DNA of 64,000 bases from Parietichytrium sp. I65-24A (Eukaryota > Sar > Bigyra > Thraustochytrida > Thraustochytriidae), in NCBI GenBank assembly GCA_012862575.1, contig BLSF01000023.1, forward strand, positions 62,001 through 126,000. The letters run 5' to 3'. Shown here in pieces: positions 1 through 64,000 of this stretch; the first letter of the stretch is position 1, and the number at the start of each line of letters is the position of its first letter. The translations under genes were made by a program, and so were the position numbers. Below the pieces are notes generated by a model. The model made no database searches. It was given only the letters and a program-made list of their open reading frames with translations, and had not been told where the DNA came from.

Positions 1-1209
1 GTCAGGCTGTTGGCCAGTCCGCGAGGCGTCCTCTGCAGTTGACACGACCTCCATATTCTTTGTAGCCGCATGATCATCTTCCAGAGCATCGACAGCAGTG
101 GGATTAAGATGGGTCGATCGGCTCGACCCCACTGACGACGAAGAAGATGACGCTCGCTCTACGTTTGTGCTGCGAGCCGTTTTCCTCGTGCCTGTGGCCA
201 CAAAATCATCATCACTACTCTCTTCGCTCTCTTGATCTGGAGATCTTTTAGACTCATCTGCGCCATCAGAGTCATCGGTGCCTCTTGTGCTCTTCCCATC
301 TCCACTTGCGATTTTGGTTTCCGGGGTGGTGTCGTCATCGTCTGAATTCGACGTCAAGGCGGTAGATTTGGATCGTAGCTTTCGAAGCTTTTCGAGTCGA
401 ATTTGGTCTAGCTTTGCGAGGGCGTCCGCAAGGCGAAGGTTTTCTGCGCGTTTGGTTCCATCTAGCTTGTATCCCGAGTCAGGCTTTCGGTTCGCCCCGT
501 CTCGCGCGCGGTGAGCACGATTGACGCGCTTTGCCTGCTTTGCAAGAATTTTGTCACGAATTTCAACTTTACACTTCACAGACTCTTCATGGTCACCAGC
601 GCCCTTTTCGCCCCCATCGGCAAGCGCCTTGGCCCGCTGTCTGGCCCATTGCTGTTCGTAGAGGATCTCTTTGAGCGTGTCCAGAAATTCAGGTTCCATG
701 GCTATCCTGTTCGCAGCTTCTATTTCGTCATTGTTACAGCACTCAAGGGCAATTTTAGCTTCTTCTTCCGTGACAGCGGTAGCCGCAATCAGATCTTTCA
801 CTTTCTCGCCCAACTGCTTTTCCTGATACGCAGCAAAATTCTGCTTCAGCTGCGCTTGCCGTTCCTGAATGATCTTCCTTTGCTCTGGCGTAAGGTGCGC
901 AAGAGGATCATCATCATCATCATCATCGTCGTCGTCCTCCTCATCTTCATCTTCATCCTCCTCGTCGTCATCTTCATCCTCCTCCTCCTCCTCACCTTGG
1001 TTTTCTTCCGAGGCATCTTCGGCACCGTCTTCTACATCTTGCTCTTCCTTGACGCCGTCATTGCCTGTGTTGGGCGCGGCCTCTTCCATGGTTGCCTTCC
1101 ACTCCACACTGTCCAGACATGGAGGCGTGCCCTCCTGCTTTTCTCTCTTGTCGTCCACTTCCACTTCCATTTCCATTTCCAGATGAACTGCGCCTTCGCA
1201 GTCCGCCAT
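1..1209 (-). CDS. Acidic nuclear-type protein with UBA-like segment, 3' end outside window
   Basis: A single open frame runs on the minus strand from an ATG at 1209 to the left edge (403 codons, no stop), so the C-terminus is missing. Residues 10-18 are a Glu-Met repeat. Residues 57-101 are almost purely Asp/Glu and end in ten aspartates. A helical stretch follows from LTPEQRK (about 106). Residues about 136-172 (VTEEEAKIALECCNNDEIEA) have the spacing of a UBA/CUE-like three-helix domain. Next come basic helices (about 200-265) and a Ser/Asp-rich tail that looks phosphorylatable. Acidic tracts plus basic helices are common in chromatin or nucleolar proteins, but I do not recognise the family. 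The UBA reading is inference from pattern only. Confidence 0.75.
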   Translation of the reverse strand, partial: MADCEGAVHLEMEMEVEVDDKREKQEGTPPCLDSVEWKATMEEAAPNTGNDGVKEEQDVEDGAEDASEENQGEEEEEDEDDDEEDEDEDEEDDDDDDDDDDPLAHLTPEQRKIIQERQAQLKQNFAAYQEKQLGEKVKDLIAATAVTEEEAKIALECCNNDEIEAANRIAMEPEFLDTLKEILYEQQWARQRAKALADGGEKGAGDHEESVKCKVEIRDKILAKQAKRVNRAHRARDGANRKPDSGYKLDGTKRAENLRLADALAKLDQIRLEKLRKLRSKSTALTSNSDDDDTTPETKIASGDGKSTRGTDDSDGADESKRSPDQESEESSDDDFVATGTRKTARSTNVERASSSSSSVGSSRSTHLNPTAVDALEDDHAATKNMEVVSTAEDASRTGQQPD

Positions 1210-1642
1210 CCCCGTGCCCGACTCTCCTGCTGACCCACCCGCTTTCGCTCCTTTGCTCTTTTTTCGCTCGTCCCGTTCCAACGAACCGCGCCGGGGCTTG
1301 CTGGATCGCCGCACCAAAGTACAGTGCCCAACCCTCTTTCTCTCTTTCTCTATTTCTCTCTTTCTCTATTTTGCGTTGTGTGCGTTATGTGCTTTGAGAG
1401 CGATGTGTTCCGTGCAGCGCGTGTGGTGGTGGTGTGGCGTATGGTGCGAACGTATGGCGGATGCTCTTGGTCGCGCAGGTGTATCTCGGCATTGGAAGGT
1501 GCCTCTCAATTCTCAATTCTTAATTCTCAATTCTCAATTCTCCTTACTCAATTCTCAATTCTCAATTCTCCTTTCTGATTTCTGCTTTCTGCTTTCTCGT
1601 CTTGTCTTGTATTGTATTGTCTTGTTGTTGTTGTCTTGTCTT

Positions 1643-1679
<37 letters not shown>

Positions 1680-2362
1680 TCCTACACTCTCAAATACTCT
1701 CAATCAGATTTCACTCTTTTTGAAAATCTCAGAAAAATATTTGAAAAAATCAATCCAAAAAAGCAGTAAATCAAGCAAAAAATCAAGTCGATGCTTAGTC
1801 GATGCTTAGTTGCTGCTTTAGCGGAGGCGGTACTGAGTAGCAACATTGCCTATGCACTAGTACCTGTGTGATGGAGTAGTGATCCGGCTAGGAAGCAAAA
1901 TGCCTTGGTAGGGTCAGATATGAGACTCCTTAACGGTGAATAAGTAGCGCGGTTCTCGTTCCTCGCGAAGGGCGTTATCGAAGTAGTAGCTACGTCTAGC
2001 GATTTTGAATTTTGAATTGGTCGGCTAGCGAGGAGGTAGAGGCGGATACACAATAGGAGACCATTAGGATTTAATTAGGGATGGGGTTAAGAGTGGGGCG
2101 GTGGAAATTATGGGAGTGGGACGCTTCGAATCCGACTCGAGGGAACGCGACCCGTGGGTTAGGGTGTGAATTGCTCGAGCATGAGTAGCATGAGCATGGA
2201 TTGGCGGAGACCAAAATGCGAAGAGTGGCACAATGTGAATGGGATTGGTCTCGACATCGCGCCCTGACCCTGAGGAGGGATGTGTTGTTATATAAAGATA
2301 ATAAAATAGCTTTTCGATGCGTTTTATATGTGAATCGATTGTGGGCCTTGAGAGACAGACGG
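1210..2362. other. Gene-free gap with short tandem repeats
   Basis: This gap lies between the start of the acidic-protein gene and the end of ATG7, so it should hold the promoter of the former. I see a pyrimidine-rich stretch at about 1330-1370, a heptamer array (TCAATTC-type) at about 1505-1570 and a CT dinucleotide run at about 1646-1677. No convincing gene was found. Confidence 0.6.
1505..1570. repeat. Heptamer tandem repeat (TCAATTC)n
   Basis: About nine imperfect copies of a 7-bp unit TCAATTC / TTAATTC lie in tandem, broken by CTTAC. The array sits about 300 bp upstream of the acidic-protein start codon. It looks like an ordinary minisatellite. Confidence 0.7.
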
Positions 2363-4342
2363 TCAGATGAGCGCCTCTTCGTCATCAGAAAAGTCGTCGC
2401 GGAGAAGGTCCTGAACTCCTGCTGACGCACCGATTTCGCTGAGGCCGGTGAGGTCCTCAAGATAGTCGGGCTCGTTGAAGGCTTTTAGAAGGAAGTCAAA
2501 GCCAGATTTTGCGTATTCGTCCACTACGCATTTCGAGCAAGCAGTGCATTGCGGGAAAGCCGGCCCAGTCATGTTCATAATGTTGTACTCCGGCAGCCAA
2601 CCGCGAAGCTGGTGCGGGATTACGCCGAGTTTCTCAATTCCCGCGCCATCTTGCAAGGCCTTATCGGTGGTTCCTGCCTGATTCCGCAGTTTGTGATGAA
2701 GCAGAGCGACCAACAGCTCTACCAGCAGAGAACCAGCAATTGGTGCAAGCCCCGGACGTGTAACCGTGCATTGCTGATCCAGTGTACGGTCCTTCATGGA
2801 TTTCTGAGGAGAATCGACGTCACTGCAAAAGTAGCACCCAAGACGCTCATTCGGGGGTTGTGTGCTGGTAGGTCCGCTTCCATGACGCATAACCAAATAG
2901 CTATCAAAACCCAGAGCAGAGTCCAAAACAATCTTATCGTGCTTTGCGCCCAAGAGAGTTGGCAGCCATCTGGACTCGCGAGTGTCTGTAAGCAGCATCA
3001 CAACGTCATGCTCTTTGATAAGCGTCTCGAATGTGTCAACATCCTTTCGGGTCGACTCTACAATTGTCTCATTTGCAAGAACGTGCCCAGGCATTGGAAT
3101 AGTCAGGTTCACTGCTCTGGCGTTCACGCCAGGCAGGATTCTCGCAAGTGCATCGGCAGCCGCTTGTGCCTTTGGGCGGCCCCCGTTTTGGCAATCTGCA
3201 GATTCGAAGAGTGACTGACGCACCGGGTTCGAATAAGACACCTTGCCATTGTCAAGCATAGTGATATTGCGAAATCCCCATCCAAGCAAACAACGCGCGA
3301 CTGAGCATCCCAGGGTACCCGAGCCAACAAGAAGACACGAAGTTTGATTTAAAACCTCTGTATCAAGCTCAGGCAGTGCGCGCCAACGCATTAGCTTAAC
3401 GTTCAGATCACATGCAGACTGTGCAAGCTTCTCCGGGTCAAGATGTGGGCTGAGGTCCATCAGCCGGGGCGTCATCTTACCCTTGAATGGTTCCCATCCC
3501 ACCCAATTCGGGCTGGGCACGACGACTTCCCCATCAACTTTGTTTTCGAATGAAAGCTGAACAGAAATGCTCGATTCCTGAGTGTTTCGAATGCAGAGCA
3601 CATTCACACTTCCATTCTCATCAGCGTCAAAATAGCGCCTCAGAATCCACTGCGCAAAGTTCAGCATGGGCCAGCCTGGCTTGTCCGGGAGAGAGCCCGG
3701 GTCAAGCATCCCGAAACACGACAGGGTTCCAGCGCCGGAATTCTTGGCAGAGATCGCCTCTTTCAAGCTCACGACTTTTGCTCCGTCCAAGACGGCAAAA
3801 AATGACGGTAACTTGTGCTCGAGATTGAATAAGGAATCCAAAAGGTCATCTTGCAAATTCAGGCTTGCGATGGGTTGTGCGCCTTTTAAAGCCAACCTCG
3901 AGTCCACCGCACCAGGAAAGCAGAACCAGTACAAGAACTGGTGGTGCTTCAAGTCTGCATAAGAGATTGTTGCAAACCGATTCAAAAGGCTAGGGTCAGC
4001 CTCCACCGCGCCATCATTAATATCTCGGAGAATCTCCACTCCAAGCTCGACAAGCAACTGTTTCTTGTCAAATGCCTTAAAGTCTTCCTTTGTATTTGCA
4101 TTCTTAAGCCTCCCATGCGCGAGGACATCGAAGCGATCTCCCTGTTCTTCTTTCTTCACCGAGTCTGCAAAGCTGTCTCCGCTCAAACGCATGGTCGGGC
4201 CAACATTTGCGTGCCGAGACACTGAGAAAGACCCACGAAGGTCCACCCAGCCGTCGCTGAGCATGAACTGTTCCAACTTCTTCTTGGCAAACAGCGTCCA
4301 AAACGACGCCTCCACCACACTCTGAAACGCCTGACACTGCAT
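2363..4342 (-). CDS. ATG7: Ubiquitin-like modifier-activating enzyme ATG7 (autophagy E1)
   Basis: ATG7 is the E1 that adenylates ATG8 and ATG12 and passes them to ATG3 and ATG10 in autophagosome formation in the cytosol. The 659-residue frame starts with ATG at 4342 and has no intron. The N-terminal half (about 1-320) matches the ATG7-specific domain by position and by patterns such as GWEPFKGKM. The E1 core follows, with the nucleotide loop GSGTLG at 340-345 and the ATG7 hallmark VSYSNPVRQSLFE shortly after. The catalytic cysteine is Cys525 in LDQQCTVTRPG. The CxxC pair in QCTACSKC lies near the C-terminus, and the protein ends in an acidic tail (DDFSDDEEALI). Length is typical (yeast 630, human 703). 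It is co-oriented with the small membrane-protein gene 103 bp upstream. Confidence 0.96.
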   Translation of the reverse strand: MQCQAFQSVVEASFWTLFAKKKLEQFMLSDGWVDLRGSFSVSRHANVGPTMRLSGDSFADSVKKEEQGDRFDVLAHGRLKNANTKEDFKAFDKKQLLVELGVEILRDINDGAVEADPSLLNRFATISYADLKHHQFLYWFCFPGAVDSRLALKGAQPIASLNLQDDLLDSLFNLEHKLPSFFAVLDGAKVVSLKEAISAKNSGAGTLSCFGMLDPGSLPDKPGWPMLNFAQWILRRYFDADENGSVNVLCIRNTQESSISVQLSFENKVDGEVVVPSPNWVGWEPFKGKMTPRLMDLSPHLDPEKLAQSACDLNVKLMRWRALPELDTEVLNQTSCLLVGSGTLGCSVARCLLGWGFRNITMLDNGKVSYSNPVRQSLFESADCQNGGRPKAQAAADALARILPGVNARAVNLTIPMPGHVLANETIVESTRKDVDTFETLIKEHDVVMLLTDTRESRWLPTLLGAKHDKIVLDSALGFDSYLVMRHGSGPTSTQPPNERLGCYFCSDVDSPQKSMKDRTLDQQCTVTRPGLAPIAGSLLVELLVALLHHKLRNQAGTTDKALQDGAGIEKLGVIPHQLRGWLPEYNIMNMTGPAFPQCTACSKCVVDEYAKSGFDFLLKAFNEPDYLEDLTGLSEIGASAGVQDLLRDDFSDDEEALI

Positions 4343-4445
4343 CTTGTTCTTCTCTCGTCCCGGTCACCAGCCCCTACGTCTCACTTTAATTTCCCAGTCC
4401 CCCGTCACCAATCTCAGTGCACTCAGCTCTGTCCAAGTCGCCAAG

Positions 4446-4712
4446 TTAAATTCTGCCGCTGCTTCTCAGAAACGACCCGACCGCAAAGCACACCCCGAAC
4501 AAGGTCCCTGTCAAGAGCCCCTCCGCGTTCACGCGCCTCGTCTGCAGCACGTAGGCGCACGTGCCTATGGCTTGCCCGAACGCGAAGCCGTAGCCCGAGA
4601 GCTTGACCGTCTGCTCCCAGTGTCTCCGGCGCAGCTCGGCCTCGTACTTTGCGTACCAGTCCTCGTCCCGCTCGAACTCGCCCGAGGGATCCCTGCTGTT
4701 CTGTGGCCACAT
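4446..4712 (-). CDS. Small two-TM membrane protein, hypothetical
   Basis: This 88-residue frame begins at the ATG at 4712. The frame stays open upstream to 4832 but without another ATG. The N-terminal third is charged and aromatic (RDEDWYAKYEAELRRRHW). Two Gly-rich hydrophobic helices follow (KLSGYGFAFGQAIGTC and GLLTGTLFGVCFAVGSFL), separated by a short basic loop (QTRR). A Gly-motif hairpin of this kind recalls small mitochondrial inner-membrane proteins such as MIC10, but the N-terminus does not match and I do not assign it. It lies just upstream of ATG7 on the same strand and could be part of that gene's 5' region if it is not translated. Its composition favours a real protein. Confidence 0.5.
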   Translation of the reverse strand: MWPQNSRDPSGEFERDEDWYAKYEAELRRRHWEQTVKLSGYGFAFGQAIGTCAYVLQTRRVNAEGLLTGTLFGVCFAVGSFLRSSGRI

Positions 4713-5484
4713 ATATAACACCCGTCCAATGAACCAAGCACAACCAACCACCTCAAGTATCTTCGCTCTTTCCTGCGTTCCCAGACCACCTGGCGTCGCG
4801 CCAAAGACCAAACAACTCACACCACACACCACACACTACCAACTGCGCGCACTCTCTTCCTCTAGCTATAAGTTAGCTAGAGCTAGGCAGGGGTCCTCGA
4901 GAAACTGTAGACTTAGGCGAACTTTCTCATGAAAGATACTCGGATAACTCGGACTCACATTGTCAAGAAGGATAGAAAGGATTTTAGGAGAGCCAGCCTT
5001 CGTTCTACTAGCGAGCGTAGCGAGCGGTAGTTTCTATTGGAGAGAAGACAAGGCGAGACTGACAGAGAATGAGTGAGAACGAGACAAGTTAGGTCAGCAG
5101 CTGTGAGCAAAGTGAGCAAGCAACTTTCAGTTGAATTTTGAACACTTTCGACTGATTGATTGGTTGATTGATTGATTGAACATACTTGAACACAGCTCGG
5201 AGCTCGAGTGCCACGGAAGTGCATACGCACAGTCAGTGTTCGTGTTCTGACACCGTCGCAGCAAAGTGAAAAGTGCACAGTTGACCAGTGGATAAGCCAC
5301 AAGGCGCGAGACAGAGGGCGCTGGTGCCGGAATTTGAGAAGCGCGATCGATGACGGCCAAGTGGAGGGTGCGAGAGAGGGGTTCAAGCGTCTAGCCTCTT
5401 TGCAGCGCATACAAAATTAATTGGATACTGGGTACTGGAAAGTCAAAAAGGCAAGGCTTGAAGACTGAACAGCAGCGGGAGGAG
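4713..5484. other. Divergent promoter gap
   Basis: This gap lies between the minus-strand membrane-protein gene and the plus-strand nicolin-like gene, so it should hold both promoters. A TTGATTGA-type run lies at about 5155-5180 and a GGATACTGGGTACTGG element at about 5423-5438. No further gene was seen. Confidence 0.5.
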
Positions 5485-5979
5485 ATGATGGCCGGGAAGA
5501 GCGTGGAGCTCGAGGTGCCTCGTGCTGCGGTGCGGCGGCTCTCTGGCTTTAGATTTAGGAATCGATTCTGCTCCAGTGTCGGCATCGGGGTGAAGAGCTT
5601 GGAGGCAGGAAAACCCGTGGTGGAGGTGGTGCTTACAGAGCAGCCGCACTATCAGGACAGGGCACAGGAGTGGTTTTACGCTCCTGTGGAGCAGAGATTG
5701 CGCGACGCGGTGGCCGAGGCGCCAGAAGACGATGTCGTGACGTTTGTGTTGCATCTTGTGCAGATATCGCCCGCTTGGAGGCACCGGCAGGTTGGTTTGG
5801 AGTTTCTGGAGCCTATTTATGAGCAGGTCAATATCCAAGACGAGCAGGAGCCACGAGGAAGCTCCGCTCTTCAGGTTGCCGTTGATCAGTTTGCAGTGCA
5901 TTTAGGGACGTTGGAAAGCCTTTGGCTACGGAAGCAGAGGTTGCAGCCTGCTGAGAGAGCGTCTCATTTTCAGTCTTGA
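5485..5979 (+). CDS. Nicolin-1-like protein (tubulin polyglutamylase complex subunit candidate)
   Basis: A 164-residue frame starts at the first ATG (5485), with another three bases on. The beta-rich pattern VELEVPRAAVRRLSGFRFRN, then LTEQPHYQDRAQEWF and LVQISPAW, follows the order of motifs in animal nicolin-1 (ITFKNYYTAFLSIRV, MPDPHSEEGAQEY, LRQPSPLW). Nicolin-1 is a subunit of the TTLL1 tubulin polyglutamylase complex, which modifies axonemal and other stable microtubules. The protein is shorter than animal nicolin (about 213 residues), mainly at the N-terminus, so an upstream exon could be missing. The neighbour downstream is MOZART1, another microtubule protein, in convergent orientation. 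The assignment rests on remembered family pattern and is moderate. Confidence 0.5.
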   Translation: MMAGKSVELEVPRAAVRRLSGFRFRNRFCSSVGIGVKSLEAGKPVVEVVLTEQPHYQDRAQEWFYAPVEQRLRDAVAEAPEDDVVTFVLHLVQISPAWRHRQVGLEFLEPIYEQVNIQDEQEPRGSSALQVAVDQFAVHLGTLESLWLRKQRLQPAERASHFQS

Positions 5980-6333
5980 ACGCTTCATGGAGATAGGATC
6001 CGGCAAATTCCCCGCACGTTAATTGCGGTGCCGCGGCTTGTAGTTCGCTTGAGTGTGCTGTGCCGTGCACCATCGCTTTCTGTGTCTTTGACTTCTTCCT
6101 TCCCAAGGCCCGAGAAAATTGCGTGGACTATCAAGTAATTGTCGAACTTGAAACGAGCAGTCTCGGAGTGACAAGCAATGAACATATCTGTAGTCCTTTC
6201 AAAATTCCTTGTTGACATGAATTCTGTAAATAAATTCAGCCTGTTTCTACTTTACATTTTGCACACGGGGCGCATTGACATTATTGCCATTGCATATCTG
6301 TTCTAGATGGCAACGAGCTCGAGAGGGGCAGTT
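5980..6333. other. Convergent 3' gap
   Basis: This is the shared 3' region of the nicolin-like gene (+) and MOZART1 (-). It is AT-richer toward 6220-6300, and nothing else was recognised. Confidence 0.4.
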
Positions 6334-6779
6334 TCATTCTTCAGCATTCTGAGTTTTCTTCTGAGCCTTCTCCAGTATAGCAGCCTCTCTTCGAAGCTCT
6401 TTAACCACCATGGCCAACGCTTCTGGGTTGGCGCCGTTTTCGCAGAGCCCAACCAGAATGCTCAGCGTCTGCCTGTCCAAGCCAGTGTTGAGCAGGTTGG
6501 ACAACTCGTACAGCACTGCACAGAAGGCACCTTGTTAGTACCACATCGCCTCTATTGCCTCTATCGCCTCTATCGCCTCTATCGCCAGAAGCAACATCTT
6601 CAATTGCAAAACTAATTGCAAAATTCGCCAAAAGCTTTTCACACTTGCAACAACCGTAGCAGCAACCGTGACGAGCAAAGAGCAAAGAGTAAAGGCTCGC
6701 AACACACAAAACACACACACTTACCGTCCATAGTTTGCTGTGCATCTCGCACCGAGCTATCCTGCTGCTGCGTTGACAT
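6334..6779 (-). CDS. MZT1: Mitotic-spindle organizing protein 1 (MOZART1/GIP1), one intron
   Basis: MOZART1 binds the N-termini of gamma-tubulin complex proteins and recruits or activates gamma-TuRC at microtubule-organising centres. The gene has two exons: 6779-6725 (ATG at 6779) and 6515-6334. A 209-nt intron (6724-6516) with donor GTAAGTGT and acceptor TGTGCAG separates them. Joining gives [17 protein letters not shown], which lines up with animal and plant MOZART1 (ETMDVLLEISRILNTGLD). The core [13 protein letters not shown] follows. Total length is 78 residues, normal for the family (about 70-82). Translation of exon 2 alone gives a 60-residue fragment lacking the N-terminus. The intron holds a 9-bp tandem repeat at about 6541-6583. 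Confidence 0.93.
6541..6583. repeat. 9-bp tandem repeat inside the MOZART1 intron
   Basis: About four to five copies of CGCCTCTAT (first copy TGCCTCTAT) lie in tandem within the intron. It is a simple minisatellite. Confidence 0.75.
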
Positions 6780-7633
6780 TTTCCTTATGTGAAGTAATCG
6801 ATCCCGCGCCTCCTTCCTCTTTCTGTCCGCGAGTACAGAGTACAGAGTACCACAGAGTAATCTCGATCAATCAGAATTCAGAATTTCAGATTTCAAAAAC
6901 GACGATATTCAGCAACATATTTCTCCCTAGGATAGTGTGGCCTACCATCCATAAGAGTCGATATGGAGGAGCTACGACAAACACCGTGTTCGGTGATGTC
7001 GGCGCCGCCGTGACGGAACCCATGGAAGCTAAGAAGCCATTTAGATGATTGGGTGTATTGATTGGGTGAGGAAGGGCAAGCCCGGTTCTTGAGGCGAGAA
7101 CCTGACCGAGCTGCGAAAGCGTTCCGCGTCTGGCTGGTTCCCAAGTGCACTGAGTTTTGGTGGTCGAGAGCAGAGAGAGAAAGAGAGAAAGAGAGAGATA
7201 TAGACACACACACAGAGAGGGAGAGAGAGAGAGACAGCACAGGTCCGTTGGAGTGGCAAGTGTGTACGCGAGGACACTTTGGCGCACGCCGCGATCCGGC
7301 AGAAGGGCGCACGTGGGAGAGGCATCTTTGTGCAATAATCGGCAAGGAGATTGAAAGGAGCGCAGAGGCGGTTTGGTATTTGGTATTTGGTATTTGGTAT
7401 CTCGCTTCTTGCAGAGGTGTTGGTGTTCTTTTAAATTGGGGACTCTTTGACGAATAGAATAGGCTTCTTTTTCTCGATCGCGCGGCAAATACAAATATTT
7501 AGATTATAGTCTTGGCCCTTTTGGCTTCAGCCGTCATTCAATTGGCATACTAATTTTTTTCATTCGGTCATCGACGAGGAGATACAGTCGCACATACTAT
7601 CAAACGCTGACAAAGTTGAGTACACGAGTCGAA
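6780..7633. other. Divergent promoter gap MOZART1 / PELP1-like
   Basis: The gap contains a triple GAGTACA-type repeat at about 6832-6851 (GAGTACAGAGTACAGAGTACC), a GA-rich tract at about 7165-7235 and a TTTGGTATTTGGTATT run at about 7372-7400. It probably holds both promoters and 5' UTRs. No additional gene was recognised. Confidence 0.5.
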
Positions 7634-10138
7634 ATGGCGGTTCGGCCTCAAGCGCTTATCGGCTGGCTGGAGCAGTGCGTTAGTGTGGCGGAGGAAGGCA
7701 GTGGGGAAAAGTTTCAAGTAGTTGCTCACGCTCTCTTGGCCCTCCTAGCATCGCATCGGCCGCTTGCTACAGTGTCAGAGTCTCAAGGTGGCGCATTAGA
7801 TTTGCAGCAAGATGCAGACGGCGCATCAGCCGCCAAAGCGGCTCGCAAATGGCATGTCCGGGTGTGTGAATTGGCGATTCGAGAGGCTGGGGATAGCAGG
7901 TTACTGCGGCTTTTGATGCTGGCGGCTGCTGACTCGCTGCGTCAAACGCCTCCTGCACAGTTGGACGACTGCGTTCCGCTCCACATTGACACGGCCACTC
8001 GCCTGGCTGCGAAACTCACATCCGGAGCCGCGACCGGAGCAGCGCTCTCTCCAGCTGGGCTCGCCGCATTTGCCGCGTACGCCGTGGAGGTGGTACTTAC
8101 AAAAAGTCGGGGAGTCGGATTGAATGGAACGTCTGCTGTCCAGGCGGGTGCAGCAAACAATGAGTTTCAGGCAGCGGCAAACCGATTGTTGATTGGAGTA
8201 AGCCGCGGGCTGCGCGGCTTGCTAGACGATCAGTCATGCCTGGTAGATTGTGGGAGCCGCGAAGCTGTGAGCTCGGTGATGGTGTCCATGATGCAAGTAC
8301 TTAGACACGCTCCAAGCCTTTGCCGCGGCAGCGTAGGTCAGCTGGAGGCCGCGTGTTGCAGTATTCTTCGCTGGGGCCAGGATGAGAAGATTCAGTCTCT
8401 CGCCGCTGAACTTCTCTCGTGCATGCCAGCGTGCTATAGCGGGTCGGCCGCCATAGCATGGGCTGGCTTGCAAATTAGTCTAATGCGGTCAATGCTGGCG
8501 CTGGGGAAGCGCTTATTCGCTGTTAAAACTGCTCGATTGATCGCTGCACTTGGGGAATCAGAGTACTTCTCCGTCGTGGCGGCTCTGGGAAAGGAGTGTT
8601 CGAGCGCGTCCGGATTTGCAAATTCTGGGGAGCTTTATTCTACACAGTCCTCCATCGTGCTTCGTGGGCTCTGCAAATGTTTTGATTTTATGCTGAGATA
8701 CGGGCAGGCAAAGCGCTATCATGAGCTAAAACTCAATCCTGTGGTGGCGTATCTTGAAATTGCGCTTTCTGCTCCCCTTGCTCGAAGCAAGCCCTCGTTC
8801 ATAATTGGATTAAATGACACCCTTCGCCTTTTCAGAGGTGTGCTCCAGCACGCAAGGGCTTCGTTGCTCCAGTATCGCCAGCGCTTAACGCGTGTTCTGG
8901 AGCGCTTGCTTGCTCTTCCTGTAGAAATGATTGGCGCGGTTGGAAGCAAGGCACTGTTTGAGACTTGCCAAATGTGGTTTGCAGTATTCCGTAGTTCGTC
9001 AGGAAACGATCTAGCAAGCGCGGTCATTAAAAAGGCTTGTGAGGTTCTGCTGTGGATAGACGGCTCTACCCTCAGAGATACCTCGGAAAAAATCTCGCGT
9101 CTTTCCAAGGAGCTTTCCGGACGGCCATCGAAACGCAGGCGAGTAGCGTCTCAAATGATATCGAATGCAACGAAGGCCGAAGATGTTGGATCACGAACTA
9201 CGGATGACTATAATGCGTGCGCGGCTGCTTTTGACGCTGTGAACATGATTTTATGCACCTGCGGAGGCTCTCTCAGTGCGAATCTGCGAGAGAGCTTGGA
9301 TAGTTACTTGTGCCAAGCCCTGAGCCCTCTACATAATGGGTGTGCAGCTGCACTCCAGAGTATTGCGCCTTGCGTAGCAAGCGAGAACCTTCGGCACTCC
9401 CTCTTGCTAGCCTTGCAAGCCTCTGCGCTCTGCCCTGTTCAAGGCATGGAGAGTTCCTCTTGCGTCCCTACGGCGCTACGGATTTTTCAGTCTTGTCAAT
9501 TCGATAGTTGCGAAAAGGTTGTTGTACTTGCACTGAATGCATTGAATGCTCTACAGGCTCTCGCGCACCCCGTTGCTCCTTGCGTAGGAATGCCCAAGCG
9601 AATTGTTGCTTACAACGTTGCCAGTGAAGCCACAGACGAAGTAAATGCTCGGATCCGTGCTATTGCAAGTACAGAAAAGGTTTCGACTGGCCCTGACCTT
9701 TTGGACTCACAGGCTGCGTTCTCTGCAGCTGCACCGGAGGAGTCAGAAGACGAGGATGAAGCGATGGGAGAAGTCGTTGCAGCTGCCGACCCTATCATGC
9801 AGCCATCGGAGGAGATTCGCGACGACGAGGATGAAGGCGAGGTTGAAAACGGGGAGGACGTGGAGTCAGGTTCCGGTGAGGAGAAAAGTGGAGACGAAGA
9901 GAAAGATGAGGAAGTGGGCGAAGTGGACGAAGTAGAAAATGACGATGATGAAAACGAGGAGGACGAAGGGGAAGAGGACGAAGGACAGGACGATGGAGAT
10001 GAGCAAGAAGAGCAACAGATCAAACCAAAAGCAGACAGCCTGGGATCCAAACCCTCCGCGAAGCGAAAGCTTTCAGACGCCTCGGGCTCTGACTCAGACC
10101 TTCCTTCCATTGTGGATGACGATGACGATGATGAATGA
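7634..10138 (+). CDS. Large helical protein with acidic tail, PELP1/RIX1-like candidate
   Basis: An 834-residue, intronless frame starts at the first ATG (7634). Residues 1 to about 670 are Leu/Ala/Ser-rich and look like a continuous alpha-solenoid (HEAT/armadillo-type). A basic KRRR patch sits near residue 505. From about 700 to the end the protein is dominated by Asp/Glu runs, with a short basic SAKRKLSDASGSDSD segment and a terminal DDDDDDE. A HEAT-like body with an acidic C-terminal tail is the architecture of PELP1/RIX1, which acts with the Rix1 complex in ITS2 processing and 60S maturation in the nucleolus. I do not see a diagnostic motif, so this is a candidate only. A generic nuclear HEAT protein is the alternative. 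Confidence 0.55.
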   Translation: MAVRPQALIGWLEQCVSVAEEGSGEKFQVVAHALLALLASHRPLATVSESQGGALDLQQDADGASAAKAARKWHVRVCELAIREAGDSRLLRLLMLAAADSLRQTPPAQLDDCVPLHIDTATRLAAKLTSGAATGAALSPAGLAAFAAYAVEVVLTKSRGVGLNGTSAVQAGAANNEFQAAANRLLIGVSRGLRGLLDDQSCLVDCGSREAVSSVMVSMMQVLRHAPSLCRGSVGQLEAACCSILRWGQDEKIQSLAAELLSCMPACYSGSAAIAWAGLQISLMRSMLALGKRLFAVKTARLIAALGESEYFSVVAALGKECSSASGFANSGELYSTQSSIVLRGLCKCFDFMLRYGQAKRYHELKLNPVVAYLEIALSAPLARSKPSFIIGLNDTLRLFRGVLQHARASLLQYRQRLTRVLERLLALPVEMIGAVGSKALFETCQMWFAVFRSSSGNDLASAVIKKACEVLLWIDGSTLRDTSEKISRLSKELSGRPSKRRRVASQMISNATKAEDVGSRTTDDYNACAAAFDAVNMILCTCGGSLSANLRESLDSYLCQALSPLHNGCAAALQSIAPCVASENLRHSLLLALQASALCPVQGMESSSCVPTALRIFQSCQFDSCEKVVVLALNALNALQALAHPVAPCVGMPKRIVAYNVASEATDEVNARIRAIASTEKVSTGPDLLDSQAAFSAAAPEESEDEDEAMGEVVAAADPIMQPSEEIRDDEDEGEVENGEDVESGSGEEKSGDEEKDEEVGEVDEVENDDDENEEDEGEEDEGQDDGDEQEEQQIKPKADSLGSKPSAKRKLSDASGSDSDLPSIVDDDDDDE

Positions 10139-10306
10139 AATGTACCTGTCAAGTCATGTTGTTTTTAAATACAGTTCGATCCGGTTTTACTTTTTCTTTC
10201 GTGCCATTCTACGCGACTCAGAGTCAAATTGAGCCCGGCTCAATATTGGGTTTGTTTCACTGAACAGCGAATATTTCACACAGGGTAGATCGGGGACCCA
10301 CGCATT

Positions 10307-12397
10307 TTACGCCTTTGTAGTCTTCTCCGTCCGATGCTGGCGACCATTGTGCAACCGATAAGTGATACCATGGCTATCTAGGAATCGGGAGAGCGTCTTT
10401 AGCGGTACTTTGACCCCGCTCGCGTCCAGCGCAACGTGTATCGTGCTCAGCTCTAGGCTCTTGTTCATTAATATATCTTCGTACAAAATCTCGTTTTGCA
10501 TCGTTTTCGTGATGGCATTGCAAATGGCAAGGCTTAGTTGTTCCTGCTTGTCCCGGCCACTTTGTGGTTCAGGACGAGATAGATCGGGCCCCATCTCATC
10601 AGCTCCATGCTCACTTGGGGGATGCAATGCCTTCCAAAGGCCTTCCAACTCAGTGATCATGTATTGCACCGAACCTGCTTCTAAGCCATTCTCGGCCATA
10701 AATTCTCGAAGTTGTCCCTCATTCATCTCCGCGTACTTTGGCATCTGCGGAATGTCTCTCTGTGACACTGTTACGCTTTTTGCTTTAGGCCTTGACACTT
10801 GAATTTTGTCAGTTTTGCTCCTCTCGTCAGCGTGCTCGCTCTCAGACGAGTCGTTGATGAATATAACCTTGAAAGCGTTGCTCGTCGTGCGAATGCCTTG
10901 CAGCATAGACAACGATGCGGAGCTACTTGAAGAAGAATTGGAAGACTGTGGCGAAGTGTCCTCGGAAGAAGAAGAGATCGTCCCAGCTGTCGATGAAAAC
11001 AGACTCTCTGACAGCTTTTCATCGTTGTTGTCGCTGGCGAGCTGGTTGCGCAATTGGCTTGCCCGCTCCACGTACTGGTAGAGTTTGGAGCGAAACTGCT
11101 CAAGCTGAACGATTTTCTCGTCTATGATTTTGATTCGCTTCTCGGCCTGTTCAATACAAGTCACCAGAGGCTCCCTCACGAGAGTTCTTTGCGAGGTGTC
11201 AGGTTTGCGCCTGCGTTTGCTACCTCGGGCAGGTGTCCGAAAGTCGTTGTCGTTGTCGTCCGAAGCAGACCCAGAAATGGCCAGACGCTGCGATAGTGCC
11301 TGGGTAGGTTTCTTTTTGGGCTTCTTCTTGCGAACAGTGGTCTGTAAACTTTGGTCTAGGCACTCGTTCGTATGCATCATGCGTTCTTGAAACGAGAAAA
11401 GAGACAAATCCAGTCCACAGACGATACACAATCCACAGTCTCCTGCCGTGTCCGTTTGGTCGTTTTCGGTGGTTTGGTGTTTGGGTAGTTCACCAAACTC
11501 CCCTTGAACCATTTTTTTTGCCAAACGCTCGCTGGTCTGTAGGTCAAGGCACCTGTTGATATGCAACTCGCGGTCGAGCGCGAGCTCTGATGCCAGATTT
11601 TCCCCACACGAAGGGCAGGGAGCATCCCCAGATGATGTCCTGCGCAAAGGCTCGCGGCTCGTCTTGTGGTCCACAAAGGTGGTGGTGCCACAGCCTTCAT
11701 CATCTAGGTCACCTAACCGCTCTTTGCTCTGGTGCGCGTTGGTTTCAGAGCTGGATGCGTTTGCCTCAACCTCCTCCTTATCCGATTCTGTGTCGGCTTT
11801 TGGCGCGCTCGTGTCAGAGTCTTCAACTTCAACAACAGTGCTCTGCACAGCAGTCTTCGCCTGCTGATTTTCAGCGATCTTCGGAGTCTTCGGCACGACT
11901 TCGTCCTCCTCTAGGTTGACAACGTCGACCGCCTTCTCCTGCGAGGGCCACAACTTGGTTACCTTGAGCTTGGCGTTGCTAATTTCAACGATATCTCCCT
12001 CCACTAGGCCTCTGCGACCTTGTTCACCGGGGAGCACTCTGCACCCATTGAGCAACGTCTTATTCATGCTCCCCATATCCTCCACATGCCAGCTGCCATT
12101 GTGGAGGCTGCTGATCTTGGCATGTGCCCTTGAGACCCTCGCATCACCCAAGATCAATTTACCATTCACCATTCTGCCATGCTTTTCCAGCGGCCCTCGG
12201 CCGAGCACCAGTGGACCGCGCACTACTTGTGTTTTTCTCTTCCCACTTCCAATTCCATCCGCGTCCACAATCGCAGCTGCGTCCCCTCCACTAGCATTTG
12301 CGTTTTCTTCCGAATTCCCATCATTACCCCCAGTTTCGAGCAGCCGCCAAGAGAGCCCTTCCAAGCATGGGCTCAGGCCGCTGAGCTCCAAAGGCAT
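10307..12397 (-). CDS. SLX4: Structure-specific endonuclease scaffold SLX4 with N-terminal FHA domain
   Basis: SLX4 binds and activates the SLX1 nuclease and scaffolds other nucleases at Holliday junctions and crosslinks. The frame has 696 residues from the ATG at 12397. Residues about 57-148 form an FHA domain, with phosphopeptide-binding signatures LGRG (Arg67), SRAH (89-92) and NKTLLNG (112-118). Two UBZ4-type zinc fingers follow: Cys261, Cys264, His279, Cys283 and Cys324, Cys327, His342, Cys346. Next come a basic stretch, a coiled coil (about 415-465) and Ser-rich linkers. A SAP-like motif (MPKYAEMNEGQLREF) starts at 552. The SLX1-binding domain spans about 621-690 (ILYEDILMNKSLELS and TLSRFLDSHGITY). 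The UBZ pair, SAP-like motif and SLX1-binding end are SLX4 hallmarks. The FHA domain is not part of the usual architecture. The frame is open upstream to 12673 but without ATG. Confidence 0.85.
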   Translation of the reverse strand: MPLELSGLSPCLEGLSWRLLETGGNDGNSEENANASGGDAAAIVDADGIGSGKRKTQVVRGPLVLGRGPLEKHGRMVNGKLILGDARVSRAHAKISSLHNGSWHVEDMGSMNKTLLNGCRVLPGEQGRRGLVEGDIVEISNAKLKVTKLWPSQEKAVDVVNLEEDEVVPKTPKIAENQQAKTAVQSTVVEVEDSDTSAPKADTESDKEEVEANASSSETNAHQSKERLGDLDDEGCGTTTFVDHKTSREPLRRTSSGDAPCPSCGENLASELALDRELHINRCLDLQTSERLAKKMVQGEFGELPKHQTTENDQTDTAGDCGLCIVCGLDLSLFSFQERMMHTNECLDQSLQTTVRKKKPKKKPTQALSQRLAISGSASDDNDNDFRTPARGSKRRRKPDTSQRTLVREPLVTCIEQAEKRIKIIDEKIVQLEQFRSKLYQYVERASQLRNQLASDNNDEKLSESLFSSTAGTISSSSEDTSPQSSNSSSSSSASLSMLQGIRTTSNAFKVIFINDSSESEHADERSKTDKIQVSRPKAKSVTVSQRDIPQMPKYAEMNEGQLREFMAENGLEAGSVQYMITELEGLWKALHPPSEHGADEMGPDLSRPEPQSGRDKQEQLSLAICNAITKTMQNEILYEDILMNKSLELSTIHVALDASGVKVPLKTLSRFLDSHGITYRLHNGRQHRTEKTTKA

Positions 12398-12712
12398 CGC
12401 CCACTTTCCACGCGAGAACAGAACCAGCTCTTCCCGCAAGCTTTCCAAACACAACGCCAAGAGCGAGAGACAGAGAGAACGGACGAAAGAACGAACGAAC
12501 GAAAGAGAAACTGAGTGAGAGAGGTGTTCACCAGCCAAGACCAAGCAAGAGCACGCAACAAAGAACAAAGAACGACCAGCATCAGCGGAGCAAGCAAGCC
12601 CCAGCGTCCCACAGCGTCCCAGCGTCCCAGCAGCCAATCCAGTCGCGCGCAGTTCTCTATGCACTCTGCACACTCACAAGCACACTCACTGGCCGTCACT
12701 CCCCCCTCCGTC

Positions 12713-12743
12713 CGCAGAGTGCAGAGTGCAGAGTGCAGAGTGC
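12713..12743. repeat. Tandem GCAGAGT heptamers
   Basis: Four perfect copies of GCAGAGT stand in a row, upstream of SLX4. The same unit recurs elsewhere in the window's gene-free DNA (near 46455, 53370 and 60864). Confidence 0.7.
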
Positions 12744-14395
12744 AGATTGAAGATTGCAAACATATACGTCCCTTCACTCCGCGACGTACGTCTGGCGTAA
12801 CGGCGTAACGGCTGTAACGGCTGTGGCTGCGAGTGGTCTTGGAGCGCGTTCATGTATTCGTATACTTTTGAAGGCAGCGCTCAACTGGACTCGAGCAGAG
12901 GCTCCACTTTGCACAACGCGTTTCGGGTTCCATCCACGTTGTTGTATGGGAGTGAACTGACTGTGAGTTTTGAATTCTTCTTTTTTTGGTTAGAGAGACT
13001 AGGATTTAGGTTGACCGCGAGCTAGTGTAAGCTGGTTACTGAAGAACCGGAATGTGGAGAACCGGCCTGGTTCTTCTGGGCGGTTGGCTCGCGTCGGTTC
13101 TTCGCACTGGGTAGCGAGGCTATAGCCGAGTGGAGTAAGAGTGGCAATGGGAAAGTGTGTAGCAAGGGGGTAGGGCTGTGGAGTGTTCCTCGGCTGTACG
13201 TGAAGTCGCGAGTGTTCGCTGGTCGGACACGTCATTGTTCGGCTTAGTTGCCGGGATAGTCTGTAGGGACACACGAGGGTAATGGGAAGTGAAGATTATG
13301 GCAGGCAAATCGGAGAAATAAACAGGGGGCTTATACCTCGGGAACATAAATTTACGGTTAGAAGGATCCACCGACGGGTAAACCTCAGCGAACAATCGGA
13401 ACAGAGAGCAGGAGCAGGTAAAGGGACTACCAGCGATTAAGGCAGCCGTTTAAGACACATCGTTAAGTTAGACTTTTAGTTATTCCGCCCCGATAGGTCG
13501 TAAGATACAATGATACAATTTCACTGTCCCAGCGCATTAGGTGTTCGTTCTATCTGGATCCGAAATTTATCCAAAAGGCACCCCGTGCTCCCCTCTTGTT
13601 TTAAGGTGGATGCCATTAATACTCGTTCATTTACCATAGTAATAACTACTATAAGAGCAAGGCGGAGCAGCAGGCGACGTGGTCGCTGGGTCAGTAACCT
13701 CCACACTTTTTCCATTCGCTCTTAGCTTCACTTTAGAAATTTGATAGCGCCAGCTATGAGTACCTACGCAGATTGGATCTACAGCGCATTATAGTTTTTC
13801 CTTGCCACGTGGTCGCCTCTTAGTAACCCCGGGGCGCCCTCACAACCCCAAACCTTAACAACTACTATGTAACCCCAGCAGGCAATTTTCTTTCACTAAC
13901 AATCTGGTTATCTGTTTCGCTAGTCCGTTTCAGAATTAGGAGACAGCGCCATTGGCTCCGTCACCATCGAACTCTCTCTCTCTCCGCATTCCTTGTCCTA
14001 TTATATACCCTATATCCACGCTATTCCCGTTTCCAGAAATCGACGCTACTGTTAGAATCCGGCGTCTAGTCCATCGCTTAACCAATCTACGTATCAAAAG
14101 CTACCCTCGTTAATTCGCTGGTTTGTCTCTTTGCTTGCCATTCCACTCAGGGTCCTCAGTGAATTAATTCGACTGCGATATCGGCCACTCGGCCACAACT
14201 CAACTCAGCTCAGACCCCAATCCTTCTTCACAGCGCACCAAACAACCAACTACCTTCCTCATTTCCTCACACTCCACACTCCCACTCTTCTCCTTGGAGT
14301 CGCTCCTCCTAGCCTCCTACCCCTGCCCTTAACCACACCTTACACACTGCTACCACCAGCTACGCCAATCCGCTAGCAGCGGGGGAAGGAAGCAG

Positions 14396-15379
<984 letters not shown>

Positions 15380-15776
15380 TTTTCTCGTTTTGATAAATCA
15401 GACTCGCTTGTTTCGTTACACAAAATATCATCTTCATAAATCCCTTTTTCTCTTCTTTGCCTGCAACCGCGGGCTACTCTATCTTGCTGACCATCGGAAG
15501 GTCGGTTCAATATCGCGAGCATCATATGACGATGTGCTGCACCCCCGTGTTGAGTCATATTCTTGTGATGTGATCAATGGAAAGAGCGAGTGAGCGAACA
15601 GAAAGTCGTTGTTTCCATCCACCGATGACGAGGACTACGCTCACAGATGAGTAAATAAGGAATGAGCTGGTCATATTTTCCTTCTTCCCTTTTTTTTTTT
15701 CGCGCTCAGCGGGAACAACGATCGACAACGAAGAGATGAGTTTTCTGATGTATTACAAATTTCAAAATTTTAAATT
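15380..15776. other. Convergent 3' gap ARF / OST-alpha-like
   Basis: This is the shared 3' region of two convergent genes. A T-run lies near 15690-15700 (CCCTTTTTTTTTTTCGCG), and AT-rich sequence lies at 15750-15780. No gene was seen. Confidence 0.4.
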
Positions 15777-17783
15777 TCATACAGCGGTCATTTTATCATT
15801 CGGTTCCTGCGCTTGGCGCTGAACTTGGTCTATCCTCTCTTGAAGCGACTTTTCGCGGTACAAGCGGAATCGGTGGACGAAAAAGATGCAAACAAGTGCA
15901 GCGCACACGCCGAGAAGATAGAATACCCACGCGACATTGATTTGTGGATTGCTCATGCCGAAGGACTGCGTCAAGGTGTCGATGGTCGGGTCCGAGGTGA
16001 ACTCGGACTTGCCTTTGACATTCATGAGCACAAAAGTCACCAGCCCGCACAGCCCAGATGCAAACAACATCACCCTGCTTTGGAACAGAATGGCGAGGAT
16101 GTTGAATAGTACAGAGAAATAACCCAAAAACAGTCCAGCCTCAAACCATGTGGCCGATGCTGGTTCGGAGTTACAAACAGAGTAGAGCAGGTACTCCATG
16201 GTGGAATCTTTGCTTCCAATCGCGTCGGCCAAAGGCAACGTAGACGTTGGGCACGATCCGTGGCACCATGCCGCGTTGACATAGCTGATGCCAATTTTAC
16301 AGTCATTCAGCGAGCTTTGGTACCATAACGGGACGAGCAAGCCGAGCGCAAGGAGAAGAGCGCTCAGCGATGCAGAGGCTCTAACAATGAGCATGTACTT
16401 CTCAGCTTTGGCGAAGTTGCCAGACTTCGAAAGCTCTGCTCTGGAGCAAGAGTTCTGAGCTTGCGAGTCTTCTCCGTCTTCGGCGGCGTTCAGAGTTTGG
16501 CCAAGACCTGAGTCGTAGTTGCCACACTTGAGGCACATGCTTCCGGACGGAGCTGCTGAATTTTGTGGCTTTTCTTGGGTCACTTGCCAGAGCCTTCGAG
16601 TGTCAATCGTGCGCAGGACTTGACAAAGAAGCTCTCCCATCGTAAAGGAGTTTTTTTCTCCTTTCACATGTCTCGGCGAGTACACCATTGAAGCTCCAAA
16701 GAGAATGACGCACGCTTCGCAGAGAAAGATGAACTCGAGAAACCTAATTTCACACTCTACCGAGCCAACTGACGTCCCGTCCGATTCTAGACAGATCCAT
16801 GCTGGCGCGGTGAGCACGCCTTTGCCTAGCAGATTCGAAATGATCACATTATTGACGACAATGACGAGAAAGAGGACCTTGATGACCGCAAATTTGTACA
16901 GTGCGCCAGTGTCTTCTAAATAGCCCTTGCTCTTTAAAGCAATGTAAACCATTCTCAAACCTTTGATCGCGAGGATAATCGAGAGCAAGTTGATTACGTT
17001 GGCAAGAATCCGATAAACTGCGCCAAATGTTGTCATGTCCAGCGTATAGCTCACGCTCAGCGACCCAAGTTCCGTGAACGACTTTACGAGAAAAAGCTGA
17101 GCAATGCAGCGTTTCCAGCCCTGCAGTGCATAATGGCCGCACTTGAAATGCGGGCCACAGGTGTACCGGCGAAAGCTGAACGGCCTGGACGCCCGCTCAG
17201 AATCCATTAATGCTTGTATGACATTTCCTCTCTCGCTGGCCCACGTGACCATGAGCCCACCGAAGGTGAAAGCAAGGTAACCCTCGATCATCACGATCAA
17301 GACCGCGACGACAGGCTCGCTCATGGGCACAAAGATGCTGAGGAATGAGAGCGGCACTGTGAGGAAAAGAGCGCAAATCATGACGAGGTAGATCGCTTGG
17401 AGTTTCAAATTTCGCCTGAACAGACAGTTCCACACGATGAAAATTGCTGCGATCGCGATGCAAATCCCAAGGAGGAGGACATAAACCCAAGCATGTTCTG
17501 GGACAAGAACGCCTTTAGGGATGAGATAATTATCGTCGCGTTGCTGCCCGCCAATGCAGGATGCCTCCTCCAGCAAGCTCACCGTAAAGTAGCACACCCC
17601 GCTTGCATTGTAGCTTGCAAGCTGGGCATCGCAGGCGCTCGCTCCACCGAGAATCTCGCCCACTGTCTGCGTGCATTCGCCAAAACTTTGCACAGAGGAG
17701 CAGCACACCGTCAAGTTGCTTGCGGCGGCGTCCATGCACTGCAACGCGGCCCCGAGCTCGTCCGCCGACGGGCAGTTGGACAT
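15777..17783 (-). CDS. OST-alpha/TMEM184-type solute transporter with extra C-terminal membrane module
   Basis: A 668-residue intronless frame starts with ATG at 17783. The N-terminal 90 residues carry eight cysteines (including CCSSVQSFGEC) and sit before the first TM helix (HAWVYVLLLGICIAIAAIFI), so they probably form a disulphide-rich non-cytosolic domain. Seven TM helices follow to about residue 390. They include an acidic helix start EGYLAFTFGGLMVTW and KFAVIKVLFLVIVVNNVI, which fit the Solute_trans_a family (OST-alpha, TMEM184, yeast YKR051W). After a hydrophilic loop (about 400-460) a second block of four TM helices with its own Cys-containing loop follows, then a coiled-coil-like tail. 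That tail block is not part of the usual family, so the protein looks like a fusion. The substrate is unknown. Confidence 0.65.
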   Translation of the reverse strand: MSNCPSADELGAALQCMDAAASNLTVCCSSVQSFGECTQTVGEILGGASACDAQLASYNASGVCYFTVSLLEEASCIGGQQRDDNYLIPKGVLVPEHAWVYVLLLGICIAIAAIFIVWNCLFRRNLKLQAIYLVMICALFLTVPLSFLSIFVPMSEPVVAVLIVMIEGYLAFTFGGLMVTWASERGNVIQALMDSERASRPFSFRRYTCGPHFKCGHYALQGWKRCIAQLFLVKSFTELGSLSVSYTLDMTTFGAVYRILANVINLLSIILAIKGLRMVYIALKSKGYLEDTGALYKFAVIKVLFLVIVVNNVIISNLLGKGVLTAPAWICLESDGTSVGSVECEIRFLEFIFLCEACVILFGASMVYSPRHVKGEKNSFTMGELLCQVLRTIDTRRLWQVTQEKPQNSAAPSGSMCLKCGNYDSGLGQTLNAAEDGEDSQAQNSCSRAELSKSGNFAKAEKYMLIVRASASLSALLLALGLLVPLWYQSSLNDCKIGISYVNAAWCHGSCPTSTLPLADAIGSKDSTMEYLLYSVCNSEPASATWFEAGLFLGYFSVLFNILAILFQSRVMLFASGLCGLVTFVLMNVKGKSEFTSDPTIDTLTQSFGMSNPQINVAWVFYLLGVCAALVCIFFVHRFRLYREKSLQERIDQVQRQAQEPNDKMTAV

Positions 17784-19477
17784 TTTCCCACTCGTCCTCA
17801 ACACGTTCCGTTCAGTCGCTTCTTATTTGTTCTTCCCTCCGAGTCGCAGTAGCACTAGCAGCAACTTCCCCTCGCGATCCCTGCACGAAAGCGGTCTGCA
17901 CGCTCGTGGGACTGTCGAAGATTTCGCGATTCAGCGAATTCAGCGTTTGGTCTTCGTGTTCGGCTCGTCCACCTTCCCCGGTCTCATCCAAATTCCAAAT
18001 GACACTCCTACATACACACAGATTCCACGCGGTTTGCCCTCTCACCTCTCACCTTTCACCTGGCTTGACTGTGTGTCTATTGGTTGAGAATAATCTTCTT
18101 CTCGTTTTGATTGTTTCGACGGACAAGGTGGCTGTGGCGCAAAACCATAAACTTGAACTTATCGACACCAAACCGAAAGAAGAGATGATCATAGATGAAT
18201 GGCATTCAATGACACCCACATTCGCATTGACTGGGTCACGACTGTCAGCACTCTCTTTCATGAACATTAGAGGACATGAGAGACACACACACACACTCTG
18301 TTGTTACAGGTGTTCATTTATTCAGAGTCAATCTTGATTCACATTCACAATCAACTCAAAAGTGATCAACTATCAACAACTATCACAACTAACAAATCCA
18401 CACAATCAAAGATTTTGAAACTGAACAGAGAAAAGAGAGAAAGAGAAGAGAGAGAGCTAACTAACACTGACACGAAGTCACTGAACGAACAGTAGTTCAC
18501 CAAGTATGGTTCAGATTTTCCGTGTTACTACAAACTTGCTCGGTTGGGCGAGGTTAATGAACACGATATGAATTTCATAGGCAGGTTTCGATATCTGGTT
18601 GGGTTGGACATGGTTGGACGGCATCTCAACCTGCACGGACTAATGTTCAGCAATACCACTTAAGTAATTTACTTAGACTTTATTTGAACTTGTACAGGTA
18701 GTGTATCAGAAACAGTTAGTTGATTGACTTGATTGACCCACCGCTGTGATGTTACTACTACTTACACTTATGCTTCATTGTGTTTTCGCTGAACAGAAGG
18801 GTGTGTGGTATTATGTGGTATTGCAATCATGTGTTTTCAAAAATCAAAACAAAAACAACTGAAACACTTTTAAATTCAAAACATTGAAACTTTATTTTTG
18901 AATCTGAAAAATTGATCGATCTCTTTCGTTGATTGATTTGGTCTATTGATTTGACTTGAGAGATGTTGGACGAACAGTAAACTGAGAGTTTTGAGAGTGT
19001 TTCGACTTAAAAGAGTGAGCCGCGTTTGACATGCGGCACGGTGTGGAACCGTGTGGAGTGGGGTAGCTGCGCAAAGTGAAGTCGCGAAGTTTGGGTTCCA
19101 TGGCATTTCGCTGTGGGATTCTGATGTTTGTTCTTTGGGATCGTTGGGATGAGCGAGTGAACGGCGCCGAGTGTTTTGCTCGCACGAATTCCTGCACTGC
19201 GCTGTTTCGCTGTCTCACTAAGAGATAGATTGAGAGAGAGAGAGAGAGCAGATATTCATGCCACTCTTTTTTTCTGAATCCTTCCATTGCCACACTTGGT
19301 TTCGCAAGGTCTCACCGGGGCGGATTCCGCTGAGTGAGGAAACCCTGCCAAAGGCTCTGGGGTACTCGGCCCAAGTATGGAAGCTAAATCTAAAGGCTGG
19401 GTTGTTGTGGATTCCGAAGCCGCTGGTGTGAGAATTTCCTTCTTTGACTGTGTGAGTTCGAGTTAAACGTTAATGCG
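17784..19477. other. Gene-free gap
   Basis: This gap lies upstream of the OST-alpha-like gene and downstream of the U-box gene, both on the minus strand. It holds a short CA run at about 18282-18296, GA-rich stretches at about 18430-18460 and 19225-19248, and otherwise AT-rich unique sequence. No credible gene was found. Confidence 0.5.
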
Positions 19478-21165
19478 CTAAAAGTCGTAAATTGCAGAGT
19501 CATCCGCAGGCTCGGCGGACGCGCTCGGGTCTGAAATTGCCTGTTTGAGTTGCCAGCCGCTGATCTCAATTCGAAGGTCCTTGTCCACGATGCAGTCGCT
19601 CTCTGACAGCGGCTGCCCTGTTACAGGGCAAAGATTTCCTTGTGACCGAATCCACGCCAACACTGCGCTTCGCTCAAAATGGTTGCCATAAATGGTGGTT
19701 ACAGGGTCAGCTAGTAGCTTGCCAGTCAAGTGGCACGCGTACTCCTCTGGCACACCTGGTTCCGCGGGCGCCACCTTCTTCAGCTCTGCCTTCTTGCGAG
19801 ATTTTCGCATGGCTTGGCGCTTTTCAATGCGCTTATTTCTTTCTTCATCATCGTCGTTGTCGTCCTCGTCTGTGTTGGGGGCATGGTTCATTGTTTGCAT
19901 GAAAGAGTGTTGCTTAAACTCTGGAAGCTCACCAAGTAGGCGGTACACAGGCTTGTCGTCGTCGGCTTTCCCTTCTTCCGACTCTTCCGCCACCTTGGTT
20001 TCTTTCTTCTTTCCGGCTCTCCTGTCATTGCTCTCCTGAAGTACGTCAGCTGGTGCGACCTCTTCAAGAGCTTGGCGGATGACTTTTGTGGATTCAAAGT
20101 CAAGAACCGTGTAGCCTTGCGATGTCTTGAGCGAAATATCGCAGTTCTGCTCGAGAAGAATTTTTACGATGTCGTCTTGCCGGAAAAAGACACTCTCATG
20201 CAACGCAGTCCACCCACTCTCGTTTTGACTATTTGGGTTCGCTCCACCTTGAAGCAATTCACTTACGATGCCCTTGTGCCCTTGCCGGCAAGCATGCGCA
20301 AGCGGGTATTGAGCGTGATATGGGGCAATCATGCAGGGAGGGATCAGAGCGTCGTAATCTGCGCCAGCCTTGAGCAGGAGCTTCACGATCTCAGTATACC
20401 CCCGGTGTACTGCGTCGAAGAGTGGAGACCATCCGATAGAGTTTTGCACGTTTACCTCAGCCCCAGCTGCAATTAATTCGCGCACAGTGTCGGTAATGCC
20501 GTAAGCGCACGCAATGTGCAGTGGGGTCCAGCCAGTTGCGTACGACCCTGGGCCACGTTTTGTCTTCACGTTCAAGTCGTAGTCGTGCTCACGGTACTCT
20601 TGTATAATTTTCTGGGCTGCGTCGATTGCAGCCTGCTGATGACAAGCAGCATGGAGCACTGTCCAACCGTCTGCATTGACGTCCGGAATACTACTCCTCT
20701 TGATCGGCACATCGGCTTCCTGATACCTTACCAGGAGGCATTCCTTCAGAGGAACGTCGGGTTCTTCAACATCTTGGTCGCTTTTGTCCGCCAGGGCTTT
20801 GTCTGCTTCCTGAACGGGATTCCCCTCCTTATCCACGAATTGAACCGGGGTGACGGTGCCGTCCGGCGCAAGGAATACCATCGGGAAGGCCCCTCCGCCC
20901 ATCTGAGCCAGCGCCCTTTCTTGTTCTTTGTCCCTCCTCCTCTGAATTTTCGCTGAGAGGCAGAACGAGTAATTTAAATAAGAATTCCTTTCTTCGCTCT
21001 TGCCCTCCCCACGTGGCAAAGCCAGCCGCAACACTTACCTTTGTCTGCGTGAAAGTCAGTCACACTGTAGATGTCCGGAAACGCCCTGGTCATGGCCTGG
21101 CCCAGGAGGAAGGTGCACGCCACCATTTGCTCCAGCTCCGCCTGAGCAGAGGCGGCGCCACCCAT
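19478..21165 (-). CDS. Ankyrin-repeat U-box E3 ubiquitin ligase candidate, one intron
   Basis: Exon 1 is 21165-21039 and exon 2 is 20952-19478. The 86-nt intron (21038-20953) has donor GTAAGTGT and acceptor CTCTCAG. The joined protein has 533 residues. It starts MGGAASAQ, which fits an N-myristoylation signal (Gly2, Ser6), so the ligase may be membrane-attached. About five ankyrin repeats span roughly residues 130-340 (TPLHIACAYG, ALHESVFFRQ and similar). A charged linker with DDDEERNKR follows. The C-terminal 75 residues are a U-box: YACHLTGKLLADPVTTIYG, FERSAVLAWI and CPVTGQPL. U-boxes bind E2 enzymes without zinc. The ankyrin block is probably the substrate-binding part. The substrate is unknown. 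Exon 2 alone gives a false N-terminus. Confidence 0.85.
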
Positions 21166-21374
21166 CTTGTTTCGATATGGTTCGCTGTACCTGTGTGCGC
21201 GGCCTTTCGACCCGTTGTCTTTCAATCTGTTGTGCTTGCTTCTGGCGCCCCACAGTCAACTCTGCCATCGCTATCGTCAATGACAATGATTTCGCTGTCA
21301 ATTTTGATGCAGTTCATTTTTACCGTTGAAGACCTTACAATGTTACATAAGGTGATGGTCCTCAAGCGGGAGTA

Positions 21375-21389
21375 ACCAAATGGTGCAAT
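21375..21389 (+). promoter_or_regulatory. Conserved tRNA leader ACCAAATGGTGCAAT
   Basis: This 15-bp block directly precedes the first tRNA copy and is repeated before the other five, at 21792-21806, 22725-22739, 24679-24693, 24897-24912 and 25120-25135. The only changes are one A to G (copy 4) and one extra T (copies 5 and 6). DNA further upstream differs among copies 1-4. It may be a Pol III upstream element, a transcription start block or a processed 5' leader. Confidence 0.6.
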
Positions 21390-21503
21390 GGGGGCGTGAT
21401 GCAGTGGTAGCATGTCTGATTTGCAATGGCAAGTTGAAGCGTTAATTCGCTTAGACTGAAACATAGTTTCAGATTGTCTGGAGTTCGATTCTCCACGTCT
21501 CCA
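21390..21503 (+). tRNA. tRNA-Ala(UGC), copy 1, 42-nt intron
   Basis: All arms pair: acceptor GGGGGCG/CGTCTCC, D stem ATGC/GCAT, anticodon stem TCTGA/TCAGA and T stem TGGAG/CTCCA with loop TTCGATT. The anticodon loop reads TT-TGC-A, giving alanine. The G3-U70 wobble and A73, the classic alanine identity elements, are present. An intron of 42 nt (21426-21467) lies at the canonical position after nucleotide 37. It contains a hairpin AAGCG-TTAATT-CGCTT. The mature tRNA has 72 nt. A T5 terminator follows at 21508-21512. Confidence 0.93.
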
Positions 21504-21806
21504 ATGCTTTTTGCACTTTTGAAAACTCTTCGTTCCTTATTTTTTTCCTCCCTGACAAAAAAAAACTTCAATGACAGCGGAAAGCTGTCTCTTTTATTCT
21601 AGCTTGTTGGCATTCGCATTCAGGTACTCTTGTGTAGGTACAGTTTTTCCCGGCTATCTTTCAGGTTCTCAATGAAAAACAAGGCTTTCGCAGAAATGAA
21701 GTAAACTTTTTTCACAGTTAGTCTTTTCTCCTTTAGGCGTACTAGCCAGATGCTGTCTAACTGTATAGAGTAGCATGCCGAGGAGATGAGTACCAAATGG
21801 TGCAAT
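21504..21806. other. Spacer between tRNA copies 1 and 2
   Basis: AT-rich spacer with an A8 run near 21560. No gene was seen. Confidence 0.4.
21508..21512 (+). terminator. Pol III T-run after tRNA-Ala copy 1
   Basis: Five T residues lie four bases past the discriminator base. Confidence 0.7.
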
Positions 21807-21920
21807 GGGGGCGTGATGCAGTGGTAGCATGTCTGATTTGCAATGACAAGTTGAGGTGTTAAATCACTTGAACTGGAACATAGTTTCAGATTGTCTGGAG
21901 TTCGATTCTCCACGTCTCCA
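21807..21920 (+). tRNA. tRNA-Ala(UGC), copy 2, 42-nt intron
   Basis: The exons are identical to copy 1, including the UGC anticodon, G3-U70 and A73. The intron differs at several sites. Its hairpin is AGGTG-TTAAAT-CACTT, in which the fourth pair is T-A instead of C-G and one pair is a G-T wobble, so pairing is kept. A T6 terminator lies at 21925-21930. Confidence 0.92.
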
Positions 21921-22739
21921 TTACTTTTTTCTTTTTAAAATACAAGGGGTTGTGTACAAATTTTCGTCTTGCGCAGTCGTATGCTTCGAGTCTTTACTTT
22001 TGCTCTGCAAGAGTTCCCTCTTTCTTCTCCTCTTGCGGCTTCCGAAGCAAGCAGATGGATTGCCGCGATTTGTAGACTTGTCCGAACAGAGTGGGTAAAG
22101 TTTGTCATTGAAACTGGGCGACGAAACTCGGATGGCGTTGCGAGGCTTTCTCGAGCCTCACTCCGTCGCGCTCCCACTACCTCGATACGAACAGGGCATG
22201 TGCAACTCTTGTGGAGTAAAGCTGAAGCGATCTGAACAAAGGAAACGCACATATCCGCCACCTCATCTCGGACTCCAAAGTGAAGACATCCTTTTTCGCA
22301 TAATTTGGGTTCGCCTTGACTTGTCACGAGTTCAAGATCCTCACGAATGCAGCCTGGGCGTGCTGGGCGTACATGCTTGGTGAGGTCCTGGTGGGAAGAA
22401 AATTGGTCATCTTTTGCGCCCTGTGGCCGAGCCTGATCTCATGTGGAATTGGACTCTAAACCTATCTTCACGCCGTCAACGTCGTTGCAGCTTTTTTGCG
22501 CTTCCACTTTTCGGACGCTCGAGCGAAATATGTGCGAATTCTTTCTGCCGCTTTTATTAGTCTCAGGTTTCCTTCTCATTTTTTCGAGGGAATCGCAAAT
22601 GAATTAATATTTGAAAAAAAGTGGGAGTTGGTCGATATTGAGGAGGACCCGCGTAGCCCACTGTTAAGTTTTCTCTAATACAGAGAACGAGGAAGGCATA
22701 GTCACAGACCTTAGAAGGGGTCTCACCAAATGGTGCAAT
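21921..22739. other. Spacer between tRNA copies 2 and 3
   Basis: An 819-bp spacer. Both strands carry open frames of about 90-130 codons, but none has a start context, family pattern or codon use that I would trust. No gene was called. Confidence 0.4.
21925..21930 (+). terminator. Pol III T-run after tRNA-Ala copy 2
   Basis: Six T residues lie four bases past the tRNA end, with a second T5 run shortly after. Confidence 0.7.
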
Positions 22740-22853
22740 GGGGGCGTGATGCAGTGGTAGCATGTCTGATTTGCAATGGCAAGTTGAAGTGTTCATTCAC
22801 TTGAACTGAAACATAGTTTCAGATTGTCTGGAGTTCGATTCTCCACGTCTCCA
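22740..22853 (+). tRNA. tRNA-Ala(UGC), copy 3, 42-nt intron
   Basis: The exons are identical to copy 1. The intron hairpin is AAGTG-TTCATT-CACTT, a full compensatory change (C-G to T-A) relative to copy 1. A T6 terminator lies at 22857-22862. This is the last copy before the polytopic membrane-protein gene that interrupts the cluster. Confidence 0.92.
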
Positions 22854-23344
22854 TTCTTTTTTACAAATTTATTATTTCTTTTTTGCCACTCGAGAACATC
22901 CGGACTAAGTTCAGCGGACGCATTCGACTCTTTGGAAATGGGTTTACACGTACACGACTCCTTATCGTCATAATTAGCAATTATTATAACGATCAGGGGA
23001 CCATTTTGTGTCCAGAATTTGCGGATCAAAAATTACTACTGGGAGGAATAATGAGCCTCTACTTGTTCCAATCGTAAAGTATGTGCTAAACCACCATTAG
23101 TGCAGTTTGGGCAGTGCGCTAGTACATTTTTATTAACGAGTATTAGTGCACTATAGGTTTTACTAATATGGCACGCGTCGCGAGTACTCAGTTGGTGGTA
23201 TGCATGCTGAGGATAGAAGTTGCCTACATCTTGCTATCTGGTGAGGTACAGTTGAAGATGTGGCGAGCTCCTAGACATTTCGCCAAGAAATGCGACGATC
23301 TCATGATTTAAGCTAAAGAGTGGTAGTCACGGGCTCACTTGTTG
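22854..23344. other. Gap between tRNA copy 3 and the membrane-protein gene
   Basis: This gap holds the presumed Pol II promoter of the downstream gene. No TATA box or other motif that I can name was seen. Confidence 0.4.
22857..22862 (+). terminator. Pol III T-run after tRNA-Ala copy 3
   Basis: Six T residues lie four bases after the tRNA end. Confidence 0.7.
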
Positions 23345-24541
23345 ATGTTCATTGAACAAGATCGTTCAATCGAGCAGACCCCAATCATTGAACCATTGCC
23401 GACTGAAGACATACAGTCAATGAACGAAAGTGAGCAAGCACCCCGTATCGTTAACGACAGCGACGCGATCATCATCAACATGACCTCGGAGACGGGCAAC
23501 ATGAAGGAGGCTTTGCTGAGTGCAGAGCACGAGGAGAGCGTTGAACCTGCGGAGAAGGAGGGGTATGCGCCAAAGACTCATCAAGACGACCGCGAAGAAG
23601 AGACTGGGATCAAGTCCTGCGCGCAGCCGAAGTGCTCTCATTTGGCTTCTGCTTCCTCTTACTTCGAGTGCAATCATAAAACCTGCTGCGGAAACTACCT
23701 CTGCATCCACAATGCCATCCGCGAAGGAGTGTGCACAGAGTGCCGACGAGGGCCACAAGACGGAAACGATTATACGCCTCTCGGACTTCGTGAAAAGAGC
23801 ATCTCCTGGCCGGCGGTGCTGTTGAAGAGCATATACAGCCGCCACATTGCAACGAGAAGCGTCAAGGAAACGCTGACCAAGGACAGGCTTCCTCCTTTAT
23901 ATTTCACTGTGCTGCTCTACATTTTGCTGCCTCTCATCTCGGACTGTGACAAAGGTCTTCTCTCTTACGGAGTTCTTGTCTTCCTAGTGACTTGCCATGA
24001 ACTCTCCATTGCCGGAAATGCATGGACCATGTACTCGATGAGCGAAAGTCTGATCACAGGCAACAGGAATCTGATTTCGCGCTACATGCCCAACTTGTCA
24101 GAAGTGATGTACCGTGTTGTTTACTCGGGGCTCGCTCTTATTGAGCTGATGGTGATGATGAAATATTTCCTCTTCTTGATCACGTATGGTATGGGACGCG
24201 TGAATCTGCTTTTGGTGGTCAATTTCGTAGCGTACGAGGCACTTATGGCCGTGATGAGCGAATTCGTGTTTCACTCGGGCCCCGATGCCGCAGAGAAGGA
24301 TGCTCCAGTCGACACTTCCACCGCGTGGAACAAAGTTTGGTACACCATCGTGGCTATCGCGTGCAATATGATTACTGCTTTCGCTTTTCAGACCCTGGGC
24401 GGCACTGATCCGTACTCTATCGTGTACATTCTTGCATTCCTCTGGGGGCTCTTCGGACGCGCAAACTTTCTGGTTGTTCTTTCCGTTGCTTCCGCCACTC
24501 TATTTTTTTCCACCAGCTCATTGGAATCTCTATTCTTTTAA
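23345..24541 (+). CDS. Polytopic membrane protein with Cys/His cluster, unknown
   Basis: A 398-residue frame starts with the first ATG (23345). The N-terminal 90 residues are acidic and polar. A Cys/His-rich segment follows at about 93-135 (CAQPKCSH, FECNHKTCCGNYLCIH, CTEC). Its spacing suggests a zinc-binding cytosolic domain. From about 165 to the end there are about six to seven hydrophobic helices (LYFTVLLYILLPLI, VVYSGLALIELMVMM, VWYTIVAIACNMITAF and others). I do not recognise the family. The gene lies inside the tRNA-Ala cluster on the same strand, between copies 3 and 4. Function unknown. Confidence 0.7.
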   Translation: MFIEQDRSIEQTPIIEPLPTEDIQSMNESEQAPRIVNDSDAIIINMTSETGNMKEALLSAEHEESVEPAEKEGYAPKTHQDDREEETGIKSCAQPKCSHLASASSYFECNHKTCCGNYLCIHNAIREGVCTECRRGPQDGNDYTPLGLREKSISWPAVLLKSIYSRHIATRSVKETLTKDRLPPLYFTVLLYILLPLISDCDKGLLSYGVLVFLVTCHELSIAGNAWTMYSMSESLITGNRNLISRYMPNLSEVMYRVVYSGLALIELMVMMKYFLFLITYGMGRVNLLLVVNFVAYEALMAVMSEFVFHSGPDAAEKDAPVDTSTAWNKVWYTIVAIACNMITAFAFQTLGGTDPYSIVYILAFLWGLFGRANFLVVLSVASATLFFSTSSLESLFF

Positions 24542-24693
24542 TTATTGACTAGATTTCTTCTTCATTATTTTTCCACTTCTCCAATGTGAACATGAACACA
24601 AAAGGTGACCAACGAGTTCATGTCTCTTTCGATTCAATCTCACACAGTGTCAATGCGGAGCATGGAGGAGCTCCTGGCACCAAATGGTGCAGT

Positions 24694-24807
24694 GGGGGCG
24701 TGATGCAGTGGTAGCATGTCTGATTTGCAATGGCAAGTTGAAGCGTTAATTCGCTTAGACTGAAACATAGTTTCAGATTGTCTGGAGTTCGATTCTCCAC
24801 GTCTCCA
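24694..24807 (+). tRNA. tRNA-Ala(UGC), copy 4, 42-nt intron
   Basis: The exons and the intron appear identical to copy 1 across all 114 bases, which suggests recent duplication or gene conversion across the interposed protein gene. The leader differs by one base (TGCAGT). A T6 terminator lies at 24812-24817. Confidence 0.93.
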
Positions 24808-24811
24808 ATGC

Positions 24812-24817
24812 TTTTTT
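24812..24817 (+). terminator. Pol III T-run after tRNA-Ala copy 4
   Basis: Six T residues lie four bases after the tRNA end. Confidence 0.7.
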
Positions 24818-24912
24818 AATTTTTGCACGAGGATAATTTTTCTTTCTCCCGCACACTATGGTATTGCGTAACTGATCTTATGGAGCTGGAGAACCAACCA
24901 AATGGTGCAATT

Positions 24913-25026
24913 GGGGGCGTGATGCAGTGGTAGCATGTCTGATTTGCAGTGACAAGTTGAAGCGTTAATTTGCTTGAACTGAAACATAGTTTCAGATTGT
25001 CTGGAGTTCGATTCTCCACGTCTCCA
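24913..25026 (+). tRNA. tRNA-Ala(UGC), copy 5, 42-nt intron
   Basis: Same exons as copy 1. The intron hairpin is AAGCG-TTAATT-TGCTT, with a terminal G-T wobble pair. Copies 5 and 6 also share upstream sequence (GCGTAACTGATC about 35-50 bp before the leader), so this 223-bp unit is a local tandem duplication. A T6 terminator lies at 25031-25036. Confidence 0.92.
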
Positions 25027-25030
25027 ATGC

Positions 25031-25036
25031 TTTTTT
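25031..25036 (+). terminator. Pol III T-run after tRNA-Ala copy 5
   Basis: Six T residues lie four bases after the tRNA end. Confidence 0.7.
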
Positions 25037-25135
25037 GCTTCTCCACGACCATGACGAGATTTTTCTTGCTCTGATACTTTAGTGTATCGCGTAACTGATC
25101 GTAAGGCTCGAAGGGACCAACCAAATGGTGCAATT

Positions 25136-25249
25136 GGGGGCGTGATGCAGTGGTAGCATGTCTGATTTGCAATGACAAGTTGAGGCGTTCATTCGTCGAA
25201 ACTCAAACATAGTTTCAGATTGTCTGGAGTTCGATTCTCCACGTCTCCA
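25136..25249 (+). tRNA. tRNA-Ala(UGC), copy 6, 42-nt intron
   Basis: Same exons as copy 1. This copy has the most divergent intron: the hairpin is reduced to four pairs, GGCG-TTCATT-CGTC. The CTGAAAC arm that could pair with GTTTCAG across the 3' splice site carries a mismatch here (CTCAAAC). A T5 terminator lies at 25253-25257. Confidence 0.9.
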
Positions 25250-25252
25250 ACC

Positions 25253-25257
25253 TTTTT
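25253..25257 (+). terminator. Pol III T-run after tRNA-Ala copy 6
   Basis: Five T residues lie three bases after the tRNA end. Confidence 0.65.
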
Positions 25258-25443
25258 ATTTCTTTCTCTTTTGTTTTGACGATGAGCAGGTCGTGACAAA
25301 AAGCATCATCCTGACAGAGCCTTTTGCAGACAAGATCATCATCCATCATCTAGACTCTTTCTTGAAGTTTCTATATTTTGTTGTTTCTCAAAGTTAAAAA
25401 AAAACTTAAATAAGATAGGAAAGAAAAACAAAAGTCGAAGAGC

Positions 25444-27153
25444 TTATTCTCGGCGAGTGGGAACGAGCCAAAGATTGTGCGTATCGTTCGCAATAGAATT
25501 TGTGAGACTCATTGTAAGCATGAGGGTATAGGTAATGTTTTCCGGCTTTTCATTCGCCTCCAGGTGAAATTTAAAGCGCTGAAGCAGCATACACGTCACA
25601 ATCTTCATCTCTTTCTTCGCAAAGTCTTTCCCGAGACAGAATCTAGGCCCTGCCTGGAATACCGGAAACTCAAACATCGACGGCTCAGGCTTGTCAAGCC
25701 ACCGCTCCGGTCGGAACTCACTGGGGTTCTCATACCTTTTTGGGTCTCGCCCCATGCTGTAAGGATCGAACGTTATCCGAATTCCAGGAGGAAGAATGCT
25801 CCCGTCGGGCATTTCAATCGGTTCATAGACGCTCTTGCTGTCCTCGGGCACTGGCGGGTGAAGTCGAAGTGTCTCAAGGATACAGCAGTGGAGGTACTTG
25901 AGACCCGTGAGGTCCTCCATGCGCGGTACCGCTTCTGTTCCGAGAGCTGCTTTAATTTCAGCGGCGAGTTTGTCCTGTACTTGCTGGTGCGTCGCGAGCT
26001 CGTAAAACATCCATGTAAGGGCGCACGCCGTGGTATCGCGGCCGGCAAGAATGAAATTCAGAATTGTGCTCCGGAGTTCAATGTCCGTGTACTTGTGGGG
26101 GCTGTTCATGAAGAACGCCAAGAGATCTCGTCGGTTTTCAAACCCCCCTTCGGCTGCAACTTGTCTTGCTTCTCGGACATACTCATCCGTTTTCTCATGC
26201 AGAAACTTCAGAACCTGTAGGAATTCGGCATAACCAGGATCGATGTAGTTCCGATACAACCTAAACAACGGATTCATGCTCGTGTGGTTCGGGAGAATCG
26301 AGCCAAAAGGAAATGGGAGTAGCCGCGTAGTTATCATGGTCGCAGCAGAAGAAGAGAAAGCGTGTTTGAGCATAGCGCGATGTGCAAGATCAAAGGCATT
26401 GGCGTAGTCGTCCTGCTTTCCGGTGGACATGGAATCGATTTCGCGATTATAAAAGATCTTCTGCACAGCGTCGAAGGTGAAGCAGAAGAAGAGCTCCTGA
26501 AGGTCCACAGCCACTGCTCCTTTGAGGCGATCAGTCGATTTCACTTCTGCGTTGGTTGCTGCCGCCGAATCTAAAATGTCGATCAGTTGCAGACATTTAT
26601 TTGTAAATGTCTCATAAGACAAATTCTCAAAATTTGCCTTTGTAAACAGCTTACTTGCATCTTTTCTTTGCCGATACCACAGATCGTGCTCCTCGGGAAA
26701 GTGTTTGGCGGAGTGACGGATCGCAAAGATACCTTCCTCTCCAACAAAATCTGCAAAGACCGAAAAGTGGTAGTGATCCGTTCTCGTCGACTTTGAGATC
26801 TTGCTGAACCCGGAGGATAACATCACTTCCACAGCCTCGGGCGAGTAGCAGATTACCTCCCCTTCGGGGTTGGAAGTTCGAATCACATGCTGATCCCGGT
26901 AATTGTTCACAAACTCGTTCCTCCAATCATGAAACCTGTGCAGATTTTTCACAAGATCGCTGCGTAAGATGTTGGGGTCGCTGCCCTTCAAGTGCATGAT
27001 TCGCTTCAGCGTCTTGCGATATTTCCGATAAACGATCAGTAGCTTCAGCACGACGTGCACCCCAGCGAACGTGACATACCACTTGACAACGTCCTTCAGC
27101 GTCCACTTTGACAGCGCGCTCCGCAGAGTCGCCAGCCACGCACTCAACTCCAT
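25444..27153 (-). CDS. Cytochrome P450, clan-86-like (fatty-acid hydroxylase candidate), paralogue A
   Basis: A 569-residue intronless frame starts with ATG at 27153; the frame is open upstream but without ATG. An N-terminal hydrophobic helix at about 22-40 should anchor it in the ER. The I-helix reads AGRDTTACALTW, the ExxR motif is ETLR, and the heme-binding loop is FQAGPRFCLG with the heme-ligand cysteine at about 506. The motif set resembles CYP86/94/704-type P450s, which hydroxylate fatty acids at the omega end with NADPH-P450 reductase. Substrate specificity cannot be read from sequence. Long blocks (FPVFQAGPRFCLGKD, HLEANEKPENI) are shared with the P450 at 37581-39296, so the two are paralogues. 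Confidence 0.95.
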   Translation of the reverse strand: MELSAWLATLRSALSKWTLKDVVKWYVTFAGVHVVLKLLIVYRKYRKTLKRIMHLKGSDPNILRSDLVKNLHRFHDWRNEFVNNYRDQHVIRTSNPEGEVICYSPEAVEVMLSSGFSKISKSTRTDHYHFSVFADFVGEEGIFAIRHSAKHFPEEHDLWYRQRKDASKLFTKANFENLSYETFTNKCLQLIDILDSAAATNAEVKSTDRLKGAVAVDLQELFFCFTFDAVQKIFYNREIDSMSTGKQDDYANAFDLAHRAMLKHAFSSSAATMITTRLLPFPFGSILPNHTSMNPLFRLYRNYIDPGYAEFLQVLKFLHEKTDEYVREARQVAAEGGFENRRDLLAFFMNSPHKYTDIELRSTILNFILAGRDTTACALTWMFYELATHQQVQDKLAAEIKAALGTEAVPRMEDLTGLKYLHCCILETLRLHPPVPEDSKSVYEPIEMPDGSILPPGIRITFDPYSMGRDPKRYENPSEFRPERWLDKPEPSMFEFPVFQAGPRFCLGKDFAKKEMKIVTCMLLQRFKFHLEANEKPENITYTLMLTMSLTNSIANDTHNLWLVPTRRE

Positions 27154-28584
27154 CGCGTTGTGTCGAGCCTCTCTGCCACCCCTGGTATCGCTACTCGAGC
27201 ACCGCCTATCGACCAACACGCGACGATCATTGGCGCCTGCCTTCCTGCTGACAATGAACAAACATTGAAGTGATGGACCTCAGTCAGTTTAGTCAGGCTC
27301 AAAGTTACTGAGCATCCAGGTAGTATCTTGTTCCAATGAGCTAGCATTATTCGAGGTATTGGAGGAATTCGATAACCGAGGCCTCAACTTGAAAGCGTGT
27401 TGTTCTCAAACAGTCGAAAAGAGGACAATGTCAACTGTTGTTGCTATCACAGTCAAACTCACTGTCAATTGAAATGAATGAATCCAAAGAGAGCCACAAT
27501 CTACTGTTATTGAACGTCGTCTGTCACGTTGAAATTATGTGAAATTGGGTCAGTCAAGAGTGTCAAGAGAAATAGGTTAGGAGGACCACTATCTCTAAAT
27601 AGCTGTTGTTTTAAGGGAAGGAAGTTTCCTTCGCTGGTCCTAGGCGATTAGCTGTACTTTGGATACACTATAATGTAAGCTAGACCAGATCTAAAACCTC
27701 GTTCAATCTCACACACTTTTTACTACTCCCCGCCGTATTCAAAGTTTAAGGCAAATGGTTAGAAAATAGTATGAAGCTGACTAGCACACTGCGCTGCTTA
27801 GAGGTTCTATAATGCATCTTAGTGAGCCACTACACCCCAGAATAAGCTACGGAGATTACGAAAAATGGTAAACATTGCTAGCAATCATTCGCTCCACCAG
27901 CTACCCACCAGGCTTACCGTAGCTAGCGGGACTGCTATCCCCCCTCTCCGAAAAGCATCCCAAAATCGTCGAAAAAAAAGAAGAAAAATAAGGACGAAAA
28001 TCTCCAAAAAAAATCCAAGGAGAACACTGCGAAAAAACAAAACAAACGCCCCCCTCCGGTTACTACTCTTCCCTATTGGAAGCTTACCTGCGCATCCGCG
28101 GGCACCCCTGCCGACGACAGCGTCCCACCCATCGGCTCTTGAATCTCAAGCATCCCGTCCCGCGACCCACCCCACCGCGTCCGAGGACACCGGCCCACAC
28201 AACAGTCAAGCGAGACCCCCACAGTGCTCTCCCTCTCTTCCTCTCCTTCTCTTTCCTTCTCTCTCTCTCACACACTCACACACTCACACACACACACACT
28301 CCGGGTGTGCGCGAGAGCGTCCTCGGTGGGGTTGACATACCCGGAGCCTAGGGTCCGCAGGCGGACAGGCGGACAAGCAGGAGAAAGCAGGAGGTAGCGC
28401 GGTTAGGAGAAGCCGGTAGGAGCAGGGCGCGAAGAAGGACAACAACGGTCGGTAGGTGAGAAGGAGATTATAGAGATTGGATTGCACAGTTCGCAGTTGG
28501 TTGGCGCGAGATTGAGAGTGAGATTTGGAGTGAGATTGAGATTTATAGTGGACAAGTTGATAGTGAGCTCGCAGGTGGAGAGAA
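27154..28584. other. Divergent promoter gap P450 A / PP2A scaffold
   Basis: Mostly unique AT-richer sequence, with pyrimidine and CA runs at about 28230-28300 on the PP2A side. No gene was recognised. Confidence 0.5.
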
Positions 28585-30360
28585 ATGTCTTCCAAGATGA
28601 AGGGTGAAGGGGACGAGGAGTCCGGTAGCTTGTACTCGATCGCGGTTCTGATTGATGAGCTCAAGCACGAGGACATGCAATTGCGGCTCAACTCGATGAG
28701 AAAGCTGCCTCTGATTGCCAAGGCGCTGGGCCCAGAGCGCACTCGGGAGGAGCTGATTCCGTTCCTGAACGAGTCGATCGACGACGAAGATGAAGTTCTG
28801 CTGGTAGTGGCCGAGCAGCTGGGTGAGTTTGATGGGTATCTCGGTGGCAAGGAGCACATTCCGGTGCTCTTGCCGCCGCTGGAGTTCCTGGCCACGGTGG
28901 AAGAGCCCACCGTGCGCGACAAGGCGATCGCGTCCATCTGTCAGTTGGTGAGCAAGATGAGCGAGTCAAATTTGGAGTCCCACTTTGGAACCTTGTTGCG
29001 CAGGCTTTCCACGAAGGACTGGTTCACAGCGAGGATATCGGCCTGCTCGCTATTCACCGTGGCGTACTCAAGGGTATCAGTGGCGGACAAGGCCGAATTC
29101 CGAGGCATGTTTGGCCAGTTGTGCCGCGACGACACTCCGATGGTCCGCAGAGCTGCCGCGAGCAACCTTGGGAAATTCGCACAAGTCGTTGAAGAAGAGC
29201 ACATGCGAAGCGAAATGCTCCCTCTCTTCACCTCGCTTGCAGCCGAAGACCAGGATTCTGTCCGACTACTCGCGGTAGGCAATGCCGTCTCGTTCGCAGG
29301 ACTCGTTAAAAAGGATGTCCGAAAGGAGAAGATTCTTCCCGTCGTCCTCGCTCTCTGCACAGACAAGTCCTGGCGCGTGAGATGGAGCGTAGCGGACCGC
29401 TTTTACGATGTCTGCAATGCATTTGGCGAAGATATAACCGCAAGCGACCTTGCCCCCGCTTTTGTAAAGCTTCTGGGAGATTCGGAGGCCGAAGTGCGCA
29501 CTGCTGCTGCGAGCCGCGTAACCGAGGTCGCAAAGTGGTTGAATGAAAAGTCCATCTTGACTGTCCTCCACCCTCCTGTGAAAACCCTCACGAAGGACTC
29601 AAGTGACCACGTACGCTCCGCTCTCGCCCTTGTAATCATGGGTCTTGCCCCGATGGTTGGCAAGAAGGACACTATCGACCATTTCCTTCCACTGTTCTTG
29701 GCCCTTCTCAAGGATGAGAATCCCGAAGTGCGGCTGAACATCATTTCTAATTTAGGGGCACTGAACAAAGTAATAGGCATCGACCTGTTGGCGCAGAGCC
29801 TTCTTCCAGCGATTGTCAAGCTCGCTGAGGACAACACGTGGCGTATTCGACTTGCAATTATTGAGCACATTCCTCTCTTGGCAGAGCAACTTGGAGTGAA
29901 GTTCTTCGAGGACTCTTTATCAGACCTCTGCATGTCTTGGCTTGCGGACAAGGTATTCTCAATCCGCCAAGCCGCTGCGGCGAACCTGAAGAAGCTTACT
30001 GAGACTTTTGGCGAGGAATGGGCCAAAAAGAACATTGTCCCACGCGTCATTGAACTCAACTCGAATACCAACTATTTGTGCAGGATGACTGCTCTCCGCG
30101 CTGTGGAGGTACTCGCGTCCACGAATAAGACTGACCTCGTCAACGATAAATTGATTCAGCTCGTGATCAAGATGGCCAGCGATCGCGTTCCCAACATTCG
30201 CTTCGGAGTCGCCAAGTGCTTGCAGGAGATATCTCCATACCTCGACCCGTCGTCTTTGGACAAGGTCAGACAAACATTGGACACTCTTTCTGACGACGCG
30301 GACGTGGACGTTCGCTACTATGCGGCTCGCGCGGTGGAGTCAGTCGAGAGTTTGTTGTAA
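28585..30360 (+). CDS. PPP2R1A: Protein phosphatase 2A scaffold subunit A
   Basis: This is the HEAT-repeat scaffold that holds the PP2A catalytic C subunit and a variable B subunit. The 591-residue intronless frame from ATG 28585 matches the usual length (about 589) and consists of some 15 HEAT repeats from end to end. Recognisable segments are [20 protein letters not shown] at the start, [20 protein letters not shown], and [20 protein letters not shown] near repeat 13. No insertion or truncation was seen. It is transcribed toward the acyl-CoA synthetase, with about 150 bp between their stop codons. Confidence 0.97.
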
Positions 30361-30509
30361 AAGCATTTTTCACACTTTCCTTTTTTCCTTAGCTTGTCTT
30401 CCCTTGTCAATCAATGGTCTTCACTAAATTTGTTCTGTTTTGTATACGAAAAAGATGTGGGTTAAATGCACCTTACTCATCAACACTTCCGAGACGCTGG
30501 TTCTCTCTC

Positions 30510-33137
30510 TCAAGATCTCCGCGCGCTAGCCGGTGGGTAGGCTGTCTTGGGTGTTGGTTTCTCAGGAACTGAGTTGAGCAGTATCTCCAACTCCGCCTTG
30601 TAGAGTTTTGCGATTGAGTTCCTCTTTAGCTTAAATGTGGGAGTCAAGCAGTCGTTTGCAACGCTGAAGCCTTGCAGCATGTGATTGAGCCTGCTTTCTA
30701 TTGCGATATCTCTTGGCCACATGAATCTTGGGATTTCGTTCGCCTTGCAGCATTTTTCAATCTCATTTAAGATGTAGTCCTTCACAAGCGGACCAGAGAT
30801 GTCGTTCGTGCAGAGTTCCTCAAACTTGGACAGCCAAGTATCAAGCTGAGGCGACAGAACGGGGAGCATCTCAGGAGTGATGGATTCAATTTCGCCTCGT
30901 TTCAAGCGTGGGACCAATTCGAGCGGGTCTGGCACCACAAGAGCAACGAGGTGCGGCAAGTACGAGTTTCCGTGAACGAATACTTGCCCAACTACCGGAA
31001 TTGCCATAAAAAGGGTTTCCAAGCTCTCTGGCGCAACGTACTCGCCTTGCGCAAGCTTAAAAATGTTTTTTTTTCGGTCAATGATGGACAGAGATCCATT
31101 CGCGTTGATACGCCCAATGTCGCCCGTATGAAACCAGCCTGAGATCAAAACCTCCGATGTAAGATCTTCATTTTTATAATAACCCTGAAACACATTTGGG
31201 CCGCGGACCAAAACTTCGCCACGTGGGTTTGGCTTATCTTCGACAGCGTAGCCAAGCTCAGGGACGCTCTTCAGCTTGTACTCTGAGCATGCCAGAGGTG
31301 GGCCGACATGTCCTACGGTTGGATCGCAAAATCCGTCTTTTCCGCCGTACTGGGCATGCTACGTTTATGATATCAAGTCAGAATGCAACACCCCTTTTGC
31401 GGTCGGTCGGCTGAAAAAAAGAAAATATTCCCACTTACACTTATTCCAGACACTTCTGTGAGCCCATATCCTTCCACCATTGGAACGTCAAAACAGACAG
31501 TAATGAACTCCTGAACAGCTGGCGAAAGAGGCGCGGAACCTGTGCACATGATTCGAACGCGCCCTCCAAGTGCCGCCTTTACTTGACTAAACACCAATGC
31601 ATCGTAGAACTTGAGTCGCTTGTTGCTATTACGAACGCTCAGAATTTGACTCCTTACGGCACGGTAACAAAGCTTTCGGATTGGTAGCGGCTTCAGCGCA
31701 AATTGTTGAAGTATTACTGAACAAAGCAACAATGAACTAAAGTCAGAGCCTCCAAACCCAGGTTTTCGAATGCCGTACCGGAAGAAGAAGGCACTTACCT
31801 TGTTGCACGCGACTGAAAACACGAGGCACCCCGATAAACATCGTGGGCGCTAAAACCTTTGCGTCGTCAGTAAGCTCTTTAACGTTACCGTGAAAGAATC
31901 CAACCGAGGCGCCCCTCATCAGCCCGGCAATAATCACGGCTATTTCAAACGCGTGGGCCAACGGGAGATACGACAAGTGCACGTCACTCTCATAAACCAT
32001 TACTGTTGTAACGAGAGCTGAAGCGGAAGCGACAACGCCTTCGTGTGTTAGCATGACCCCCTTTGGAACGCCGGTGGTGCCACTTGTGTAAAGGATGAAG
32101 GCAAGATCAGTGGGTTGAACTGGATTCCGCTTGGAGGCGTGGTCCACTTCGCTTTGTCCAAGGGGTTGCAATAGGGACTCGAAGGGAGCGAGGTCCACTC
32201 CCAAGACCTGTCGTGGACCGCGGTTCACGTGATTGGGCGAGTCTTCCAAAAGCGTTCTGTCATTGAAAACGTAAACCTGCTGCAAATTCGTACAAATTGC
32301 AGCTTGGTTCGTCTGATCAAAGCTGGGAGGGCTTCTGAGGCGGAGCAGAAGTTCGAGGTTCTCTTCGCTCACAAAAACTGTAGTGAGCTCAGCATGATTT
32401 ACAATGTGCCGGACTGCTTCTTGACCGAGAGTGTCGTAGAGTGGGACGACGGTAATTCCCGCATGTAGTGCAGCAAGCATCACGATTGCGTAGTCCTCGC
32501 AGTTCTTGGCGTATAGCCCGATGCGGTTGAGATGTCCAATCCTTTTTGCACAGTTCTCCATCAACCCAAGAAACTCCTCATAGGTTCGAAAACGGTACTT
32601 GCCGAGCTGGCCATTCGGGAGGACCTGCCGGGTTCCAGTCACATTATTTTTCGAGTAAAGCAGCTTGGCCCTGTGTAGCACGCTGCGGACCGTAGTGCAA
32701 TCTGCTCCACAATCTTTATGGAAGCGCATGAGCCCGCTTTCGTACCCTTTCAATCGCCTTGGCTTCGTGCAAAGCATTGGGGCCGACTCTTGCGGGTCTT
32801 CGACCTGCGAAGTCCGGTCTTTCGTGTCATTTCGAAGCTGCTCGCGGAGCCACTCTTCATCTGGAAGAACGAGCGTCTCATCAAGAAACGCAAACCAAGC
32901 GCACACTGCCAACAGCACTGCCACAGGCAGCCCTCCTCCAGCCAGCCACGCGCACGACAGCACTACGCCTGCCCCCACGTACGCAACATCGCCCGACGTT
33001 GTTTCTGACATTGTTGTTGTTGTTGTTGTTGATGATGATGATGATGATCTCCAACTTTTCGTTGCACTGAGCAACATCTTCCACCCTATCCCTGCGCCAG
33101 CTCCAGCGAACACGCTCATCGCTACTTCGACTGCCAT
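30510..33137 (-). CDS. Long-chain acyl-CoA synthetase, two introns
   Basis: The enzyme activates fatty acids to acyl-CoA via an acyl-AMP. Exon 1 is 33137-31799 (ATG at 33137), exon 2 is 31716-31439 and exon 3 is 31349-30510. The introns of 82 and 89 nt both start GTAAGTG. The joined protein has 818 residues. One or two hydrophobic helices at about 51-85 suggest membrane anchoring. The AMP-binding motif ILYTSGTTGVPKG spans about 349-360. The joins restore LACS landmarks: VFSRVQQVILQQ across intron 1, then GGRVRIMCTGSAPLS, GYGLTE, VGHVGPPLAC, GWFHTGDIG and DRKKNIFKLAQGEYVAPE. A Ser6-Thr6 run at 31-42 comes from a trinucleotide repeat. The precise joins at intron 2 should be confirmed with cDNA. 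Confidence 0.94.
33013..33048. repeat. Trinucleotide repeat in acyl-CoA synthetase exon 1
   Basis: A (GTT)6 run followed by (GAT)6 lies within the coding region. On the gene strand it encodes consecutive Ser then Thr, just before the predicted membrane segment. Confidence 0.8.
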
Positions 33138-34270
33138 CGCTCCTTCCCACTGATGCTTGATGCTTGATGCTTTTGCTGCCGTTTTGTTCTCTTTCGTTCT
33201 CTTTTGTTCTCCTTGCTTCCTAGCGCGCGCTCTTACACTATGAAACTCTTACACTCTTACACTCTGCTCTAAGGGCCACAGTATGCCACAGTGGCGGTCC
33301 TCGCGCACCGTTTCCATTTCCTGGTTCCTTTGGGACTCTTAGAGGAGTGCTTAGTATTAACGATAGTACTAGAGCATACGGTAGGTCTAATTAAAGTATT
33401 GATTAGATGTTAGCAAGCACGGGTATCAAAGTGTAGGATGGGATTAATAGGTTCTAGTGTAAGAGTTGGTCTCGACTTTTGAGCCAGGCTTGATCAGCTC
33501 TAGCTAGCGATACTTAGTGCGATGCGTAGGAAACACATGATTGATGAAGTGATCCTTAGGCGCAAGTGATAGCCTGGGTTAGTGAACTATAATAAGCCTG
33601 AATAGAATTGCGTTCCGATGAACAGCTCTTTGATCTAGAACAGCTCGTTGCTCTTTATCCGGTGTGGTGAATTTTGACATGAAAAGTTCAATTAGAACTT
33701 TGTTTTTGGATGGTTTTTATAGTTCGTTCTGAGACGACGATAGCACAACGAAAGTGCGAATACGAGTTCAACTTACTTCGAAAAGCTTCTGATTCAAGCT
33801 GTCCAACTTGGCAGCCTTTTAGTCGGTAAAGTCTTCTTGTAATTGCTTCGGAGGCGTGCTTCGCAGCGTCAGAGGTGCATACACACACGCACACTGACTC
33901 TGTAGAATACGAAATACAGATTGCTTTCTGACTTGTGAGTTTTGGACACGAACATCCTCGAGGAAATTGTCTCTTTGATTCCTAATGCGTACTGGTCAAA
34001 GCTTCCACGACTTGCCAACTAAGTTGAGAGGACAAATAGCAAGCCCTCGCGCTGAGCGGCCACGAGCGCCAACGCACAAGCTAACCTTGTCGCCTTGTCG
34101 CCTTGTGGGTTCGGCGATCGGCGATCAACGATCAGCGGAGGTATTGGCGAACGCTCTGAGTTGTCAATCTGAGTTGATGCCGGTACTTGGCAAGAGCGAG
34201 TGAAACTCTCACACGTAGAAACAAACACAAGACACAGCCACGCACACGCGCGCACCAGAGTCGAGGCTCT
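33138..34270. other. Divergent promoter gap acyl-CoA synthetase / IQ-finger gene
   Basis: Unique sequence with many CTAG/TTAG-type words. No gene, tRNA or strong repeat was recognised. Confidence 0.5.
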
Positions 34271-35500
34271 ATGACAGCGTTTGGGCGGAAGGAAGGGCCG
34301 CCCGCGGCGACGACCAAGATGGACCTGGAAGCCATCAACGCTTCGAAGGAGCTGCACATGAAGCGCATGCAGGAGATACAGAAGGCGAAGGACGAGCTTC
34401 TAACGGAGATGGAAGAAATCCGTCTTGAGGCGGTAGAGAAAAAGAAGAAGTTGAGCCCACAGGAGCGGCGACAAGCCAAAGAACAAGCTGCGGTGACGCT
34501 GCAAAGTCAATTTCGCATGTGGAGGAAGCGAATGGAGACCGATCCGAAGAAGGCCGCCTTATTCGCCCAGCCGAAACCCCAAGAGGGAGATGAAAGTTTG
34601 CCTCCATTGGAGGTGGCCCCAAAGCGGAAGGCTTCCCTTGCGAAGGAGAGCAAGGTACGTCACTCGTCTCATCTCTCCCCAAGAGTAGATCAAAGGAGCT
34701 ATCCAGGTAAAAAGACCTCAGCAAAAGTGAAGAAGACGAAAAAAAATCGACTGGTGAACGCTTCGTCAACATGGAACAGCGTGAAGGGAGCGCAGAGCGG
34801 TTCAGCAAACCAGAGCGCCAAGGCAAAGCGAGCATCAACGTCGCAGACTAGGACATCAAGATTTGCAAAATCAAGAAACGCGCGTGCTGAAAGAGAGGCG
34901 ATCGAGTGGGCAGAGAACCGCAGGTTGGCGATCGAGATCGCAAACAGGACGCGGTACTTGCGAAGTATCGGCATAGATCCAGACGAGCCACACCCTCCAC
35001 GAGGAACTTTCACCAACAAGCGGCCAGTGTCTGCACGGAAGCCTCTCTACGCAAAGTATTCGCCACAACGGCCGCAGGCTGCATCTCGTCCTTTGACTGC
35101 TGGCGGCATGCAACCTAAGAGTCGGCCCGCGCGAAAAGCCTCACAAAAAATCCAAATCATTGTTTATTCGCCACGAGGATGCGGAGTGCAAGTGAGTGGA
35201 GATGACGGTTCTGACGAAGAAGAAGAAGAAGAAGAAGAACTGGAGGAGGAGGAGGAAGAGGAAGAGGACGAAGACGATGACGATGACGAGGAGGAGTCCG
35301 AGTACTTCGAAGAAGAATTCGACGATGATGAAGACGATGCCGTGAACGAGGAGGAGGACAACAACGAGGGGAACCAAGGCGAGCAAGCTGTACAAGCTCC
35401 TTCTGATCCGGTCTGGACCTGCCCCTCTTGCTATTTCGCAAACAAGATGGATTGCGAGGAGTGTTTGCTCTGCAACAAGGCCCGTCCTTCTGACGTGTAA
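34271..35500 (+). CDS. IQ-motif and RanBP2-type zinc finger protein
   Basis: A 409-residue frame starts with the first ATG (34271); the open frame extends upstream without ATG. Residues about 17-72 are a charged coiled coil. An IQ motif (AVTLQSQFRMWRKRM, about 74-88) suggests calmodulin binding. The middle is Lys/Arg/Ser-rich and probably disordered. Residues about 315-370 form an almost continuous acidic run. The C-terminus (about 382-406) is a RanBP2-type zinc finger, WTCPSC then DCEECLLCNKARP, with four cysteines in the family spacing. Such fingers bind ubiquitin or single-stranded RNA depending on the surface residues. I know no named family with this order of parts, and the function is unknown. 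Confidence 0.75.
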   Translation: MTAFGRKEGPPAATTKMDLEAINASKELHMKRMQEIQKAKDELLTEMEEIRLEAVEKKKKLSPQERRQAKEQAAVTLQSQFRMWRKRMETDPKKAALFAQPKPQEGDESLPPLEVAPKRKASLAKESKVRHSSHLSPRVDQRSYPGKKTSAKVKKTKKNRLVNASSTWNSVKGAQSGSANQSAKAKRASTSQTRTSRFAKSRNARAEREAIEWAENRRLAIEIANRTRYLRSIGIDPDEPHPPRGTFTNKRPVSARKPLYAKYSPQRPQAASRPLTAGGMQPKSRPARKASQKIQIIVYSPRGCGVQVSGDDGSDEEEEEEEELEEEEEEEEDEDDDDDEEESEYFEEEFDDDEDDAVNEEEDNNEGNQGEQAVQAPSDPVWTCPSCYFANKMDCEECLLCNKARPSDV

Positions 35501-36110
35501 AGGTGGTAAGACCGAGGGTTAGATTGCGGGGATCTTATTAACCGACGGCAGCCGAAACCATGACTTTCAAGCACTTGCGCACTCACATCATCAACTGAAA
35601 ACAAGTAAAATATTTCTGACTGTGACTGACCTTGTTTCTCCAAAAATAAAAGCTTCTCTCTGAACCAAACCTTGCGGAAAGCATTGGCGAGAATCTATTG
35701 TCTTCGTCTACGCCTCTGGAAGAAAATCTAGTTTCACGGCGTAGTTGCGTCATGACAAGCGCATACACAGTGCAGTGCACCGCAGTGCACATTTGGCGAG
35801 CATGGAAATCGCAGACAGTTGTCGAAGAAATCCGGTGGATTGGACAACCCCAGCCTTTGCACATCCCGTGGTTTGGCATTGGACTGAGCGGGCTCGAGCG
35901 GGCCATCGCTCGCGAGCAGGAACCCAAGCCACGCTAACCCAATAACTTCTTAAAGCTTGTTTCGCATTCTTTTTCAACACTGTGAAAATCGACAAACTGT
36001 CTTCAGGAGAAGAAAAATTGCAAGCAAGTAGGTAACCATGAGGTCACGAGTGTAGTCAAAACAAACCCTATCGGAAGGTAGGGTAATGATTAATTAAGCT
36101 AGCTTGCAAG

Positions 36111-36146
36111 TTTGCGAAACCCATTCTAATATTTTCGTTTCGCAAA
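36111..36146. repeat. 10-bp perfect inverted repeat
   Basis: TTTGCGAAAC is followed 16 bases later by its reverse complement GTTTCGCAAA. It could form a hairpin in RNA or be a dyad protein site. It is not attached to any recognised gene. Confidence 0.6.
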
Positions 36147-36687
36147 TCTTTGCGCAAAGCCATGCGCAATACTTCATTATGATATGACACAACGAACGCA
36201 AATCGCTAAGCGAGTGTGTTAGGAGAAGCGACTTTTTGCGTCTTCCTCCGACTATTACCGCTTCTGCCTATTAGAGGGTAGCCATTTAGATCATCCACAT
36301 TCACGGTGGGTGAGGGGACACAGACTCTCAGTGAGTTGTTTGTTATCGCTCTTTGTTCTTCGCAGTCTCATGTCCTACGAGCAATGCCAAGATCCAATCC
36401 AGAAGACACAGCGTAAACAAACAAAAGAAAACGTTTGGAGTTATTCCACAGCAGAAGACAGCGAAAACGAAAATTGGGGAGGTTTGGCTTGGGTGTTTCC
36501 CAACAAACATCAAACCTGCGTGTAACTGCTTTTGGCATGCACAATTCAGACGTCAGAATGAAATAATTCAGAGCTGGGTTCACGGTCAGTAGACGTCACA
36601 AGGTGGAAAGTGTTGCAAGTGCTTCGTCCGCTTCAATCAAGAAAAGGTCTCTGTACTACCACCCTCCCACGAACCACGAAGGAGATT

Positions 36688-36698
36688 GTACTCAGTAC
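36688..36698. promoter_or_regulatory. GTACTCAGTAC palindromic motif
   Basis: A perfect copy of the near-palindrome GTACT(S)AGTAC lies about 0.9 kb upstream of P450 B. Other perfect copies lie at 45134-45144 and 60502-60512. The role is unknown. Confidence 0.4.
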
Positions 36699-37580
36699 AG
36701 TAGTCATTGTCAATGCAACGCACAGGGCCAGCCAGGCCAGCTCCAACCCGGGACTCCTGTGTCTTGCTTGTTCTGCGACTCTGTGAGAGTCGCGATTGGG
36801 TCCTCTGGCTCCCGTTGCCTTTTATCTTCTGTCTTTGGTTTCTTCCCGAGGTTGTCTCGATAGGCTCGATACTTGCGGGAAGCTAGCTGGCGAGCTGCCC
36901 AACCTTGGAGCTTCTGGACTTTCATCGCTTTCTTTCGCGAAGGAGGAGCTTCACAAGTGTTTTTTTTCTTCTGTGAGAGGAATTGAGAGGAGAGACATCT
37001 CGAGTGCCTCTTTCGAAAGGTTTCTCCTTCCCTCGCCGAGGATGATCGCAGTGAACTTGATCACAATCAGCACTCAGTGGCTTCTGTTCCATGCGAGGGG
37101 GTTTCGTGAGAAGAATTCAGAAGATTGCGGCGAAGTGCGCGACTTGATCTAGAACCACGCGAACCATGTTGCAAGGATTGAAGCCGCGTTTGCGCAAAGA
37201 ACGTATGACTCACTACAATCATTTCGACCAGAGCGCAGCTACTCCAAAGCGAACTTGTAGTCACAGTCAGTAGCTGGCGTTGGAAGAAGGCCATACTGAG
37301 TACTGTATATTGTGGTACATTTGGTTCGTTGATGTTGTGAGTCTGAGTACCGGTACCAGTAGTCTGAGTCCAACAGAAACATTTACAGAATTCAGAAATT
37401 CAGATGGTTAGAGTTTAGTACTGACACCGACAGTGAGTCCTGAGTACCCTCATCTCCCGACTTGCAAGCAGACTTTGAAGCTGCGCGTTCTGACGGCGAG
37501 TACTTGGAAAGGGGCAGCAGACCTCGAATTCATCGCAGGAGCGCAAAAGACAAGTGGCGACACAGAAAGCATAGAAAGCC

Positions 37581-39296
37581 ATGAATCTCGTGACGGCTTG
37601 CCGCACCGTGGTGCGCAACGCACTCCGTCATGGGTTGAAAATGACCTGGAAAGATTGGGTTCGCGCCTACCTGTACTTTGCGGTTTCGCACACGGCCTTT
37701 AAAGTCTTGCGATGGTACTTGAATGATTTGAGGACGACCCGCGCCCTCAAGCACCTGAAGGGCAACCCTCGCGACTACACCGGCAAGGAGATGCTCAAGA
37801 ATTTGAACCGTCTACACGACCACATGAACGATCAGGTTGTCAAGTACAAGGATCAGCCGCTATTCTTGACGTCGGCCCCTGAAGTCGAAGTTGTTTGCAA
37901 CACTGCGGACACCATCGAGCAGGTGTTGCGAAGGGATTTCAATAAGGTGACGAAACCAGGTCAAGACCAGGACTACTTCTTTCTACTACTCGCTAAGTTT
38001 TTAGGAGACGAGGGAATTTTCGTGATGCGTCACGGGTCAAAACTTGCTGCAGAGCACTCTCTCTGGTATGACCAAAGAAAGACAGCAAGCAAAATCTTCA
38101 CGAAAAACAACTTTGCCAAAATGATGTATGACACGCTCGTTGAGAAGAGTCAGAATCTGGTCCGTGTCGTCTCCCAAGCTGCTGACAGCAACGAATCAGT
38201 GGAGGGATTTGACCGGAAGAAAGGTGCGGTGCCTGTTGATATCGAGGAGAAATTCTTCTGTTTCACATTTGATAGCATTCAGACCTTCTTCTTTAACCGC
38301 TCAGTCGATTCCATTTCAACAGGGCAGCAGGATGAGTATGCCGCTGCATTTGACGACGCACATCGAGAAATGATGCTGCACATGGTTCGAGCCATGCCTG
38401 CCCTCGTCATGACGACGAACTTCCTTCCATTCCCGTTTGGCAGTCTCTCCAGCAGCAAGACGTCTTTGAACCCTGGATTCTGGCTGTACAAAAACTTTTT
38501 CGACAAACACTACAGGAACTTTGTGTCTCATGTTGAGAGAATTGACCGGATCACTCACGAGGTCATTCAAGAGGCTCGCTCGGCCCCAAAGGACGGTCTA
38601 AGCCATCGTAAAGACCTGTTGGCGAACTTTTTGAGACACAATAGCGAGCTTACCAACAAACAGCTACGCGACATCATCCTCAACTTCATCATCGCCGGCC
38701 GCGATACCACCGCCTGCACATTGTCTTGGATGTTCTACGAGCTATCGCAGAATCAGCAAGTTCAGGACAAGTGCGCTGCTGAGATCAGAGAGCACCTTGG
38801 AAAAGATCGAATGCCCACCTTGGAAGATTTGGCAGAGTTGAAATACCTTCACGCAGTCATGCTCGAGACTTTGCGATTGCACCCACCGGTCCCGCTAGAA
38901 TCCAAGTACACGCTGGAACCGATCACTTTCTCAGAAGGCACCACGGTCCCAGCCGGAGTTCGAATCATGTTTTCGCCCTATGGTATGGGCCGCAATGCCG
39001 ACATTTACGAAGACCCATACGTGTTCAAACCAGAGCGGTGGCTAGGGAAGAAGGAGCCTTCTATGTACGAGTTTCCTGTTTTTCAGGCTGGTCCGCGTTT
39101 TTGCCTCGGAAAAGATCTTGCGAAAAACGAAACCAAGTTGATCACTGCCTTGCTGCTCCAAAAGTTCTCGTTCCACCTCGAGGCCAACGAGAAGCCAGAA
39201 AACATTTCATACTCCATCATGGTCACCATGAGTTTGGTAAATTCCAAGGACAAGTCCTCGCATAGCCTGTGGCTGGTCCCAAAGCATCGACACTAA
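37581..39296 (+). CDS. Cytochrome P450, clan-86-like, paralogue B
   Basis: A 571-residue intronless frame starts with ATG at 37581. An N-terminal anchor-like helix lies near 32-45. Motifs are the I-helix AGRDTTACTLSW, ExxR ETLR, PERW, and the heme loop FQAGPRFCLG with the heme-ligand cysteine at about 508. Layout, length and long blocks match paralogue A at 25444-27153, including the C-terminal HLEANEKPENI and SLWLVP. The two lie on opposite strands 10 kb apart, so they are not a simple tandem pair now. The likely role is ER-bound hydroxylation of a fatty acyl or other lipid chain, by family resemblance only. Confidence 0.95.
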   Translation: MNLVTACRTVVRNALRHGLKMTWKDWVRAYLYFAVSHTAFKVLRWYLNDLRTTRALKHLKGNPRDYTGKEMLKNLNRLHDHMNDQVVKYKDQPLFLTSAPEVEVVCNTADTIEQVLRRDFNKVTKPGQDQDYFFLLLAKFLGDEGIFVMRHGSKLAAEHSLWYDQRKTASKIFTKNNFAKMMYDTLVEKSQNLVRVVSQAADSNESVEGFDRKKGAVPVDIEEKFFCFTFDSIQTFFFNRSVDSISTGQQDEYAAAFDDAHREMMLHMVRAMPALVMTTNFLPFPFGSLSSSKTSLNPGFWLYKNFFDKHYRNFVSHVERIDRITHEVIQEARSAPKDGLSHRKDLLANFLRHNSELTNKQLRDIILNFIIAGRDTTACTLSWMFYELSQNQQVQDKCAAEIREHLGKDRMPTLEDLAELKYLHAVMLETLRLHPPVPLESKYTLEPITFSEGTTVPAGVRIMFSPYGMGRNADIYEDPYVFKPERWLGKKEPSMYEFPVFQAGPRFCLGKDLAKNETKLITALLLQKFSFHLEANEKPENISYSIMVTMSLVNSKDKSSHSLWLVPKHRH

Positions 39297-40034
39297 CCGG
39301 CGACTCTGATGCTGTGAGCGTTACTGTTATTTTCTTCTTTCATAATAATTGATAAAATACATGCATACTTTTAAAGTAGAAAGCCCATCCCTCGTTCCAG
39401 CATTCACTGTTGGCAAGTTGCTTAGAGGCAAGGCGATCCGAGCAAACCACTTTCAGCGCCTTGCAGCTTTTCGGTCGAAGCGGGCCAGGTCCAGGCATCC
39501 ATTGGCGCCATTGTTTGTAGCCTATTCTCCATGCGCGTTCCTTGATTCCGTCAAAGAGAAAGAGAGAGCCTCATTTGAGTCAAATTTCCTCTTGTTGGAA
39601 CCAACGAGACCTGGGCGGATCTCTTCTTCCAAATAACTTACTCCCGAACTAACAGTAAGTTGGTCCAACAGAAGTCTAACCTTGCCAGTGTGAACCTGGA
39701 ACGAAGGGAGGAAGGAAGGAAGATCGTGTGTGTGCAAAAGTTGTGCAATAACATTTGCTGTAATCTAGAGCTAGCTATGTGAGTGGATATTGGTACGATG
39801 ACCATAGTTTGAGAACTTAATAGCACACTAACTAGTAGTGCCAGTGAGAAGGTGTGCAAAAAAAATTGGACGATCATTTTTTGATTGATCGTACTACTCG
39901 ATCGCACAACGCGTGAGTTCTTCTCGCTCACTCCTCGCCATGCCATCTCACGAAAGAGTGCAGAGAAACGGAGCGTTGGTGCGTGTGTTAAGTTATTTCA
40001 AGAAAGGAATGGAAAAGAAAACGCCTTCGCCACT

Positions 40035-40183
40035 ATTCCTCCCTCCTTCTTTCCCTCCCTCCCTCCTAGCCTTCCCTCCCTCCCTCTCCTTCTTTCCTTC
40101 CTTCCTTCTTTCCCTTCCTCGCCCCCCTCCCCCTCCGCCCCCCCTCCCCTCCTCTCTCTCTCTCTCTCTGTCTCGCTCCCCCG
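40035..40183. repeat. 150-bp homopyrimidine tract
   Basis: Nearly unbroken C/T on the plus strand (CCCTCCCT and CCTTCCTT units, then C-rich, then CTCTCT), with only a few purines. It lies about 0.35 kb upstream of the TPR gene. Such tracts can adopt triplex (H-DNA) structure; whether this one does is inference. Confidence 0.65.
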
Positions 40184-40450
40184 TTGACTGCTCCTAACTG
40201 CAAAGTTAACACCGGCGGTCGCTGTACTCGGTCTCGTACAGAAACTTATACTCTAGTTTCATTCACTCTCTCCCTTTTGTTGAGAACAAACAACGCCTTT
40301 TCACACTTGTGCTCTGGAGATAGATCACAGCTCTTTCTCCCTCTCTGCATCTCTCTCTCTCTGTCAGGTCTGTCAGGCATTGTCAGGCGTGAGCAATTGC
40401 CTGAAGAGCCTGAAGCAAGGCGCGCGGCAGCAGCAGGCCACATTGCATCC

Positions 40451-40491
40451 GTTGCATTCATTGCGTTCATTGCGTTCATTGCATTCATTGC
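40451..40491. repeat. 9-bp tandem repeat TTGC(A/G)TTCA
   Basis: Four and a half copies of a 9-bp unit lie about 50 bp before the TPR start codon, so probably in the 5' UTR. Confidence 0.75.
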
Positions 40492-40538
40492 GAACAAGCA
40501 AGCGTCGCGAGAAGCAGGGGAGGACAGCGGAGGGAGAG

Positions 40539-42023
40539 ATGGCAGCTCTGCAGCAGCTGGCGTCGGAGGCGCAAAACCTGTCGGACGCGGGAAAGTTTGC
40601 GGAGGCCGCGGAAAAGTACGATGCGATCCTCAAGCTGAATGACAAGATTGCCGAGGTGCACTTGAACAAGGGTGTGGCGCTGTCGTCGGCTGGGGACATG
40701 GAAGCGGCGCTGGAGGCGTTTCTCAAAGCCGGGCAGCTGAAACCTGAATTGGTGGGTGCCCATGCGAACGCAGGCAACATTCTGAAGAGGCTGGGTAGAA
40801 ACGCAGAAGCGGCAGAAAGCCTGCGTGCTGCGCTGGACCGCGACGAGAGCCTGATGACGGTGTGGGGAAACCTGGCGCATGTTCTGAACGCAATGGACAA
40901 GTTTGACGAGGTTCTCCAAGTCACAAAGCAGGCAATCTCGCTTGCGAAAAAGCCTTACATTCCCATCCACAATGAGCGAATCTTTGCGCTCTTTAAACTG
41001 GGGCGAGCAGATGACGCGGTAGACGACGTGGAGGCAGTGCTCGAAATCGAGCCGATGGAGAGCCTTGGCGCTGACCAAAGGGAGCTGTACTGTCTTCTAC
41101 TGTCTCAAAAGGGATCGCGGCTCCTGGCCAAAGGTGACGCAGAAAACGCCGTGTCATACCTGGAGCGCGCCTGCGAAGGTGACAGCAATGCAAACAACCT
41201 CTTCCCATACGGAGTGTCCCTCGTGCATCTGCACCGCGACGACGAAGCAGTTCCGATTCTAACCCGCGCGATGGATCTCGACCCTGATAACTGGAGAATT
41301 CCTGTTGCCATCGGTACTGTGCACATGAGAAACAAGAACTTCCAGGAAGCTATCAAGATGTTTGAAGCTGCAATGCAGCATAAAGAGGCGAAAACTGACT
41401 CTGTAATCAACTTCAACTACGCCGTAGCGTTGATGAACGCGGGCCGCGACAAAGATGCTCGAGAGCCACTTGAGCTCGTGGTGGCCGCAGAGCCGGACAA
41501 CCACGTGGCTCTTGGTCTCCTCGGTACGCTCTACCTCCAAGACAAGGATTACGAGAACGCAGTTGAGACTTTGGAGCGCGCCGCGGAAAAGCCTGGAGCA
41601 CAGAAAGACAGCAGTATATTTTACAACCTTGGCTATGCACGCTTGATGCTAGACAAGCCCGATGATGCTCTCGAGAGTTTCGAGGAGGCTTTGAAGATTA
41701 ACCCAGAGAGCGAGCAGGCCAAGAGTGCCGTTTCGGCCCTTAAGCCAGAGCAGTTGGAGCGCAGGTTGTCCACCCGCGAAATCGAAAAGGCCATCAAGAG
41801 TCATCAGGGCAAAGGCGCGAGCCCAATGCGATCGGAATCTGACATGGTGCGCGCGGCAAAGGATGCCCGAACTCCGCTCGAGCGTGCCAAGGCCATGTTA
41901 TCCCCTCAAAGACCACCATACCTTCGCAGACCGTCGATGGAGGGTATTCAGCTCGGCTTCGTTGTTGCCATGGCTGACGTGTATGATGAAATCACCCTTG
42001 AAAATCTTAAACCTTCGTACTAG
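40539..42023 (+). CDS. Tetratricopeptide-repeat protein
   Basis: A 494-residue intronless frame starts at the first ATG (40539); the open frame upstream has only non-ATG codons and runs over a tandem repeat. From residue 1 to about 390 it is a string of TPR helices, with typical segments AGKFAEAAEKYDAILKLN, AVSYLERACEGD and KPDDALESFEEALKINPESE. The C-terminal 100 residues are charged (REIEKAIKSHQGKGASPM) and end in LENLKPSY. TPR arrays bind peptides or partners. Nothing here points to one family such as BBS4, HOP or OGT, and no catalytic domain is present. The partner and pathway are unknown. Confidence 0.85.
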   Translation: MAALQQLASEAQNLSDAGKFAEAAEKYDAILKLNDKIAEVHLNKGVALSSAGDMEAALEAFLKAGQLKPELVGAHANAGNILKRLGRNAEAAESLRAALDRDESLMTVWGNLAHVLNAMDKFDEVLQVTKQAISLAKKPYIPIHNERIFALFKLGRADDAVDDVEAVLEIEPMESLGADQRELYCLLLSQKGSRLLAKGDAENAVSYLERACEGDSNANNLFPYGVSLVHLHRDDEAVPILTRAMDLDPDNWRIPVAIGTVHMRNKNFQEAIKMFEAAMQHKEAKTDSVINFNYAVALMNAGRDKDAREPLELVVAAEPDNHVALGLLGTLYLQDKDYENAVETLERAAEKPGAQKDSSIFYNLGYARLMLDKPDDALESFEEALKINPESEQAKSAVSALKPEQLERRLSTREIEKAIKSHQGKGASPMRSESDMVRAAKDARTPLERAKAMLSPQRPPYLRRPSMEGIQLGFVVAMADVYDEITLENLKPSY

Positions 42024-42251
42024 AAAGGACTACCTCGTCCCTGAAAAACACATGTTGTCACTAGAACCCTCGATTCCATCCCAAAGTTTGTTTGTTTTGC
42101 TCTTAAACTTGCTGCTATCAAGACCCTGGCCCGGAGAAGGGGCCAGATTTAACCGCAAGCAAAGCAAGCGAGAAAGTAAAAAGTCGATCAATTTTTTTGT
42201 TCCCTCGTCTTGTCTTTAGAAACACTAAATTACTACAAAACACATGCTGCG

Positions 42252-43976
42252 CTACTCAATGTACCTCCGGTCAATGAATCCTCGCCCAATGTCTGTTGTT
42301 GTAAAATTCTCCAAAGGAATGGAAGCAATGTTGTCCATGGGCTGCAAAAATGCTTGCACAAGCACTGGCTCGGCAAAGATACCGGCGCGAAATTCATCGT
42401 ATTGGATGTGTCCGTCTCCATTGGTGTCCATCTGCTCAAAAATCTCCTCCAGCTTGGCAGTCAGGTCCTCATTATTTACACGTAGCATGCAGCGCAACAC
42501 CTTCGCCACATCTTCCTTTGAAATTGCGCCAGTGTTGTTCTCATCATAGATCCGAAAGCACAGCTGTAAAGCATCCTCGCCGCTTTCTCGGAGTGTAGCA
42601 AGACTGCCAAGAAACTCTTTGTACTCCACCTCGTTATCGCCGTTCCGATCAAATAGCTCGAACATGCGATCGATTGGGACATCTTCAAAGCCTAGTTTTT
42701 TCATTGTGGAATGGAATGCAGCTTTGTCCATCTTGTTGTTATGGTCAGCATGAAGCTGAAAAGAGGAATGAATTCGCTGCAATTCGTCCAGACTGAACAC
42801 TTTTGCCTCAGTGGAGTCAACCAGGCTGAGGAGCTTCCTGCGCAGGCCTAATTGCGCACCCCACACGACAGCCATCGCTGCTGCTTTGAATCTTCGTTTC
42901 GCATTGAGCCTCTTGATCTCTGCCAGTGTGGAGGTAAGCTCAGAGGTTGGTGCGTTGCGCATCCAAGGGTGGTCCAAGACCTGGTCGCAAGTAAGCCGCC
43001 GCTTTGGATCCGTGACAAGCATTCTTTGCACAAGATCCTTGGCGTCCTTGGAAATGTTTGCCCACTGGTCCTTGTGAAACTCGTAATCTCCGGCCCGAAT
43101 CTGTTTGAAAAGTTCTCTCACATTCTCGTGATAAAAAGGCGGATAGCCTACGAGCAGAATGTACAAAATCACCCCCATGCTCCATACGTCACACGGAGGA
43201 CCGTAGAACGGGCCGCGCGGCTTTATAGATACTACTTCGGGGGCGACATAGTTTGGTGTTCCGACGACAGTTTGGTGCACGTCTGGCCAGTCCACAACCA
43301 TTGCGAGCCCAAAGTCAGTAATTTTGACTTCGGCGTCCTCCGCATCCGTGGTGAAAACCAGATTCTCTGGCTTGAGATCACGGTGAATGATTCCTGCATT
43401 GTGAAGCGTTCGGACTGCCCGCATGATTTTGTTCATCAGGGTCGCCGCATCATGCTCGGTGTACCTCTGCCTCTGCACAATCCGGTCAAAAAGTTCTTTC
43501 CCATCAAGCACCTCCATTACGATCGCGAGCCGATTATCCTCGCGGACCACATCTTTTATTTGAATCAAATTTGTTGTGTCTTCGCAGTCCTGTATAATCT
43601 TCTCCATGATGTGAATCTCATTATCTAGAATTCTTTGCTGCCGCTGTCGCTCAGCATTCGTGAATGCAGACAACTGAATGACTTTGATCGCCACGATTTC
43701 CCCACTCCGTCTGCATCGTGCTCTGTAAACTGTCGAGAACGCTCCGCGCCCTAGCTCCTCCTGCATCTCATACAGACCGGACACAGTGCGCTCCAGTGGC
43801 GCAGAGAGAGGCACCAACTCCGGCACCGTAGGCCCACTGCTCTCGTCCACGGCCATACTTTCCAGAGGAACGCTCGGCGGAGGAGCAGACATTGGTGCCG
43901 CCGGTGCTGATGCCGCGTGCTGCAGCTGCATCTGCACATCCATGGCTTCCGCTCCTTCAGAGTACCTCTGCTCCAT
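42252..43976 (-). CDS. Calcium-dependent protein kinase (CDPK-like)
   Basis: A 574-residue frame starts with ATG at 43976; the upstream extension lacks ATG. Residues 1-65 are Pro/Ala/Ser-rich and do not start with a Gly2 myristoylation site. The kinase domain covers about 70-330, with glycine loop GRGAFSTVY, ATP lysine in VAIKVI (about 98), HRDLKPEN (aspartate about 200), DFGLAM and APEV. A junction segment follows, then four EF-hands at about 405-530. The first loop (HADHNNKMDKAAF) is degenerate; the others are FDRNGDNEVEYKEF, YDENNTGAISKEDV and MDTNGDGHIQYDEF. This is the CDPK layout known from plants, alveolates and stramenopiles, in which Ca2+ binding to the EF-hands relieves autoinhibition. 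Confidence 0.93.
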   Translation of the reverse strand: MEQRYSEGAEAMDVQMQLQHAASAPAAPMSAPPPSVPLESMAVDESSGPTVPELVPLSAPLERTVSGLYEMQEELGRGAFSTVYRARCRRSGEIVAIKVIQLSAFTNAERQRQQRILDNEIHIMEKIIQDCEDTTNLIQIKDVVREDNRLAIVMEVLDGKELFDRIVQRQRYTEHDAATLMNKIMRAVRTLHNAGIIHRDLKPENLVFTTDAEDAEVKITDFGLAMVVDWPDVHQTVVGTPNYVAPEVVSIKPRGPFYGPPCDVWSMGVILYILLVGYPPFYHENVRELFKQIRAGDYEFHKDQWANISKDAKDLVQRMLVTDPKRRLTCDQVLDHPWMRNAPTSELTSTLAEIKRLNAKRRFKAAAMAVVWGAQLGLRRKLLSLVDSTEAKVFSLDELQRIHSSFQLHADHNNKMDKAAFHSTMKKLGFEDVPIDRMFELFDRNGDNEVEYKEFLGSLATLRESGEDALQLCFRIYDENNTGAISKEDVAKVLRCMLRVNNEDLTAKLEEIFEQMDTNGDGHIQYDEFRAGIFAEPVLVQAFLQPMDNIASIPLENFTTTDIGRGFIDRRYIE

Positions 43977-45133
43977 ATCTACCTCTTCAGAACTCTCTCC
44001 TCCTCTCCACTGCACTCTCGCACTTTTTGCCGTCCCAAGAGTGGCTCAGCAGCGCCGCACAACCTTTGCTCGCGGCTGATCCGTCAAGTTTAGACACCTT
44101 CCCACTGAGTACCGTTCTTTCGTTTTCGTCTCTCTCCACTCTTCCTCCCTCAGTCTCTCAGTCTCTCACTTTCTCAGTCTGTCAGTGGCAACCGCCAAAC
44201 TCAAGCCACTGTGTCAAATGGCAAATGGCAAATGGACTACCGCAGCCTTAGGCGCTCCGTTAGCAAGGTCCCCGCAGCAGGCGTTTCACGCGGACGCGAT
44301 CCTCCTTCGCGTACAGCTCCTCCTCCTAAGACATATCACCAATGTATCTATATGCGCCTATGGTGCGAGCACCCTCAAGAGTCACATGCGCACTATCATT
44401 GGCCAGTAAGACTAGCCTAGAATAGAGTAAGGGGGAGACTATCCTATGTGCATTGAGTTGAGAAATCATACTTAGGGCATATTGCTACACTGCTGATGTA
44501 GCATTGTTAGTGGAGGTAGTAGATGCTCTTAATTGAAGGTAACACTACCAGCGACTACTAGAATACCAGAGCAAAAGTAGTGCAAATGTAGATAAATAGC
44601 TCTAGCTAGCTAGCTTTAGGGTACCGGTAAGTGAGCGCGTTAGTGAAAGTGGATGCGAGTGGAAACTGAGGTTTTGGGAGTCCAGTCCATGTCCATGCAC
44701 AAACAAGAAGAAGAAAAATACACGTTCAAAACGCGCGGCCTTTCATGCGCAACCATTCACTGATATCCACGATGATCCACAATGGTCCACGATGATACCA
44801 GACAACTCACTTTTATCCACCGTGAATGATCCACGATCGTTCACAGTCATCATCCTTAATGATGATCCACGAGTGTTTGGAATCGCTTTCAACCCGGATA
44901 CGTACAACACACGTCTTGCCTCTCGCCTTTGCACGCTTTGGAGAAGCTGGCCTTGCAGCCCACAATTACCAACATTGCAAGCACGACGAAGCGGTTTGTG
45001 AACACCAAGAAAATGACACCCGTAGTTCTCGCGCAAAGCTTTGGACTACGCGAGGTAGTGAGTGAGCCAGGCCGGCCTTTTCATTGACTTTAAAACAAAC
45101 AGACAACCCAAAAACAATTGCAAAAGGTGGCTG

Positions 45134-45144
45134 GTACTGAGTAC
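45134..45144. promoter_or_regulatory. GTACTGAGTAC palindromic motif
   Basis: A perfect motif copy, in the middle of the long CDPK / PurF gap. Confidence 0.4.
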
Positions 45145-46654
45145 TGGAACGACGCAGCCCGGGCTGGGCCCGCGAGCGCTATCTGCCAATTGGTGGGGTG
45201 GCACCCATCGTGGCAGTTCTCGAGTTCCCAGTACTGCCAAGTTTGCGGAATTCGGAAGATGAACTCGACATGGACCAAGTGGACCAAGACAAAAGAATTC
45301 GATCCTGGTTCGCTCCAGATCGTGTGAACGGAACGTTTGGGAAACTCGAAGTCCGGTTTTGTGTGCCCGATTCATGGCATGGCGTATTGTCTGACATCTT
45401 GTGCTTGTCAACCTCTTTCCTTTTTAGTCTCTGCCTCTATGTGGGACGGATCAGCTCTCTTCTCGAGCTGACCTGCCAGTATAGATTGCAGCTTCGAAGA
45501 GAGCTCGGTGGCGCACATCGCTCTGATAAACAAGCTTACGCTGCCCTCCCACTGCGGTCAGCTGCATCGAATTGGCAGCTGCGAGAGCTATGAAAAAAGA
45601 GGAAGAAGGCGGCCGCAAGGGGAAGCTGCGAGACAGCTGGGTCAATTTGTTACATTTTTGGACCGTTCACCCGCCCTGGCATCTGGCATCTGTGCAACTC
45701 GCGAGTTGTCCACGAGTCTCGAGATTCGCAATTTCGCCACTACTGGCGATTTTAGCTTCCTTCTCTTGTGAGCAAACGAAATCTTCAAGTTGACGCAAAA
45801 TTCAATCTTCTGAATTCTGAACTGATGACAGCGAATTATGAGTGCTGTTGCCAAAGTCTGGATGCGTTTGGATCCTTTGGCCGAAGATTTGGTGTGTGAA
45901 CACACATACGCGTAAAGCTAGCAGGTGAAAAAGTAAAACGCCGACCTGCCGTTGCACTGCAAGTGAGTTGAACTTGTTCTACCCAGAGCAAGAACTTGAC
46001 GGATATTTTCGACTTTCGTAGCTCTGATATGCTCTGATCCTCGGACTCGGTCTTGGAGCTCCAATCACAGCGAGCTGTGTAGTCCGTGGCCAGCTCTCTT
46101 GGAAGAGATACTTGCCACTGTCCATTTCACAACACCACAGTATTTGTTCCAATCAATCAATTGAACTTTATCGGCGCGAGGTGGAAACACTTTCTTGCCT
46201 CTGTGTTTGCATTTTCCCAACCACTTTATCCAAAAGAAAGCGGCGCCCACGGACTCAGCGAGATAAAGACTAGAATTTGCTGTTCTGACATGTGAATTCT
46301 GATCAAGTCAAAACGAATCTTGCGAGGCCGCTAAAATCTTTTTCATGAACGGATGAGCGGGCTTTGCATTTCGCTGTCAGCACCTATAGTCAGTCCGCCA
46401 GTTGTACGACGGCGTTCAAGTTGATCCAGCTTCATTTCAGCTGACCACTTTGTACTCTGCACTCTCTGTACCGATACTTGAATACCTGCGCTCGAGCAGC
46501 AGCGAAGCAGTCAACTTTGCGGCAATCGCAAAGCAACGGAAAGATACTGACTACCTCTCTGCTTCCAGCGCCAACGCCTATGATAGGGCGATTTGCCCTA
46601 ACCTTGTAATCGCACAAGATCACTTTGGCATGCCCATCAATCTGATGGTTTCTG

Positions 46655-46945
46655 ATGAGCAGAAATGAGCAGAAGACAAAAGCGCTCGGCTCGTGCGCAC
46701 CTTTCCACGTTGTTGTGCGAAACGAAGAATGTTTTGTGCAACCTTCCAAGCTCCCGAAATCCACCAGTCCACAACAGCAACAAAAACAACACTCTTCCAC
46801 ATCGCTTTTCGATAAGTTAGCACACGACGCAAACAACAACCCTGCCGCCCTACGAAAAACAGAGAGTTTTGACAGGGAGAATGACTGGCTGGGCACATGC
46901 AAAGCGCTGTCGGTAGCACAGGCTGCTGGCGTTGTGGGTTGGTAG
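46655..46945 (+). CDS. Doubtful small ORF, 96 codons
   Basis: An ATG-started frame encodes 96 residues with a QQQQ run and a moderately protein-like C-terminal half (SLFDKLAHDANNNPAALRKT). No family pattern, signal peptide or TM segment is visible, and several overlapping frames are open on both strands. It is listed only because its composition is better than that of the other short frames in this gap. Confidence 0.15.
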   Translation: MSRNEQKTKALGSCAPFHVVVRNEECFVQPSKLPKSTSPQQQQKQHSSTSLFDKLAHDANNNPAALRKTESFDRENDWLGTCKALSVAQAAGVVGW

Positions 46946-47893
46946 TAGTTCAATCATAGTTCAACCACTGAAGCGGCAATCGGGTTGACCTCAGCGTTTT
47001 ACTCCTCCGAGTAGCAGAGCGTACCGCGTCGACGGACTGCTAGCACGCGGGGAAGCGCCGACCTTGGTGTAAGCTTTTACTGCGAGGTGTGTGGAGGTAG
47101 AAAGTTTTAGTGCGATTGTGAGTCTGCGTGTGGGCGGTTTTTTGTTCTCTGTTGTTGCTTTGTTGGTTTGTTTTTGTCAACTAGTACCCTCTCTCTCTCT
47201 CTCTCTCTGTCTCTGCTGTCAGCGCAAAGCAGGCAATGCAGGCAAGCTGCAATGCCAACTTATGCCAACTCACAAATCTTGCGAATGGGGAAGGAAGGAA
47301 TGAAGGATGCGAGGATCGGGTTGTCTGTGTTTGGGACTCCGTCACTGTGCGCGCTAATACCGAGTCGCCGAGGACGCCGAGGACGCAGAGGGCTTTCGCT
47401 TTGAAAGATAATTATACAAGTCGGAAAAAGTTGGACTGACCTGAATCCTGAGTTCTGCATTCTGCACAGTTGAGGTGTGACGCGGTGAGGGCGATGAAAG
47501 GAAAAAAGGAAAGTCAATCATTTTTCAGTTGTCTGTTTGCTGGAGAGCTTTCAAAGTTTGGCGACCTGACTGGCTTTTCCTGACTGACTGTTGGCGATTG
47601 CTGAATTCAGAATTCATGAATAATTATTCTGGTCCGAGGAAGTCAAAGGTCATGACGATGATCGTGGTTTGTGATGCGTGATGTGTGATGATGCGTGGTG
47701 CGTGTGGCGCCATGCAGTATCTAGTATTGGTACCTGCGGCTTACGCCTAAGCATACTAGACGGGGCGAAAAGAAGAAATCTCTTTGGTACATTTGCCATG
47801 GCAGGCAAGCAAGCGGCTCCCGTTCCCAGCGCAGGGCCTAGCGATTGCACCCAATACACCCCATTATGTCACGTTTCGTTCTTCTATTGACTC

Positions 47894-47921
47894 TCGATCG
47901 ATCGATCGATCGATCGATCGA
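47894..47921. repeat. (TCGA)7 microsatellite
   Basis: Seven perfect TCGA units, fully self-complementary, in gene-free DNA. Confidence 0.85.
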
Positions 47922-48589
47922 CTTCGAAGACAGGCATCTCTACACCATCCGCATTCAAGATCTTCCTTTCAAGTCAGAAATTCAAACTTACTTCAAGCTA
48001 AGGATTTAGAAATGAAGAATTTTAGGACAGCACACATAGGGCAGTTCAGAACAGACGATAACTTGTGCATGGAGCCCCATCAGCGTTGAAACAAAACGAG
48101 CAAAATGATTTCTCCACCCCTTCCGTGTGACGAGATAGATAGCGATGCTATCACAAAGTTGGCCAAGATCGAACAAAGCTACGCTAACCTACAACTCGAC
48201 TCGATTTGGACCAATTCTTTCTTTCGTTCTTTCTTTCCTTCCCCCCACAAATTTCACATCTATCTTTCTCCACTCGGGCTCGAGAGACAGAGAGACAGAG
48301 AGACAGAGAGGCAGAGCAGAGAGAGAAAACAGCAGAAATGAAATCAGAGAAAAGGAAAAGAGAAAAAACAGGAGAGATGGACGGAAGTGTGTGCTTGTTT
48401 GTATTTCTTGACTGTTCCGCTTTGCTGCTCTAATTTCAACGTCATGACTTGACTGATTCGATACAGACAATTCGCTGTCACTAGGGCAATAATTTGACAA
48501 TAAATTTGACAATTCGACGATTGATAATTGACAATTGACATCGACCCTCACCATCCTCTCAGCCACTCCGACACTCAAACTCACAGGGA

Positions 48590-48660
48590 AAGAAAAAGAG
48601 AGAGAGAGAATTTGGGAGAGCTACGGAGAGAGAGAGAAAGAGAGAGTGAGAGAGGACGGT
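48590..48660 (+). repeat. Purine-rich (GA)n stretch upstream of PurF
   Basis: About 70 bp of AGAGAG-type sequence on the gene strand, about 390 bp upstream of the PurF start codon. It resembles the purine leader of the ARF gene. Confidence 0.6.
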
Positions 48661-49044
48661 AGGGTCGCCTCGCTTCTCGTAAACGATCACACGAACGAGC
48701 CTAGCCGCCGCCAGGAGAAAGGCTATGACCAGATACGTCGTGTGAACAACAACCAAACAAACAACCAAACAGGCAAAAGACTGTGCGAGTTCCGAGCTGT
48801 GTTAGTTAGGCAGCGCCAATTCCAGCAGCGACACTTTCTCTCTTTGCCTTACCACGGAGTCCCCAGTACTGTGTCCCTCGGCAGCGCCCAGTCAGATCGA
48901 GCGGGACGCTGGCGACATTAGGCGATAGGCGATAGACCGTGAAGTACACCGTTGAGACGCTGCGTGGAGAAAAGGTTGGCGACGGAGTAGGCTGGAGCAC
49001 GACAGACGGGTTGGTCAATCGAGAGAGTCCGGTGCGAGGGAACC

Positions 49045-50765
49045 ATGTGTGCGATTTTGGGCATCTTGCTGGCGGACACGAACGCGCATTGCAGGCAGGA
49101 GATCTTTGATGCTCTCACCGTGCTGCAACATCGCGGCCAAGACGCCGCCGGAATCGTGACCGTCAACACGCAGTTCGACAAGACCAGGCTCGCAGTCCAC
49201 AAAGGCTTGGGTCTCGTGCGCGATGTTTTTCAGCTGGAGGCCATGCTCAAGCTCGAGGGCAATGCAGGAATCGGTCACTGCAGATATCCAAGTAAGTGTT
49301 ACTCTTTCCGCCTGTTTGTCATGGAGACGTAAAAAGTGATTCTTGTCTTTTCGAATGAAAGAAAAGACAGAACGAAAGGAAAGAATGAAGGAAAGTAAAA
49401 GCGACTAATCGGCCGAGTGTTCTCTTTGTGTCAGCTGCCGGATCTAGCTCCTCTGACGAGGCGCAACCAATGTACAACAACTACCCTTGCGGCCTCGCGT
49501 TGGCCCACAATGGTAACTTGACTAACAACAACGAGCTGCAAAAGCATGTTCGTGGCCTACACCGCCATTTGAACACACAGAGCGACTCGGAGGCTCTTTT
49601 GAACGTGTTCGCTGAGGAACTCAGACAGCAGCTCGATTCTCGTGACGGGGCCCGCTCAGACAAGATTCAGACCGAGCACATTTTCGCAGCTGTTAAGCGT
49701 ACTATGGAGCTCTGCCGCGGCGGATATGCATGTGTGATGCTGATTCATGATGTTGGGCTGCTCGCCTTCCGTGACCCATGGGGCATCCGCCCAATCGTGT
49801 GTGGCAAGAGGCAGTCCCGCACTTTGAATGGCGGTATTGACTACATCTTTTCGTCCGAGTCGGTCGCGTCTGACACGCTTGGATTCGAACTTCTGCGTGA
49901 GGTGAACCCTGGCGAGTGTGTCCTCACCATTCCGATGGTCCCCGGGCACCCCCGCGAAGACAAAGGCCTGCTGTGCCGACAGCTCATCGGCGACGGTGCG
50001 GCAACTTACCCTTGCCTTTTCGAGTATGTTTACTTTTCCCGCCCTGATTCCATCATGAATGGAGTCTCGGTGTACGAGGCTCGTTTCCTGATGGGCGAGT
50101 ACCTTGCGGATAAGATTCGCCGCGAGCACCCAAATGAGCACATTGATGTTGTCATCCCGATCCCCGACACCAGTCGAACCTCAGCGCTAGCTTGCGCACA
50201 GCGCCTGCAGCTTCCATACCGCGAAGGCTTTATCAAAAACCGTTACATCGGGAGAACATTCATCATGCCGGAGCAGAATGCTCGTCGCAAGAGTGTCCGC
50301 CTCAAGTTAAACACCGTCAAGGCAGAGTTTAGTGGCAAGAACGTGCTTCTCATCGACGATTCCATCGTGCGCGGTACTACTTCATTTGAGCTCGTTTCGA
50401 TGGCTCGAGAAGCTGGGGCAAAGAAAGTGTTCTTCTGCAGCGCAGCTCCAGAGATCAGGCACCCAAACGTTTACGGTATCGACCTTCCTTCATCGAAGGA
50501 GCTTGTGGCGTTCAACCGCACGTTGGACGAGATTTCCAAGAAGATTGGGTGCGACTGGGTTCTCTACCAAGACTTGGAGGACTTGGAGAAGTCTGTGCGC
50601 TCTCTCAACCCCAAGTTGACCGGCTTTGAGACGTCCACCTTCACTGGCATTTACATCACCAACGACGTAGATCAATCATACTTTAGCTCGCTGGAAACTG
50701 ATCGAAGCAACGATGCCAAGCTCGTGCGTGAGAATAGCAGCAAAGGAACAAGCATACCTGCTTAA
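49045..50765 (+). CDS. purF: Amidophosphoribosyltransferase (first step of purine synthesis), one intron
   Basis: The enzyme converts PRPP and glutamine to 5-phosphoribosylamine. Exon 1 is 49045-49291 and exon 2 is 49435-50765. The 143-nt intron has donor GTAAGTGT and acceptor TTTGTGTCAG. The joined protein has 525 residues. The join restores CRYPTAGSSSSDEAQPMY, a fixed PurF signature. The glutaminase nucleophile is Cys2 directly after the start Met (MCAILGI), so no propeptide needs removal. AHNGNLTN follows. The PRPP-binding loop LLIDDSIVRGTT lies near residues 386-397. NTVKAEFSGKN and the C-terminal helical region look complete. It has no neighbour of the same pathway in the window. Confidence 0.96.
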
Positions 50766-51356
50766 CTATCGATAGCCATTTCTTCCCCTCTCAACCAACA
50801 ACCATAAACAACGTCCGAATGTGTGTGTGCCTGGTCTACTGCGTCGCTCATTGAAGCCCGAAAGATCGTTGAGTTTTGTACTTCATTGACGCATTCAGAG
50901 AGCCAGGGCTTTCTTGGCCCTTTTTTTGGCGGTCTGTGGACACTGGCAAATTGTGCGGAGGACCAAAAAATAGATTCGCTGACCATCCTCTTCGTCATCA
51001 TCTCGATCGCTTTTGAGATTAATTGGCCGCATCGGGGTCGCTGCTGTTAGATCTGTCGCGCCATTTAGCGGCTTCGAATCATAAACAATGTTTCATATGT
51101 GCTCTGAGCTATTCTGATCGCCCATCACCAGTCCCTTTTTTTGCCGCCCAAACATCTTCGACTTCAGATATGTGAATCCATTCACATGTGAATACTTGAG
51201 ACTTGGAATATGCAAGTGAAAAGGCAAAGAGTTTTCCTTGCAAGCGTTGGGAACGAAAGAGCCGCTGAGTGCGCATCTGACTGTCAAGTAAAAAGAATCA
51301 GAACAGAATATGTTTTGAGGCTTCAAAATTGTGTACACAGTGTTATATTTTAAAAT
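50766..51356. other. Convergent 3' gap
   Basis: This is the shared 3' region of PurF (+) and the small mitochondrial protein gene (-). No gene or repeat was recognised. Confidence 0.45.
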
Positions 51357-51650
51357 TTAGTTGTATCTCTGCTTGAATGGCTTGCCTGCGCCATCAACGA
51401 TGAGGCACTTGTAGGTGCAAAGGCCGCCAGCAAGGCCAAGGATAACGAAGATTGGGACAATCTCAGCGTTCTTTGCTGGGTTGAACCAGGTGTTGAAGAC
51501 GGATCCCTCGTTCTGGAGAACGTTTGGGTGGCCACCAGCTCCCATGCCAGCCCTGTTGAGTGGAATTCCGCCAACAACGTTGCCAGCCTGGGTGGACTGG
51601 TTGCGTGCAGCGACGTTGCGCACGAGAGGAGCGAAGCGGCGAGCGATCAT
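51357..51650 (-). CDS. NDUFA4/B12D-like small mitochondrial membrane protein
   Basis: A 97-residue frame starts with ATG at 51650. The first 20 residues (MIARRFAPLVRNVAARNQST) are basic, hydroxylated and free of acids, as expected for a mitochondrial presequence. A Gly/Asn-rich middle leads to one TM helix (EIVPIFVILGLAGGLCTYKC). The pattern PxIxPxFVxxGxxxGxCxY and the short basic tail resemble the B12D/NDUFA4 (MLRQ) family of respiratory-chain accessory subunits. The frame continues upstream to 51761 through a low-complexity stretch without an ATG, so the start at 51650 is chosen. The family call is moderate and the mitochondrial location is likely. Confidence 0.65.
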   Translation of the reverse strand: MIARRFAPLVRNVAARNQSTQAGNVVGGIPLNRAGMGAGGHPNVLQNEGSVFNTWFNPAKNAEIVPIFVILGLAGGLCTYKCLIVDGAGKPFKQRYN

Positions 51651-53895
51651 TTTGCTAAAGTTTTGCTTGGAATCTTTGTTCTTGCTTGGTTTTCTTGGGA
51701 GTGTTTGAGTTTGGGTTTTGCTTCTCACCGAGCTTGTGCCTCCTCCACTCAGACCTCCCAAATGCTTACAGCACTTAAAACACTCACTGCTCCGCCTAAC
51801 CCTGTCTTTCCCCGACTACTCTTGCGTCTAAAGTCTCCACTTCGCGCTGCTAAGAGCTACGCAAGCCACTCGAGCTACAGGAGATCGTATCAGAAATCGT
51901 AAAACCACTCCATCGTGGGCAAACCACACACGTACCTCCACTGTAGACAGTGTAGAAGCGCTGCGTGCTAGCAGGGCGGGAGGCTATGACGTCCCTCTCC
52001 CTCCTCGGTGTGGCCTACTCGGCGTTTAGTCGGTTTAGTCAGCACTGGAGATGAAATCGCGCAACCACAAATTTCTCCTTCCTGCGTGCCGCAAGTGCCG
52101 CAGTGGGGATGTATTCGGCATCTCCAGTATCTCCAGGAGACGAGCTTGGCTTTCAAAGCGAATTTAGCGCGAGCGTCGCTCGGTGCACAGTGCACAGACT
52201 CGGAGGATCAAAAGCGCTCTCATTTGTCTAAAGCTGCGCATCAATGAACAGGTGTGCACAGTCCAACCGACAGCGAAGTTTGAAATTGATTCAATCGTTG
52301 GTTGTCACACGAGTTCGTCACCTGTGTCATCTGCTGGCTCGTGAGACCAACGGGAGAGTGCGCCGCGGATGACGTAATGCGCAAGTCCAAGCAGTTTTTG
52401 ACAGTGAACAAAAGCCAAAATCCAGTAATTCGCATTTCCGCCTCGCAGCCAAGTGTTTACACGATTCGTAAAAGAAATGCCACCACCAAACTCGGCACTG
52501 AGGAGCGAGTAAGCTTATTCGACGTGCGCCGCCGCAGCTCCGAGACCGCATCTTTTCGGTTGTACTGCGAACACACCACAACCGCACCATGCAGTCCAAC
52601 GGAATTTCTACGCGATGGCTAGCTAGTAGAGACCCACTCGGGGATGGCCAAGTCCGAGAGGTCTGCCATTGGCTTCTCATGGCTTCTCGCGACTGTTGAG
52701 CTATGTTTTGACTGTTGGCTGTTGAGAGTCGAGGTGAAACTGCACAAATGCCTTTTCTGCCTGTGGTGCTGTCAAATCAAATCGTCAACGTGCAAAAGAA
52801 AGAAACAAACAAACAAACAAAGAGATAGATGGATGTACCATCGGATGGATGACTCTCTCCAGTCCAGCGGGCTAAATGACCTGCGTGGCCCTGACTGTCC
52901 TACTGACCGTGAGTAGAACCTACTTCAAACTTCCCCATCGTCACACTGTGAGTCAGTCAGTGAGTCAGTCAGTACTCACGGCGCGTCAACAGAAGCTGTA
53001 CTGACTCTGAGTACCTCCTAGCTAGCTCGCGGCTTGGAGTGAAGGAGTGAAGGAGGTTAGCAATGGTTAGCAGGCCAATGAAGCACACTCCCTCCCTCCC
53101 TCCTCACTGCCATTCCGGCCTTGCTGTTCTATGCAAAGTCTACCAAGCGTGAGTAGCATGCTCGCTATCAACCTCACGCACGCCTGGGTGACACGTCATG
53201 ACGGCCCTGCAAAGCCGGCGTGCGAATCGACGTTTTCGCAGGCCTTGACGAGTCACCACGCCGGCATGCAGGCTAGAGTACTGATTATTGGGATAAACTC
53301 ACCAACAACACATTCCTGTTCACAAAAGTGGGTGAATCAAATGCCAATGAATCAATCAATCCACTCTGCACTCTGCCGTCGATGATGTCATCGCCCGATC
53401 TGCACAAAATTTGACTGATATTGAGCGCAGTGTATCAGCGCAGTTGCGAGTGGGATTTCCAAGACGTGTGTAATGGTGTGCGCCAGAGAAATGTAACATC
53501 CCCACATTTCTATGGGCGAAATTCACCGCGAGATTTCGCACAGGTAAAGTCCCTCGCCTAGGTTTTCCACGAGAGAAAAACGCGCAAGCGGAGATCTGAG
53601 TGTGAATTCGAAGTGTAATATTCATTATGGAAGCACTATACGAATAATTGAATGTTCGCTGGAACCCATGTGTGAGTTTGGCATTTTATGGTCAAATGAG
53701 AGGGAGGTCTGGTCAACCGACTAAACAGAAGGGTGGAAACAGCTCCTTGGAACATCTGTGGTCGAGCGATAAAGACAGAAGTAGCGGGAAACAATCCGGA
53801 ACCGAGGCAGCAGCCCTACGCCGCGCGAACCAGAACCCGGCGGGGCCAAGAGCACCAACGCCCCACAGTTTCGTTGCGTACGTTCACTTGTGCAC
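51651..53895. other. Gene-free gap
   Basis: This gap lies upstream of the small mitochondrial gene and downstream of the IQ-motif protein gene. It shows GAGTCAGTCAGT-type repeats at about 52951-52972, GTACTGACTCTGAGTAC at about 52997-53013, CCCTCCCT at about 53090-53104 and a CACTCTGCACTCTGC word at about 53363. No credible coding region was seen. Confidence 0.45.
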
Positions 53896-56800
53896 TCACT
53901 TGCCTTGAAGTGCCTGTTGCAAACGTTTCTGGGCTTCTAGCTTACGAGCTTCCCTCTTACGTCTATCGACCGCCATTTGAGACTCAAATTCGTTATCTAG
54001 CTCTTGCTCTAGGTCGAACCCTTCAGAATCACTTGATACCAGTTCCTTCTTCTTTTCCCGAGTCTTCCTCTTCTTCTTCTTCTCCTTCTCCTCCTCTTTC
54101 CCGGCCTCCTCCTCCTTCCTGGCCTTCCTTCTAGCTTGTTCCTTGGTGTCTTCCGATTTGGCGTGGGTGATGTTACCAGCGTTTGCATCATATGCTCTCC
54201 CCTGCTTTCTCCCCTTCGAATGTCGATTCCCACTGTACTGCTGCACTTCTTCGTCACTGGTAGAAGACGAAGAGGTCTCTTCGGCTTCCTCCCTTAGGCT
54301 GGGCATGATTGGAGCAGTGGATGGCCGTGATGACGTAACGATTGGAATTGGGCAGCTTGTAAGATCAGGTTTCGGCTTGGTTGGAACGCCATTCTCGGCA
54401 CCCCGCATCGTGGGACTGTTCGGATTACCGAGCGGTATTGACGCGTCCAGTGTAGTCAGCGCGCTGCCCTTCTCTTTTCTGGCCGAGGAACTCGTTTTTG
54501 GGCGCTCGCCCTTCCCCTTCCTTTCCTTTGATCGTCTCTTATGCCGCTTCTCCTTCTTACTCTTCTTCTCCCTCCTGTGAACCCTCTTTGTAGCTTCACT
54601 GCTTACCTCGCCATCATCACTCACAGATTTTGTTGGGCTCTTTGACCCACTCGTCAGTTTCTCGTCACTTCCAACATTCTCAGATGCGGGAGGATTTGAA
54701 ACTGCAACGTCGTCCTCAGTCTCAAAGTCATCATCTCCATAGTCGTCCACGTCTTTTACATTGTCCACGTCTTTTACATTGTCCGTGGGAGAGCAAGGAG
54801 ACTTTGTTGGAGAGGGAAATGCGCCCTTTTGGTCTGTGATGTGACCAGGCGACCCCTCGCTCGCAAACGATGCATTCTCGTAGAGGTCGTCATCACCTAC
54901 GCTTTCACGTGCGGAGCGTGAGAGCGCTTTACGGCGATAGACTTTCTGGATGCGCATCGCAGCTTTTTGCCTGCTCGTGACATGATTTCTGAAGCGCAGC
55001 CAATTTTGCAGGAGGCGCGAGCTGCTTTGCTGTTTTACAAACAGTGACTTGGCCGAGTGTTGTCGATGCTTGGCCTGAATCATGGTCGCTGCGCGAACCT
55101 TGGAGCTTGGCACGGAGCCATCTTCACCTGGCTCTGGGCTGGACAGAACTGCCTGAACAACCTTCACGCGTCCATCGACAGCGAATTCGGTCTTACTTTC
55201 ATAGGTGGAGCCGGATGCCATATCCTGAATCGTTGCGCGAAACGTTCTTCCCACGGGCAAGAGTGCCCGAGTTGTGCCAGCAGGGGCCGGGAGCTGACCC
55301 CAGAGCTTGCATGGGAGCGTTGGAAGGGAGCAATCCAATTCCATGAGCGATCTCAACTCGGCAAAGTGAACGCCACAGCGCATCTGCCAATCAGATTCCG
55401 GCAGGATGACCAGGGCTCCGACCTGAGCGAAGCGAAAATCTGGAGATTGTAGCCGATTGGTCAGGTCCTTGACGAGCCCCGCACGGCTAAATACACACCG
55501 AGATTTTCCTCGCCCGGGCATCTCAGGGCTGCCAATACATACCGTTATATCATTGTCTCGAGGCGAGGCAGCACCTCCCTTAGATTGGTGTGGTCGTGAC
55601 GGACTTTTCTTTAACATGCCTGCGTGCTGAGATATCGCGCACACAGACACCGGGGAACCGTTGGAGCCGTTCTCAACAGAGCCAAACGCAAGCATGCTGA
55701 ATCCGCCTTTGACAACAGTGCTTTTCACGGAACAAATTCTACCATTCACAGTCACGAGTCTCAACATTTCCCCGCTAAATACATTTGCGCTCGTGCCCAT
55801 CTTGAAGAGTAGCACCCGATCATCGAAGCGAACCACTGCTTCGCCGACTGTTTGCCCGTTGCTCTGAGAGACTTCCACCATCTCTTTGTCCATGGCTTTC
55901 AGAGCCGCCGAGTCCTCGCAAGTCATACACATTTCAACCGTTTGCCCGGGACATGTCGGGTAACCCCAGCAGTCATACATCTGCAGCAGACCCGATACGC
56001 CGTGCCACAAGTCCCGCATAGCCAGCGCTGGAGCTGGCTCTACCTGGTGTCGTTGCAAAGTCACCGACCTACCGGCGTCATCCACACGGCAAATTACGTT
56101 CCCGGAGGCTGTGCGTTTCTCGATGGTACCTGGCACGCCCCTAGCGCTCTTGCCCTCCAAATAAAGCGTGACCTTGGCCCAACGCGCGAGAGCCTGAAAT
56201 CCCAGCGTCTCGTTCGAATAGTCGCCAATCGTGTTCCCTGGGCCTGGGCGGCGGGGTAGAGTCGGGCAGCATGTGCACCAAGACTTGACTTTCGATATTG
56301 CCTCGGTGTGCTCAGGCGCAAGTTCAAACTTGGACTCTGTGCCAATATCTACAGACTCGACCCGAACCAGAACCCCAGTCCGACTCCCCGAGTTGTCACT
56401 TTTCGAAGAGCCGCCTCGTGACGCACTCCCACAAAGGCAAATTTTACCGCTGGCAACGGCATCCAGAATAATGTTGCACCAGCGAACCCTCGGGGTGACC
56501 CCGCGTAGAAAGATTTCTTGTGGCAAAACATCCTCCAACAGATCTTCTAATCCGGCTCCACCGCTTGCCGTGGAGAGAGAGTTACCGGGTTCATTGTCCT
56601 GCGCGGTGCGTTGCCTAGGGGAAAGCAACCGCTTCCTGGTGACCTCCAAGCTACTATCCTCGTCGTCACTACTGTCACAGACCCAGGTAAGGTCGTTGTT
56701 CTCGGCTGCCAAATCAGCAGCAGAGCCTTTTGCGGGTTTTTCGGCAACAGGCTTTTGCGGGCTCACCTGAAATTCCTCCTTGACGGCAGCGAAGATCCAA

Positions 56801-57840
56801 TCACTGCTGCTTTCCCCAGTAATCGTGACATGGGACCCGATAACCTCTTGGAATGTGACTCTGCCTTCGCCGTCGGTATCCAGTGCTCTTTTCTCCACAA
56901 GAGCGAGATCGCCACGCTGCAGCACCTGGCTTGCCGAATCCACGCATGCCTGCAAGGCCACTTGCCTATTGCAATGCACCCACAGCCGAACGCCAGCCCC
57001 CACGGAATACCCTGCGCTCGTAAGCACGCTCACAGTGACGGGCACCTTTCTCACCACGTAGACGGACACCATCGCCGGGCCAAATTCGTCCACATAGATC
57101 CGCTGCGTCGTGCCTGGGTACACTTGCTCCCAGCCGGGCATCTCCACGGCGAACGTGCACAGAACGCCGCGCTCCGCCTCCACGAACCTCACATCTTCAC
57201 CGTCGCTGCACACGCCGAGCGCCACCTGGTTGGTCTCGTCCACGCACACCACCCTCGCCTTCGCGACTCCGACATTGGCTCCGCTCATTGCGCCTGCCGC
57301 GCAGGACAGCTCGTCGTGCGCCGGTAACTGCCTTCCCGAGTGCGCGGACACCACCCTCACAAACACCTTGTGCATCTCGCACTCCTGGTTGTTGCTCGCG
57401 TCCGCGCCGTCCGCGCCGTTCCCGAAACGCACCGTCCTGCTGTTCTTGCTGTTCCCGCTTCCCGCGCTGGAGTGCGAGGCCCGCGAGGGTGCGCGGGGAC
57501 ACTCTTCTGCGCGATTGGAGTGTCCGCGCAAAGTGTCCCCGAGAAGTGTGGCCAGCCGGTCCGCGATGATTGCAGCGGACGGGAACTTTCCCGTCTGCAC
57601 CTTGGAGAAGAGCGGGTACGCCGTGCCGTGTAGTAGAAGCGCAACCTCGAATGCGCCCAGAGGGTCCTCGCGCTCGCCATCGCGCCCCTCTTCGCGGACT
57701 GCGCGGACACCCAGACGAGCGGCTGCCGCGGACACTTGCGCGTACACGCGGTCGTACCGCGCGGGATCGTGCCGCGTGCTCACCTGCCGCGCGCTGCGGT
57801 TAGGCTGCACGACGCAGCGCAGCACGGCACCATCGCCCAT
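53896..57840 (-). CDS. Large IQ-motif protein with Rdx-like N-terminus and charged tail
   Basis: A 1314-residue intronless frame starts with ATG at 57840. Residues about 62-100 (AFEVALLLHGTAYPLFSKVQTGKFPSA, shown in part) resemble the second half of the SelW/Rdx thioredoxin-like fold (FEV...SK...G.FP). The expected CxxC/CxxU motif at its front is absent, so any redox role is doubtful. The middle (about 150-900) has beta-rich segments without a recognised domain. Two IQ-type motifs (ATMIQAKHRQHSAK about 918, MRIQKVYRRKALSR about 965) suggest calmodulin or EF-hand light-chain binding. A tandem NVKDVDNVKDVD and acidic stretches follow. The last 250 residues are Lys/Arg/Glu-rich and coiled-coil-like (EEEAGKEEEKEKKKKRK). 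A cytoskeletal or flagellar role is possible. The family is not recognised. Confidence 0.8.
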   Translation of the reverse strand: MGDGAVLRCVVQPNRSARQVSTRHDPARYDRVYAQVSAAAARLGVRAVREEGRDGEREDPLGAFEVALLLHGTAYPLFSKVQTGKFPSAAIIADRLATLLGDTLRGHSNRAEECPRAPSRASHSSAGSGNSKNSRTVRFGNGADGADASNNQECEMHKVFVRVVSAHSGRQLPAHDELSCAAGAMSGANVGVAKARVVCVDETNQVALGVCSDGEDVRFVEAERGVLCTFAVEMPGWEQVYPGTTQRIYVDEFGPAMVSVYVVRKVPVTVSVLTSAGYSVGAGVRLWVHCNRQVALQACVDSASQVLQRGDLALVEKRALDTDGEGRVTFQEVIGSHVTITGESSSDWIFAAVKEEFQVSPQKPVAEKPAKGSAADLAAENNDLTWVCDSSDDEDSSLEVTRKRLLSPRQRTAQDNEPGNSLSTASGGAGLEDLLEDVLPQEIFLRGVTPRVRWCNIILDAVASGKICLCGSASRGGSSKSDNSGSRTGVLVRVESVDIGTESKFELAPEHTEAISKVKSWCTCCPTLPRRPGPGNTIGDYSNETLGFQALARWAKVTLYLEGKSARGVPGTIEKRTASGNVICRVDDAGRSVTLQRHQVEPAPALAMRDLWHGVSGLLQMYDCWGYPTCPGQTVEMCMTCEDSAALKAMDKEMVEVSQSNGQTVGEAVVRFDDRVLLFKMGTSANVFSGEMLRLVTVNGRICSVKSTVVKGGFSMLAFGSVENGSNGSPVSVCAISQHAGMLKKSPSRPHQSKGGAASPRDNDITVCIGSPEMPGRGKSRCVFSRAGLVKDLTNRLQSPDFRFAQVGALVILPESDWQMRCGVHFAELRSLMELDCSLPTLPCKLWGQLPAPAGTTRALLPVGRTFRATIQDMASGSTYESKTEFAVDGRVKVVQAVLSSPEPGEDGSVPSSKVRAATMIQAKHRQHSAKSLFVKQQSSSRLLQNWLRFRNHVTSRQKAAMRIQKVYRRKALSRSARESVGDDDLYENASFASEGSPGHITDQKGAFPSPTKSPCSPTDNVKDVDNVKDVDDYGDDDFETEDDVAVSNPPASENVGSDEKLTSGSKSPTKSVSDDGEVSSEATKRVHRREKKSKKEKRHKRRSKERKGKGERPKTSSSARKEKGSALTTLDASIPLGNPNSPTMRGAENGVPTKPKPDLTSCPIPIVTSSRPSTAPIMPSLREEAEETSSSSTSDEEVQQYSGNRHSKGRKQGRAYDANAGNITHAKSEDTKEQARRKARKEEEAGKEEEKEKKKKRKTREKKKELVSSDSEGFDLEQELDNEFESQMAVDRRKREARKLEAQKRLQQALQGK

Positions 57841-60501
57841 GCGAGGACACTTGCCCTGTACGCGCCACTGTACGCGATACTGTTCCGCAAACTGTTCCGC
57901 CCGTTTCGCCTGTTCCGCGCTCGCTCACTGACGTACGGTACTAGTACATTAAAACGTAATTGTTGATATAGTGTCGGTTCTGTTTTCCGGTTCCGACTGT
58001 CATCTACAGCAGTACTATGAGAAGGAATAGGATGTCGGGTTCCTGGACCCGTCGTCTAGCAGTTTAATAGGCGACCGGTAGGAGGTTCTTGATGACCGTT
58101 TCGCGGGGACCGGGAGAAGCAGGAATTGCACGTGATCAGAGAACTGTTCATGAACAGAATCTGTTCTCTGTTCATGATCACTCTTTTTTGATCGCTATGC
58201 AACGTTATACTCAGAGGTATTAGACCTTGGACGGCAGTGCAGCCTGGGGTCAGTGAAGGTGTGAACTAATTCATTACTCCCAAGTTATCGGGGATCGGGA
58301 TGGATCGGGTTCGCGACCTCCTCGACAGTTTCGATGAGTCGGTTTTGCCAAGTTTTACCGCGCCCTTACGAAGCCGCGCTTTCGTAGATTAGACAAAACT
58401 CGAGGGGGAATTTGCTCTTTTGGGGCCAACAGCAAAACATCTCTACATCTATCTCTTTTTACATTCAAATTGAAATTGAAATTGAAATTGGAAAGAAAAA
58501 AATAGTATCTTGAGCGAAACGCCAAACCGAGTCCGCGCAGGATTGTAAAGGCGAGCAGAAAAATAATAAATATGGAAACACCTTCTGGGACACGAGGTGT
58601 CTTTCTTGTGCGCTCGGCAGCTCCCATCTATTCGGTTGCTTTGTGAACGTGGACCCTCATTGGCACTGCGCAGATAAACAAACGAATGAAAAAGGTGAAC
58701 GGGAGAAAGAAAGAAACGAAAGAAAGAAACGAAAGAAAGAAAAAAAGAGTGAAAGACAGAGAGTGTGCTGTGCTGGTACACTGCGAGTGAACTGATGGAC
58801 TTCGGTCGGATCAGATTGGCCACAACCACGATACGCAGGGCTTCAGCTAGCAGGCAAGCATTGCCAGGTCGACTTTTCGATCCGGTGTTGTGGGCCGAGT
58901 CACGCTAAACACATCATGGGAGCAGCCTGCGGTTCAATAAAACGCGCAGCCTGTGATGACTCTCCTCTTCTCACCCGCGCTACCCGACTTTTGTTTCATA
59001 GCGTATGCCACTACTCACAAGCCAAAATATCTCAAGTGGACCCAGGTTGGTTCATGGGGCGCCCACCTCCTTCTTTTCCGAGGAGATCGAGGAGACCGAG
59101 GAGCCTGTCTTGCTGAGGGAAAAGGAACATTGAACTGTAAATTGACTGTAAGCCACTCGACGCCTTCAGGGGTGTTGTCCTTGATTGCTCGGACGCGACT
59201 TTTGGTGTTAATTGCCGGCAGGTTCAGCCAGGAGAAAAAATGAAAGAAACCGATAAGTCAAGTTAAGTGGCTATTGGCGATTGAGAGCTCTCATGCGAAG
59301 GACGATGGTAAACTTAAGTGATTTTGAAGCTGACACATTCTGTGCAAGTGCGCCAAGCCAGCTTTTCAGTTTGCGCAAGGCGATCTTTACTGTGAGCTGA
59401 ACGAAAAGCCTGAGTGGTTCAACTTTGTGCTTTTCAACAGCCTGAGTCAGTGGCCTTGAGATGCCTTGAGGGCGTAAAGCTCGAATTGGTACAAGGACAC
59501 GTCTCTCGGTAACGAATTACCAGTGTGCACATGTCCGAAATTCCGACGCCTCGTCCGGGATTGGACCCCCCCTCCCCAATCCATGGCGCATTCGTCGTTT
59601 GTTGTGACTTGCTACTCCCTCTGCTTATCAGCCTTCGCACACTGCTTTGACAATCAAACCCAATCTGCAGCAACGGTTCGTCCGGTCAATCGTAGCCCGA
59701 AAAAAACTCAGCGCAACGCCGGTACAGACGTAAGTATCGCCGTTGCCGTAATTTTAGTCTATGTTCAGCTTCTCACGTTTCGCCGAGTTGAGTCAGTCTG
59801 TGAATGCTTCTTTTCGAGCGTTTAAGGCGGCCATGTGTCCAGAAGAGACAGCGGCGAACAGGTCCGAACAGATTTTGACACTTTGCCAACACGTCCCTGC
59901 TCACTCCAAGTGTGTCACTGCCAGATGTGGGTCACTTGAGAACTTTTCGAGTCCACGAGGCTGATGTCCCAAAAGACGGTGGGAACGTCAGGAGTTCAGC
60001 GGCGATGGAACCAAACGCGCACACGCACACCTGAAAGCGCGGCAATAAATAAAAATTTAATCTGAAAGAGGTACTGAGTAACTTAAATATAAATGTCTGC
60101 CCTTTCCCCGCACTGTACGTCCTGGCGTCGCACGGGCAAGGATAAATGAATGACCTATCCAGCGCGTAATTGGAAAACGCAATCCAGCTCGACTGTTGAA
60201 ATGACTAGCTCCTTTTTTGTCTCGCAAAAGAGTCTTCTCCCAACATTTTCCATGTTACAGAATGATAGTTGTCCAGCAGTCTGGTCGGAAGACTCGCACT
60301 GAGGAGCATCATCAGCAATTGGAGCTGGGCAATTACTATTTCTTCGCGATTTACTCGATTTCGGAAACATCGCCATTCCGAGCACTTTTCCGAGCTATCT
60401 GTCAAATTTGGGCAGCATCCTTGCCCATGTTTGCTTGCCGTTCTTGCGTTATCTCGCGTTGCGTTGCAAACAGCTGCGTTGCACACGTGGGCAAAATACC
60501 A

Positions 60502-60512
60502 GTACTGAGTAC
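60502..60512. promoter_or_regulatory. GTACTGAGTAC palindromic motif
   Basis: The third perfect copy. Near copies lie at 60071-60081, 61035-61045 and 61322-61332, so this kilobase is the densest in the window. Confidence 0.4.
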
Positions 60513-60870
60513 CGCCTGGCGCAAAGTTCCTCCCGCTAGATGCGCTTGGGACCCCAATTGGAGCCACTTGGAGCCATTTGGAGCGTGGGCAGAGGAAAAA
60601 GTGGGAAAAAGCCGCCCTGTCACCCACCCTCTGAGTCGTAACCCTTATCTCCAAAATAAAAAAAATTGAGCGATCTCTTCGACTCCTCTTCCGACTTGCC
60701 CTTCCTTCACCTGGGAGCATCGGCGTTGCACACTTCAAACAGCTCACATTCTCTGGCTAACGGCGCGAGATCTGACTGTGAGTTGGGCTTGAAATGCAAC
60801 GTCGACACCCGCGAAGAAGTCATTTCTTTTCTTCCAACTTTCGATCGTCAACGTTTTTTCCACTGTGCGA

Positions 60871-60915
60871 GTGCAGAGAGTGCAGAGAGTGCAGAGAGTG
60901 CAGAGAGTGCAGAGA
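60871..60915. repeat. Tandem TGCAGAGAG-type repeat
   Basis: Four to five copies of a 10-bp GTGCAGAGAG unit in tandem. It shares the GCAGAG core with the array at 12713-12743. Confidence 0.75.
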
Positions 60916-63900
60916 GGAAAAAGTAAAAGTTGACAGGCCAGCCTGTGGTTCTACAACCCAGCTACTACCCGCGCCGCTAACTGACCTTACTCCCGGCGAT
61001 GAGAAGTATCGATGGCACGAGATCAACTGCGTGGGTACTGAGGATTACTGCGGCTAGCTAGTTAGGAGCGCAAAGATAGAGCAGTGTGCACTTTCTTTAT
61101 TCTGCAAAAACAACGAGAAGCTGGCTTGCTCCTCTTTGCTGTTCTGTTCTGCGTGAACTGCGTGATGCAGTGCGCGACTTTAGGCTGCGCGTACTGATCC
61201 TCTAGCGCGCATTTTGTCCAAATGCGGAGAGCTTATTTACATTTCTCAGATCTCGGAGAGCACAAGGTCGGTTTGTACTTTTGTCATAGCAGAGGAGGGC
61301 ACCCGGTACTCACAACAACCACTACTCAGTACCTGAGGAGCTGGTGAAGTTCCCTTTTCATTATGATCTAACAGTAGGTGCTTCGTAGTCATCGGGGAAG
61401 CTGAGTTAGGGCCTCTCTGGGCGCACAGCATGTTGGCGACTTGTTTGAACAGCTTTCAGAGGGTGACCAGAGTGATACGCCGCCCTTTCTTGTCTCTCCG
61501 AAGTTTTCCGAGTCTTTCTTTTCGGCCTCGACGTCCTGGCAGAGCGGCGGTCCAACTTGTCCAACTCATCATCACCGGAGGTTCCGGAGATTGGTTTTCG
61601 TCGTCGATCTCTCTTTCAAGCTTTCTCCTCTCACTTCCATGTAGACTTGAGGCCCAACAAATTCTCCTGACCCACTCTAGGGGATTCTGGTTAGTGAAAA
61701 CGGTACTTCGGAATAAGAAGGGGTAAAGTGTCGCTGCTGAACCACGCGCTTTGTGCGACGGTTTACTTTCTCTTTGTCTTTCTTGTCTTGATTGATCTTT
61801 TGACAATTGAAAGTTACCGATTGCTCTGCCCGTTCAGTAAAAGCTTGGCGTCCGGAGAGACTTCGGGGAGCTGGCCTGGATAAGTAGAGTATTACCCACT
61901 GTCTGGAATGCTTTTTAAAATTATCCTCCCAACTTCGACGTCAAGTACATTTCAAAACATTAGCTTTACTGTACAGGAGGCTGCGTATGTTGCCAGCGAA
62001 AACGACTAACACTGGTTGGCTCTAAGCCTGGTCATCTTCTCATTGTCAGTGAGGTAGGCAACACATCGCGAGACACGTCCACAGACTCCAGAGATCTCAG
62101 GATCGGAAGAGAGACAGAGAGAGAGACAGAGAGAGACTGACGAGCCACCTGGAGGTAATGAGTCGGTACCAGCCCAAGTACCGGTGCTGCGCAAATTTAC
62201 ATATAAAAGTTGTTGAAAATCTAATCTAATGTTAATAAAAGAGAAGAAAAAGCAAGGAAGGTAAAAATACGAATTGACTGTGATGGAAAATGATGGAAGC
62301 TGCTGCGACTTGGCTACATTTAAAAGAACCGCGTTACGAGCCGGGAGATTTATTGACGGCATCGACACCGGTGAACATCAAGTTCCTAGACTACTCACGA
62401 TTTGATAGTGAATGCACAGGCTGCTGCGCTGACCACTCGGACCTCCGCCGCACCTGGCAGGAAGTGAGAGACAGACGCACCTTGGCTCTCGTTTTGCAGC
62501 ATTTGTGCAGGCGCGGTGATACGCTTCTTCCCTTCCTCCGAGCAGAAATCACCCACAAAGAAAGTGCAAGCGTTTGCGCTTTCCTTTTCCCTTGCCATCC
62601 GACTACCCTTTGAGCTGTGCGGAGCGGCAGTCTGCTCGAGAACCCTGCTCGCACCGGCGTCTGCTCTGGCTTGGACTAATAATTCCTTTCTTTCCCTGCA
62701 CATCCCCCGTCTCCACTTTCGTTTTGGCCTGAACTCTGATCTCCAAACAGGAAAAAATGAAATCCTCTTCCGTTTCAACTCGTTTCCTTGGACATCCCTT
62801 CCGCCATACTCATCCTCCTCCTCCCCTCTGCACGCGTCCATTGCCTCTTTGGCTCTTGTGTTCATGAAAGTAGTTGAATCACTTGGTCCAGCGAAGAACC
62901 GATTGTGCAGAACTCACGTGCAAATTCAAATGCAAATGCAAATGACTTTCTTTCCTTCTTTCTTTCTTTCTTTCTTTCTCTCTCGCGGTGTTGAGTCAAC
63001 CACCGCAAACCCCGCTTCCTTCTTCTTTCCCTGCGTTGTCTTCCTTTTCGTGTGGACCTTTGAACAGCAGGAATGCAAGATCACAGTGTGCTTGTGATAG
63101 CCGCCTCTGTAAGATCCTCTACGATCAGGTCGCGGCAACAGAGTGTGTGTGTGTGCGCTGGGAGGAGGGAGAAGGTTGGAGGAGGAGGACGCGAGAGAGG
63201 AGAGCCAGCGAACAGCTTAGAGGTTGGCTTAGCGGTGAGTACGGTTTGTGTTTGTTAGTTTCGCGATGGAAATAATAAATCTTACTTACCGAGGGGATTA
63301 ACTTAGGGAAGGCTATAGCTTGCGCTGGCAAATATCTACCAATAACACTATCACTCCGTGCCCTGCGGTTCGCAGTCGACTGTGAGATTGTGAGTTAGAT
63401 AGCTTGAATTGTGAGAAGGTGAGGAGGGGAAAGAGGAAGGAGCATCTGAAAGTGGATTGGATTTCGTGAAATCATTGATTTGAGTGGAAATTGATGTTGG
63501 GGTTCACTGTCAGGTTCACACACGTGGATTTACATGGTAGTGCTTGTAATTTTCATAGGCGCAGGCACTGGCATCATCGGAGTCCTCCGCACGAGTAACG
63601 CATGTCCATCGTTTCGGAGGAGTTATAGTCTGGGAAAGTGAAAGGTTTTTTGGGCTTCTGTAGATATTTCCTTGTCATTTGAGAGAATTTTTGGCTGCGA
63701 CACCGCCTTCTTCATCACCTATTGCTTTGCCCTTTGTCCTCCTTTCATTTTCTTTTTCATTTTCCTTCACACGCGCGAGATCACTCGCTCCTTGAGCCGA
63801 TGTAATTTACATGTTAACACTTTTCATAAATGGTCGCTACAGATTGCCTACTTAGGAATACTCGCAGTCAGTAGAGTAGAGTGGAGTAGAGTGGAGTAGT

Positions 63901-63937
63901 TAGAACCTACCTTTGCTGCAGCACAACGATTGATCGA

Positions 63938-63941
<4 letters not shown>

Positions 63942-63973
<32 letters not shown>
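63942..63973. repeat. (CT)16 microsatellite at right edge
   Basis: A perfect dinucleotide run followed by CTGCCCCCACAG, which would make a strong 3' splice site for a plus-strand gene continuing beyond the window. No upstream exon could be identified. Confidence 0.7.
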
Positions 63974-63975
<2 letters not shown>

Positions 63976-64000
63976 GCCCCCACAGAAAAAACAGAGAGGG

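Follow-up and report, generated by a model that had tools for sequence, protein, structure and literature searches.

What accounts for six closely spaced tRNA-Ala(UGC) genes that all carry an intron? The question is raised by a 64,000-nt stretch of the Parietichytrium sp. I65-24A genome, the whole of which was analysed here (the window). Our main reading, to which we give a probability of about 0.8, is that these are working nuclear tRNA-Ala(UGC) genes: each would be transcribed separately by Pol III from an upstream element and spliced by a SEN-type enzyme, with the copies homogenised, copies 4-6 arranged in tandem and copies 1 and 4 related by recent copying. So read, the clustered genes form an ordinary family of tRNA genes of a little-studied lineage, and the new case that it offers is an intron in each copy found of one isoacceptor.

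The sequence-only reading described six plus-strand genes of 114 bp with identical 72-nt exons and 42-nt introns. The coordinates (Table 1) bear this out: there are 0 differences in 15/15 exon pairs, and the introns, all 42 nt long, differ from one another by 0-10 nt. The T5-T6 terminators that it placed at every copy are likewise found on counting (runs of 5, 6, 6, 6, 6 and 5 for copies 1 to 6). A scan of the whole window with the Rfam tRNA covariance model, for which the gathering score is 29, lists five of the six copies at 50.6 bits each; copy 5 is absent from that list, and its stretch, scanned separately, scores 50.6 bits as well, giving 6/6. Three copies outside the window also reach 50.6 bits, with the cloverleaf in 3/3. 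ARAGORN finds none of the copies as supplied, five with its default intron setting, and all six, as Ala(TGC), when introns of up to 200 nt are allowed. A G3:U70 pair (alignment columns 3-111, G-U) is present in 8/8 distinct sequences, the final base is A (A73) and the anticodon is UGC; G3:U70 and A73 are identity elements of tRNA-Ala. Cloverleaf score, G3:U70/A73, intron place, anticodon-intron pair, terminators and nine intact copies support, on sequence grounds, the identification of the window copies as genuine intron-containing tRNA-Ala(UGC) genes.

Table 1. Positions within the window of the tRNA-Ala(UGC) genes, the tandem array and the upstream elements
Feature	Position	Strand	Parts	Remark
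Copy 1, tRNA-Ala(UGC)	21390..21503	+	exons 21390-21425, 21468-21503; intron 21426-21467; T5 21508-21512	50.6 bits
Copy 2, tRNA-Ala(UGC)	21807..21920	+	intron 21843-21884; T6 21925-21930	
Copy 3, tRNA-Ala(UGC)	22740..22853	+	intron 22776-22817; T6 22857-22862	
Copy 4, tRNA-Ala(UGC)	24694..24807	+	intron 24730-24771; T6 24812-24817	no difference from copy 1 in 114 bp
Copy 5, tRNA-Ala(UGC)	24913..25026	+	intron 24949-24990; T6 25031-25036	50.6 bits scanned alone
Copy 6, tRNA-Ala(UGC)	25136..25249	+	intron 25172-25213; T5 25253-25257	
Tandem array, copies 4-6	24694..25249	+		start-to-start 219 and 223 bp
Upstream dyad element ACCAAATGGT, copy 1	21375..21384	+		probable Pol III start element
Upstream dyad element, copy 2	21792..21801	+		
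Upstream dyad element, copy 3	22725..22734	+		
Upstream dyad element, copy 4	24679..24688	+		
Upstream dyad element, copy 5	24897..24906	+		one extra T before gene
Upstream dyad element, copy 6	25120..25129	+		one extra T before gene

Stem positions in the covariance alignment place the intron between nucleotides 37 and 38; ARAGORN also puts it at 37/38, but with a length of 24 for copies 1, 4 and C34. In the intron structure 98.9% of cells pair, where slid versions reach 53.7% at most, and two stem pairs are changed on both sides among the copies (GC/AU and CG/UA). U32 and intron position A(-3), which we take to form the anticodon-intron pair, are paired in 8/8 distinct sequences; since this pair is invariant, no covariation comes from it. 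Comparison with 500 shuffles gives the intron pairing modest support: 272 of them match or exceed its count of pairs changed on both sides, 24 its percentage paired and 4 its covariation score. One stem pair is broken in 3/8 distinct sequences, and when copies are folded singly the minimum-energy fold is a different hairpin arrangement in 3/8. We envisage a pre-tRNA in which the anticodon arm is extended by the 42-nt intron hairpin, with U32 paired to A(-3) of the intron; a SEN-type endonuclease would cleave 3' of A37 and 5' of nucleotide 38, and the tRNA halves would be joined by a ligase together with a Tpt1-type phosphotransferase. Searches of the genome give SEN-domain matches on C90 and C11 and a Tpt1 match on C6. 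No RtcB was found in the genome, in a search whose control rang in 9/14, and no match to two Trl1 domains, in a search whose controls were silent.

Intron-containing tRNA-Ala had been called uncommon among eukaryotes, which is a fair description so long as it is not taken to mean unique: according to the accessible part of a review (PMC4090602), the yeast Lachancea thermotolerans has three tRNA-Ala(UGC) genes with an intron. The two cases are alike in isoacceptor and in having the intron one nucleotide downstream of the anticodon, but they belong to different lineages, and here nine copies were found rather than three, clustered, and the stem of their 42-nt intron differs from copy to copy. 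The same part of the review reports eukaryotic tRNA introns of 6-133 nt, a range that includes the present 42 nt. Our literature search turned up no paper evidently concerned with the tRNA introns of labyrinthulomycetes or with their Pol III start elements, and the accessible parts of two thraustochytrid genome papers, which count 493 and 552 tRNAs (PMC7073664, PMC12258536), contain nothing on tRNA introns or clusters.

What might start transcription of these genes? All six copies had been credited with the same 15-bp leader; copies 1-3 do share it exactly (ACCAAATGGTGCAAT), whereas copy 4 has one substitution and the leaders of copies 5 and 6 are each longer by a T. We rejected the leader as a private mark of the Ala cluster, as its core CAACCAANTGGT occurs upstream of 33/79 other sampled tRNA genes, against 4/936 background segments. 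The sample comprises 88 tRNA genes, beside about 500 in each of the two published thraustochytrid genomes, with 63 of 1347 candidates scored in one search; left out were a doubtful Trp prediction (L004) and three genes with less than 40 nt of upstream sequence (L045, L051 and L057). Within it the element, counted with at most one mismatch over its 9 positions, stands at 42/88 genes representing 20/26 isoacceptor groups and in 0/69 downstream flanks; it falls below this threshold in 46/88. In an unbiased count of 7-mers the top five words are all parts of the element, and CAACCAA is among the top words. A strict 12-mer pattern (AACCAANTGGTT) has 41 strand hits genome-wide, about twice the 21 of its reversed control; the word therefore also occurs away from tRNA genes.

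The position of the element suggests what it may do. Relative to it, a TATA-like signal peaks at -30, a height reached by 0/5000 circular shifts (41 of the 42 genes used), while the distance from the element to the gene ranges from -4 to +19, with some tRNAs overlapped by it at their first bases. Plant tRNA genes, as described in the accessible part of PMC11700998, have an upstream TATA box and a CAA start motif, and the genes here are similar in that an element containing CAA lies near the gene, preceded at an almost constant distance of about 30 bp by a TATA-like box; the difference is that the element here is a longer near-palindrome, found in at least one gene of 20/26 sampled isoacceptor groups. 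We read the core CAACCAANTGGT as a probable start element for Pol III and as a variation on the TATA/CAA arrangement of plants. Pol III would transcribe each gene on its own, starting in or beside the core and stopping in the T5-T6 run. A broader proposal, which we hold tentatively and at somewhat under even odds, is that in this labyrinthulomycete Pol III uses a promoter outside the gene at many tRNA genes, covering most isoacceptor kinds. This promoter would have two parts, a TATA-like box and, about 30 bp on, the near-palindromic start element CAACCAANTGGT; the element would keep its place with respect to the TATA box and not to the tRNA, and some tRNAs would begin with the last bases of the element.

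The upstream dyad might instead be a site for a sequence-specific activator, such as a bHLH-type protein on a CANNTG core, and not a start-site element. CANNTG is the form of the E-box; the core CAANTG fits it, and the variants ACCACGTGGT and ACCAGCTGGT preserve it. The element is also close to palindromic, but Y at -2 and A at -1 beside it give it a direction, and a box held about 30 bp before it while the gene lies at a variable distance, together with the overlap with the first tRNA bases, is more in keeping with a start site. We consider an activator site unlikely. Should the element set the tRNA start, the lineage would combine an internal tRNA promoter with a strong external start signal, a point that outweighs the cluster itself, and small-RNA expression in thraustochytrids would gain Pol III promoters ready for use. 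The one U6 locus inspected by eye has TATATATA followed by ACCGGGTGG, a match at 6/9 positions that we do not take as support, and four 5S loci, also inspected by eye, have no clear match to the element. By eye, element-like sequences are present at L045, L051 and L057. Three possible tRNA regions (L054, L055 and L056) yielded no tRNA gene.

Successive copies are separated by 303, 819, 1840, 105 and 109 nt. By the published cluster rule of 1000 nt (Bermudez-Santana et al. 2010, PMC2888827) the 1840 nt between copies 3 and 4 split the six copies into two clusters of three; each of the two is homogeneous, with one isoacceptor and gaps below 1000 nt. They resemble the homogeneous eukaryotic clusters in the accessible text of that study (PMC2888827) in having a single isoacceptor, parallel orientation and mostly sub-1000-nt gaps, and differ in forming two groups of three and in the introns of their members. 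Same-kind neighbours were found in 17/26 isoacceptor groups sampled. With one-kind clusters this common in the genome, the density of the Ala cluster is no special mark, and the earlier claim that density points to recent expansion is weakened to that extent. Copies 4-6 do lie in tandem with similar spacers (85/100 aligned positions identical, 14 gap positions). Together these three make up a tandem array of a ~220-bp unit, and would have arisen through tandem duplication of that unit.

An open frame at 23327-24541, with no Pfam match, separates copies 3 and 4 and therefore also copies 1 and 4, whose identity, already pointed out from the sequence alone, is complete (114/114 bp). Either gene conversion or segmental duplication had been offered as the cause. 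A segmental duplication with long flanks could account for the 114 identical bp and the common 3' ATGCTTTTT, but it does not fit the surroundings of the two genes: upstream, likeness stops after 13 nt; downstream it extends to 15/18 nt, with a score of 21 that equals the 95% level of the null; and flanks of 200 nt contain no further similarity. We rejected it on this comparison as very improbable. A short conversion tract or a short copying event fits copies 1 and 4, and their identity would stem from a short recent copying event.

An exon-only search of the genome returned the same nine genes, six in the window and three elsewhere, split by the intron in 9/9, a count to be read as at least nine. 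The least probable explanation, that the copies are a tRNA-derived SINE-like repeat or pseudogenes, can draw on copies 1, 2 and 3 having leader and gene but no further flanks in common with the others, but it was rejected because such SINEs form many dispersed and often truncated copies, whereas the places found here (at least nine) are every one full length, with identical exons and intact cloverleaf and with a T run after each window copy. Poor covariance scores or repeat character had been named in advance as what would overturn the gene assignment, and 50.6 bits for all six copies, with at least nine full-length places found, leave that outcome unsupported. We suggest that the identical exons of the nine copies found are kept by selection together with homogenisation. 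On the mitochondrial contig, genes appear to end at TTA, a trait that suggests a labyrinthulomycete of thraustochytrid type. A single candidate for an intronless nuclear Ala(UGC) gene, on C67, was discarded; the sequence around it is almost the same as that of the mitochondrial tRNA-Leu/tRNA-Ala stretch.

The six + strand tRNA-Ala(UGC) genes of the window are, as the sequence-only reading had claimed, each exactly 114 bp long, with exons identical in all 15 pairs of copies 1-6, a T5 or T6 run behind every gene, and copies 1 and 4 identical to each other. Their 42-nt introns show 0-10 nt of pairwise difference. The 15-bp leader, said to be common to all six, is identical only in copies 1-3; the observation is otherwise correct. 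A tRNA covariance model gave 50.6 bits for five of the six copies in a whole-window scan, and 50.6 bits for the remaining copy when its stretch was scanned alone. The tRNA-Ala(UGC) copies carry G:U at 3:70 and discriminator A, which we take to be the alanine identity set. This is a genuine tRNA gene family, and its arrangement is that of many others in the genome (42.5 Mb, 172 contigs; the window is 62001-126000 of contig C23). Between copies 3 and 4 lies a 404-aa frame that by eye has hydrophobic stretches and that matched nothing in a Pfam search; two further long frames of the window look by eye like related cytochromes P450, the Pfam test of this pair covering the first frame only (Table).

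Start-to-start spacings of 219 and 223 bp separate copies 4, 5 and 6, and their spacers are homologous (85/100 aligned positions identical, 14 gap positions), so tandem duplication fits as their probable origin. The other window copies have little in common outside leader and gene. For copies 1 and 4, attributed earlier to gene conversion or segmental duplication, a short copying tract fits: their flanks match over just 13 nt upstream and 15/18 nt downstream, which argues against a long segmental duplication. The dense single-isoacceptor cluster had also been read as recent expansion. The tandem spacers of copies 4-6 agree with this; density by itself says little, since clustering of the same kind is common, being found in 17 of the 26 isoacceptor groups sampled, tRNA-Ala(UGC) among them (at least two genes sharing an anticodon within a single locus no longer than 3.1 kb). 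These 17 comprise fifteen groups tabulated in the analysis plus Val(GAC) and Gln(TTG), and the count is that of a sample (63 of 1347 candidates scored in the genome search), some regions of which were fetched because match lists showed neighbours. Six 5S rRNA genes also lie on one strand of contig C29, spaced ~630-660 bp apart, with many further 5S matches dispersed on other contigs.

tRNA gene clusters and other features of assembly G000 (L numbers, fetched regions)
Feature	Contig or region	Coordinates or extent
Asn, 7 genes	C20	~10.6 kb
Glu(CTC), 6 genes	C37	~6 kb
Gln, 6 genes (five CTG, one TTG)	C2	~1 kb
Ala(AGC), 5 genes	C6	
Thr(AGT), 5 genes	C86	
Leu(CAA), 4 genes	C29	
Trp, 3 genes		
Cys, 3 genes		
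Pro, 3 genes		
Gly(GCC), 3 genes		
5S rRNA, 6 genes	C29	178026-181372
404-aa frame	window	23327-24541 (+)
P450-like frame, first	window	25444-27279 (-)
P450-like frame, second	window	37575-39296 (+)
Two Tpt1 domain matches	C6 (L088, L089)	530571-531809
Stretch nearly identical to mitochondrial tRNA region	C67 (L028)	100206-103277
nad3-like frame	C141 (L029)	1997-2437 of L029
nad5-like region, repeat	C141 (L022)	~2430-3072 of L022

The part of the finding worth following is an upstream element that is widely shared. The same leader word was first seen in upstream flanks of unrelated tRNA genes. Scored as a match to ACCAANTGGT in at least eight of its nine positions and at most 60 nt upstream, its core is present in 42 of the 88 nuclear tRNA genes analysed (a doubtful Trp prediction and three short-flank genes were left out), in 33/79 without Ala(UGC), and in at least one gene of 20/26 isoacceptor groups. 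Background was 4/936 segments of 64 nt from the window outside the cluster, 40-nt downstream flanks gave 0/69, and among the 79 genes a reversed pattern gave 4 and five other control words 0-2. An unbiased 7-mer count in these 79 placed ACCAAGT, AACCAAG, CCAAGTG, CAAGTGG and CAACCAA on top, all parts of the element and each occurring in 12 to 14 isoacceptor groups. Genes had been selected for their tRNA score or for a T-arm pattern, and the sole region chosen for the element itself (L076) yielded no gene. Outside the selected positions, -2 is a pyrimidine in 38/42 and -1 is A in 34/42. The tRNA-Ala(UGC) copies on contigs C119 and C34 have AACCAAAT immediately before the gene; in the window, element and gene stand a further 8 or 9 nt apart.

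When genes are aligned on the element (41 of 42 used), a TATA-like match peaks at -30 with a mean of 3.80 of 7, the highest of 5000 circular shifts reaching 3.34; aligned on gene start, the same genes give a lower 3.02. Element-to-gene distance varies between -4 and +19 nt. A start-site element, the role predicted here, should stand at an almost constant distance from TATA and at a variable one from the gene, which is the pattern observed. Against this start-site reading, 46/88 genes lack the element at the 8-of-9 threshold, and a strict 12-mer occurs genome-wide just ~2x as often as its control (41 vs 21). In plants, according to PMC11700998, there is a TATA box, and a CAA motif serves as start site; the element here has the look of a longer relative or an analogue.

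A genome DNA search with one copy as query found nine places: the six of the window and three others (C119, two; C34, one). Joined exons recovered the same nine genes, each split by an intron, and nothing beyond them at E up to 10. Among the predictions, Ala(TGC) without an intron occurred as a mitochondrial gene on contig C141 and as a near-identical stretch on C67. The intron is therefore present in 9/9 nuclear copies found (at least nine, these counts being lower bounds). The C67 stretch, nearly identical to the tRNA-Leu/tRNA-Ala region of C141, represents either mitochondrial DNA inserted into the nuclear genome or a misassembly. Judged by eye from length, Gly(GCC) (5/5 reported copies, 83-86 nt) and Tyr (2/2, 86 nt) also look introned; the apparent Gly(GCC) intron (L046, L070, L072) is ~11-12 nt by eye and differs in length among copies.

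Modelled as an anticodon-arm extension, the intron has 98.9% of cells paired across nine copies (eight distinct sequences), slid versions reaching at most 53.7%. Two stem positions changed on both sides (GC to AU, CG to UA), one stem pair is broken in 3/8 distinct sequences, and U32 pairs with intron A at -3 in 8/8. Support from shuffles is moderate, since they matched the real alignment in covariation score in 4/500, in percentage paired in 24/500 and in number of two-side-changed pairs in 272/500. Folded singly, three of eight copies (copy 1, C34 and one from C119, C119b) favour another hairpin arrangement. The genome has SEN-type endonuclease domain matches on C90 (E 9.7e-12) and C11 (E 1.6e-6, with an additional part under the cut-off). 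As a Tpt1-type phosphotransferase matches strongly (E 1.8e-59) and RtcB was not found in a genome search whose control was positive in 9/14 genomes, the evidence leans towards the fungal/plant ligase route of tRNA ligation; for two Trl1 domains, the genome search and the control searches were alike silent. On C6, two Tpt1 (2'-phosphotransferase) domain matches stand in succession and are each listed with an open frame of 480 aa; the second match is far weaker.

Contig C141 (39.3 kb) carries mitochondrial genes, named by eye. The eight of its open frames that were read contain TTA 6 times vs TTG 141; on reading, four of the six TTA lie ahead of a start codon and two near a gene end. The nad3-like frame has the apparent end ...GALEWE-TTA, and the parts of C141 read hold Leu tRNAs with CAA and TAG, and none with TAA. 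TTA as a stop marks the Thraustochytrium mitochondrial code, and a frame ending at TTA, with TTA shunned inside the frames read, appears to follow it. From this likeness, and from the TTA stop reported for a thraustochytrid mitogenome, that of Schizochytrium sp. TIO1101 (PMC7799850), we infer a probable thraustochytrid-type labyrinthulomycete. The nad5-like region has a repeat surrounding an unknown base, perhaps an assembly join.
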